Shown here in pieces: positions 1-44,922 of a stretch of 44,922 bases of DNA (position 1 is its first letter; every line of letters begins with the position of its first letter). Source of the stretch: Methanobrevibacter olleyae (lineage in GTDB: Archaea; Methanobacteriota; Methanobacteria; Methanobacteriales; Methanobacteriaceae); NCBI RefSeq assembly GCF_900114585.1, contig NZ_FOTL01000016.1:1-44922 (forward strand), read 5' to 3'. The position numbers were made by a program, and so were the translations under genes. Under the pieces are notes generated by a model, which saw only the letters and a program-made list of their open reading frames with translations, did not search any database and was not told the origin of the DNA.

Positions 1-204
1 AAAAGGACATCTAGCATAATTCATCCTAAAATAAGGAACATCCTTTTTAAAAATTAAATCAAAAGATTTAAAAACTTCACGACAAGAATTAAATAATCTT
101 ACAAAATGAGGATTTGAAAGAACAAAATCATCATTAAAATCGCAAAATATATATTGTTCAACATCTAAAATACTATTTGGAGCAATTGTTTTTTGTTTTA
201 ACAT
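1..204 (-). CDS. Transposase, N-terminal 68 codons (runs off the window)
   Basis: An open frame starts at ATG 204-202 and is still open at base 1. It begins MLKQKTIAPNSILDVEQYIF and ends RMNYARCPF at the edge. The approaching cysteine, in a C-P-F context, suggests a zinc-binding N-terminal region, as in ISL3-type transposases whose DDE catalytic core lies further on. The frame sits just inside the putative IS terminus, as expected for this family. No strong SD is visible. A C-terminal transposase remnant at 41453-41749 may be from the same family, but the two pieces do not overlap and cannot be compared directly. Confidence 0.6.
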   Translation of the reverse strand, partial: MLKQKTIAPNSILDVEQYIFCDFNDDFVLSNPHFVRLFNSCREVFKSFDLIFKKDVPYFRMNYARCPF

Positions 205-320
205 AAAAAAAACTTTGCTCCAACTCTTTATTAAATTTTACTATTTTTAAATAAAAATCAAACAATTTTTTAAGAAAAAATTCTAAAAACCACTACTTTT
301 TATTAAAAAAATTTTCAAAT

Positions 321-342
321 CAACAAAGTTTTTGAAAGAGCC
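321..342. repeat. Terminal inverted repeat of the IS
   Basis: Read on the minus strand it begins GGCTCTTTCAAAAACTTTG, resembling ISL3-family ends. A partly similar AAAACTTTG stretch lies nearer the transposase start, around 210-219. The matching far end is outside the window. Confidence 0.5.
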
Positions 343-455
343 ATAAAAGAATGATATTACAATGATATTATCATCAAAATTTGATAATAACAAAACAATA
401 TCATAGGATTTAATTAAAGAAAATAAGCAGTTTAATTAAAAATAGAAATAAAAAT

Positions 456-581
456 AGAAATAAAAACCAACTAAAATAACTCAAAGAACAAAAAATCATA
501 AAGAAATAAAAACCAACTAAAATAACTCAAAGAACAAAAAATCATAAAGAAATAAAAACCAACTAAAATAACTCTAAGAAC
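456..581. repeat. 46-bp tandem repeat, about 2.7 copies
   Basis: The block CCAACTAAAATAACTC recurs at 467, 513 and 559, an exact 46-bp period. Copies 1 and 2 are identical and the third carries one substitution before it diverges. It lies 19 bp beyond the stop codon of the ATP-grasp gene. Confidence 0.9.
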
Positions 582-599
582 ATGAATATAATTAAAGAA

Positions 600-1739
600 T
601 TAAAGACTATAATCATTACCTGTTAATTCTTTAGCTATTTTATAAGTTTCTTCAGGAGTATTTCCCCTAATAGTTATTCTTTGATAAGCTTTAGGGCCAT
701 GAAGTATAAAATTATTATTAATATACTCTTTTATAGGTTCTTGAGGTTCTGGACCTTTATAATTTCCAATTGGTATTTCTAAAGTATAAAAATCTTTCAT
801 TTCATTTTCAAGTTCATCTAGATTAAATTTTCCTATTGCAATATCTACAAGTAAATTCAATGGATTTAAGCCAGTACAAGCAAAGGACAAATATCTTGTT
901 CCACTTGGACGAGTGTTTATTTCAATAGCATAGACCTTATTTTCTACTTTTGAATAAATTAAATCTATATCAATGGTTCCCTCAGATTTAAGGCTAGTTG
1001 CAATATCTTTAGCTATTTCTCTAAACTCTTCATTATCAAAATCTTCAAAGTCACAAGGCCCATATCTAAGTCTACTTATAGGATGAATTCCTTCTAAATT
1101 AGTTTCTCCTTTATAAACTGGCACTAATGGCAAATACTCTCCATTCCATCCTATAACTTCAATAGAAACTTCAGAACCTTCAATAAATTTCTCAATTAAA
1201 GCTTGTTTAAATTTGTCAAAATATTTTAAAACATCATCAAATTCACTAGCTATACAAATATCTTTACCACCTTGACCTTCTCTTTGTTTTAAAACAATTG
1301 GAAAGTTAAAACCTAATTTTTCTATAAATTCTTCCTCCCCATCAAAGTCATTTTTATTTAGAATCTTAGCAGGTGGAACATTAAGATTAATTGATTTAAA
1401 GAATTCTTTAGTTTTTATTTTATCAGAAGTAATAGAAACAGCATTGATATTAGAAGAAATTACAGGAATATTATGTTTTTCCTCTATTTCTTCTTTCATA
1501 ATTGCCACATCCATTAATGGAGGATCAATACCAAGAAGAGGTACAATAGCATCAACTTCTTCTTTAATAGCTATTTCCATTGGTTTATCCATTCCTCTTG
1601 GAACTATATAATGTCTTGTTGATAAATTTAAATTAGGAGCCTCTTCATTTGATTCTGTAATTATACTTTCAATTCCTAATTTATCAACATGATAAGCTAC
1701 ATCATCATATAATCTTGATCCAATAAATAGTACCTTCAT
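600..1739 (-). CDS. ATP-grasp domain carboxylate-amine ligase-like protein
   Basis: A 379-residue protein with the ATP-grasp layout. The N-terminal Rossmann-like pre-ATP-grasp part (residues 1-95) begins KVLFIGSRLYDD. The ATP-binding part contains VLKQREGQGGKD with a likely ATP-contacting Lys151, and the metal-binding strand reads AIEINTRPSGTRY (Glu273, Asn275). Family members couple a carboxylate to an amine or thiol using ATP, in the manner of carbamoyl-phosphate synthase large subunit or PurT-like ligases. The substrate cannot be read from sequence. ATG start with SD AGTGAT 4-9 bp upstream. No co-directional gene is close enough to form an operon, and a 46-bp tandem array follows the stop. 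Confidence 0.75.
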   Translation of the reverse strand: MKVLFIGSRLYDDVAYHVDKLGIESIITESNEEAPNLNLSTRHYIVPRGMDKPMEIAIKEEVDAIVPLLGIDPPLMDVAIMKEEIEEKHNIPVISSNINAVSITSDKIKTKEFFKSINLNVPPAKILNKNDFDGEEEFIEKLGFNFPIVLKQREGQGGKDICIASEFDDVLKYFDKFKQALIEKFIEGSEVSIEVIGWNGEYLPLVPVYKGETNLEGIHPISRLRYGPCDFEDFDNEEFREIAKDIATSLKSEGTIDIDLIYSKVENKVYAIEINTRPSGTRYLSFACTGLNPLNLLVDIAIGKFNLDELENEMKDFYTLEIPIGNYKGPEPQEPIKEYINNNFILHGPKAYQRITIRGNTPEETYKIAKELTGNDYSL

Positions 1740-1902
1740 AAAATCACTTAAAAAAGTTTTAAAAAAAATTTCTAACTTATAGTTTTTTAAATTAAATTCA
1801 ATTAAATTCTACAATCTAATTATATATTTAAAATCCTATTAAATAAAATTTACTTAAAAATAGAAAAATAAAATAATGAAAATAATAAAAAGATATGAAA
1901 GG

Positions 1903-2643
1903 TTAAATATTTAAAATCTTTGAAAATAATAATTTTACAAGTAAATCAGATGTTTCTTTAACTATATCAGATAATTCAAAGGATAAATCCATGATTTTAG
2001 GTTCTATTCCAATAAATAGAATCTCAAATTCATTTTCTAACTCTAGATATTTAATCAAATATGCTAATGACATTGAGTGTGTTGAAATGCTAATATCTAC
2101 AATATTATCTTTATTTACAATGTTTATTTCACCTGCTTCTTTATTCATCAAACTAGCATCAACGATTATAATATGAGAAGGATTAGATTTTTTTATTAAT
2201 CCTGTGAAATTTTCAGGAACAGAGCCACCATCTATTAAAAATGTTTTATTTAATCTTTTTTTTAATGACTCATTTACATCAACATTTAATTCGCAAATAT
2301 ACGAATTAAGACCATCATCTAGAGGTATATTTCCAGTGTTAATATCACATACATTATCAAAAAAATCTTCATTTTTATCTAGATTATTAGGTTCATTCTG
2401 ATTAAGATTATTCTTGAAATTAGCTGGATCCGGATTATTCAATATGGATTCTTTTAAAAGAGATAATTGGTTAATTATGTAAGGCCCCAAACCATCATCT
2501 CCCCTAATATCATTCCCTATACCTAAAATAAGAAGAGAATCACAATTTTCTAAAAATAAGTCAATATCTTCACTAATTTTATCAAAATTATTTAACATTT
2601 TATCACAATAAATATATTCTAAAATCATTGAAAAAATTTTCAC
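1903..2643 (-). CDS. Hydrogenase maturation protease, HycI family, with insertion
   Basis: The HycI/HoxW fold is recognisable: LLILGIGNDIRGDDGLGP near residues 37-54, FLIDGGSVPENFTG at 135-148, IIIVDASLM at 158-166 and STHSMSLAYL at 187-196. Asp49/50, Asp162 and His189 would be the nickel ligands used to sense the [NiFe] centre before the C-terminal tail of the hydrogenase large subunit is cleaved. The protein is about 246 residues against roughly 150-160 for the family. The excess is an Asn/Asp-rich insertion at about 66-133. The start is ambiguous: a GTG at 2643, or the ATG five codons later, and neither has a strong SD. The target hydrogenase is not in the window. Confidence 0.8.
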   Translation of the reverse strand: MKIFSMILEYIYCDKMLNNFDKISEDIDLFLENCDSLLILGIGNDIRGDDGLGPYIINQLSLLKESILNNPDPANFKNNLNQNEPNNLDKNEDFFDNVCDINTGNIPLDDGLNSYICELNVDVNESLKKRLNKTFLIDGGSVPENFTGLIKKSNPSHIIIVDASLMNKEAGEINIVNKDNIVDISISTHSMSLAYLIKYLELENEFEILFIGIEPKIMDLSFELSDIVKETSDLLVKLLFSKILNI

Positions 2644-2719
2644 TTGAAATACAACTAAAACTTCATCTATTCACTAAAATTATCGGTCAATAAACAAAAG
2701 TAAAAAAATAAAAAAATAT

Positions 2720-3682
2720 TTAATTATGAATAATTTCTAAAACTTCAGTTTTTATAGTTTCTAGTTCCCCACCCATAATATATTCCAATTTAATTCTAAC
2801 TATATCTCCGCAAATTACTTCCATTTCTTCTATTGGAATCAAGAGAGAAGGGTTTAACATAGGTGTAGGGCCGCAAATAATATTTTCATTTAATCTTGTA
2901 AAACTTGTTAATTTTATACCATTGATTTTTAATTTATTTTCTCTAATATTAAAATTTTCTTTAAAATTAAATTTTTCAAATTTTTCCTTTGAGATTTCAT
3001 CTTCAAATCTAATTTCTTCTAAATCTTCCTTATTAAAAATTTTTAAATCTATTATTGTGCTAAAATCAGGATCAATATCATCTAAAAACTTGAATTCGCT
3101 ATAAATACTAGACTTAGCTAAAGTGATGTAAATCGGAGTGAATTCATCATCTTCATATTGTATAAAATGATTGTTCATAAAAATAGCTTCTGCTGAGTTG
3201 ATTATAGAGTGTGGAATTATCACCCCATCCTCTTTTAAGAATTTTTTAGCATAATTCAATACAGGAACTTCTTCTTCATCAATTAAAGCAGTATCCAGCA
3301 TTTCGCAAATGATTAAATCTGCTTTATCTTCCATCCTATTAAAATCAAAATTCAAGATATCTTCATTAAAAACTTGAATATTATCAAAATCTTTAAGGTT
3401 TTCCTTAGCTAATTTATAACTAGATTCATTTAATTCAATAGAAATGATTTTATCAAAATAATCACGGGCAAAATAACTTAAAACACCACTTCCACAACCT
3501 AAATCGAAAGCTATTTTTTTATCTGATTGTAAATTTGAATTTATATCATTATTTCTATTATCTGATAAATTGTAATCATTTTTCCTAGTTTTAGCATAAT
3601 CATCTATAGCTTCCTTAAAAACACTGAGTCTTTCATAATCTTTTAAAAGCTTAAAATGATAAGAATTTAGATTAAACTTCAT
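2720..3682 (-). CDS. Class I SAM methyltransferase, PRMT-like
   Basis: A 320-residue protein. The SAM-binding motif I is DLGCGSG (60-66), with an acidic ribose-binding position in ISIELNE (80-86). The segment ICEMLDTALIDEEEVP (125-140) resembles the double-glutamate loop of protein arginine methyltransferases, and it is followed by a glycine plus IIPHSI, as at the start of the PRMT beta-barrel. The C-terminal half (160-320) is beta-rich and ends in charged strands. Protein arginine methylation is a hypothesis; an RNA or other protein target is equally possible. ATG start with SD AAGGG. Confidence 0.6.
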   Translation of the reverse strand: MKFNLNSYHFKLLKDYERLSVFKEAIDDYAKTRKNDYNLSDNRNNDINSNLQSDKKIAFDLGCGSGVLSYFARDYFDKIISIELNESSYKLAKENLKDFDNIQVFNEDILNFDFNRMEDKADLIICEMLDTALIDEEEVPVLNYAKKFLKEDGVIIPHSIINSAEAIFMNNHFIQYEDDEFTPIYITLAKSSIYSEFKFLDDIDPDFSTIIDLKIFNKEDLEEIRFEDEISKEKFEKFNFKENFNIRENKLKINGIKLTSFTRLNENIICGPTPMLNPSLLIPIEEMEVICGDIVRIKLEYIMGGELETIKTEVLEIIHN

Positions 3683-3787
3683 AATAACCCTTATAAAACA
3701 ATGAATTTTTTAAATTTAAAAATAGAAAAAAATAGATAAAGTAATAATTAAAAAAATTAAATTAATAATTAAAAAAACACTTATAAT

Positions 3788-3868
3788 AATAAATGAATTT
3801 ATTAATAAATGAATTTATTAATAAATGAATTTATTAATAAATGAATTTATTGATAAATGAATTTATTG
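3788..3868. repeat. 16-bp tandem repeat, 5 copies
   Basis: AAATGAATTTATT starts at 3791, 3807, 3823, 3839 and 3855. The unit AATAAATGAATTTATT is nearly self-complementary, so each copy could form a short hairpin. It lies between the nikR stop (3920) and the start of the PRMT-like gene (3682). Confidence 0.9.
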
Positions 3869-3919
3869 ATAAATCTATTTATTAATAAATAATTAATATC
3901 AATGAAAAAAAGTTAGAAA

Positions 3920-4363
3920 TTAAAGATGGCTATGATCATGACCTTTACTACGGTTTAAAGACTCACCACTTACTGTACTGGTGAGTTTTACATGCTCTAC
4001 ACCTTTAAGTCTCATCATTTTTTCTGTTAAGTCCCTAATTTGTGTAACTTCACCATTTACAACAATAACTTCCATACAATATTTATGAGTCATGTGAATA
4101 TGCATACTTGCATTAATTTCTTCTCTAAAATCATGCTGGATGTCTGCTAAGTTTTCCATAACACCTGTAAAATGATGGTCATAGATAATAGTTATAACCC
4201 CTACTCTTTGACCTTCCATTTCATTCATCCATTGATATCTTAATATATAATCACTTAAAGCATCACGAATACCTTTTGAACGTGATTGGTAACCTCTGTC
4301 TTTTAAGACCTCATCAAATTCAGCTAAAAGCTTTTTTGGTAAAGACATACTTATTCTCATCAT
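3920..4363 (-). CDS. nikR: Nickel-responsive transcriptional regulator NikR
   Basis: A ribbon-helix-helix DNA-binding N-terminus (MMRISMSLPKKLLAEFDEVL) is followed by an ACT-like nickel-sensing domain. With the start used here the ligands are His77, His88, His90 and Cys96 (IQHD, HIHMTHKYC), matching the square-planar nickel site of characterised NikR. It would repress nickel uptake when nickel is sufficient. Nickel is needed for hydrogenases and for coenzyme F430. The start was moved: a GTG nine bases upstream is part of the SD (AGGTG), which is spaced 6 bp from this ATG. A TATA-like TCTATATAAAATATG lies about 75 bp upstream on the minus strand. Confidence 0.93.
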   Translation of the reverse strand: MMRISMSLPKKLLAEFDEVLKDRGYQSRSKGIRDALSDYILRYQWMNEMEGQRVGVITIIYDHHFTGVMENLADIQHDFREEINASMHIHMTHKYCMEVIVVNGEVTQIRDLTEKMMRLKGVEHVKLTSTVSGESLNRSKGHDHSHL

Positions 4364-4719
4364 ATTAAACACCTAAAACTACAATATAAATATTAAATAA
4401 TAATTATTCATAAAAATTAATGATAAATTCATATTTTATATAGATTCATAACACTAATTATAAAATTATTATTCATATATATTAATATTATTACTTTATA
4501 GAATATAAATATTACTAAAAATTAGAAACTTTCCACCTAAAAATTATCTAAATTAAAGAATTTAAAAATCATATAATAAATTTTTAAAACTAGAAATCAT
4601 AAAAACAAATGCAAATAATATCTTATAACTATAAATAATTTTATTGGTAAAAAATTGATTAAAATAAATATAATACAATGGCTTTAATAAAAAAAATAAA
4701 AAGTAAAATAAAATAAAGC
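4364..4719. other. Intergenic: nikR promoter region
   Basis: AT-rich and without a supported gene. It holds the nikR SD (4370-4374), a minus-strand TATA-like box around 4435-4446, and two direct copies of ATTATTCATA (near 4402 and 4465) that could be regulator sites. None is a clear NikR-type GTATGA palindrome. Confidence 0.4.
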
Positions 4720-5175
4720 TTATAAAATTTTATAATAATCTCCATTTTTTCTAGAAATAGCTTCAATAAGTTCTTTATTTTCTAAAGATAATAAAATATG
4801 ATACATTCTAAAATCAGATAATTTTAAATCACCATATAAAAGATTTCCTTCAATTTCATATCTAGAAACAAAACCTTTACTATCAGCTAACGATTTAATA
4901 ATTTCAAAAGAGGCTTTTTCTTTTTGGTTTAGCTCAGCAATAATTACATCTTCTTTTGAATCTACAGTATTTATCTCTCTGTCAACTTCTTTTAATTCAA
5001 CTATAGAACCATTATAATAAACTAATCCCTTTGACTCTAAACTTTTTAATAAATCATTTAAATCATGTTCATAAATCCCTAAATCCTCTTTAAGAATAGA
5101 AACATCAATTTTATCTTCCATATACGATTTAATTTGATTTAAAATATTTTCTTCTTCTATAGTTATTGTTATCAT
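4720..5175 (-). CDS. Winged-helix domain protein of unknown function
   Basis: A 151-residue acidic protein. Residues 1-58 look like one winged helix (ILNQIKSYM, then LNDLLKSLESKGLVYYNGSIVEL, with a glycine-containing wing). Residues 80-151 look like a second (ASFEIIKSLADSKGFVSRYEIE, then FRMYHILLSLENKELIEAISRKNGDYYKIL). A tandem wHTH layout suggests a transcriptional regulator or a subunit of the transcription machinery. There are no metal or ligand motifs and no close partner gene. ATG start with SD AAGGT. Confidence 0.5.
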   Translation of the reverse strand: MITITIEEENILNQIKSYMEDKIDVSILKEDLGIYEHDLNDLLKSLESKGLVYYNGSIVELKEVDREINTVDSKEDVIIAELNQKEKASFEIIKSLADSKGFVSRYEIEGNLLYGDLKLSDFRMYHILLSLENKELIEAISRKNGDYYKIL

Positions 5176-5215
5176 AAATAAGACCTTAAAATATATTTTT
5201 TTAGAATTATTATAA

Positions 5216-5292
5216 AATAATTAAATAATTAAATAATTAAATAACCAAGTAAGTAAATAATAAATAATTAATAATTAATAATTAATAATTTT
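5216..5292. repeat. Short AATAATT/TAATTAA repeats after pdxT
   Basis: Runs of AATAATTA-type units (7-8 bp) occupy the whole interval from the pdxT stop to near 5216. This is low-complexity sequence immediately downstream of a stop codon. Confidence 0.6.
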
Positions 5293-5293
5293 A

Positions 5294-5875
5294 TTAGTTA
5301 GAAAGTACTAGGTTAATAAAATATTCATGTATTCTACTATCTTCAGTTAATTCTGGATGAAAAGAGATTGCTAAGTTTTTACCTTGTTTTATAGCAACAA
5401 TCTCTCCATTATATTCTGCTAAAACTTCAATATCTTCTTTAGTTTCATCATATGAACATAAGACAGGTGCTCTAATAAATACTCCAGAATATTCATATCC
5501 TAAGATATTAATTGTATCTTCAAAAGAATCAACTTGTCTTCCAAATGCATTTCTACCTACTTCTATATCCATCAATTTTAAAATCGGTTGATTATAATCT
5601 GTTTTAGATGAAAGTAAAATCATTCCAGCACAGGTTCCAAATACTGGCAAATCGTTTTCTTTAATTACTTTATCAATTTCTCTTTCAAATAGAATTTTAC
5701 CAATTGCAGTACTTTCTCCACCTGATATAATAATACAATCGCATTCTGCTACTTCATCTGCATATCTAACAGTTCTTGCTTCTCCATCAATACCCATATT
5801 TTCAATAGCTTTTTTTGTAATATCTAAATGTTCACTTACTGCACCTTGTAAGTTTAAAATTCCAACTACAACCAT
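5294..5875 (-). CDS. pdxT: Pyridoxal 5'-phosphate synthase glutaminase subunit PdxT
   Basis: PdxT hydrolyses glutamine and channels ammonia to PdxS, which makes pyridoxal 5'-phosphate. The 193-residue class I amidotransferase carries the PdxT signature GILNLQGAVSEH at the N-terminus, SGGESTAIGK (51-60), the nucleophile elbow VFGTCAGM with Cys82, and the rest of the triad in ISFHPELTED (His173, Glu175). The length is normal for the family. ATG start with SD GGTGAT 4 bp upstream. The partner pdxS is not next to it. Confidence 0.95.
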   Translation of the reverse strand: MVVVGILNLQGAVSEHLDITKKAIENMGIDGEARTVRYADEVAECDCIIISGGESTAIGKILFEREIDKVIKENDLPVFGTCAGMILLSSKTDYNQPILKLMDIEVGRNAFGRQVDSFEDTINILGYEYSGVFIRAPVLCSYDETKEDIEVLAEYNGEIVAIKQGKNLAISFHPELTEDSRIHEYFINLVLSN

Positions 5876-6290
5876 TTAATCACCAAATAAGAATAAAAAT
5901 AAATAAAATAATTAAAATTAATGGATAAACCTTATAATCAAATTCTAAATATTCCTGTTTTTAATCTAATTATATTATGTAAAATAACATTAATAAACTT
6001 ATAGACAGCAATTGAAAAATATAATTTCAAAAATTGTTTAATTTATAAAATGAACTTTAAAATAAAAAACTAAAAAGATCTAAAAAAGTACAAAGATAAA
6101 TATATAAAAAAATAAAAAACTAAAAAAATCTAAAAAAGTACAAAGATAAATATATAAAAAAATAAAAAACTAAAAAAATCTAAAAAAGTACAAAGATAAA
6201 TATATAAAAAAATAAAAAACTAAAAAAATCTAAAAAAGTACAAAGATAAATATATAAAAAAGTAAAAAAGTAAAAAAATGAATAAATTAA
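5876..6290. other. Intergenic: 50-bp tandem array, no gene
   Basis: The part nearest pdxT is plain AT-rich DNA with no SD-preceded frame. The part nearest the HEAT-repeat gene is a tandem array listed separately. Confidence 0.5.
6062..6262. repeat. 50-bp tandem repeat, 4 copies
   Basis: GTACAAAGATAAATATATAA recurs at 6088, 6138, 6188 and 6238, an exact 50-bp period, nearly identical between copies. The array ends about 30 bp from the stop codon of the HEAT-repeat gene. Confidence 0.95.
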
Positions 6291-6758
6291 TTATTCACTT
6301 TTTATTCTATTTATAGCGTCTTTTGCACCATATTGTACAAAAGAGCTTTCGTCTTCTAATAATTCTTCAAGTTTTGGAAGAGCTTCTTCAGCACCTAATG
6401 CACCTAAAATCCAACAAGCCGCACCTCTAACTCTCCATTTAGGACTATCTAATTCTGCAAGAACAGGTTCAATAGCTTCATCACCCATAGTAGTTAAAGC
6501 AGTAGAAGCCTCTCTCCTTACAAGTTTATTCCTATCACTTAAAGTTTTAACAAGTGCTGGAATAGCTCTTTTATCACCAATAGCTGCTAGAATTTGAGCT
6601 GCACCAATTTTAACATCTTTATTTCTTTCATCTAAAGCTGCAATAAGAGGTTCAACTGCTTCTTCACCTTTAAGTTCAAGTGAACCTATTGCTTCTTCCT
6701 TTACAAAATCATCAGAATCTTTTAAGTCCAATATAAAATCTTCAATAGATTTTTCCAT
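6291..6758 (-). CDS. HEAT-repeat (PBS lyase-type) protein
   Basis: A 155-residue protein built of about five 31-residue helical pairs. Recurrent signatures are AVEPLIAALDERNKDVKIGA, AIPALVKTLSDRNKLVRREA, AIEPVLAELDSPKWRVRGAA and ALPKLEELLEDESSFVQYGA. Such short HEAT scaffolds bind protein partners. No catalytic residues are evident and the partner is unknown. ATG start with a weak SD (AGGATGG). A TATA-like element lies about 165 bp upstream. Confidence 0.8.
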   Translation of the reverse strand: MEKSIEDFILDLKDSDDFVKEEAIGSLELKGEEAVEPLIAALDERNKDVKIGAAQILAAIGDKRAIPALVKTLSDRNKLVRREASTALTTMGDEAIEPVLAELDSPKWRVRGAACWILGALGAEEALPKLEELLEDESSFVQYGAKDAINRIKSE

Positions 6759-7293
6759 AATAATACCATCCTAAAAATTAATTATCCAAAATATTTCAAG
6801 AAAATTTTAAAGTAAAAATTTAAAATCTACTAGCATTCTCAATTTTAATTCAATCATAGTGAATAATTATCTTATTTTTATTTTATAATTGAATTTATCT
6901 AATTATTATTATGATTTACAAGTATATAAATATTTCTACTTTATACGAACAATATCATAATATACAAATAAAAGTCAAAAACACAATTTGAAATTATAGT
7001 TAATGAATACAATGATGTATAAAAATACACATTAAGGTTTAAAATTACAAAAGATTAAAATATAAAAGAATATAATATTATATATAAATTATAAATTATA
7101 TTAATTAAAATTACTAAAATTATTAAAATTATTAAAATTAAAATAATAATAATTAAAATAGTTATTAAAATAATTATTAAGATAGTTATTAAAATAAAAA
7201 TTAAAAGTAATAATAATTAAAATAATTACTAAAATAAAAATTAAAATCAATGCATGATTAATAATTAATAAAAGAAAAAGGATTTTGTAAATA
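6759..7293. other. Intergenic: divergent promoter region
   Basis: Separates two divergent genes. The half nearest the dehydrogenase (7070-7250) is a degenerate run of ATTAAAAT and ATAATTA units. No supported coding frame or RNA gene was seen. Confidence 0.5.
6920..6937 (-). promoter_or_regulatory. TATA-box promoter for the HEAT-repeat gene
   Basis: On the minus strand the sequence reads AGAAATATTTATATACTT, a good archaeal BRE plus TATA. It implies a 5' leader of roughly 130 nt before the ATG at 6758. Inference from sequence only. Confidence 0.4.
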
Positions 7294-8298
7294 ATGATAA
7301 AAATAGCAAGAATTGATGGTGATGGTATAGGTAAAGAAGTAACAGAAGCAGGAGTAGCTGTTCTTGAATCACTAGACTTAAACTTTGATTTTTACGAAGC
7401 AGAAGCTGGAAGAGAATGTTTTGAAAAAAATGGAACAACAATTCCAGAAGAAACAATAAAAGTAGCTAAAAATACAAAAGCTACTCTTTTTGGAGCAATA
7501 AGTTCAACACCAGGTGAAAAAAGTCCTATCATTGTACTTAGACAAGAATTAGACACTTATGCAAATTTAAGACCTATTAAGTCATTTAAAGGAATTGACT
7601 GCTTATTCAATGATTTAGATTTTCTTATTGTAAGAGAAAATACAGAAGGATTATACTCAGGTTGCGAAACAATAGATGAAACTAAAGATAAAGCAATAGC
7701 TCAAAGAGTAATAACAAAAAAGGCAAGTGAAAGAATATCAAAACTTGCTTTTGAAGAGGCAATAAGCTTAAAAAAAGAATCAGTTACTTGTGTGCATAAA
7801 GCAAATGTATTAAAAAAAACTGATGGAATATTTAAAGAGTCTTTTTATAAAGTAGCTCAAGATTACCCCAATATAAAAACTAATGATTATTATGTAGATG
7901 CAACTGCAATGTATCTTTTAATAAAACCACAAGAATTTGATGTGATTGTAACTAGTAATTTATTTGGAGATATATTATCAGATGCATCAGCAGGTCTTGT
8001 TGGAGGACTAGGGCTTGCGCCATCTGGAAATATTGGTGATAAACATGGAATATTTGAACCAGTTCATGGATCTGCACCAGATATTGCAGGAAACAATATA
8101 TCAAACCCAATAGCTATGTTATTATCTGTTTCTATGATGCTTGAATATTTAAACGAAACTTATTGGGCTGAAAAAGTAAAAATTGCATGTGAAAATGTCT
8201 TAGAAAAAGGAAAAGTAAAAACACCTGATTTAGGTGGAAATAATAAGACAATGGACGTAGCAAATGAAGTAATTAAAGAAATAGAGAATTTAATATAG
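7294..8298 (+). CDS. Isopropylmalate/homoisocitrate dehydrogenase family enzyme
   Basis: A 334-residue NAD-dependent beta-decarboxylating dehydrogenase. It has IARIDGDGIGKEV at the N-terminus, LDTYANLRPI, the substrate loop VRENTEGLYSG, the catalytic Tyr/Lys region ahead of CVHKANVLK, the metal-binding TSNLFGDILSDASAG, and the NAD-binding EPVHGSAPDIAG. Methanogens carry two paralogues: LeuB (3-isopropylmalate, leucine) and AksF (homoisocitrate and longer homologues, coenzyme B). Features of both are present: SPIIVLR before the YANLRP motif is AksF-like, while the GLYSG loop is LeuB-like. The symbol is therefore left open. ATG start with SD AAGGA. Confidence 0.85.
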   Translation: MIKIARIDGDGIGKEVTEAGVAVLESLDLNFDFYEAEAGRECFEKNGTTIPEETIKVAKNTKATLFGAISSTPGEKSPIIVLRQELDTYANLRPIKSFKGIDCLFNDLDFLIVRENTEGLYSGCETIDETKDKAIAQRVITKKASERISKLAFEEAISLKKESVTCVHKANVLKKTDGIFKESFYKVAQDYPNIKTNDYYVDATAMYLLIKPQEFDVIVTSNLFGDILSDASAGLVGGLGLAPSGNIGDKHGIFEPVHGSAPDIAGNNISNPIAMLLSVSMMLEYLNETYWAEKVKIACENVLEKGKVKTPDLGGNNKTMDVANEVIKEIENLI

Positions 8299-8427
8299 TA
8301 TTAAAAATATTAAAAATCATAAAAACTAATTATTCTTAAATAAAACTAAATATCATAATAACTAGAAGAATAATAAAAAAATCACAAAATAAAACTAAAT
8401 ATCGTAAAAGGACTAAAGAGGAAAGAT

Positions 8428-9924
8428 ATGTTAAATATTACTACATTTCTAGATGCTAATGCATGTAGATTAGATAAAGATGTTTTTTATTGCCCTAGTA
8501 GAAATTTAAGATACAGTTCCAGCGAAATATTAACAATCGTATCTGGAATAGGGCAAAGATTAAAAGATAAGTATATTGAAAAGGGAGATAGAGTATTGAT
8601 CTATTTAGATAACTCACCAGAATACATATTCTCACTACTTGCAATATGGAGAATTGGTGCAGTTGCTATTCCAACTAATAGAATTCTAACTGCTCCTGAA
8701 TTAAACTATATGACTACAGATTCTGATGTTAAACTAATAATCACAGATAAAAATGCAAAGGAAACCATAAAAGACTTAAATATCCAATCATATATCATAG
8801 AAAATTGTGAAGGCTTTAAAGATAGTGAAATCATTCCTGCTGAAGAAACTGATTGGGATGATTTATGCCAATTACAATATACATCAGGTACAACTGGAAA
8901 ACCTAAAGGATCTATGCTAACTCATGGAAACTGGTTTACTTCCATCCATAATGCTTGTGATGTATTGACTTTTAAAGAAAGGGATACATTCCTATGTATC
9001 TATCCAATGGCCCATGTAGGTATATCTTGGGCAATAGCTGCACTAAGAGCAGGAGCACTATACATAATGATGGAATTCTTTGAAATTAATCAATATTTAG
9101 AACTATGTAAAAAAGAAAAGGTAAGTGTTTTATCAGGTATGCCACCTGTAATTCACACTTTAACAAATCTTGAAGAAGAAAAAAGAGAAAATTTAGCAAG
9201 TGTCAGAGAGATTATCAGTGGTGGAGGACCATTACATAGAAAAATATGGAAGAAATTCATGCACCAATATAATATACCAATTATAAATGCATACGGGCTT
9301 TCTGAAACTATTGTAATAGGTACAGGAACTGTTATTAGACCTGAAGACTATGCTACAGCAGATAGATATGAAAGCGTAGGTCATCCTGTTTGTTTCTCAG
9401 AGCTAAAAATCGTTGATGAAGATGACCCCAATGAAACATTAGGCCAATATGAACATGGAGAAATAGCTTTAAGAGGTCCTGCAATAGCTAAAGGTTATTG
9501 GGGTATGGAAAAAGAAACAAAAGAGTCATTTCTTGAAGATGGATGGTTTTTAACTGGAGATATTGGTTATATTGATGAAAATAATCGTTTATTCATTACA
9601 GATAGAAAAAAAGACATGATCGTAATGAGTGGATGGAAAATTTATCCAACAGAAGTTGAAGAAATTTTAATCAAATATGCAAAAGTTGAAGAAATAGCTA
9701 TCTTTAGTATTGGGGATTGTCATAGAGGAGAACTTCCTGTAGCTGCTGTTGTATGGAAAGATGAAAAAGATCCAGAAGGATTGATCTCTTATGCACAAGA
9801 ATACTTAGCAAGATACAAAGTTCCAAGAAGGATATTTACAATGGATGAACTTCCAAGAGTGAATGGGTGGAAATTGCTTAGAAGAGAATTAAGGGAAATG
9901 TTCTCTGATGAAAAAGAGGAATAA
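8428..9924 (+). CDS. AMP-forming acyl-CoA synthetase / acid-CoA ligase
   Basis: A 498-residue ANL-superfamily enzyme that adenylates a carboxylic acid and transfers it to CoA. The P-loop-like motif YTSGTTGKPKG is at 151-161. Further on are the YGLSET motif, the hinge GWFLTGDIGYIDENNRLFI followed by TDRKKDMI, and the C-terminal catalytic lysine in NGWKLLRREL. Substrate chain length cannot be read from sequence; medium or branched chains are possible. ATG start with SD GAGG. It is 130 bp downstream of the dehydrogenase on the same strand, too far to assume one operon. Confidence 0.85.
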   Translation: MLNITTFLDANACRLDKDVFYCPSRNLRYSSSEILTIVSGIGQRLKDKYIEKGDRVLIYLDNSPEYIFSLLAIWRIGAVAIPTNRILTAPELNYMTTDSDVKLIITDKNAKETIKDLNIQSYIIENCEGFKDSEIIPAEETDWDDLCQLQYTSGTTGKPKGSMLTHGNWFTSIHNACDVLTFKERDTFLCIYPMAHVGISWAIAALRAGALYIMMEFFEINQYLELCKKEKVSVLSGMPPVIHTLTNLEEEKRENLASVREIISGGGPLHRKIWKKFMHQYNIPIINAYGLSETIVIGTGTVIRPEDYATADRYESVGHPVCFSELKIVDEDDPNETLGQYEHGEIALRGPAIAKGYWGMEKETKESFLEDGWFLTGDIGYIDENNRLFITDRKKDMIVMSGWKIYPTEVEEILIKYAKVEEIAIFSIGDCHRGELPVAAVVWKDEKDPEGLISYAQEYLARYKVPRRIFTMDELPRVNGWKLLRRELREMFSDEKEE

Positions 9925-9936
9925 AATCCCTTAATC

Positions 9937-9952
9937 TAATAATTTCTTATTA
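9937..9952. terminator. Bidirectional hairpin between convergent genes
   Basis: TAATAA-TTTC-TTATTA forms a perfect 6-bp stem, followed by a T-rich run on the plus strand. It sits between the acyl-CoA synthetase stop and the surface-protein stop. Confidence 0.5.
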
Positions 9953-9972
9953 TTCTTGTTTATTTCAATCTA

Positions 9973-12900
9973 TTATTTTTTAACTTGAATAGTGTTTTTA
10001 ATAGTTAATTTTCCATAGCTAGAATAAATAGTATATCTAGCTACCTTTAAGTTCTTAAGTATTAAAGTTGCTATTCCTTTTTTATTAGTTTTTACTTTGT
10101 ATTTTTTGCCTTTAAACCTAAAACTAATCTTTTTATATTTTAAAATTTTACCTTTAGAATTTAATAATTTAGCAGTAAATTTAATTACTTTGGCCTTCTT
10201 TTTAGATATATTTTTTGTAATTATAGTTGGTTTAACAGTTATTTTATTTTTTACAAGAAACCCTTTATAATTAGCTGAAATAGTATAGCTTTTAGGATTT
10301 AAATTTATTTTAAAACTAGCATATCCTTTACTATCAGTAGTTCTATAATACTTTTTACCATTTATAATAAATTTAACAGACACTCCCTTTGCAGGATTTC
10401 CATAATCATCATAAACTCTAACTTTATAATAAGAACCTCCACCATAATAGATAATCAAATTTTTATTTTCTCTAATTCTATTAACTACCTTAATTTTTTG
10501 ATTTAGTTCTTCTAAAGTATTAGGATTTGTAATTTTTACAGTATAAGTTCCAGATTTTAGATAGTTATTAATTTTAGCTATTCCATTACTATCTGTCTTT
10601 ACATTATAAGTTTTTCCTGCAAAGATGATTTTTACATAGGTATTTGCTAAAGGACTAAAGCTTTTATCTAATAATTTTACACTGTATTTAGATCCATAGG
10701 TATAAACAGTATATAAATTTAAGATAGTTGTTTTAACAGTGATTAAAGAAGAATTTGATGAATTTATATAAAGTTTATCTCCATTGAACTTAATGTAAAA
10801 TTTATAAACACCAGTTTTTAAACTAGTAATTATTGAAATTTCACCATTTTCATTAGTAAATTGACTATAAGTTGAATTATTTAAAGTATATATAAGTTTC
10901 TTTCCACTAAGTGGCCTTCCATCTTCATCAATTAATTTAATTTTATACTCTTTACCATTATAAATAGTTCCTAAATCATTAATGATTATTTCTGTTCTTT
11001 TTAGTGGAATTGTAAAATTATATAATATTTCATTACAGTTATAGATTGCATTATAGAGAATAATTTTAATACTATTAAATCCGGTATTTAAATCTGTTAA
11101 ATTAATATATGCTTTTCCATCAACGGATTTTGTAGTAAAATTTTTATAATCTAAAATTAGGAATATTGTTTCATTGATTGGTTTTGAAAGGCTTATATTA
11201 ACTAATGCATTATCTAAATCAACAGTAATATTTGCACTCATACTTACATTGATTTTAGTAATATTGAGATTTAAATTTTCAGATGATGAATTATTATAGC
11301 CACAAGCAATAAATTCTGCAGCTATTGTATTAAATCCTTCTTCAAAGATATAGCTAAGTTTTGCTACTCCATTAGAAACATTTATTGCTACAGTTGTATT
11401 AGATAAATTGAATATTACTTTACCACAATTAACAGGGTTTCCATATTGATTAGTAACATAAGCAGTGATATTTACTGGATTGAATAGATTACCAGAGATA
11501 TTATTATAAGAAATATTTAATGAAGTTGTAGTGTTAATTATATCAAATACTGTAAATGCCTTAATACATGCAACTTGTGGGTTATTATAAGTATGACCTG
11601 GATAATCCATCCATCTTAAATTATATAAATCCTTCCAATTTTGACCATCATAACTAATAAATGAAATATTCTCTTTAAAAAATTCATTATTTAAACTTAC
11701 ACTCTCAGAGATTGGAACTCCTACATCTCCTGTTACATTTATTTTAAATACAATTTCAAAAATGTCTCCAATATTAAGGGGGATATGTTCATAAAGATCG
11801 ATAGTCCAATAACCGGGATTAGAAAAACCAGATTTAGTTGATTTTAAAATATTATTAACATAAACAGACAATTCCCAATTGGTTTTCTTTTCAAAATAGG
11901 TAGAAACTGCAGATAAATATTCATTACCAGTTGCATTGAAAATATTTTTATACCATATAGTATTAGTTGTATTGAAGAAATAATCAGTTCTAGCTATATC
12001 ATATTGGTAGTTTTTATCATATTTTATGCTATCATTTAAAATAAATGCAATTCCTGCATCATTTACACCTAGTTTAAGGGAACTAACATCATAATATGAA
12101 AGGTAGAAGTAACCATCATTACCCCAACCTTTTCCCCAACTATTTTTAACTATCCAAGCACCTCTTCCAGGAGCATGTGGGATTTTAATGCTATCATTCC
12201 ATCCTACCAATGCTACTGCATGATTACAAGAAGAATTATCCCTATTATAAACATATTTGCCTATATATGAATCATCAGATTCATGCATTCCGATTGCAGT
12301 ATAAACAGCACCATAATCCATAATAGCTCTTTTAATCATATCATTATCTGTAAAGCTATCTCTTTTTAAATAAACAATGTTTTGAACATGCATAATACTG
12401 TTTAAAACTGGGGATAAAATACTAGAATCATTATATACATCATCTTCTTCATAGACAGGACCTAACCAGCTTACTAGATAACCTAAAGCCATTTCATCAA
12501 ACCCACCATCATTAGTTTCCTTATTCCAACCATAAGCTGAATATAATGCTGCTAAGTTTTTCATATTTTCTTCAGATAAATTTATTAAATCTTCACCAGA
12601 GCTATTTAAAGGGTTTAAAGATTTAAGGATTGCTGATTCAAGACTTGCAATAATTGCAAAAGCCCAACAATTTCCACCTTTTTTTTGATTTTTTACTGAG
12701 CTAACAAAACCATAATCAGCTAGATTATAATAAGCAGGAATATCTTCACTCCCATTATCTAAATTTACTCTAAATAAACTATAATCATCTGAAATAAAAA
12801 TTAAATCTGATTGTTCATATAAACCATCTGGTGAAGAGTTATTTTCATAAAAATTATTATCCGTTATATTACAATTTTTGTTGAAGAATGAATAAATAGC

Positions 12901-13845
12901 ACCAGCAGAGCTATTAGCAAAGTTATTTTTAAATGTATTATTTTCAATTAAAGGTCTATTTTTAATAAAAATAAACATTGCTCCACCATCATTTGCACCA
13001 TTGTTATCAAAAGTAGAACCAATAAGAGTTAAATTACCATAAATTTGATAAATAGCTCCACCATAATATTTTGCACTATTGTTAGTAAAGTTACAGTTAG
13101 TGATATTTAAAAAACCACTACTAATAAAAATAGCTCCACCATAAAGTGCATAATTATTATCAAAATTACAATTGTTTAAAACTACACTAGAATTATTATA
13201 AGATAAAGAAGAAATTGCTCCACCACATGATGTACCTGAATTATCTACTTTTAAAGCAGTGCTATTACAAAAATTAACATTTGAAGCATTTAAAAGAGTA
13301 GAATTAGCTTTTAAAATAATTTGAATATTATTAAATGTAATATTTTTAATATTAAAAGTTCCAGTAACATTAAATGTGTGATTCCCTATAGGGTTATTGA
13401 TAATTGTATTAGAGGAATCTTGTCCATAAATAGTAATATTTATATTATTATTAGAATTATATGGAGTATAATTATAAATACCACTAGCAAAATGAAGAAT
13501 AGAATTAGGTCTTATTCTATCATCACAAAAATTCTTATATGGATTAGCAATAGAACCATCTCCTGTATCATCTAAAGCACTAGAATTAAAATAATATTCC
13601 CCAAGTGAATTAGATTCATAAGAATTATCAGACAGATATTCAGAAGCTAAATCATCACTTTCAATATCCTGTAAATTATCATTTATTGAATTTTCAATAG
13701 CTAAATTATCAGGTAAACCATTATCATTAACTAAGTCATCATCTACTGAACTAACATTAGTTTCAGCTGCAAAGCTAGTGGGAATAATAATTAATAACGA
13801 TAAAACTATTGATAAAATAATAATTTTATTAAAATTTTTAGACAA
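9973..13845 (-). CDS. Secreted adhesin-like protein with papain-family (C1) peptidase domain
   Basis: About 1290 residues. An N-terminal hydrophobic signal ends near PTSFAAE. Residues 80-345 are a right-handed beta-helix/Pmp-like region with repeated GGAI and NCNF/NNTF motifs. Next is a C1 peptidase: Cys393 in GGNCWAF, His542 in CNHAVALVGW, Asn568 in WIVKNSWGKGWG. A lectin-like beta region (about 595-755) follows, then several Ig-like/carboxypeptidase-regulatory-like repeats to a Lys-rich C-terminus. This is the adhesin-like type typical of Methanobrevibacter. It probably acts at the cell surface, cleaving host, plant or microbial proteins or processing other surface proteins. The start was moved to TTG 13845-13843 because the GGAGG SD lies inside the longer frame. 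Confidence 0.88.
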   Translation of the reverse strand: MSKNFNKIIILSIVLSLLIIIPTSFAAETNVSSVDDDLVNDNGLPDNLAIENSINDNLQDIESDDLASEYLSDNSYESNSLGEYYFNSSALDDTGDGSIANPYKNFCDDRIRPNSILHFASGIYNYTPYNSNNNINITIYGQDSSNTIINNPIGNHTFNVTGTFNIKNITFNNIQIILKANSTLLNASNVNFCNSTALKVDNSGTSCGGAISSLSYNNSSVVLNNCNFDNNYALYGGAIFISSGFLNITNCNFTNNSAKYYGGAIYQIYGNLTLIGSTFDNNGANDGGAMFIFIKNRPLIENNTFKNNFANSSAGAIYSFFNKNCNITDNNFYENNSSPDGLYEQSDLIFISDDYSLFRVNLDNGSEDIPAYYNLADYGFVSSVKNQKKGGNCWAFAIIASLESAILKSLNPLNSSGEDLINLSEENMKNLAALYSAYGWNKETNDGGFDEMALGYLVSWLGPVYEEDDVYNDSSILSPVLNSIMHVQNIVYLKRDSFTDNDMIKRAIMDYGAVYTAIGMHESDDSYIGKYVYNRDNSSCNHAVALVGWNDSIKIPHAPGRGAWIVKNSWGKGWGNDGYFYLSYYDVSSLKLGVNDAGIAFILNDSIKYDKNYQYDIARTDYFFNTTNTIWYKNIFNATGNEYLSAVSTYFEKKTNWELSVYVNNILKSTKSGFSNPGYWTIDLYEHIPLNIGDIFEIVFKINVTGDVGVPISESVSLNNEFFKENISFISYDGQNWKDLYNLRWMDYPGHTYNNPQVACIKAFTVFDIINTTTSLNISYNNISGNLFNPVNITAYVTNQYGNPVNCGKVIFNLSNTTVAINVSNGVAKLSYIFEEGFNTIAAEFIACGYNNSSSENLNLNITKINVSMSANITVDLDNALVNISLSKPINETIFLILDYKNFTTKSVDGKAYINLTDLNTGFNSIKIILYNAIYNCNEILYNFTIPLKRTEIIINDLGTIYNGKEYKIKLIDEDGRPLSGKKLIYTLNNSTYSQFTNENGEISIITSLKTGVYKFYIKFNGDKLYINSSNSSLITVKTTILNLYTVYTYGSKYSVKLLDKSFSPLANTYVKIIFAGKTYNVKTDSNGIAKINNYLKSGTYTVKITNPNTLEELNQKIKVVNRIRENKNLIIYYGGGSYYKVRVYDDYGNPAKGVSVKFIINGKKYYRTTDSKGYASFKINLNPKSYTISANYKGFLVKNKITVKPTIITKNISKKKAKVIKFTAKLLNSKGKILKYKKISFRFKGKKYKVKTNKKGIATLILKNLKVARYTIYSSYGKLTIKNTIQVKK

Positions 13846-13853
13846 GAAAAGTT

Positions 13854-13858
13854 CCTCC
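13854..13858 (-). promoter_or_regulatory. Ribosome binding site that sets the adhesin start
   Basis: GGAGG on the minus strand lies 8 bp before TTG at 13845. A frame opened at 13860 would translate the SD itself, so the downstream TTG is preferred. Confidence 0.75.
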
Positions 13859-13959
13859 AATTTAATATATGATACAATTTTTCTTTTTTATTATATATAA
13901 ATAATTAGTTAAAAAATTAATAAAACAACTAATAAATTTTTAAATTAATTAAAAAGCTA

Positions 13960-14075
13960 AGTAAAAAAATAAATTAAAATAAAAAATGAGTAAAAAAATA
14001 AATTAAAATAAAAAATGAGTAAAAAAAGTAAAAAAAATAAATTAAAATAAAAATAAGTAAAAAAAGTAAAAAAAA
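13960..14075. repeat. Degenerate tandem repeat after argB
   Basis: ATAAATTAAAATAAAAA plus GAGTAAAAA units recur at 13969, 13998 and 14037 (29 then 39 bp apart). The array ends within 5 bp of the argB stop codon. Confidence 0.75.
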
Positions 14076-14079
14076 GTAT

Positions 14080-14958
14080 TTACTTATAAATCATAGTTCC
14101 TATACCTTTTTTTGTAAAAATCTCAAGAAGTAAGGTGTGTTTCATTCTTCCATCTAAGATGTGTGCTGATTTTACACCATTATTAATTGCCTCAACACAA
14201 GTTTCAATTTTAGGAATCATACCGCCTGTAATAACACCCTCTTCAATAAGAGCTGGAATTTCATCTATATGCATTCTTTGAATTAAAGTTGAAGGGTCAT
14301 TTGGATCTCTTAAAACACCTGGAACATCAGTTAAAATAATTAATTTTTCTGCATCAACTTCACCTGCAATTGAACCTGCTACAGTATCTGCATTAAGATT
14401 TAAAGTATCACCATTTTCAGCTATTCCAATAGGAGAAATAACTGGAATAAAATCATTTTCAGTATACATTTTAAGTATTTCTGGATTGATTTTTTTAATC
14501 TCACCTACTAAACCTAAATCAACCTCTTCAATTTCACCAGTTTCTTCATCTTTTATTTTATGGATCTTTTTACAAGCTTCAATTAATTTATTATCTTTAC
14601 CAGATAATCCTGCACCTTTACCATCATGCAAACAGATTTGGGAAACAATGTCCGTGTTTATATTACCTACAAGAACCATTTTTACAATACGCATAGTTTC
14701 TTCATCAGTAACTCTTAATCCTTTGATGAATGTAGGTTCTTTACCTAATTTTTTCATAGAACGGGTGATTTCTGGACCTCCCCCATGAACAACTATAGGT
14801 TGCATACCAACATATTTTAAAAGTACAGTATCACGTACTGTGGAAGCCATAGCCTCTTCATCTACCATCGCATGACCTCCATATTTAATCATGACTTTTT
14901 TATTATAAAATTTTTTAATGTAAGGTAATGCCTCTACCAAAATATTTACTTTTTCCAT
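14080..14958 (-). CDS. argB: Acetylglutamate kinase ArgB
   Basis: Second step of arginine biosynthesis: phosphorylates N-acetylglutamate. The amino-acid-kinase fold shows MIKYGGHAM (lysine and glycine loop), VVHGGGPEI, the acetylglutamate-binding [15 protein letters not shown], and the ATP-binding [11 protein letters not shown], followed by [11 protein letters not shown]. About 292 residues, normal for the family. The start used is ATG 14958-14956 ([14 protein letters not shown]). An in-frame ATG nine codons upstream adds MILIYLCGT, which has no family counterpart. Its pathway partner argJ is about 6 kb away on the same strand, so the arg genes are not an operon here. Confidence 0.95.
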
Positions 14959-15578
14959 TGTACCACATAAATAAATTAATATCATTAAATATTTTCTTAA
15001 TAGAAAATTTTAGAAGTTTTTTAATATTTTTAGAATTTTTTCTAAACATACTTTCTTAATTCAAATCAAAATAAAGTTTGTTTATAATACTATATAAAAT
15101 AGACTAATTTTTTTAGTTTTATAAAAAATAATTTGTCTAAATTAAACAGGTTTTCTAAGATTAAACCTAACTAAAAAAATAAAATTAGCCCACAAAATTA
15201 AACCTAACTAAAAAAATAAAATCATCCCACAAAATTAAACCTAAGTAAAAAAATAAAATTAAGCTATAAAATTAAATTTAAAGCACAAATTATAATTAAA
15301 ATATAAAATTAAAGTTAAAAAAACATTAAATTTAAATATAACTTATTTTAAATTAATTATTAACTTAATTCTAGTTGTAAATAATCTATATTTAAAAATA
15401 AACTATTTATAAGAAATATCAAATAAAACAAAAGATTTATAATTAGTTAACTATTTCTAAAATCATAATTAGTTTAAAGTTTTTAAAAATTTTTATTATT
15501 TTATCATTTTAAAAATAGCTAATTTAGATTTTTTTAATTATTTACATAGAATAAGTTAATAAAAATAGGAGTTAAAAT
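14959..15578. other. Intergenic: divergent promoter region with 37-bp repeats
   Basis: About 620 bp between divergent argB and the C39-like peptidase gene. A plus-strand TATA-like ACTATTTATAAG lies near 15403. No SD-preceded frame was found. Confidence 0.5.
15155..15262. repeat. 37-bp tandem repeat, about 3 copies
   Basis: AAATTAAACCTAA recurs with the CCTAA block at 15166, 15203 and 15240, an exact 37-bp period. Unlike most arrays here it lies upstream of both flanking genes. Confidence 0.9.
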
Positions 15579-16628
15579 ATGTTAAAAATAAATAAAAAGA
15601 TTTTAATTATATGTATTATATCTTTATTTTTAATAATGGGCCAAGTAGCTGCTTCAGATACTAATTCAACAGAATTTAATGATATAAATACAAATGTAGA
15701 TTCAATTGAATTAGATCAAATAAATAAAGATACTGGAAATTTTGATAGAAATCTAATTGATAAATATCTAAATGATGAGGATGATGAATTAAACCAAATT
15801 CCTAGAGATGATTTAAAATCTAATGATAATGAGCAATTTGAAGAAATTAATGATTCCAAACAAGAAGATAATATTGATGATTTGGTTGATGATGTAGAAA
15901 TAATAGAAGAGAAAGAAAAAGACACTACCGGTATAGTAATAGCTAATGATAATTTTAGTTGTGGTCCTGCATCTCTTGCAACTGTATTAAATAAATTTGG
16001 ACTTAATCTTAGTTTAAATGAACTATCCAAACATACAAATACCAGCTCACATGGAACAACCATGCAATCTCTAATAGATGCTACAAAATATTATAATTTC
16101 AGTGCCTATGGTGTTGAAATAGAGACTAAAAGCCTTAAAGAAAATTATATAGTTAATTTAAACCTTAATGGATGTGAACATTGGAGTGTTGTTAGAAAAG
16201 TAACGGATACACATGTTTTCCTAGCTGATTCAACTGAAGGAAATATTAATTTCACTATTGATGAATTTAATTCATATTTTAATAAAAAGGCAATTGTCTT
16301 ATCTAATGATAAGTCAATCGATTTAAAAGAAGAATTAATCAGAAATCAAATAAGTATTTTAGATAAAGATCAATGTTTAAGTATCTCTGGAAAAGGTTTA
16401 AAGAAAAAAGTCATTGGTTATAAAGTAGTTTGGAAATATGGATTTATAAGAAAATATGGTTGGGTATTAAGACCTGTAGTAAAAGGGGGGCATGTTTCAT
16501 TTTCTAAGTGGCAATATGTTAAAGGATATTATACTGTATGGGGAAAATATAAAACATTAGAACCAATTTACAAATATTACTATGTTTCAGATGAAGCTTT
16601 AACAAGTGCTAAAATTAAAAAAAATTAA
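15579..16628 (+). CDS. Secreted C39-like cysteine peptidase
   Basis: A 349-residue protein with a signal peptide (hydrophobic residues 8-25, likely cleaved after GQVAAS). An acidic Asp/Asn/Glu-rich spacer runs from about 27 to 115, followed by a C39-like papain-fold domain. The likely catalytic residues are Cys128 in NFSCGPASLATVL, His201 in CEHWSVV and Asp217 in FLADSTEG. C39 peptidases cleave double-glycine leader peptides; stand-alone secreted forms are common in Methanobrevibacter and their substrates are unknown. The C-terminal 65 residues are rich in Lys, Tyr and Trp (e.g. KYGWVLRPVVKGG) and could bind the cell wall. ATG start with SD AGGAG. Confidence 0.82.
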   Translation: MLKINKKILIICIISLFLIMGQVAASDTNSTEFNDINTNVDSIELDQINKDTGNFDRNLIDKYLNDEDDELNQIPRDDLKSNDNEQFEEINDSKQEDNIDDLVDDVEIIEEKEKDTTGIVIANDNFSCGPASLATVLNKFGLNLSLNELSKHTNTSSHGTTMQSLIDATKYYNFSAYGVEIETKSLKENYIVNLNLNGCEHWSVVRKVTDTHVFLADSTEGNINFTIDEFNSYFNKKAIVLSNDKSIDLKEELIRNQISILDKDQCLSISGKGLKKKVIGYKVVWKYGFIRKYGWVLRPVVKGGHVSFSKWQYVKGYYTVWGKYKTLEPIYKYYYVSDEALTSAKIKKN

Positions 16629-16638
16629 TAAACTAAAT

Positions 16639-16660
16639 AAATAATAAACTTTTATTATTT
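16639..16660 (+). terminator. Hairpin terminator after the C39-like gene
   Basis: AAATAATAAA-CT-TTTATTATTT is a perfect inverted repeat 11 bp after the stop, followed by TTATC. Confidence 0.55.
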
Positions 16661-16676
16661 TATCAACACAAAAAAA

Positions 16677-16690
16677 AAAACTTATAAATA
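16677..16690 (+). promoter_or_regulatory. BRE/TATA promoter of the small anchored protein gene
   Basis: AAAACTTATAAATA after a poly-A run fits the archaeal BRE plus TATA pattern. It predicts transcription starting near 16711, just before the SD AAGGAGGT (16723-16730). Confidence 0.5.
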
Positions 16691-16735
16691 ATAATTTATA
16701 AAATAGTTTATAACGGCATATGAAGGAGGTTAAAT

Positions 16736-17119
16736 ATGGATAAAAAAATTACTATAGGTATAATTGTGGTGATAGTTGCAATCATTGCAATTTGTGCTTT
16801 TCTAGTATTTTCTAATAATTCTATCCCTGAAAGCTCTGAACTTACTGATTTATTTGATTATTCCATCAAACCAAATACAAATTGGAATGATGATAAAAAA
16901 GAATATTCATTTAGTCAAAGTATAAGCTCTATTAATGGAAAAGACTATAAAGACATTGAAATTAAGGTAAATTTCTATAAAGACAATGATCTATTAGATA
17001 GTTATAATACTAAAATAGATAGTACAAAAAATGGTAAATTCAATCTTAATTTCACTAAAAAACTCTCTGAGGAACCTGAAGCATTTTTTTATGATGTAGT
17101 TAGTGCAACTGAGGTTTAA
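16736..17119 (+). CDS. Small membrane-anchored protein, unknown function
   Basis: A 127-residue protein. Residues 5-26 (ITIGIIVVIVAIIAICAFLV) form one transmembrane or uncleaved signal-anchor helix. The remaining ~100 residues are a beta-rich extracellular domain with alternating polar and hydrophobic strands (KEYSFSQSISSI, DIEIKVNFYKDNDLLDSY). It resembles small single-domain surface proteins, but no family is recognised. It has one of the strongest SDs in the window (AAGGAGGT, 5 bp spacing), suggesting good expression. It follows the C39-like peptidase gene but has its own promoter and terminator. Confidence 0.75.
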   Translation: MDKKITIGIIVVIVAIIAICAFLVFSNNSIPESSELTDLFDYSIKPNTNWNDDKKEYSFSQSISSINGKDYKDIEIKVNFYKDNDLLDSYNTKIDSTKNGKFNLNFTKKLSEEPEAFFYDVVSATEV

Positions 17120-17230
17120 AAATAAAATAAGCTATTGAAAATATAAAAAAATAATTTAAAAATAAAATAAATTATTGAAAATATAAAAAAAATAATTTAA
17201 AAATAAAATAAATTATTGAAAATATAAAAT
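17116..17230 (+). repeat. 40/41-bp tandem repeat overlapping a stop codon
   Basis: TTTAAAAATAAAATAA plus ATTGAAAATATAAAA units recur, with ATTGAAA at 17134, 17174 and 17215. The first copy includes the TAA stop codon of the preceding gene (17117-17119). Confidence 0.9.
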
Positions 17231-17238
17231 TTTTTGCT

Positions 17239-17286
17239 AAAAATAAATAAATAATCTTTCTCCATTTATATTATTTATTTATTTTT
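17239..17286 (+). terminator. Hairpin terminator, 17-bp perfect stem
   Basis: AAAAATAAATAAATAAT (17239-17255) pairs perfectly with 17270-17286 across a 14-nt loop. The sequence CATTTTTTT follows. It probably ends the transcript of the small anchored protein and may also act for the convergent methyltransferase gene. Confidence 0.65.
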
Positions 17287-17347
17287 CATTTTTTTAAAAT
17301 TAGAATTAGTGAAAATAATAATAAAAATAAAAAATAGTTAAAATTAA

Positions 17348-17959
17348 CTATTTTTGAAAAACAATTAAATAATGAGACTTACCTTGAGGAATATCCTCAC
17401 CAGTATCTGGATTTAAAGAGAATAAATCCATACCATGTTCTTTAAATACTTCTTCTAAATCTTCCGGACTGCTTCTTACGGTTATAGGAGGTCCATGTCT
17501 TGCTTCTTGTTTTTTATAGTCCATAATTGCAAGCTTACCACTAGGTTTAAGAATTCTTTTAAGTTCTTCAATAGCCTTATCCATTCTTCTAGTTGCTTTA
17601 AATCCGTGCCATACATTGATTAAAAGAATAACATCCACTAAATCATCATCCAAATCAATATGATCTGAAATATCTGCACAAATTGGGAAAAGATTATCAA
17701 TAGCTTTTTCTTCCTTTTCTTTAATTAAATCTTCAATAGAAGGTTCATAAATGTCTATTGCATAAATAGTAGCATCATCATCTAATATTTCAACAGCTTC
17801 AAGCGCTGCATGTCCATCTCCACATCCCGCATCCATAAATACTTCATTACCTTTAAGGTTTAGCTCCATAATAATATCATGAGCATTCAAAAATGACTCA
17901 CTTGACCTACCTTGAATCCTATGTCCATTAGCAGGTAAAATACCAGTTTTATTTGCCAT
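17348..17959 (-). CDS. Class I SAM-dependent methyltransferase, UbiE-like
   Basis: A 203-residue methyltransferase with the SAM loop VFMDAGCGDGHAALEA (DAGCGDG at 43-49), the ribose-binding acid in IYAIDIYEPS, and the motif LIKEL-type helix EELKRILKPSGKLAIMDYKK. The N-terminal segment MANKTGILPANGHRIQGR has a conserved HRIQGR-like basic stretch that may contact the substrate. The substrate is unknown; small-molecule or metalloid methylation is as likely as cofactor work. ATG start with SD AAGGTGG, 7 bp spacing. Confidence 0.75.
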   Translation of the reverse strand: MANKTGILPANGHRIQGRSSESFLNAHDIIMELNLKGNEVFMDAGCGDGHAALEAVEILDDDATIYAIDIYEPSIEDLIKEKEEKAIDNLFPICADISDHIDLDDDLVDVILLINVWHGFKATRRMDKAIEELKRILKPSGKLAIMDYKKQEARHGPPITVRSSPEDLEEVFKEHGMDLFSLNPDTGEDIPQGKSHYLIVFQK

Positions 17960-18302
17960 AAATAACCACCTTTTAAATTAATAATTAAACATAAAAACTT
18001 ATAAATAAACAAATGAGTATCTAATTTAATAAAATGAATTAGATACTTATTTTTGATTATAATTAATATTAATTTATTAATACTGTTATATAATTATTTT
18101 CATAACGACAATAAAAAAAACAATCAAAGAATTTAAAAAAACTAATAAAACCAAAATAAAAAAACAATCAAAGGATTTAAAAAAAGAAACTCAAAATATT
18201 AAAAAAATAAGCAAAGGATTTAAAAAAACCAATAATATCAAAATAAAAGAAATAAAAAAAATGAATATTAAAAATATTCATAAATAAAAAGTTAAAGGAG
18301 GA
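17960..18302. other. Intergenic: repeat region, no gene
   Basis: Holds the methyltransferase SD and promoter near its 5' edge. The SDR-side half is occupied by a 44-46-bp tandem array. No coding frame was found. Confidence 0.5.
18119..18248. repeat. 44-46-bp tandem repeat, about 3 copies
   Basis: CAATCAAAGAATTTAAAAAA recurs at 18121 and 18165 with a diverged third copy near 18211. It lies 55 bp from the SDR stop codon. Confidence 0.85.
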
Positions 18303-19046
18303 TTATATTTCAAATCCACCATCTACTTTAATAATTTGACCATCTAAGAAAGTACAGTCATCACTTGCTAAGAATAATGCCATGTAAGCAATATCATCAG
18401 GTTCACCGCATCTTCGTACAGGACATTGATCAATCATTTGTTGTAATGCAGAAGGACCACCGATACCATCTACCATTGCAGTGTGGATAAGACCTGGTGC
18501 AATACCATTGCATCTTATTTCAGGACCTAATTCCCAAGCCATAGATCTAGTTAAACCCATCATTGCATGTTTACTGTCTACATATGCAGCAAATCCATGG
18601 TGAGCTCCAAAGGATGCTACAGAACAAGTGTTAATAATAGTCCCTTTACCTTTTTCTTTCATTATAGGTGCAACTAATTGAGTAAGTAATAATGCAGAAG
18701 TTACATTTACATTAAATACTTTTGTCCATTCTTCAAGTGTCACATCCATTAATGGAGACATACTCAACATACCTGCATTGTTAAAAAGAACATCAATAGT
18801 ACCATATGCATCCATAGTTTCTTCAAAGACCTTAGGTACTTCATCTAAGTTAGCCATGTCTACAATTACATAAATTGCTTCTCCACCAGCTTCTTTAATG
18901 TCATCTACAACAGCCTTTGCTCTTTCTTCATTTCTTCCAGTTATTACTACTTTAGCACCTTCTCTTGCAAATAATTTAGCTGATGCTCTTCCCATACCAG
19001 AGGTTGCTCCAGTTACAATCGCTACTTTTCCATCTAATTTACCCAT
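18303..19046 (-). CDS. Short-chain dehydrogenase/reductase (SDR)
   Basis: A classical SDR of 247 residues using NAD(P)H to interconvert a hydroxyl and a carbonyl. Visible motifs are the cofactor loop TGATSGMG (12-19), NNAG (89-92), catalytic Ser142, and the YxxxK pair Tyr155/Lys159 in YVDSK, then IAPGLIHT. The acidic/basic pattern after strand 2 (ITGRNEER) suggests NADP(H) preference. The substrate is unknown. The start was moved to ATG 19046 because SD AAGGTGAT lies 3 bp upstream; a TTG five codons earlier overlaps that SD. A minus-strand TATA lies near 19103-19118. Confidence 0.9.
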   Translation of the reverse strand: MGKLDGKVAIVTGATSGMGRASAKLFAREGAKVVITGRNEERAKAVVDDIKEAGGEAIYVIVDMANLDEVPKVFEETMDAYGTIDVLFNNAGMLSMSPLMDVTLEEWTKVFNVNVTSALLLTQLVAPIMKEKGKGTIINTCSVASFGAHHGFAAYVDSKHAMMGLTRSMAWELGPEIRCNGIAPGLIHTAMVDGIGGPSALQQMIDQCPVRRCGEPDDIAYMALFLASDDCTFLDGQIIKVDGGFEI

Positions 19047-19325
19047 TTTATCACCTTCCAAATATCATAAGTTTATGATACTCTAATTAATTATATCTAA
19101 TTTTATATATTTAAATATTTTTAATTAAATCTAAAAAAGACTAAACAAGGTTTAGTAAATAAGAAATAAAGAATATAATGTTCAGCGTTTTATAATTTAA
19201 TTGAATAAACAAAGAATTAGAAAAATTAAATAATCTTTTATAAATTAATAAAAAATTAAAAGAAAATTATAAACTGAACAATTCATAAAATTTATAAATT
19301 AAAAAAAGAGAAAATTTAAAAAGAA

Positions 19326-20159
19326 TTATAAAATCAATTTATCAACAGCGTGAATAAATTGATTTGCTCCAGTTTCCAAACTGTAATCTGGGTTTCCACG
19401 CATTTCAAATACAATAGCTGGAACTCCCCCTTCATCTATAGGAATTGTAGAATACTGTGGACTTGAATAACTTGCAGGTTCATAGTAAATAATATTCTTT
19501 AAAGTCTTTGTTATATTATTTGCAGAATCATAAGCAACTAAATCTGTAGAAATAGGTGCAAATATATAAGGATCCTGTACATAGCCACCATTTGAAGAGT
19601 GAATATCAATAGCTAGATTATAATTGTTTTTCACCACATCATTAACAACAAAATTTTGAGCAAGCAATTGGCCATTCATCCTACTTTCTTCAAAATCCTC
19701 GCTTTCAGCGCTGACATTAATCCTATAAACATAATAAGAATAATTCAAGTAATCAGAGGAATTTAAAAGACTTTTATAAATTGCATCATGAGCATTAGAT
19801 TCTCTTGGGTGCTGTCCTAAAATATATGCAATTTTTACTGAAGATTTGTTATTACCATAAGGCCCTTCAAGAGTTACAGTTCCTATACTATTTTTACCAA
19901 TGGTTTTAATTGGTTTTTGTGATGTTGACAAATCTGTAGAATTAGAGTTTGTTAAATCTGTTGGAATATATTTTAAAACATTATTTAAAATAGGGTAATC
20001 ATCAGAAATATATTGTAATAAGCTGTCTTCACTTGTTGCATAGTCATAACAAAGAATAAAGCCCTCTGCAAGTATGACAATTAAAATGATTAAAAAATAG
20101 AGTAAGTTTTTAGAAGGTTTTTTTGATTTTTTCTTTGATTTTTTGTCTTCATTATCCAT
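19326..20159 (-). CDS. Membrane-anchored M14-like metallohydrolase
   Basis: A 277-residue protein. A Lys-rich cytoplasmic N-terminus is followed by one transmembrane helix (about 20-38, LLYFLIILIVILAEGFIL), then an extracellular domain from about 85. Zinc ligands of the M14/succinylglutamate-desuccinylase type are visible: His117 and Glu120 in GQHPRE, His187 in IDIHSSNG. A likely catalytic glutamate is Glu252 in VFEMRGN. The family cleaves C-terminal amino acids or N-acyl amino acids. An outward-facing form could act on pseudomurein peptides or dietary peptides, but this is inference. ATG start with SD GGTG. Confidence 0.65.
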   Translation of the reverse strand: MDNEDKKSKKKSKKPSKNLLYFLIILIVILAEGFILCYDYATSEDSLLQYISDDYPILNNVLKYIPTDLTNSNSTDLSTSQKPIKTIGKNSIGTVTLEGPYGNNKSSVKIAYILGQHPRESNAHDAIYKSLLNSSDYLNYSYYVYRINVSAESEDFEESRMNGQLLAQNFVVNDVVKNNYNLAIDIHSSNGGYVQDPYIFAPISTDLVAYDSANNITKTLKNIIYYEPASYSSPQYSTIPIDEGGVPAIVFEMRGNPDYSLETGANQFIHAVDKLIL

Positions 20160-20364
20160 AAAAACACCAAAAAATAATTAACTAATCTTTAAAATCTTAA
20201 AACCTAATAAAATGTTTATTTAAGAAATAATATTAATTCTAAGAAATAATATTAAATAATATTTAGATGAATTTTATTAAAATTTGTATAATTAAAATAA
20301 TTTTTTTAATTTATCTAAATTTGTTAAGAAAATTAAAAGTTAGAAAGATAGTTAAATTGGAAAA

Positions 20365-20469
20365 TTATTTTTTCCAAGTTTGTTTAACTCCTCTTCCTTT
20401 TTTACTACCTGGCTTTTTGTAAGATCTTTTAGGTCTAGTTCTTTTATTGGTTCCTTTTACCTTTGCCAT
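20365..20469 (-). CDS. 34-aa highly basic microprotein
   Basis: A short frame begins MAKVKGTNKRTRPKRSYKK and ends GVKQTWKK before TAA. About half of the residues are Lys or Arg, with no acidic residue. The SD is excellent (AAAGGAGG, 6 bp from the ATG at 20469). The composition suggests RNA or ribosome binding, but no family is recognised. It sits alone between the M14-like gene and argJ with AT-rich gaps on both sides. Confidence 0.65.
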   Translation of the reverse strand: MAKVKGTNKRTRPKRSYKKPGSKKGRGVKQTWKK

Positions 20470-20819
20470 AATAATCCTCCTTTAATTTTTGATAATAATA
20501 TTATTTAACAAGACTAATCTATAAAATAATATTGATAAAATAATAAAATAGAAATCATCATATTAAAGTAAATATGATATAATTTTATATAAAAAAAGCT
20601 TTAATAATAAAACCTAATAAAATATTTATTTTTAAGTTATATAAACTTTACCCATAAATATTTTAAAATAATGCTAAAAACCTTATAAATTAGATTACAA
20701 ATATAAATCAAATAATATTAATGAAAATAATGAATAAGATTCAAAAAAAATGAATATAATTAAAAATTTTAAAAGAGAATATAAAATTAGTAGATATATG
20801 CTAGTTTTTTAACTGTTTT
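20470..20819. other. Intergenic: microprotein promoter region
   Basis: About 350 bp of AT-rich DNA holding the microprotein SD and, presumably, its promoter. A plus-strand TATA-like CCTTATAAATTAG near 20689 faces no recognisable gene. Confidence 0.4.
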
Positions 20820-22043
20820 TTAACTAGTATACTCTGCATTAATTTTTACATAATCATATGTTAAATCACAACCCCATGCAGTTGCAGTATATAAACCTTG
20901 ATTTAAGTTTACTAAAATATTAACTGTTCTCTCTTGCATAATCTCCTCAGCATATTCAAGGTTTTCTGTTCCATCAAATGCTAAGATTTTTCCATTATCT
21001 ACTAAAATAGCTTCTTTTCCATCATCAGAATTTAGTGAAACTGAGATAGTATTTTGATTCATTTCACAACCAGAATAACCGATAGCAGCTACAATTCTTC
21101 CCCAATTAGGATCTCCACCAAAAATCGCTGATTTAACAAGGGACGAGCCAATTACAGACTTAGAAGCTTTAATAGCATCTTCAACAGATTTAGCACCAGT
21201 GACTTTACATTCAATAAATTTACTAGCACCTTCACCATCACGAGCCATCATTTTAGCTAAAGAAATACACAAAAAGTCAAGAGCCTCTTGGAAATCCTTA
21301 TTTACCTCATCATTTTCTACTACATCAACACCAGATTTACCATTTGCCATTAATATTGCCATATCATTAGTACTTTCATCACCATCTACAACAATCATAT
21401 TAAAACTTTTATTAACTGCAGATTTCAATGCTTTACTAATCATTTCAAATGATATCACTGCATCAGTTGCTAAGAAACATAACATAGTACCCATATTTGG
21501 TGCAATCATACCTACCCCTTTGGTAATTCCACCGATAGTTACTTTTTCACCATTAACTCTTGTTTCTACAGCAAATTCTTTATGATAAGTATCAGTAGTC
21601 ATTAACGATTTAGCAGCATCTGTTGAACTTTCTATAGAGTGATCTAGTTTAGAAATAGATTCCTCCATCAATGGCAAAATAATATCCATAGGCATTCTTC
21701 TACCTATTACACCAGTTGATGCAGTAGCTATTTCATTAGATGGAATCTTAGTGATTTCAGATGCAATTTCAATAGTTTTATCACAATCAGCTATTCCATC
21801 TTTACCTGTAAAGCAGTTTGCATTTCCACTATTTGCAACAACTAAAGATAGTTTTCCCCCTTTAATCATTTCCTTTGTATGAATTACAGGAGCAGCTACA
21901 ACCTTATTTGATGTAAAAACTGCTGAAGCGTTACTATCTTTTGATTCGATAACAGTAAGGCCATACTTGCCTTCACGAGTCCCCGCTGCCCTTACACCTT
22001 CAACAGCACATATTCCTCCTTTAATAACATTAATATTAGACAT
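20820..22043 (-). CDS. argJ: Bifunctional ornithine acetyltransferase / N-acetylglutamate synthase ArgJ
   Basis: Transfers the acetyl group from N-acetylornithine to glutamate, recycling acetyl groups in arginine synthesis; some archaeal forms are monofunctional. A 407-residue precursor with the self-cleavage site in GVGMIAPNMGTML. Cleavage would occur before Thr186, the nucleophile of the mature beta chain. Most relatives have Ala-Thr there and this one has Gly-Thr. The oxyanion region STGVIGRRMP (109-118) and the C-terminal DPNWGRIVAAIGYSG are present. ATG start with SD AAGGG. Two membrane protein genes lie upstream on the same strand, at 157 bp and beyond. Confidence 0.95.
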   Translation of the reverse strand: MSNINVIKGGICAVEGVRAAGTREGKYGLTVIESKDSNASAVFTSNKVVAAPVIHTKEMIKGGKLSLVVANSGNANCFTGKDGIADCDKTIEIASEITKIPSNEIATASTGVIGRRMPMDIILPLMEESISKLDHSIESSTDAAKSLMTTDTYHKEFAVETRVNGEKVTIGGITKGVGMIAPNMGTMLCFLATDAVISFEMISKALKSAVNKSFNMIVVDGDESTNDMAILMANGKSGVDVVENDEVNKDFQEALDFLCISLAKMMARDGEGASKFIECKVTGAKSVEDAIKASKSVIGSSLVKSAIFGGDPNWGRIVAAIGYSGCEMNQNTISVSLNSDDGKEAILVDNGKILAFDGTENLEYAEEIMQERTVNILVNLNQGLYTATAWGCDLTYDYVKINAEYTS

Positions 22044-22200
22044 GATATCCCTTTTATAGATTAAATTTGTAAAATTATATTAAACTCATAAAATTAACTG
22101 AAAATAAAAATTTTTTAAAATCTATTAAAAATAATTTAAAAAACAATGAAGCAATAAAAGCAGATTTAAAAAATAATAGAGAATAAATATTAAATAAAAG

Positions 22201-22644
22201 TTAATAAATATTCACCGATTGAGAGGCATTGAATGCAGTGATATTCTGACCTTCTGTAACATTTTCATTAAAATCATAGTATAAAATGTGAGTTCCATTT
22301 TCATCTTTTAAATCATAACTATTATTCTCATACTTTGTTATATTATTAGTTACATTCATATAATGTACATCTCCAGAATCTGATGAATCTGAGTCAACAA
22401 TACCTATAATCATTGAAATGCCTAAAGCTAAACCACATATAAAAGCAATTAAAATGATTACCATTAAAATTACTTGTTTAGAGCTTCTAGCTTGTTTAAC
22501 AGTTCTGGAATCCATAGAAGCTCTAGAGTTTCTAGAATTATTAGAGTGTCTAGATTCTCTAGCATTATTAGGACTTCTAATTTTTAAAACATTTTTATCT
22601 TTAGCTTTTTTAGAATTCCTAAGTCCTCTACCACCTATTGCCAT
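22201..22644 (-). CDS. Single-pass membrane protein with basic N-terminus
   Basis: A 147-residue protein. The cytoplasmic N-terminus (about 1-58) is rich in Arg, Ser and Asn (RESRHSNNSRNSRASMDSR). One transmembrane helix follows (VILMVIILIAFICGLALGISM). The outer domain of ~70 residues has many N-x-S/T sequons (NVTNNITKY, NENVTEGQNITAFNAS). The family is not recognised. The start used is ATG 22644 because SD GGTGA lies 6 bp upstream; a GTG four codons earlier is part of that SD. It lies 97 bp downstream of the palm-domain membrane protein gene and may be cotranscribed with it. Confidence 0.65.
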   Translation of the reverse strand: MAIGGRGLRNSKKAKDKNVLKIRSPNNARESRHSNNSRNSRASMDSRTVKQARSSKQVILMVIILIAFICGLALGISMIIGIVDSDSSDSGDVHYMNVTNNITKYENNSYDLKDENGTHILYYDFNENVTEGQNITAFNASQSVNIY

Positions 22645-22740
22645 TAATTTCACCACAATTATAATAATATACCCTTTAAACCATTAAGAAATTAAAAATA
22701 ATGTAAAAATAATTAAATTAAAAATTTTAAAAACACCGAT

Positions 22741-23943
22741 TTATTTAAATGTATAATATGCTACAGCGATTAAAACAACTAATACACCATAAATAGCCAT
22801 ACCCATTATAGCAAATAAATAACATAAAATAAACATTACAATAAATGCAGTAATCATTTTACTTTTTTTATTAGATAAAAGTTCACATATAGTTCTTGTA
22901 AAATCTGAAGGAATATTATAAGCATATAAACCATTAGCTAAATCAAATACTACTAAAGATAATGCACCAAACCCTTTAATTTCTTCTGCAATATTTGCAC
23001 GTTCACCAGCTTCTCTTCTACTTCTACCAATACCAATTTTAACTTTAGCACCATTATTGAGAATAAACCATGCACAGTCAAGTCCTGCACGAATAGCTAC
23101 ATCTTTACTTGGGAATTTTGCAATTAAGTCATCTCCACCTTCACGATAACCTTCAATATGCCCTTCACAATCTTCCATAAACTCTTTAACACTTGTCATT
23201 AATTCAACAAGTTTATTTCTACCATACTTAGAAATAAAATTAGTTGAGTCTACAATATCAATAAATAAGTATTGTTGGAACTCTGGTGGTTCAGATTCCG
23301 CCAATTTGAAAGGAGTATCTAAAACAAGTGCATATTCACCACCCAATTTAGTAAATGCAACACCCGGAGAATTTCCAACTTCTTTATTGAATTTAATTGA
23401 TCTTTCAATAGCTGCAGCACCAGTCATACCAGCAGCAGCCCTTACATGTACTCCATTATCAAGGCCAATACCTACTAATCTAATAGCCACTCTAATTGCA
23501 TCATTTTTAGACATTAATCTTGAAACGATTTCTGTTTCGCTTCTTTCAATAATATCCCCTTTTTCTCTTAAGATAATGTCTGTGAAAAAATTAATAATAT
23601 TAGAAGGCTCTGAAAGCTCAATATACATATAACGGTCACTACCCATAATAATATTACTTACAAGAGCATATTCTTCAATCTTATCTTGAGCAGGAAGTAA
23701 TTCATAAAAGCTATGATTTTCTGGAATATTTTCACGGCCAACATCTCTAACTAAGTTAGTGAAAATACTTTCAGTAGTAATATTCGCTTTATCAATCTCC
23801 ATAAGCATAGTTTGAGTATAATTAAACATATCTACATATTCAGTTTCTAATGGAGTGGTTGGGAAATATTTAGTACCAATACTAATAATGTCATGTTTTG
23901 TAATTAAAGAAAATATTTTTCTTATTATGCTATGGTCCGCCAT
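22741..23943 (-). CDS. Membrane protein with nucleotidyl-cyclase/GTP cyclohydrolase III-like palm domain
   Basis: A 400-residue protein. Residues 225-340 look like a palm/cyclase-type domain: QYLFIDIVDSTNF (metal-type Asp229 and Asp232), then YREGGDDLIAKFPS (GGDD at 269-272), then VKIGIGRSRREAGERANIAE (302-321). The last stretch resembles the IGIGRTAEDASNLAD region recalled from archaeal GTP cyclohydrolase III (ArfA), whose palm motif is GGDN. Residues 150-210 could be a degenerate partner domain. Two C-terminal transmembrane helices (about 363-397) anchor it. It may use GTP or ATP, as a cyclase, a cyclohydrolase or only a sensor. ATG start with very strong SD AGGAGGT. Confidence 0.55.
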   Translation of the reverse strand: MADHSIIRKIFSLITKHDIISIGTKYFPTTPLETEYVDMFNYTQTMLMEIDKANITTESIFTNLVRDVGRENIPENHSFYELLPAQDKIEEYALVSNIIMGSDRYMYIELSEPSNIINFFTDIILREKGDIIERSETEIVSRLMSKNDAIRVAIRLVGIGLDNGVHVRAAAGMTGAAAIERSIKFNKEVGNSPGVAFTKLGGEYALVLDTPFKLAESEPPEFQQYLFIDIVDSTNFISKYGRNKLVELMTSVKEFMEDCEGHIEGYREGGDDLIAKFPSKDVAIRAGLDCAWFILNNGAKVKIGIGRSRREAGERANIAEEIKGFGALSLVVFDLANGLYAYNIPSDFTRTICELLSNKKSKMITAFIVMFILCYLFAIMGMAIYGVLVVLIAVAYYTFK

Positions 23944-24118
23944 ATTTTACCTCCTATTAGTTTTTTTAATTAAAATAATTAGTTATTTGATAAAAATGAT
24001 TATTTAAAGAAATAAAAAAATCATATAATTAATAAAAATATAGTTAATTTGATATACAATTAATAAATTGAAAGATGATTAATTATTAATTGAGAAAACA
24101 ATTAATTGTTTGATTAAA

Positions 24119-25159
24119 TTAATCATTTTCTTTCTTTTTCTTAGAATTCTTTTCTAGATAAATTTCAAATTCACCTGGTTTTTCTAAAATCATATTTGGT
24201 TTAACTGAAACAAATGGAAACTTCCAAGAACCTAATCTACCTGCAATTGTACTTGCAATATTTCTTGAATTCTTTTTAATAAAGACTTCATCATAAGTAT
24301 TTGTTTGAATTTCAATATTATATGGGGGATTATCCTCCACTTCATCAGTTAAAACAATATTTAAACCAAAATAACCTGGTTTAATAAATAAATCATTACG
24401 AACTGCTATTAATGGCTTATGAACTAGCCTTAATCTATCTGCTACAGTAACAGAAATATTACCTGCATCTTTAACAGCAGCTTTATAATCTTTAGGATGA
24501 ACAAGAACAAAAATTACATAAGGAACAGATGTTTCTACATCATCTACCATTTCCATAACTTTATCAAACATTGGTAATCTGGAAAATATCCCCTCTATTT
24601 TTGAAGAAACATCATCATGTTCAGATTGATCAAGCAATAAAATAGCTTGTTTAGCTATGTTTAGTGGAGTAAATTTAGTTGTTTCTTTACCTTTGTAAAC
24701 TACCCAACGCTTTCTTTCTAATTCATTTAATGTTTCATCACAAATATTTTGTAAAAGATTCTTAACCTTCTTAGGCTTTTTGGTTTTACCCATAACCAGT
24801 CCATTATCGTTAATGGAGAAAGGAATTCTTATACTATTAATATCTGGGAATTCAGACATGAAATCTCTAAATTTATCATTAGATAAGACTTTTGCATCCT
24901 CTTCATAAGCTAAATCAAGAATATAATGATCCGCAATAGTTCCTACAGGTACTTCATCAATAATTCCATCATCAACTAATTTTACAAAAGTTTCTTTATC
25001 ATCAATATTATGACGTAAGGAAGCATCTGCTATAATTAAAAAGTCATGATTAGCTTGTTCTAAAACTTTAACAGCCAAAGTAATATTTTTTAATTTAGCT
25101 TTTGAACCTTCCTCTTTTTGAAAATGTGCAACATTTGCTGCATCAATAATAACTTTCAA
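24119..25159 (-). CDS. Zc3h12a-like NYN/PIN-fold ribonuclease
   Basis: A 346-residue protein. Residues 1-110 match the NYN/Zc3h12a nuclease pattern: KVIIDAANVAHF (Asp6, Asn9), LIIADASLRH (Asp45), TIADHYILDLA (Asp77) and VLSNDKFRDF (Asp95, Asp99), a cluster of acids expected to bind Mg2+ and cut RNA. Residues 125-346 form an unrecognised mixed alpha/beta region ending KKKKEND. Mammalian relatives (Regnase-1) degrade mRNA; the archaeal role is unknown. The start is TTG with SD AAAGGTGAT, 4 bp spacing. It lies 175 bp upstream of the palm-domain membrane protein on the same strand. Confidence 0.72.
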   Translation of the reverse strand: MKVIIDAANVAHFQKEEGSKAKLKNITLAVKVLEQANHDFLIIADASLRHNIDDKETFVKLVDDGIIDEVPVGTIADHYILDLAYEEDAKVLSNDKFRDFMSEFPDINSIRIPFSINDNGLVMGKTKKPKKVKNLLQNICDETLNELERKRWVVYKGKETTKFTPLNIAKQAILLLDQSEHDDVSSKIEGIFSRLPMFDKVMEMVDDVETSVPYVIFVLVHPKDYKAAVKDAGNISVTVADRLRLVHKPLIAVRNDLFIKPGYFGLNIVLTDEVEDNPPYNIEIQTNTYDEVFIKKNSRNIASTIAGRLGSWKFPFVSVKPNMILEKPGEFEIYLEKNSKKKKEND

Positions 25160-25543
25160 GATATCACCTTTAAAAGTTTATAATTTATTTTAATTAATTC
25201 TTTTTAATGAATGCTTTAAATCTTAATAGACCTTAAATCTTCTTTATTAAATAATTCTAATACTATAAAAGATTAAAATCAATACCAACAAGGCATATTT
25301 TTATGAATAATTCTATGAATATTTTTATAGTAATTCTTTATATTGTAAATATATATTATTACTAAAATATTTAAATCTTTTTAGAATTTTAATTTTAATG
25401 GTTTTTGAAAAATAGTTAAAACTTTATTTGATTGATTAAAAATAAAAGTAGTTAAAATTTCATTCGATTAATTAAAAAAAATATAAAAAGAAAGTATCAA
25501 ATCTATTTAAGCTGTATAAAATAAGATTCAAAAAATATCCAAC
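25160..25543. other. Intergenic: NYN gene promoter region
   Basis: AT-rich. Contains the short direct repeat AAAATAGTTAAAA/AAAGTAGTTAAAA followed by TTGATT or TCGATT (25408-25470). No SD-preceded frame was found. Confidence 0.4.
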
Positions 25544-26434
25544 TCACAAATTAGCTCTTGGAAGTACACTATCAAGTAAACCAGGTTTTAACTCATCTAT
25601 TTTATCCATATTCTCTTTAAGATTTTTAATCATCTTTTCTTTATTTTTAAAATTATCGCTGAATCTTATTAAATTATAAGGATGACTTCCAAAGAAATAA
25701 CAATCATCATCCATTTCCAATTTTTCTAAAAGCAATAATTCTTCATTTAATTTTTCTCTTTCAGTTGCTTCAACAAATTCTTGATTAGTTTTCATTTTAT
25801 ACAAATGAGAATTTTCAGCTATCGAAGTAGTTAATGGGCCAACGATCTTTGGTTTAAAAGTATTTAATAAATCAACCGTTGCATTGACATTCTCTTTATA
25901 ATTTCCACTACCTGCAACACCTAACATTAAAAGAGCATTATAATCCATTCCTATTTCTTTTAGTTTGGATAATTGATTATATTCATCTTTACTATCATAA
26001 CCTTTTTTCATTAATTTTAAAGCAGGATCATATGCAGTTTCAAGGCCAATATATAAATCATTAAATCCTTCCTCTTTTAATTTTTCTAAATCATCAATTG
26101 ATTTTGTTTTAATATTTCTTATTGAAGCATAAGCACTTAAACATTCAATTTTAGGAAGGTAATCATGAATTAATTTTGAAATTTCTAATAATTTATTTGT
26201 TGAAAGTGTAAATGCATCACCATTTACAAGAAAAAGTCTTTTTAAATCTAGAGGAAAATATTTTGATAATTCCTCTAGGTCTTCTTTTATATCTTCTAGA
26301 GGTGAGGATCCAAATTTTTGTCCATGATACATTGTGCAAAAAGAACATTTATTCCATGAACAACCGTAAGTAATCTCTAATAATGGAGTATGTGCCTCTG
26401 GAGGTGGCCTATATACAGGTCCTGTGTAATGCAT
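25544..26434 (-). CDS. Radical SAM protein
   Basis: A 296-residue radical SAM enzyme. The cluster motif is YGCSWNKCSFCTMY with Cys25, Cys30 and Cys33. This CX4CX2C spacing differs from the classical CX3CX2C and is typical of a COG1032-type archaeal/bacterial subgroup. The barrel continues through FLVNGDAFTLS, a GL(E)TAYDPALKLMKKG segment and LMLGVAGSGNY. No B12-binding or SPASM domain is visible, so the substrate is unknown. ATG start with SD GAGGAT. It is a single gene, separated from cpgS by tandem repeats. Confidence 0.8.
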   Translation of the reverse strand: MHYTGPVYRPPPEAHTPLLEITYGCSWNKCSFCTMYHGQKFGSSPLEDIKEDLEELSKYFPLDLKRLFLVNGDAFTLSTNKLLEISKLIHDYLPKIECLSAYASIRNIKTKSIDDLEKLKEEGFNDLYIGLETAYDPALKLMKKGYDSKDEYNQLSKLKEIGMDYNALLMLGVAGSGNYKENVNATVDLLNTFKPKIVGPLTTSIAENSHLYKMKTNQEFVEATEREKLNEELLLLEKLEMDDDCYFFGSHPYNLIRFSDNFKNKEKMIKNLKENMDKIDELKPGLLDSVLPRANL

Positions 26435-26496
26435 ATTAATCCTCTTTTTAAAAATAAATAATAAATAAATAATTTATATTATTTTAACATAAATAA

Positions 26497-26658
26497 GCTC
26501 AAAATCAACAACCAATTAATCTAAAATAATATTAAACTCAAATCAACAACCAATTAATCTAAAATAATATTAAACTCAAATCAACAACTAATTAATCTAA
26601 AATAATATTAAACTCAAATCAACAACCAATTAATCTAAAATAATATTAAACTCAAAAT
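26497..26658. repeat. 38-bp tandem repeat, 4 copies, including the cpgS stop codon
   Basis: CTAAAATAATATTAAACTCA recurs at 26521, 26559, 26597 and 26635, exactly 38 bp apart. The last copy is the 3' end of cpgS, encoding its final residues EFNIILD and stop. The other copies are near-perfect duplicates beyond the stop. Confidence 0.95.
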
Positions 26659-28021
26659 CAGATATTGCACTATCAACAACCTTTAGAATAGATTCTGCTA
26701 AATCTGGATAATTTTCACTAGTTGGAACAGGTATATTGTCACAATAGATTAATTCAATACCTAATTCAATCGCTTCATTAGTTACTACATCAACAGCAGC
26801 TGCTTTTAGCTCTGTTACAATACAATCTACATCATCTTTATATTTATCAATATCTTCTTTAAGAAGAGGTCTATTTGAAAGATGGGAACTTAATCCAACA
26901 ACTTTACAATCATAAGTTTCTTCTAAATAGTTAGATAAAACATCTCTAACAGAATCTGGAGCAGTTGTTACAAATAAAACTTTTTTACCAGAAATATCAC
27001 CTAAAGGTTTAGGTCTAAATACTGTCGGAATAATATCAACATTTGGATTAATTCTATTAATAAACTCTTCTATTTCTTTTATTTTCTCTTCACTTGCCAT
27101 AGGTTCTTCACACATAGTGATTATTACTAAATCACCTAGTTTTATACGAAATGGTCCAAAATATCCTTTAATATTTTCTATTGGCTGATTAGCTCCAACT
27201 AAAACAATGCCTTTATTAGTTTTAATTGGAGGAATAGCCGCACCACTTCCTTCAAATATTACAAATTCTGCATCATCTTGTTTATTAGCTTTTTTAGCTG
27301 CTTTATCCATATTTGTTATAAATACATCTCCAGCTAATCCACCACCACATCTTCTTGAACCTATTGTTAAAATACGGCTCATTAAAGCATCTTCCCAATG
27401 GTCACTAGCAGCATGAACTCCTTTATTAGATTGTTCAAGTAAAAATTCAGGACTAATTTCAATATTTTCACCATGAACTATCTCTGGTTCTTCAGGTCCG
27501 CCACGACCCATAGCTACAACACAAGGATTATAATCATTTTTATCAATTAAACGAGAGACAAAACCAGAAACTGCTGTTTTACCTATACGTTTACCTGTTC
27601 CAAAGATTTTAATTGAAGGTTTTTCCATTATATCATATTGTGTTAAAGGTTCAAATTTAAAATCAGCCCCTTGATAAGTAGCTTCACAAGATAGGACAAC
27701 AGAAGCTATATTAAACCTTTTTGCATAATCTAAAACTGGTTCATCACTTAAATCCATTACAACACTTGCTTTATATTTTTTTATAACTTTTTCAATTAAA
27801 TTATATGGAATTTCTTCCCTATCTTCACCGAAGAATACAGGAGCATCTAAAAAATCACTGTATTTATCTTCATCACCTAATTTAAGCTTTTCAGTTCCAC
27901 CAATAAATACTAGAGCTACAACTTCAATATGATCTATGCTATTTATTGAGTTTACAGCCGCTTTAGTTACAGGAAGATAATGTTCTCCATCAACTAAACA
28001 AATAACTTTTTCAGTAGTCAT
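26630..28021 (-). CDS. cpgS: Cyclic 2,3-diphosphoglycerate synthetase
   Basis: Makes cyclic 2,3-diphosphoglycerate from 2,3-diphosphoglycerate and ATP. The solute is characteristic of Methanobacteriales, acting as a phosphate store and, in thermophiles, a protectant. 463 residues with the family's layout: N-terminal [16 protein letters not shown], a P-loop-like [14 protein letters not shown] (140-153), [15 protein letters not shown], and the Gly-rich [17 protein letters not shown] start with SD AAGGGGAT. A minus-strand TATA lies at 28144-28161. The 3' end has been duplicated into a tandem array. Confidence 0.93.
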
Positions 28022-28143
28022 AAAATCCCCTTTTTATTCATCAATCATAAAAATAAAATCTAAAGTTTAGTTCTTAATATAAATTATTCTTTAAAATTTA
28101 TAAATTAAATTTCAATTAATTCTTATTTAATTATTGACAAATC

Positions 28144-28161
28144 AATATATAAAAAGTTTTC
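28144..28161 (-). promoter_or_regulatory. TATA promoter of cpgS
   Basis: The minus strand reads GAAAACTTTTTATATATT, a good BRE/TATA. It would give a 5' leader of about 100 nt. Confidence 0.45.
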
Positions 28162-28309
28162 TTTTTTAATCCTTTAATAGAATAATTTAAAAAATTGATA
28201 AAAAATAAATATTTAGATTTATTTGAAAAAATAAAGAACAATTATGAAATTATAATAAAAATAAAAAACTTATATTAGTTTAATAAACTATAAATAATTA
28301 ATAAAAATC

Positions 28310-28400
28310 ATTGAAAAATATTAAAAATACTAAAAAAATAAGAAATAACTAAAATAAACAATAAAATTAGTGAAAAATATTAAAAATATTAAAAAATTAA
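28310..28400. repeat. 59-bp direct repeat, 2 partial copies
   Basis: TGAAAAATATTAAAAATA at 28312 and 28371, with further ATTAAAAAAT runs up to about 70 bp before the UPF0058 gene stop. Confidence 0.6.
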
Positions 28401-28468
28401 TAACTAAATAAATTTAGTTAAAAAATATTAGTAAAAAAATAAGAAAAATTAATAAAAAATAAAAAGAA

Positions 28469-28774
28469 TTATTTAGATTGAGCAGCTTCAGCTGCTTTTA
28501 ATTCTTTTTTAGATCTTCTTACAAGATCCCTTAAAGCATTTGAAACATTTGGAGGTACAGAACCCTCTTCTTTGTTCAAAATAACTTCAGAGATAGTATT
28601 AGAAAGAACAAAGATTGCGTGTTTATGTTCTGCTTTAGTTCTGTGGATGTGATGAGGACTAATATTTAATGCAAGGTAATCCTCACAGAACTCATGAGCA
28701 GTGTTATCAGTATCTAAATATTTTAAAACATATACTAAAAATTGATGTAATTGAATCATTTCATCCTTATACAT
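28469..28774 (-). CDS. UPF0058 family protein
   Basis: A 101-residue, probably all-helical protein conserved in methanogens. The family pattern is MYKDEMIQLHQFLVYVLKYL, then HEFCEDYLALNISPHHIHRT, then KAEHKHAIFVLSNTISEVIL. The His-rich HHIHR and EHKH stretches could bind metal, but no function is established. ATG start with SD AAAGGT. Confidence 0.88.
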   Translation of the reverse strand: MYKDEMIQLHQFLVYVLKYLDTDNTAHEFCEDYLALNISPHHIHRTKAEHKHAIFVLSNTISEVILNKEEGSVPPNVSNALRDLVRRSKKELKAAEAAQSK

Positions 28775-29502
28775 ATAATACCTTTCCTATATTATAAAAT
28801 TATAAAAATTAATATTAATATTGATTTTTAAACTAAACTATTTAATTAATTTAACTTAAATATTCTAAAGACATAACAAATCTAAATAAAATATGTAAAC
28901 TTATTATACATCATCATAATATCTAAAAATTTTATTCATTTTAAAGATTTAAACCAAATAACAAATAAATCCATCATATAAATTAAACTAGTGAAAATTA
29001 ATTTATAATTACATTCTTTTATTTACTTTTGTTAATAGTACTTTAAAGACAATTGTATTTAAAATTTTTGTTTTACTATATAAATTTTTATATTTAATTC
29101 TTTGTATCAAATAAAATATAAATCTTTTTGTTAAATTAAATTTTAATATGCAAATTTATCTATAGAATTAGGATTTTTCTAATAAATAAATTTAAAAATA
29201 TACAAAATAACACTTAGCTAAATTAATCTAAAAAAATAAACAAATATATTTTGAGAAATAATAGAAAAATAAATAAAAAAAATAAGAAAAGGGATAAAAA
29301 TCTTAGAAAAATAAATAAAAAAATTAAGATTTATATAATATATTAACAATGTATATAAAATATAAAACATATAATTAGTAATGTTATAAATTATGCATTT
29401 AAAAATCAAATAATCAAAAATGATAAAATTGCATAAAAGAACAACTAATTAAATTATAATTAATTTGTTTTAAGTTTATTTTATTTAGTAAAGAGTGGTA
29501 GA
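28775..29502. other. Intergenic: 728 bp, no gene supported
   Basis: Between the divergent UPF0058 gene and hisD. Very AT-rich with several TATA-like runs (ACTATATAAATTTTTATA near 29076). A long open frame at 29218-29409 on the minus strand consists only of Ile/Tyr/Phe/Asn codons without an SD and is judged spurious. No tRNA-like T-loop or hairpin terminator is evident. Confidence 0.5.
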
Positions 29503-30786
29503 ATGGAAATTCTAAAATATGATAAAGAAACTGTAAATGATTTAATTAAAAGATCACAAGCAGATATTAACGAAATCTTAAATATAGTTTCAGATATTCT
29601 TAAAGATGTTAAAGAGAATAAAGATGAAGCTGTTAAAAGATACACTGCAAAATTTGATAATGCTGAATTAGATAATTTACAAGTTCCTAAAGATGAAATC
29701 AAAGAAGCTTATGATAATTTAGATAAAAATCTCATCGAAGCGCTTAAAAGAGCATCTGAAAATATAGAAAAGTTCCATAAAGCTCAAATTCCCAAAGAAT
29801 GGTTTATGGAAGTAAACAAAGGAATTACTGCGGGGCAAATCATAAGACCAATTAATAGTGTTGGTTGTTATGTTCCAGGAGGTAGAGCTGCTTATCCTTC
29901 ATCTATTTTAATGGAAGTTATTCCTGCTAAAATTGCTGGTGTTGAAAGAATTATTTGCTGTACTCCTCCAGGAGAAAATGGAAAAATCTTAGATGCTATT
30001 TTAGTAGCTGCAGATTTATCTGGAGCAGATGAAATCTATAAATGTGGTGGAGCTCAAGCTATTGCTGCTATGGCCTATGGAACAGAATCAATTGAAAAAG
30101 TTGAAAAAATCGTAGGTCCTGGAAATGTATTTGTTACAGGAGCCAAAAAATTAGTTTATGGTGATGTAGATATAGAATTCCCTGCTGGGCCATCTGAAGT
30201 TTTAGTTCTTGCAGATAAAACTGCTATTCCAGAATATCTTGCTCATGACTTTTTATCTCAAGCTGAACATGACCCTAATGCATCATGTTTTTTAGTTACT
30301 GATGATGAGAAAATAGCAAGAGATGCAAAAGATTTAATTGAAAAATTTGCAAAAGAGGCAGATAGATGTGAAATTATAGAAGAATCCTTAGAAAAGCATG
30401 GACATATTATTCTTTGTGAAAATATGGAAGAGGCTATTGATTTTACAAATACCTATGCACCTGAACATTTAATCATAAGTACTGAAAATGATAAAGCAGT
30501 ACTTGATAAAATTAAAAATGCAGGTTCTATTTTCTTAGGTAAATATTCTCCAGTAGCTGCTGGAGATTATGGTTCTGGAACTAATCATGTTCTACCAACA
30601 AGTGGTGGAGCTAAAATGTATTCTGGTCTTTCTACTGAATCATTTATTAAAAAACCTACTGTTCAAACTATTACAAAAGAAGGAATTGAAGAATTAGCTA
30701 AAACTATTCTCCCAATAGCTGAATATGAAGGTTTCTATGCACATGCAAATTCAGTAAAAATAAGATTAAATAAAAAGAACCATTAA
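29503..30786 (+). CDS. hisD: Histidinol dehydrogenase HisD
   Basis: Catalyses the last two oxidations of histidine biosynthesis, L-histidinol to L-histidine, with 2 NAD+ and a zinc ion. 427 residues, normal length. Visible family motifs include VGCYVPGGRAAYPSS, IYKCGGAQAIAAMAYGT, KIVGPGNVFV, the zinc/substrate site FLSQAEHDPNA (Gln and His), and the catalytic Glu/His in TYAPEHLII. The C-terminus has VAAGDYGSGTNHVLPTSGGA. ATG start with a weak SD (AGTGGT). It is not in a his operon here; aspS follows after about 150 bp. Confidence 0.96.
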   Translation: MEILKYDKETVNDLIKRSQADINEILNIVSDILKDVKENKDEAVKRYTAKFDNAELDNLQVPKDEIKEAYDNLDKNLIEALKRASENIEKFHKAQIPKEWFMEVNKGITAGQIIRPINSVGCYVPGGRAAYPSSILMEVIPAKIAGVERIICCTPPGENGKILDAILVAADLSGADEIYKCGGAQAIAAMAYGTESIEKVEKIVGPGNVFVTGAKKLVYGDVDIEFPAGPSEVLVLADKTAIPEYLAHDFLSQAEHDPNASCFLVTDDEKIARDAKDLIEKFAKEADRCEIIEESLEKHGHIILCENMEEAIDFTNTYAPEHLIISTENDKAVLDKIKNAGSIFLGKYSPVAAGDYGSGTNHVLPTSGGAKMYSGLSTESFIKKPTVQTITKEGIEELAKTILPIAEYEGFYAHANSVKIRLNKKNH

Positions 30787-30933
30787 AAAACTAAATTTAA
30801 ATAAAATATATTAAAAAAAACTAAATAAAGTAGATTTATTATAAACTATATTATAAATTTAAAATTAATAAACAAATTTATTAATTAATTAAAATTATTA
30901 ATTAAATTATGTAAATATAATTAAGGTGATAAT

Positions 30934-32256
30934 GTGGATTATTTATTAGGCGATTTAAGAAGAACTCATTATTCAAAAGAGGTAAACCCTGAAATTAGTG
31001 GGGAAGAAGTCCTTATTATGGGTTGGGTTCATGAAATAAGAGACTTAGGCGGAATTATCTTTGTAATCATAAGAGACAGAGATGGATTAGTACAAATAAC
31101 TGCACCAAGTAAAAAAATAGATGCATCAATCTTAGAAGATTTAAGGGCACTTAGAAAAGAATCTGTAGTTGCAATTGAAGGTACTGTACAAGATGCAGGA
31201 AAAGCACCAAATGGTGTAGAAATTATTCCAGCTAAAGTAATTACCTTAAACCCAGCTAAACAACCATTACCTATGGATCCAACAGAAAAAGTTAAAGCTG
31301 AAATTGATACTAGATTAAACTCAAGATTCCTTGATTTAAGAAAATCCAATGTTAGCTCTATCTTTAAAATAAAAGCAAACATGTTGAAAACCGTTCGTGA
31401 TTACTTCTACAAAGAAGGTATGATTGAAATTAACACCCCTAAGCTTGTAGCTTCAGCTACTGAAGGAGGAACTGAACTTTTCCCAATTACTTACTTTGAA
31501 AAGGAAGCATTCCTTGGCCAATCTCCACAATTATATAAACAAATGATGATGGGTGCTGGATTCGATAAAGTATTCGAAATTGGTCAAATCTTCAGAGCAG
31601 AAGAACATGATACTTTAAGACACTTAAACGAAGCTGTTTCCATCGACTGTGAAATTTCATTTGCAGATGATGTAGATGTAATGAGAGTATTAGATGGAAT
31701 GATAACTGCAGTTTTAAAATCTACTAAAGAAAACTGTGGAAGAGAACTTGAAGTTTTAGAATATGATTTAAGTGCTATTCCAGAAGGACCATTCCCAGAA
31801 CTTAAATATGATGATGCAATAGACATTATTAACTCTAAAGGTATCGATATAGAATGGGGAGAAGACTTATCTAGAGAAGCAGAAAAAGCTTTAGGTGATA
31901 CTCAAGAAGGTTTCTACTTCTTAACTGATTGGCCATCTGCTATTAAACCATTTTATGCTATGCCTTACGAAGACAGACCAGAAATCAGTCATGCTTTTGA
32001 TTTGATGTATAAAAACTTAGAAATTTCCTCTGGATCTACTAGGGTTCACCAATACGATCTTTTAGTAAAACAAATGATTGAAAGAGATTTAAATCCAGAT
32101 GGATTTGGTAGTTACTTAAAAGCATTTGAATATGGTATGGCTCCTCACGCAGGTTGGGGTGTAGGTGCTGACAGATTAGCTATGGTTTTAACTGGTGTTG
32201 AAAACATTAGAGAAACTGTTCTCTTCCCAAGAGATAGACACAGATTAACTCCATAG
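30934..32256 (+). CDS. aspS: Aspartyl-tRNA synthetase, archaeal type
   Basis: A 440-residue class IIb synthetase: an N-terminal OB-fold anticodon-binding domain (about 1-105, [20 protein letters not shown]) and a catalytic core without the bacterial GAD insertion. Motif 2 is [15 protein letters not shown], the flipping/aspartate-binding region includes [12 protein letters not shown], and motif 3 is [13 protein letters not shown] followed by [11 protein letters not shown]. In methanogens without AsnRS the archaeal-type enzyme often charges both tRNA-Asp and tRNA-Asn; that is family knowledge, not shown here. GTG start at 30934 with SD AAGGTGAT, 3 bp spacing. Confidence 0.96.
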
Positions 32257-32283
32257 CTTAATAGTAAAAAATAAACAATAGTC

Positions 32284-32329
32284 AATAAAGATAATCAAAA
32301 TTATCATATTTTTGTGATTTATCTTTATT
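32284..32329 (+). terminator. Hairpin terminator after aspS
   Basis: AATAAAGATAA (32284-32294) pairs perfectly with TTATCTTTATT (32319-32329), and the stem can be extended inward with a bulge. ATTTTTCTTTTTTT follows. Confidence 0.7.
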
Positions 32330-32426
32330 ATTTTTCTTTTTTTAATTTCTTAAAACAGCTAAATTTAAATATCAATTCTCATTTTTTAATAATTATGTAT
32401 TAAACTAATAAATTCAAGGTAATAAT

Positions 32427-33749
32427 ATGCAAGAATATAAAATAGCAATTATAGGAGGAGGGCCTGCAGGTATGATAGCTGCAATAAAAGCAGCAGAAGA
32501 ATTAGGTCCTAAAACTGTATGTATCATAGAAAAAAACGATACATTAGGAAGAAAGCTTCTTTTAACTGGTGGAGGTCGTTGTAATATTACTAATAATACT
32601 CCAATTCATAATCAATTAAACTATTATAATAAAAATAAAAACTTCCTTAAACATGCATTATACACATTATCTCAAGATAAATTACTTGCTATATTTGAAA
32701 ACAAAGGCCTTGAATTTCACCAAGAGGATAATAAAAGAGTTTTCCCAGATAGTGAAGATGCACATGATATTTTAGATATTTTAGAAGAATACCTTGAAGA
32801 GTTAGAAGTGGATATATATACTAAATGTCCAATTAATACAAATGATATTGAACATGAATTAAATGAAAAAATGCAACCAGTATTTGAAATACAAAATGAT
32901 AAACTATCATTAAATGCATCGAAACTTATAGTATCTACAGGTGGTATCACATACCCAGTTACAGGTTCATCTGGAGATGGATATAAAATAGCTTCAAAAA
33001 TGAATCATACTATCACTGATATAAAACCTGGACTTGTTTCATTTAATGTTGATGACTTTTTACTTAGAAGTTTAAGTGGACTTAGCTTAAATAATGTGGA
33101 ACTTTCATTTAAAGATAAAAAGAAAAAAATTTCAGTAAAGGGAGATGTTTTAATTAGTCATTTTGGCCTAACTGGACCTGCAGTAATTAATTTAAGTAAT
33201 AAGTTAATTGAAAAATCTAAATTTACAATTTTAGATGAAAACTTAAATCTAAAAGATGATGACGAAATAGAAAAGCTTGAATTACACACTAATAAAATTT
33301 CAATAGATTTTACTCCTGATTTTACTGAAGAAGATATTAAAAGTCAAATTACTAAAGATACCCCAAATAATGGAACATTAAAAATTAAAAATTATATGAA
33401 AAAATTCCTTCCAAATAATTTCATTGATTATTTCTTAATGAAATTAGATATTAGCCCAAATAAAACAATGGCTAATATTACTAAAAAAGAAAAAAATAAA
33501 ATATCTGAAAATCTTAAAAGACAGGTGATTGAAATAGAATCATTAGAAACAAATCTTGCAAAAGTTACTATTGGAGGGGTTAGGTCAAAAGAAATCGATT
33601 CTAAAACACTTCAATCAAGATTTGTAGAAGGCCTATACTTTGCAGGAGAAATCCTTGAAATTGCTGGACCAACTGGAGGTTATAATTTACAAATAGCATT
33701 TTCAACTGGTTATTTAGCAGGCAAAGAAGCTGCAAATAGCTTAAAATAA
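32427..33749 (+). CDS. FAD-dependent oxidoreductase, HI0933/BaiN (YhiN) family
   Basis: A 440-residue flavoprotein. The dinucleotide fold AIIGGGPAGMIAAIKA opens the protein (8-23). The family signature GRKLLLTGGGRCNITN follows near 45-60. Further motifs are LIVSTGGITYPVTGSSGDGYKIA, LISHFGLTGPAVINLS, and the C-terminal FAD loop GLYFAGEILEIAGPTGGYNLQIAFSTGY. Bacterial BaiN relatives reduce unsaturated steroid rings, but most family members have no known substrate. ATG start with SD AAGGT. Confidence 0.88.
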   Translation: MQEYKIAIIGGGPAGMIAAIKAAEELGPKTVCIIEKNDTLGRKLLLTGGGRCNITNNTPIHNQLNYYNKNKNFLKHALYTLSQDKLLAIFENKGLEFHQEDNKRVFPDSEDAHDILDILEEYLEELEVDIYTKCPINTNDIEHELNEKMQPVFEIQNDKLSLNASKLIVSTGGITYPVTGSSGDGYKIASKMNHTITDIKPGLVSFNVDDFLLRSLSGLSLNNVELSFKDKKKKISVKGDVLISHFGLTGPAVINLSNKLIEKSKFTILDENLNLKDDDEIEKLELHTNKISIDFTPDFTEEDIKSQITKDTPNNGTLKIKNYMKKFLPNNFIDYFLMKLDISPNKTMANITKKEKNKISENLKRQVIEIESLETNLAKVTIGGVRSKEIDSKTLQSRFVEGLYFAGEILEIAGPTGGYNLQIAFSTGYLAGKEAANSLK

Positions 33750-33759
33750 TCTGTTTTTT

Positions 33760-33835
33760 ATTTTTTAATTTGATCTATTTTTATCTTTTAATTTGATCTA
33801 TTTTTTATCTTTTAATCTAATCTATTTTTTAATCT
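33760..33835 (+). repeat. 23-25-bp tandem repeat after the flavoprotein gene
   Basis: TTTTAATTTGATCTATTTTT units (GATCTA at 33772 and 33795, AATCTA at 33820) begin about 10 bp after the stop. The T-rich plus strand may also serve as a terminator. Confidence 0.8.
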
Positions 33836-33958
33836 ATTTTATTTATTAAAGCATTATTTTTCTTATTTTCTAAATTTTTTTATTAAATATTTATCTTTAA
33901 AAAATCAACAAATTAAAATCAATGAAACTATTTTAAAACATACAAAATATAAAAAAAT

Positions 33959-34100
33959 AGCTAACAATATAAAAAAAAATAGTAAAAAATAGTTAAAAGT
34001 ATAAAAAATTAATTAAAAATAGTTAAAATTATAAAAAATTAATTAAAAATAGCTAAAAATATAAAAAAATAGTAAAAAATAGCTAAAAATATAAAAATAA
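33959..34100. repeat. 30-32-bp tandem repeat, about 5 copies
   Basis: AGTTAAAA/AGCTAAAA blocks at 33991, 34021, 34051 and 34081 (exact 30-bp period), with a diverged copy at 33959. The array ends 30 bp from the DUF4012 gene stop. Confidence 0.85.
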
Positions 34101-34129
34101 AAAGAAAAATTGTATAAATTTAACTAAAC

Positions 34130-34846
34130 TTATACAATACTTTCAAACCCTTTTGTAGCGAGTAAACGTGCAAAAGAACCTTCAGGAGTCATAATAATAT
34201 TTCCTTTTTTATATTCTTCTAAAGCTGCTTTAACCATTGTTTCTTTTTTGCTAGGGTCTTTTGCAGCTTTGGAAAGAGCTTTTACTAATACCATAACAGC
34301 ATCTGATCTAGACATAGTACCAGTATGAATATTCTCTCTACCTTTATAACCGGCATAATTATCATTTTCACGTATAATGTCTGTTGCACTAAGATTAGTT
34401 ACTTGACCATCTACTTCAAGAGGTCTAACAGAGTCAATAACATTATCTAATCCTTCATCATAGATAACAACAACAGCATCTATATGTGTTCCATTATGAT
34501 ACTCTACAATTTCTTTTGCATATTTCATACCATCTTCAACACCATTCCACAGACAGTCATGCATTCGCATATTACCTTTAAGATTTCCAGGTGCTGGTTG
34601 AGATGGATGTGTCATTCCTCCAGGATAAAATGGATCATAACCTTTTAAATGTCCATCTTCTAAACGAACAATATAAGCCATATCACATCCCCCGTTAGGT
34701 TGTTCATATTTATCAGCTGCTAAGACTAAAACAGTTTTATTTTCTGCCGTTAAATCAGGACCTGCAAAGAAGCTACCTATAACAACTAATAACCAAATAA
34801 GAATTACAGAAAGAATTGCTATAATAAGTTTTTGTTTTCTAATCAT
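34130..34846 (-). CDS. DUF4012-family membrane-anchored protein
   Basis: A 238-residue protein with a signal anchor (residues 8-28, IIAILSVILIWLLVVIGSFF). The outer domain includes VLVLAADKYEQPNGGCDMAYIV, the conserved PFYPGGMTHPSQPAPG, MRMHDCLWNG and SRSDAVMVLVKALSKAA. The arrangement matches DUF4012, a family frequent in Methanobrevibacter and distantly similar to LytR-CpsA-Psr wall-polymer transferases. A role in the cell envelope is plausible but unproven. ATG start with an AGGAATGTGAAAG leader, SD moderate. Confidence 0.7.
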   Translation of the reverse strand: MIRKQKLIIAILSVILIWLLVVIGSFFAGPDLTAENKTVLVLAADKYEQPNGGCDMAYIVRLEDGHLKGYDPFYPGGMTHPSQPAPGNLKGNMRMHDCLWNGVEDGMKYAKEIVEYHNGTHIDAVVVIYDEGLDNVIDSVRPLEVDGQVTNLSATDIIRENDNYAGYKGRENIHTGTMSRSDAVMVLVKALSKAAKDPSKKETMVKAALEEYKKGNIIMTPEGSFARLLATKGFESIV

Positions 34847-34984
34847 AAACTTTCACATTCCTAAATTAAAATAATTAATAATTTTCTATATCATAATAAT
34901 ATATATTTTTATATTTTATAAATGTATTTATAAAAATATAAAAAACCCTCATAAAGATAAAAATTTTAAAAAAAGATTATATTT

Positions 34985-35060
34985 TATCTTATCAGTCCAT
35001 AAACTAAACTCTTATTCAAAGAAGATTAATCTATCTTATCAGTCCATAAACTAAACTCTT
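34985..35060. repeat. 29-bp direct repeat duplicating a gene's 3' end
   Basis: TATCTTATCAGTCCATAAAC and nine further bases are identical at 34985-35013 and 35032-35060, 47 bp apart. The second copy is the coding end (FSLWTDKI) of the methyltransferase; the first lies beyond its stop. Confidence 0.95.
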
Positions 35061-35535
35061 TAATTCGAGGAGGAATTCCTTGATTTCCACAGGATTCAAG
35101 CCAACCCTCACTTGATTCAAATTCCTCATCATAATCAACACTATTTACAAAGTCTATTAATCCCTGGTTTCTAATTAAAACATCCCTTGGTTTTAATGTA
35201 GATGACCAAATATAATAAACCTTAAAAACAGTATCTGGATGATAACCTCCCCCTAAATCAATAGATAGTACATCACACCTATCAATAGATTTAACAACTT
35301 CCTCTAAAGTCTCATGAAGCCTAACATCCCCACTAATAAATCTAAAATTATTATTATATCGTGAAAGTCTTTCCATAGGTTTAATAGCTTCTGGACTATT
35401 ATCTATGCTTATTAATGAACCAGTACTTAATTTATATAAAATAAGCTCACTAGATCTGCCAACATGAGAACCTAATTCAACAACAACGTCTGTCTTTTCT
35501 AAAACTTCATTTAAATCTTGTCTATAAACTTTCAT
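35026..35535 (-). CDS. Small class I SAM-dependent methyltransferase
   Basis: A 169-residue protein with a SAM-binding beta-alpha start VVELGSHVGRSSELIL (17-32), acidic strand 2 end LISIDNSPEAI, and DVLSIDLGGGYHPD in the motif IV position. The fold resembles rRNA or tRNA methyltransferases of the FtsJ/SpoU-neighbour type, but no catalytic tetrad is clear. The start is uncertain. A strong SD (GGGGGTGAT) lies about 25 bp upstream of this ATG, and the frame is open back to it, with ATA ATA codons where a start would be expected. Translation may therefore begin earlier at a non-ATG codon. Confidence 0.6.
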   Translation of the reverse strand: MKVYRQDLNEVLEKTDVVVELGSHVGRSSELILYKLSTGSLISIDNSPEAIKPMERLSRYNNNFRFISGDVRLHETLEEVVKSIDRCDVLSIDLGGGYHPDTVFKVYYIWSSTLKPRDVLIRNQGLIDFVNSVDYDEEFESSEGWLESCGNQGIPPRIKEFSLWTDKID

Positions 35536-35657
35536 GTCATAACTGAGTTTTATTATTTCATCACCCCCATATAATTATGATATTCCATAAAATCATGACA
35601 TTCCATAAAATCATGACATTCTATAAAATTATGATATTAATATCAATAATAATATGA

Positions 35658-36695
35658 TTATTTAATATTATTAATACGAATTCCCTTTGTCTCTAATTTA
35701 TAAAAATCAAACTCATTATAATATTCTGCTTCTAATTTTAATTTTTGTTTTTCATTAGCTATTGCAAAAATGGTATTACCTAACATTGCCATTGAACTAC
35801 CTAATACTTTTCCATCTAATAAATGTACAATTTTTAATAAGTCATCATTTATTAAATGAGTTTTCTTAGCAAAAGATAGTGAGGATTTCATAAATTTTTT
35901 AATAGTTTCTTCTTCATTAAATTCACTATCAACTGCTACATTAAATTTAGATTTAAATTTAGAACCTATAACAATTCCATCATCTTTTTTATTAAATTCT
36001 TCACCAATAGCAAACCCAACATCTGTAATGACTTTTTTATGCTTTTCATTTTCAATTATAGAAGATGTAGAAATTTCTCCAAATGTTTTAGTAATTACAT
36101 AAAAATTAGACTCTTCAGATAATGAAATACCGAATCCTTGCTTTTCATGTGGAACTAATGATTTTACCTCCCCATAAGCTGGAGCTCCTACCTTAGTTCT
36201 AAGTACAATGCCTTTAGATAACTCTGCAATAACATCTCCGAGTCCAGTACCTAAAGATATTTCTGCTAAATGAGCATATTGGCCACATTCTTCAATGGAT
36301 AAATCTAAATTAAAAAATTCATTTATACAAATAGCAGTACCAATAGCAGATGCAGCAGATGTTCCAAATCCACAGCCTATTGGAACTTGAATTCTTTGAT
36401 TAATAATAATATTTTCTAAGTTAAATAAAATATTCTTCTTGTTTAAGTCTTTTTTCATTAATTCAAGTGTTTTTAAAATGATTATTTCATTGTATTCATC
36501 TTTTTTATCATTTATCATAATTGTTAAATCTTTAGAACTATCATTTTCTTTTTCTTTTTTAATTTTACTAATTTCAGTAATTACTCCTTTATCTAATAGT
36601 ACCCCAGCACCTAAAGAGCCTTTTAACAAAGGATTCTCATTGTCAAAAATACTAAAAAAGCCAGTTATATGAGATGGAACAAATACAGAAATCAT
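35658..36695 (-). CDS. Archaeal pantoate kinase (GHMP family)
   Basis: Phosphorylates pantoate in the archaeal route to coenzyme A, ahead of phosphopantothenate synthetase. 345 residues of GHMP-kinase type. The N-terminus is SVFVPSHITGFFSIFD (a substrate-site motif of this family), the ATP loop is IQVPIGCGFGTSAASAIGTA (102-121), and EISLGTGLGDVIAELSKG follows. Length is slightly above family members because of a charged loop at about 44-70. ATG start with SD AAAGTG, 5 bp spacing. Confidence 0.85.
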   Translation of the reverse strand: MISVFVPSHITGFFSIFDNENPLLKGSLGAGVLLDKGVITEISKIKKEKENDSSKDLTIMINDKKDEYNEIIILKTLELMKKDLNKKNILFNLENIIINQRIQVPIGCGFGTSAASAIGTAICINEFFNLDLSIEECGQYAHLAEISLGTGLGDVIAELSKGIVLRTKVGAPAYGEVKSLVPHEKQGFGISLSEESNFYVITKTFGEISTSSIIENEKHKKVITDVGFAIGEEFNKKDDGIVIGSKFKSKFNVAVDSEFNEEETIKKFMKSSLSFAKKTHLINDDLLKIVHLLDGKVLGSSMAMLGNTIFAIANEKQKLKLEAEYYNEFDFYKLETKGIRINNIK

Positions 36696-36929
36696 TTTAA
36701 CACTTTTGAATTTTAATTAAATTTTAAAATACTTAATAATTTTAAAATCACATATTAATAAAAATAAATTTATTAATTATAAGAATAAAATTATAAGTAT
36801 AATAGATTATTAAGATTTAACTAATATAAATTAGATTTTTAACATTTATAAAATTTTATAAATTTATAAAAAATAGTTTAAAAATAAAAATCAACGAATC
36901 TAATCATTTTAATAAAAGGAGAGATATCA

Positions 36930-37601
36930 TTGACTCATAAAAGAATCGATTTACATATGCACAGTTTATTCAGTGACGGGGAGCTTTTGCCATCTGAACT
37001 TGCAAGAAGAGCACTTGTCTTAGGACATGAAGCAATAGCTATTACAGATCATGTTGATTATTCCAATATTAACACCATTACTGAAATTAGTGATGCTATT
37101 GATGATATAAACAATAAATGGGATATAACAGTAGTTTTAGGTGCTGAGATTACCCATGCACCAGTTGAATCTATTCCTGAGCTTGCAGATAAAGCTCGTG
37201 AGCTTGGTGCTAAAATTGTTCTTGTTCATGGTGAAACATTAAATGAACCTGTTGTAGAAGGTACTAACTTTGCTTCTGTAAACTGTAAGGAAGTTGATAT
37301 TTTAGCTCATCCAGGACTTATAACTCATGAAGAAGCAAAAATAGCTAAAAAAAATAATGTTGCTTTAGAAATTAGTACAAGAAAAGGCCATTGTTTAGGA
37401 AATGGACATGTAGCAAATATAGCAAGAGAACTAGGTAATGACCTTCTTATTGATACAGATACCCACTCTCCTGATGATATAATCACCTTTGAAAGAGCAA
37501 TTGAAATAGGATTAGGTGCTGGATTAACAAAAGAAGAAGTTTTAAAAGCTACCGTTGATAATCCTAAAAAAATCCTTAAAAGACATGGAATAAACCTTTA
37601 A
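36930..37601 (+). CDS. PHP-domain phosphoesterase (histidinol-phosphatase-like)
   Basis: A 223-residue PHP protein. Metal-binding clusters: [14 protein letters not shown] (HxH), ITDHVDYSN, an acidic [19 protein letters not shown] and the C-terminal DTDTHSPDD. The same superfamily gives HisK-type histidinol phosphatases and DNA polymerase editing domains. A histidinol-phosphate role is suggested by annotation habit and the presence of hisD elsewhere in the window, but is not proven. TTG start at 36930 with SD AAAGGAGAGAT, 4 bp spacing. Confidence 0.82.
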
Positions 37602-37649
37602 TAGTTAATTATTTATTTCATGACTTCTTCTTTTAAAAAAAAAAATATA

Positions 37650-37796
37650 TTAGTGTTCTTTTACTTTTTTGCTTTCTTTATTATTACAACATCCGAAGAA
37701 AAAGTTTCTTATTTTTTTAACTTCAGATTTCTTTCCTTTTTCTATTTTTTCATTCCTTTCATGAATTTTCTTTCTTGCTTCAGCCATGTTTCCCAT
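37650..37796 (-). CDS. 48-aa charged microprotein with CC motif
   Basis: Begins MGNMAEARKKIHERNEKIEK. The middle has FFFGCCNNKES and it ends KKVKEH. About 40% charged residues flank one aromatic/Cys patch. SD AAGGTGA lies exactly 4 bp before the ATG (37796), the spacing seen for other genes here, and a T-run follows the TAA. No family is recognised. The paired cysteines beside Phe residues could be a metal site or a membrane-surface patch. It converges on the PHP gene with about 50 bp between stops. Confidence 0.65.
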   Translation of the reverse strand: MGNMAEARKKIHERNEKIEKGKKSEVKKIRNFFFGCCNNKESKKVKEH

Positions 37797-38291
37797 TTTT
37801 TCACCTTGAATAAGCTAGTTAATAAATATCTATCTTAGAAATATTATGAATTTTAAATAAAGTTCCTTGTTATATATGCATATATAAAACATACTTTATA
37901 AAATTTTAAAAATTGTAAATAAAATTATAAAAAATCAGTAAAAATAAAATTAGTAAAAAAATAGTAATTAAAATCATTAAAAAATAAAAATAATATAATC
38001 AACCAGCAACAAAAAAGATTAAATCCTTTTTGTCTGTCTGATTAATTCCTTCTAAATATCAAAATATTTAGAAATTAAAAAACTTTTTTAATAAAACTCT
38101 AAATTTGATTTGAATAAATTAAATCTTCTAGTGAATTTATTTTGGATAATGTGTGCTATGATTTGGATTTGATTTAAAACTTTGAAGATAATTTAAATTT
38201 TTTTGTAATGTTTTGTTTATATTGGGAGCAATTTAGAAGATATTATTTAATAAAGTTTTTAAAAGTTTTTAACTAATATTATTTCAAAAAT
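37797..38291. other. Intergenic between two microprotein genes
   Basis: AT-rich DNA with a hairpin at 38050-38073 and a G-U-tolerant inverted repeat near 38019-38039. Frames of more than 20 codons lack SDs. No RNA gene was recognised. Confidence 0.4.
38050..38073. terminator. Hairpin, 10-bp perfect stem
   Basis: TTCTAAATAT-CAAA-ATATTTAGAA, followed by A/T-rich sequence. It is downstream of the 38390 microprotein gene on the minus strand and may terminate that transcript. Confidence 0.4.
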
Positions 38292-38390
38292 TTATCTTCT
38301 AAAAGATACAACTTTTGGATCTCTTTTTCTTTCTCGATTAGTAGGTTTAATTTGTTTCTTTCCACAAATTCCACTTTTGCTTCTTCCCAA
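38292..38390 (-). CDS. 32-aa basic microprotein downstream of a palindrome-flanked promoter
   Basis: Reads GRSKSGICGKKQIKPTNRE after the start and ends DPKVVSFRR. Very basic, with one Cys. A near-perfect SD, GGAGGTGA (38402-38395), precedes it. The ATG at 38393 is only 1 bp from the SD, while the next codon, TTG at 38390, is 4 bp away, the spacing used elsewhere in this window, so TTG is preferred (33 residues if ATG). A TATA box and a DtxR-like palindrome lie about 120-165 bp upstream. The function is unknown; the composition suggests nucleic-acid or ribosome binding. Confidence 0.6.
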   Translation of the reverse strand: MGRSKSGICGKKQIKPTNRERKRDPKVVSFRR

Positions 38391-38508
38391 CATTTCACCT
38401 CCGAGAATTTAAAGATAGAAGCACATAAAATTTTAAGAACTGGAGATTTTCATTTTTGGAGTGATTTATGACAATATTTAGTTTGTACTTGCAGAGCCAG
38501 TCCTTAAA

Positions 38509-38526
38509 ATTTAGGTATGCCTAAAT
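38509..38526. promoter_or_regulatory. Operator-like palindrome 1 (DtxR/IdeR-like)
   Basis: ATTTAGG-TATG-CCTAAAT is a perfect 7+7 inverted repeat. The TTAGGxxxxCCTAA core resembles operators of DtxR-family iron/manganese repressors. It lies where transcription from the minus-strand TATA box would begin. Confidence 0.55.
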
Positions 38527-38547
38527 ATCTTTAGTTATAGTATGTTT

Positions 38548-38562
38548 TTATAGTATATAAAT
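38548..38562. promoter_or_regulatory. Divergent TATA region
   Basis: TTATAGTATATAAATG reads as TATA-like on both strands and is flanked symmetrically by the two palindromes. The minus transcript would reach the 38390 microprotein, the plus transcript the stretch ending at the 39161 hairpin. Confidence 0.45.
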
Positions 38563-38580
38563 GTTTAGGTTCGCCTAAAT
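38563..38580. promoter_or_regulatory. Operator-like palindrome 2 (DtxR/IdeR-like)
   Basis: GTTTAGG-TTCG-CCTAAAT, sharing the TTTAGG/CCTAAA arms of palindrome 1, centre-to-centre 54 bp from it. It sits between the plus-strand TATA and its predicted start site. A half-site, ATATTTAGG, occurs again at 38653-38661. Confidence 0.55.
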
Positions 38581-38667
38581 ATTAGCATATATACAAAACG
38601 TTTGTTAATATCAAAACAGTTATATACTATAAGAACAATAATATAATTATAGATATTTAGGATAACT

Positions 38668-38690
38668 CCAGCGTCGAAAATCGATACTGG
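38668..38690 (+). other. Stem-loop in putative plus-strand transcript
   Basis: CCAG-CG-TCGA-AAA-TCGA-TA-CTGG: outer and inner 4-bp stems around a 2x2 mismatch. It lies about 90 nt after the predicted plus-strand start. Confidence 0.35.
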
Positions 38691-39103
38691 TTTAAAATGA
38701 ATACTATCAAAATCCAAAGAAAAAATAAACCTGAATATCTCCAAATAAAGTTATAATGCACTAATCAACTAATTAGATGCATATTAGCTTTAAAAATGTA
38801 TTAATTAGTATTAATTAAATTTTTTAATTATTTATTAATTATTTATTAAATTTTTAATTATTTTAATTAAAAAATAGCTAATTAATTAAGTTGTTGAATA
38901 AAAAAATAAGTAAAAAATCGTTAAACATTTGGTTTTTAACCAAAAATAAAAAAAAATATTGAAGAAATTTTTTAAAAAAAGTATTTTAGTATGGAAATTA
39001 AACTAAAATCATTTACAAAACATTGCTTCAATCTATTTCAAAGCAAATCAAAAAAGAAAGAAAAATCTATCAAATCGAAACTAAAATAATTCGAGGTGAA
39101 AAA

Positions 39104-39160
39104 ATTAAGAAAAGAAAATTAAAACCTCAATTAAAAAACCATAATTTCAAAAACAAGTAG
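39104..39160 (+). CDS. Possible 18-aa basic mini-ORF with ATT start
   Basis: SD GAGGTGA (39093-39099) is followed after exactly 4 A residues by ATT, then codons for KKRKLKPQLKNHNFKNK and TAG. A hairpin terminator starts on the next base. The SD-spacing-terminator arrangement looks like a gene, but ATT is a rare start, so this may be a gene inactivated at its start codon. The basic composition resembles the other microproteins in this window. Confidence 0.3.
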   Translation: MKKRKLKPQLKNHNFKNK

Positions 39161-39191
39161 AAGCAAACAGAGAAAATAAATTTGTTTGCTT
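39161..39191 (+). terminator. Hairpin terminator
   Basis: AAGCAAACA (39161-39169) pairs perfectly with TGTTTGCTT (39183-39191) across a 13-nt loop. TTACATTCTTTTT follows. It starts directly after the TAG of the mini-ORF. Confidence 0.6.
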
Positions 39192-39281
39192 TTACATTCT
39201 TTTTAATTTATTAAAATTAATAAAGAATATTTATATTTATATTAATTAAATAAATTAAAACTAGCAAAAAATATATTTTTT

Positions 39282-39386
39282 ACAATTACTTATTTTATTC
39301 ATTAATAATTATTATATCATTATTTTATTTTTACAAATTACTTATTTTATTCATTAATAATTATTATATCATTATTTTGTTTTAAA
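39282..39386. repeat. 52-bp direct repeat, 2 copies
   Basis: ACTTATTTTATTCATTAATA recurs at 39288 and 39340 with near-identical surroundings. It ends about 30 bp from the arfC stop. Confidence 0.9.
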
Positions 39387-39417
39387 ACATTATATTTCAA
39401 AAAAATCTCATTAAATC

Positions 39418-40098
39418 TTATTTTAAAACCTTATATTCCATTATAAAGTCTTTTCCTAAAGGATAAGATTTCTCTAATTTTAATTGTACAGCATCCTTCA
39501 TATTGTCAAATCCATCTCCATCAAAGAATGTTTTAGAATCCTTACCTCCAACAATCATAGGTGCAATACATATTTTTACTTCATCAATTAAATTATCACT
39601 AATCATAGAAAAGTTTAAAGTAGATCCCCCTTCTAGCATAAGAGTTTTAATTCCTTTAGTATATAAATATTCCATAAACTCTACAAGATCAACAGGTTCT
39701 TCTGATGAATAGAAGAGATTAGCCTTTTTAGAAAGTTCTTTTGCTCTATTAACAGCGTCCATATCACAATTAGGATTATTTTCATCACAAATAGAAGATA
39801 CCCCAATTATAGTCTCTGCATCATCATTTAAAATTCTAAAATTCAATGGAGTTCTTGCCTTATTATCTACAACGACACGAATAGGATTATCTTCTTTCTT
39901 TGCCTTTATCTTATGAACAGAAAGCCTAGGATCATCAGCTAAAACCGTACCTATTCCAACCATAATCCCATCAACTTCTTTCCTAATTTCATGAACACGT
40001 TCAAGGTCTTCTTTACCTGAAATTTCAGAGCTTCCAGTTTTTGTAGCTATTTTACCATCTAATGTCATAGCTACATTTAATATTACATAAGGTTTCAT
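39418..40098 (-). CDS. arfC: 2,5-diamino-6-ribosylamino-4(3H)-pyrimidinone 5'-phosphate reductase
   Basis: Reduces the ribosyl side chain to ribityl in the archaeal route to riboflavin and coenzyme F420, using NAD(P)H. A 226-residue RibD C-terminal/RIB7-type protein: N-terminal VILNVAMTLDGKIATKTGSSEIS, DGIMVGIGTVLADDPRLSV, NPIRVVVDNKARTPL, and the NADPH loop TLMLEGGSTLNFSMI. There is no deaminase domain, as in the archaeal stand-alone form. ATG start without a strong SD. Confidence 0.9.
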   Translation of the reverse strand: MKPYVILNVAMTLDGKIATKTGSSEISGKEDLERVHEIRKEVDGIMVGIGTVLADDPRLSVHKIKAKKEDNPIRVVVDNKARTPLNFRILNDDAETIIGVSSICDENNPNCDMDAVNRAKELSKKANLFYSSEEPVDLVEFMEYLYTKGIKTLMLEGGSTLNFSMISDNLIDEVKICIAPMIVGGKDSKTFFDGDGFDNMKDAVQLKLEKSYPLGKDFIMEYKVLK

Positions 40099-40236
40099 AA
40101 TATCATGCTTTAAAATCCTTTTAAAAAAAATAATTTAAAACTAAACAATAACAAACATACTTTAAAATTTAATAATGGCTTAATAAAAATAAAATAATCT
40201 AACAAGCATCACTTTAATTAATCCTTTTTTTAATAA

Positions 40237-40998
40237 TTATATGCCGAATACATATCTTGCATTCTTTTCAGTTCGCTGGTCTATCTCATCCACAGTGGTT
40301 TCTTTTAATTCAGCTAATTTTTCAACTGCTAGTGCAACATTAACAGGTTCATTCCTTTCTTGTTTTGTCATTGCTAAATAGGGACTATCTGTTTCAGTTA
40401 AAATTCTTTCAATGGGGATTTCTTTAAATAAATCTTGATGCCTCCCACTGTAACAAAGCATAGTAGAACAACTTAAATAATAATCATCCATATCCAATAT
40501 TTTACGAGCAGTTTTTAAGCTACCTCCATAACAATGGAATATAACTTTAGGAATATCATCATATTCTTTTAATAAATTAAATATCTTCTTCTCACAATCT
40601 CTACCATGAATAAGTAAAGGTTTCCTGTATTCATTTGCAATTTCAATAAAGCCCGTGAATATTTCTTGTTGACGTGCTCTTAATGTTTTATCTGTGCAGT
40701 AGAAAAAGTCCATTCCTACCTCACCAATAGCTAATATTTCATCAAGATGTTCAACCATTTGTTTATGAGCTAAATCAATTTCTTCTTTAGGAGAATTTTG
40801 TGAACTTACAGGATGAAAACCAAAAGTAGGATAAACAAATCCATCATATTCTTTTGAAAGTTTTAAAGCTTTTTCATTACTTTCTAAACCATATCCTGAG
40901 TTAATTACAGCTGAAAGTTTATCCCTAGCTCTAGCTATTACATCCTCTCTATCAGCATCAAATTCATCAAAATCTATATGACAATGAGTATCTATCAT
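40237..40998 (-). CDS. TatD-family metal-dependent hydrolase
   Basis: A 253-residue TIM-barrel amidohydrolase. Metal ligands and family motifs: IDTHCHIDFDEFD, AIGEVGMDFFY, LLIHGRDCEKK, VIFHCYGGSL and LTETDSPYLA. Relatives are Mg2+-dependent DNases (3' exonuclease, repair of oxidised DNA ends) or deacylases. The substrate here is unknown. ATG start with SD AGTGATAGG. Confidence 0.9.
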   Translation of the reverse strand: MIDTHCHIDFDEFDADREDVIARARDKLSAVINSGYGLESNEKALKLSKEYDGFVYPTFGFHPVSSQNSPKEEIDLAHKQMVEHLDEILAIGEVGMDFFYCTDKTLRARQQEIFTGFIEIANEYRKPLLIHGRDCEKKIFNLLKEYDDIPKVIFHCYGGSLKTARKILDMDDYYLSCSTMLCYSGRHQDLFKEIPIERILTETDSPYLAMTKQERNEPVNVALAVEKLAELKETTVDEIDQRTEKNARYVFGI

Positions 40999-41247
40999 CC
41001 TATCACTGAACTAATAATTTATAATTCTTTTAAACATAATGTATTTATCATTACAAGTCTTAAGTATCCATAACATTTTTAAGAGTTAAAATATTATATA
41101 TTTTACTTTATATTTAAAATTAAGTTTTTAAAAATCTTCAAAACTATAAAAAAAGGACAATAATAGCTAAATATCTAGCTATTAAAATAAGTAGTTTTAT
41201 TAAAAAATGGTAAATTTACTCAAATAAATGAAGAATCTTTTACCTTA
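40999..41247. other. Intergenic: tatD promoter side of the degraded region
   Basis: AT-rich. Holds only the hairpin at 41162-41183. AAGGACAATAATAG at 41153-41166 looks SD-like but no start codon follows. Confidence 0.4.
41162..41183. terminator. Hairpin, 8-bp perfect stem
   Basis: AATAGCTA-AATATC-TAGCTATT. On the minus strand it is followed by a T-rich run (TTGTCCTTTTTTTAT), so it could terminate the degraded regulator gene just upstream. Confidence 0.45.
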
Positions 41248-41382
41248 TTAAGTTAGCCTATATAATTTAGGAATGTGATATTCAGGATTCATAATATATA
41301 CAAAATCATTCTCACGAAGATTCTTTAAATTTTTACTAGATTCATTTGGACTAATATTTAATTTTTGAGGTTGTAAAAAAGT
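41248..41382 (-). pseudogene. Winged-helix regulator remnant
   Basis: A 44-codon frame without a start codon encodes ISPNESSKNLKNLREND, then FVYIMNPEYHIPKLYRLT and a stop. This matches the recognition helix and wing of MarR/ArsR-like archaeal regulators (SKNLKNLREN...LYRLT), where the intact protein would continue TxxG. Both ends are missing, so only the core of the DNA-binding domain survives. Confidence 0.5.
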
Positions 41383-41452
41383 TTAAGTTTAAAAATAAAA
41401 ATTTATTATTTATTTATAAATAAAATAATTAGAAATAAATTTAAGCCCATAA

Positions 41453-41749
41453 AATTTTAAAATCCCAAAAAAAGCGATTGAAGAATTTAAAAATTATTTA
41501 GAAAATTATGATTCAATTCCAGAAGTTTTAATGCAGTTTCTAAACAAACATGTCTTAAATCACTTCAAAAGATACATAGAATACTTAGATGATGAAAATA
41601 TTGAAAAAACATCAAATAAAGTAGAAAATTACTACAGACAAACAAATCCAGAAAAAATTAAGAAAACTTACAAAACTAAAAATGGAATTTTAACATTTTT
41701 AGACTACCAAATGAAAAACTGGAGAAAAAATCACATAAAAATAAAATAA
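41453..41749 (+). pseudogene. Transposase C-terminal remnant
   Basis: An open frame of 98 codons, starting after a stop at 41450, contains PKKAIEEFKNYLENYDSIPE, NHFKRYIEYLDDENIEKTSN, KVENYYRQTNPEKIKKTYKT and KNGILTFLDYQMKNWRKNH. The NKVENYYRQTxPEKIKKxYKTKxG pattern is typical of the C-terminal end of archaeal IS transposases. An ATG at 41531 lies inside it but has no SD. No terminal repeats were recognised nearby. Likely a decayed insertion, possibly of the same ISL3-like family as at 1-342. Confidence 0.6.
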
Positions 41750-41879
41750 GCCTATAAACAAGTTAATAAATATGCGAACAAAACAAATGTTGAATAAAAA
41801 AAGATTCACCATCACAGAAATATATTTTTGATAATGAATCATTATAAACTTTGAAAAAATTTATAAAAATAAAATAAAA

Positions 41880-42254
41880 TTAAGCAGTTACTAATTCAGT
41901 TTCCATATTAGGGATATTAGCATAATTGTTAATTAAAGAACTTAAAACAGAATCTTTTTGCTTATTATGGATTGAAACTCCAATAGTTACATCAATTTTA
42001 ATACAGTCATCATTAACACAAACATTCATATTAAATGAAAAAAGATTATGTAAACTGTACTTAGGTACATTAAATCTTTTAGATGCATCAAGAACCTCTA
42101 AAGAAATAGGAACATTATTAACATCAAAATCTAATAAAATACCTTCATCCATTTCAATAGTTTCATGATAAGAAAAATCTCTTTTAACTTTAACTGCTAA
42201 AACATCAGCAGAAGAATCATACTTATAATCTACTGCAAAAGAATTATCTTTCAC
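41880..42254 (-). CDS. DUF2283 protein, antitoxin-like
   Basis: A 124-residue protein whose first 65 residues match DUF2283: VDYKYDSSADVLAVKV, an acidic GILLDFDVNNVPISLEVLDAS. The rest is a beta-rich extension (NMNVCVNDDCIKIDVTIGVS). DUF2283 proteins are commonly encoded beside DUF4258 proteins in toxin-antitoxin-like pairs, as here. The start was moved to GTG 42254 because the GGAGG SD (42266-42262) lies 7 bp upstream. This start overlaps the end of the preceding DUF4258 frame by 11 bp, so translation would be coupled. Confidence 0.65.
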   Translation of the reverse strand: MKDNSFAVDYKYDSSADVLAVKVKRDFSYHETIEMDEGILLDFDVNNVPISLEVLDASKRFNVPKYSLHNLFSFNMNVCVNDDCIKIDVTIGVSIHNKQKDSVLSSLINNYANIPNMETELVTA

Positions 42255-42540
42255 ACTCTCTCCTCCTTTTATCAACTGGATAAGCAGTGATAATTTTTAC
42301 AATACGATAATCATCAATTTCAATAATTACATACAGATCCATTGTAGATTTAGTTTCATGAGGATAAACTAATTTAAACCGATTAGCCATAGTTTTAGAA
42401 ATAGATAATGGAATATCATTTAGTAAACATTTTACAACATAATTAATCTCAAAATCTCTTTCTAACCATCTTTCTTCAAAATGAGGAATTAATCTATTAA
42501 CTAATATATCATTGGATTATATATAATACTTTTCATACAT
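42244..42540 (-). pseudogene. DUF4258 toxin-like gene broken by a stop codon
   Basis: The frame begins ATG TAT GAA AAG and meets TAA at 42519-42517 (codon 8). It then stays open for 90 codons: NRLIPHFEERWLERDFEINY, VVKCLLNDIPLSIS, MDLYVIIEIDDYRIVKIITA and YPVDKRRRECER. The pattern HFxxRxxxRxI...VxxxL...YVIIE...IVxIxTAY fits DUF4258. No ATG, GTG or TTG lies between the stop and the conserved histidine region. Either the gene is inactivated by a nonsense mutation, or it uses an atypical start. Confidence 0.55.
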
Positions 42541-42801
42541 ATGCTCTTAGATAATTTTATAATTTAATAATTTGTAAACTACTATTGTTTTAAACTCACT
42601 AAACACACTCATATCATGGATACATCAGAATTACAATGTGTATATCCTATCCCTATTAAAAAATAAATTAATAATTGTAATAAATAATAAATAAAGTAAT
42701 TTAAAAAAAGAAAAAAATAATTTAAAAAATTTAAACTTTCTAAAAGTTTTGAAAAAATTTTAATCAAGTTTTTTTTAACCGAAGGTTAAAAAAAGCTTGG
42801 A
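42541..42801. other. Intergenic: uppS terminator side
   Basis: AT-rich. Holds the uppS terminator (42765-42799). A 16-codon frame from ATG 42619 has no SD and is not called. Confidence 0.4.
42765..42799 (-). terminator. uppS terminator with cUUCGg tetraloop
   Basis: On the minus strand CAAGCTTTTTTTAACC-TTC-GGTTAAAAAAAACTTG folds into a long stem closed by C(UUCG)G, an exceptionally stable tetraloop. ATTAAAATTTTTT follows. It starts 3 bp after the uppS stop codon. Confidence 0.75.
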
Positions 42802-43572
42802 TTAAACACCAAATCTTCTATCTCTTTCTTGATAATCACGAATAGCTCTTAAATAATCTACTTTTCTTAACTCTGGCCATAAACTATCACAAAAATAAAG
42901 CTCTGAATAAGAAGATTGCCATAGTAAGAATCCACTAAGTCTTTCCTCTCCACTGGTTCTTATAATAAGACTTGGATCTTCTAAGCCAGCAGTATATAAG
43001 TTTTTACTTACTAAATCTTCATCAATATCGCCAATAGAAATTTCACCATCTTCTACCTGCTTATAAATCTTTTTAATAGCATCTACGATTTCTAAACGGC
43101 CATCATAACCTATAGCTAAGTTAAACAATCTTTCATTATAATCTTTTGTAGATTCTTCTGCCTCTTGAATAGCTTCACGAACACTATCTGGTAAAAGTTC
43201 TATTCTACCTACAACTTTTACACGAACTTTATTTTTGTGAATTTTTTCATGATTTACTATTCTTTTAAAGTTTTTAACAAATAAATTCATTAAACCTTCA
43301 ACCTCTTTTTGAGACCTATTAAAGTTTTCAGTTGAAAAAGCATAAGCAGTTACGATTTCAATTCCTAAATCAATACTCCAATCAAGAACCTTTTCTAAGG
43401 TATCTACACCAATTTCATGACCTTTAATAACTGCCATATTCCCCTGAATCTTAGAGTATCTTCTATTACCATCCATAATAATAGCTACATGTTTTGGCAT
43501 CCTATTAGGGTCTAATTCATTTAAAAGACGCTTTTCATAAATTTTATATAAAAATTGTGGTGGCACAATCAT
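42802..43572 (-). CDS. uppS: Polyprenyl diphosphate synthase (cis-prenyltransferase)
   Basis: Adds isopentenyl diphosphate units in cis to make the long polyprenyl diphosphate that carries pseudomurein and glycan precursors across the membrane. 256 residues with [17 protein letters not shown] (catalytic Asp34), [13 protein letters not shown], the [20 protein letters not shown] block and [14 protein letters not shown]. The N-terminal 25 residues extend beyond the bacterial enzyme, as usual in archaea. GAGGA immediately precedes ATG 43572 (1 bp), so the GTG two codons later, at 7 bp spacing, is an alternative start. Confidence 0.93.
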
Positions 43573-43755
43573 TCCTCATTAAATTGATTATAATATTTTT
43601 TAAGTTTTTAATTAATAATTTCTTATCAATATTATCCATAATTTTTAAAATTACTTAAAGAAGTAATTCATTATCATATAATATATTTAGTAAAATAAAT
43701 TTAAATAGTTTTATATTATTTTTTGAAAAATAGTTAAAGTTTTAGAATGGTTGAA

Positions 43756-44547
43756 TTATTCTTTTAATTTCGCTAACTTATAAGCTAATTTTAAACTTCT
43801 TTTATAGCCTTCTACACTTTGATCACGGCTTGTATCAATAAATATTTCATCCATTCCTAATGTAACTGCACCAAAACTCGGCCATTTATCAAGTAAAACT
43901 AGTGTTCTAAACATTATATTGCCAAAAATACCATCATTAGCAAGAATAATATTGTATCCCTCTTCAATAGCTTGTTCTAGGAGAATGTAATAATTCTTTA
44001 TAGAATAATTTTTAGAAATATCATCAGAGTTATTATCAAAATTATCTAATTTATTAAAAGTATCTGTTAATAGATTTGTTAACTCTTGGGAAGATATTAA
44101 ACTTTCATCAATTTTTTCACTTCTACCTAAATCATCTTTTCTTCCTTCAGCTAAAATAGCTATTTTTGGCATTTTTCCAAGATATTGTAAGAAATTTGCA
44201 GCTTGAATAGCAAGCTCAACCTTTTCCTCTAAATTTTTACCTTCATCTATCCCAACAGGAGCAAGTAAAAATTCATAATCTTTAGAAAAGTTTTCATCCT
44301 CAGAAGTATTAATATAAGTAGCTCTATTAATTTTACAATCTGATTTAAGTTCTTTAATAGATTTGATAATTTTAGAAGCTTTAAGTGAACCTCTAAGAGT
44401 AGCATGAACCTTCGGATTTTTAAATGCATCAATAAGTTCATCTTCACTCTTAACTAAATGTATATTTAAATCTTCTATTGATTCTAATTCTTTAGAAGCT
44501 AATAAAATATTTTCATTTTCTCCTAAACCAGCTACCATATTAATCAT
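43756..44547 (-). CDS. mtxX: Methanogenesis marker protein 4 (MtxX)
   Basis: A 263-residue protein with the MtxX/Mmp4 pattern: VAGLGENENILLASKEL, NPKVHATLRGSLKASKIIK, FLLAPVGIDEGKNLEEKVELA, MPKIAILAEGRKDDLGRS, NIILANDGIFGNIMFRTLVLL, FGAVTLGMDEIFIDTSRDQS. The fold is related to phosphate acetyl/butyryltransferases. The protein is found in methanogens and its biochemical role is unsettled. ATGs occur at codons 1 and 4; TTTATATAT lies about 12 bp before the first and no SD is seen, suggesting a leaderless or very short-leader mRNA. It is encoded about 180 bp upstream of uppS on the same strand. Confidence 0.85.
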   Translation of the reverse strand: MINMVAGLGENENILLASKELESIEDLNIHLVKSEDELIDAFKNPKVHATLRGSLKASKIIKSIKELKSDCKINRATYINTSEDENFSKDYEFLLAPVGIDEGKNLEEKVELAIQAANFLQYLGKMPKIAILAEGRKDDLGRSEKIDESLISSQELTNLLTDTFNKLDNFDNNSDDISKNYSIKNYYILLEQAIEEGYNIILANDGIFGNIMFRTLVLLDKWPSFGAVTLGMDEIFIDTSRDQSVEGYKRSLKLAYKLAKLKE

Positions 44548-44589
44548 ATTAATTGATATATAAATTATTTAATTTAAAGTTTTATAAAA

Positions 44590-44624
44590 TTAGAAAAAAT
44601 AGTAGGGTCCTAGATTTTTTCTAA
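44590..44624. repeat. Long inverted repeat upstream of mtxX
   Basis: TTAGAAAAAAT (44590-44600) and ATTTTTTCTAA (44614-44624) are perfect inverted arms around a TAGG-GT-CCTA centre. It could be a terminator from either side or a regulator site 43 bp before the mtxX start. Confidence 0.6.
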
Positions 44625-44740
44625 AAATTAGAGCATTTTTTGTTCTTATTTTCTATGTTTTCAATACTCTATGATTTCCCATAGTAAAAATACAAATTTT
44701 ATGAACGTTATTAACGTAAAAAGTGCCTTTACAATCGTTA

Positions 44741-44810
44741 AATTTAAATACTATGTTAAACATATATTTATTTAGTGAATTAACATGAAACATAGTATTA
44801 AATTTGATAA
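44741..44810. repeat. Inverted repeat near the window end
   Basis: AAATTTAAATACTATGTT (44742-44757 region) and its complement AACATAGTATTAAATTT (44789-44805 region) can pair over about 17 bp with one bulge. An additional palindrome, ACGTTA-T-TAACGT, lies at 44705-44717. No gene is supported between 44625 and 44922. Confidence 0.55.
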
Positions 44811-44922
44811 TAAAGACACTAAATATATTATATTGGTTAAAGCATTTAAATTTATCGACTTGTGAAAAATCTAAAAAAAATTTACGCAAGTTATAGGGAT
44901 TAAAAATATTAAAAAATTTCAA

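Follow-up and report, generated by a model that had tools for sequence, protein, structure and literature searches.

A conserved, strongly basic 34-residue microprotein of Methanobrevibacter and its close relatives is a candidate small ribosomal protein

We interrogated a short open reading frame in a 44,922-nucleotide stretch of Methanobrevibacter olleyae DNA, the whole of which is called the window below, and found that it is a real gene, strongly conserved in Methanobrevibacter and in close relatives of this genus. The gene lies on the minus strand (20365-20469, ATG to TAA), is supported by the open reading frame list, by orthologues and by purifying selection, and encodes the 34-residue protein MAKVKGTNKRTRPKRSYKKPGSKKGRGVKQTWKK. 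On balance, this microprotein is probably a small constitutive protein of the ribosome, or one tightly associated with it, that is specific to the Methanobrevibacter/Methanosphaera family; we infer this candidate role from its composition, conservation, distribution and codon usage. The initial annotation had described a Lys/Arg-rich frame of 34 residues that lacks acidic ones, and the frame is present as described (20469 to 20365, minus): 15 of its 34 residues are basic (11 Lys and 4 Arg), and Asp and Glu are absent. Family proteins are 30-35 residues long and strongly basic. Acidic residues are absent from 34 of 38 distinct members, and the remaining four carry one Glu in the C-terminal tail.

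The Shine-Dalgarno sequence at ideal spacing, also proposed in the initial annotation, is AAAGGAGG (20476-20483, minus), with 6 nt from GGAGG to the ATG, and an SD-like core of 5 nt precedes the gene in 89 of 92 distinct orthologous sequences comprising upstream region and gene. Reading by eye, we place a putative BRE/TATA element, AAAGC followed by TTTTTTTATATAAAATT (20581-20602, minus), about 112 nt ahead of the ATG. The AAAGC-TATTTTTATAAA block is mostly retained across 11 distinct upstream regions of the genus, with locus L010 as the clearest exception.

We examined the distribution of the gene with three kinds of search. Among genomes of the order with a completeness of at least 97%, the microprotein is present in all 41 from the window's family (f1), as expected for a housekeeping part, and in none of the 11 from two sister families (f2 and f3). 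Using tblastn against 60 relatives, we obtained a match at E<=1 in 34, with strong matches (E<=2.1e-8) in 29 of the 36 f1 genomes, no match at E<=1 in the 13 genomes of families f2-f4, and weak matches (E 0.012-0.27) in 4 of 11 other archaea. A profile search of 149 genomes of the phylum gave matches at E<=1 in 126; 121 of these are strong, all in f1, and the other five are weak (E 0.07-0.49). A degenerate codon pattern run against 84,980 named genomes returned 81 stretches, whose titles name Methanobrevibacter, Methanosphaera, Candidatus Methanovirga, Candidatus Methanoflexus and Methanobacteriaceae archaeon, together with three 'archaeon' records from horse faeces. Since this pattern requires exact residues, the lack of Methanobacterium among the 81 stretches is not proof of absence. 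The initial annotation, which named the lack of any homologue and of a transcript as grounds for giving up the microprotein, holds on the first point, orthologues having been found by tblastn, profile and codon pattern alike. The conservation across Methanobacteriales that it proposed to check by tBLASTn was confirmed within one family and not in the rest of the order that was searched.

One strong match per genome is the rule; some genomes have two, at contig ends. In genus g17 the microprotein occurs as two intact, diverged copies (loci L088 and L089; L146, 1795-1887; L147, 3091-3183), with two matches each in G034, G083 and G102; in G034 both copies are intact, the second with a weak SD. 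The metagenome-assembled genome RUG648 has the gene twice, each time at a contig end (L085 and L112). We also looked for argJ, the upstream neighbor in the window, in nine family genomes that lack a strong match, with G000 as a control and six other f1 genomes without a strong profile match left aside, and found it in 7 of the 10. In G002, argJ lies 15 bases from the contig end, in G007 the contig stops 2 bases past the argJ match, in G134 a stretch of N lies beyond argJ, and the search missed argJ altogether in G014, G010 and G122; assembly gaps could account for these six absences. In G029, G031 and G111, argJ is present and the microprotein gene is not beside it. Relatives of G111 (genus g16) have the gene elsewhere, while no copy was found in G029 (96% complete) or G031 (84%), a point against the ribosomal reading. 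Eight weak matches, in G042, G048, G037 (two), G039 (two), G006 and G051, were picked out from the weak tblastn and profile matches for inspection; none has a start codon together with the family N-terminus, and we judged them to be chance matches.

The gene codes for a protein under strong purifying selection. Its 81 distinct DNA sequences translate into 38 different proteins, one of which is specified by 20 of them. Grouped by length class, the pooled Nei-Gojobori dN/dS is 0.137 (49 sequences), 0.233 (13), 0.163 (12) and 0.122 (6), computed from 80 of the 81 sequences, one of unique length being omitted, and from pairs that are non-independent. For the nine sequences of the type found in the window's genus, pS is 0.24 and pN 0.003, and, measured against the window, the other eight have 7-10 synonymous changes each and a single non-synonymous change, Lys to Arg. 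A protein that stays nearly invariant across orthologues with many synonymous changes is more than chance would produce. In a 19-sequence alignment, M1, K3, G6, T7, K14, Y17, K19, G21, K23, G25 and R26 are invariant (11 of 35 columns), and the tail is variable. K5, N8, R10, T11 and R12 are also invariant in the window protein and 28 loci found with the codon pattern, a partly circular result since the pattern itself fixes several of them. The distinct-sequence, dN/dS, upstream and SD counts draw on 137 loci, of which a regular expression captured 125; of the 12 others, five (L030-L034) are not of the family, and seven carry the codon pattern and are missing from these counts, presumably owing to contig ends or deviating residues. 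Loci with genome handles and named loci overlap, so a genome may appear twice, and identical DNA was merged for the distinct-sequence and dN/dS counts.

The microprotein matches no described family convincingly. With the 33 residues that follow the first Met, a PDB search found no match for the window protein and Pfam gave it no family at E<=10; 10 other members likewise gave none. The profile brought up one PDB match at E<=10, to 1i3j, a DNA-binding chain of I-TevI; it spans 13 residues and, with E=1, is at chance level. When 19 members were scanned, the window protein with its full 34 residues, the Pfam S21 family (PF01165) matched weakly in 2 (best E 0.0067) and the NCBIfam model S21p in 1 (E 0.028). 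The window protein is among the 17 without a PF01165 match, and we rejected membership of bS21. Membership of bTHX was rejected on the Pfam result at E<=10 for the window protein and 10 others, Pfam presumably including a Thx model; so was AT-hook membership, for which we likewise assume that Pfam holds a model, although a motif so short may escape detection. Descent from eS30 was rejected as well: PF04758 exceeds its cut-off in none of the 49 genomes that belong to the window's order and class, and in 2 of 60 genomes overall, both outside them, and the frame of a weak match in G029 (E 0.73) overlaps, on a by-eye reading, a presumed iron-sulphur protein gene. Kinship with the genome's own ribosomal operon proteins fared no better, with a best profile score of 4.1 bits, below the 8.5 of shuffled controls. 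AlphaFold2, run on 29 rows, gave a mean pLDDT of 68 and a pTM of 0.21, with no helix of 4 residues and no strand of 3. The microprotein is not described among the matches listed by a literature search that mostly left out subscription journals, and a search by terms within PMC12605026 yielded nothing on unassigned small proteins.

Codons of the microprotein gene seem to resemble those of the ribosomal-protein operon more closely than those of window genes. The gene scores +0.070, against leave-one-out means of +0.075 for the operon (104 segments) and -0.099 for window genes (288 segments); 55 of the 104 operon segments and 22 of the 288 window segments score at least as high (leave-one-out). 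The operon set consists of 23 ORFs chosen by position and strand, possibly including non-ribosomal genes. In a control that keeps the peptide the same, window codons give P=0.040 and operon codons P=0.42 (lower tail), from 32 codons only. The other eight distinct genus-type orthologues score 0.167-0.258, and all nine 0.07 to 0.26, with codon tables built from this genome alone and applied to other species.

In the window, ArgJ (PF01960, E 2.9e-134) is the same-strand neighbor upstream, in agreement with the initial annotation, whose 'M14-like hydrolase' label for the downstream gene (19326-20159, minus) was not confirmed, that gene having no Pfam family at E<=0.01. Relatives of the downstream gene also occur at L014, L023 and L089. 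Over 31 hand-chosen loci, neighbors include argJ and a nitroreductase (PF00881) and, named by eye, dihydroxy-acid dehydratase, a cyclic diphosphoglycerate synthetase-like protein, an acetyl-CoA synthetase-like protein and a PAS histidine kinase; translation genes are not among the named neighbors. Of 117 loci, among which genomes recur and from which 8 short ones were omitted, 60 have the C-terminal motif of argJ no more than 500 nt upstream. No conserved operon was found across the 31 loci. Because neighbors vary between genera, the microprotein gene stands alone, tied to no single operon.

How would such a protein act? We propose that the microprotein, an unstructured chain of about 30 residues rich in Lys, Arg and Gly, inserts into a pocket of the rRNA, where it would neutralize phosphate and stabilize the rRNA structure around it, much like bTHX in the head of the bacterial 30S subunit. 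The invariant K3, G6, T7, K14, Y17, K19, G21, K23, G25 and R26 would make the rRNA contacts, the variable C-terminal tail would be exposed at the surface, and the microprotein would fold only within rRNA. A short unfolded basic chain with a conserved core, family-wide presence and apparently ribosomal-type codons fits a small ribosomal protein. Against this reading stand the lack of a PDB ribosomal match, the weak S21 matches as the only family signal, a likeness to operon proteins below that of shuffled controls, and the lack of translation genes among the named neighbors; the composition also fits DNA binding. The likeness to small ribosomal proteins noted in the initial annotation agrees with the composition, the lack of fold and the codon usage, and makes ribosome binding a candidate role.

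bTHX (Thx) is a stand-alone protein of the bacterial 30S subunit, about 26-30 residues long, almost wholly basic and without an independent fold. It appears to be the closest analogue in size and make-up: both have a stand-alone gene, a similar size, a basic chain and no fold of their own, and filling of an rRNA pocket is what we propose for the microprotein. They differ in that bTHX is bacterial and that the microprotein, whose rRNA site is hypothetical, has no Pfam family at E<=10. A likeness, seen by eye, to the C-terminal tail of bS21 (PF01165) consists of basic residues around an aromatic-x-Lys-Pro motif, but the microprotein is too short for the S21 helices, and we know of no bS21 in archaea. 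eS30 (PF04758) is likewise a small basic 30S protein and resembles the microprotein, by eye, in a start near K-V-x-G, but it has no match over the cut-off in any of the 49 order and class genomes. Lineage-restricted archaeal ribosomal proteins have precedents in aL45-aL47 (PMC10516650) and in aS33 and aS34 of Saccharolobus solfataricus, earlier unannotated, nearly confined to some Thermoprotei orders and detected by cryo-EM and mass spectrometry (PMC11698992). Like the microprotein, aS33 and aS34 are lineage-restricted, were overlooked by annotation and have genes outside one operon; unlike it, they were seen on the ribosome and are found nearly only in Thermoprotei (PMC11698992), whereas the microprotein is known from its genes.

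Other roles for a basic chain of this kind deserve consideration. The microprotein could serve another RNA particle or assembly step as a subunit or cofactor, in RNase P, SRP, a modification-guide RNP, or ribosome biogenesis or hibernation; its basic nature, universality in the family and ribosomal-type codon use would suit this equally, but no gene of that kind is linked to it among the named neighbors and no family match is convincing, and we regard this as possible yet unlikely. We are somewhat more doubtful of a role in the nucleoid or chromatin, as an extended basic peptide that lies in the minor groove of very AT-rich DNA beside the histones. Basic residues together with Gly and Pro, the lack of fold, the AT-rich DNA (the GC content of the window is 25%) and the chance-level 1i3j match would fit such a role, but Pfam offers no family for the window protein or the 10 others, and position-specific conservation over most of the chain seems to suit a defined pocket better than bulk coating of DNA.

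Two further readings are far less credible. High positive charge and small size would fit a secreted cationic antimicrobial peptide or the toxin of a toxin-antitoxin pair, but the sequence, read directly, has no hydrophobic signal-like stretch, no constant partner recurs across the 31 loci, and presence in the family is universal rather than patchy, which makes this reading very improbable. Least likely of all is that the stretch is no protein gene, whether the ORF is spurious or the RNA conserved yet untranslated, as its brevity and its AT-rich intergenic setting might suggest: start, frame and protein are retained while third positions vary, the 20 DNA sequences for one protein and the gap between pN and pS point to coding, and an Rfam scan of the window gave no match at the gathering threshold.

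The candidate ribosomal protein is accompanied in the window by other microproteins. The initial annotation had listed some at 37650 and 38292, and both are conserved in the genus: a 48-residue product (37650-37796, minus) is matched in 13 of 31 genomes, its own included, and a 33-residue basic product with one Cys (38292-38393, minus) in 14 of 31, its own included, all in the genus, from a sample that covers the genus and two sister families only. The two genes lie within about 0.7 kb of each other in the 13 genomes with both.

Finally, we compared the promoter region in a related genus, g5. In many g5 loci, a BRE/TATA-like block, GAAAACCTTTAAATATC, directly follows the argJ stop and is itself followed by the near-constant AAAACAAATATTTTTTTGTTAT; the 24 distinct upstreams compared were picked for holding CTTTAAATA, so conservation of CTTTAAATA there partly reflects that choice. 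Among four closed g5 genomes, AAAACAAATATTTTTTTGTTAT with at most one mismatch is found at the gene in one. We rejected the inverted repeat in this upstream region as a regulon operator: within the closed genomes it occurs at the gene in G067 alone, G065 has a single match elsewhere with one mismatch, and G060 and G073 lack it, which means that even in g5 the motif is not general.

The sole IMG/VR contig with the codon pattern, L137, has the gene near its end. Its upstream region equals that of some g5 hosts (e.g. L118) through GAAAACAAATATTTTTTTGTTAT and diverges beyond, by eye, with TTAATATATAATG on the far side of the junction in place of the host TATA-like element. An integrase ORF (288-1451; PF16795, E 8.2e-7) adjoins the junction; it shares 48% identity, over 86%, with the integrase annotated in Methanobrevibacter gottschalkii virus vir075. 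From this one example (L137, 1-1451), in which a provirus end with its integrase abuts the microprotein promoter, we propose AAAACAAATATTTTTTTGTTAT as the attachment site, and the core promoter of the microprotein as the site of attachment in those g5 strains. The motif occurs once in the L137 record (at most one mismatch), so the other junction is not seen. In L129 (RUG593, a metagenome-assembled genome), the TATA block and the last part of argJ, about 40 nt in all, are absent, by eye, just ahead of the same motif, owing to a deletion, an excision scar or an assembly error. L112 (RUG648) is identical to L137 over the 175 nt available, and RUG648 perhaps mixes strains with and without the provirus. 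It would be a long shot that all parts of a larger scenario hold, in which a new ribosomal protein born in this family has, in part of g5, a promoter that is the attachment site of a methanogen virus, so that integration swaps the host TATA for a virus-borne TATA-like element and lysogeny could reset expression.

Should the microprotein not be ribosomal, its gene is still near-universal in the family, probably well expressed, and undescribed in the profile libraries used. If it is ribosomal, it would extend the protein set of the ribosome in the principal methanogens of the human and ruminant gut, and be a further case of archaeal ribosomes gaining small proteins lineage by lineage.
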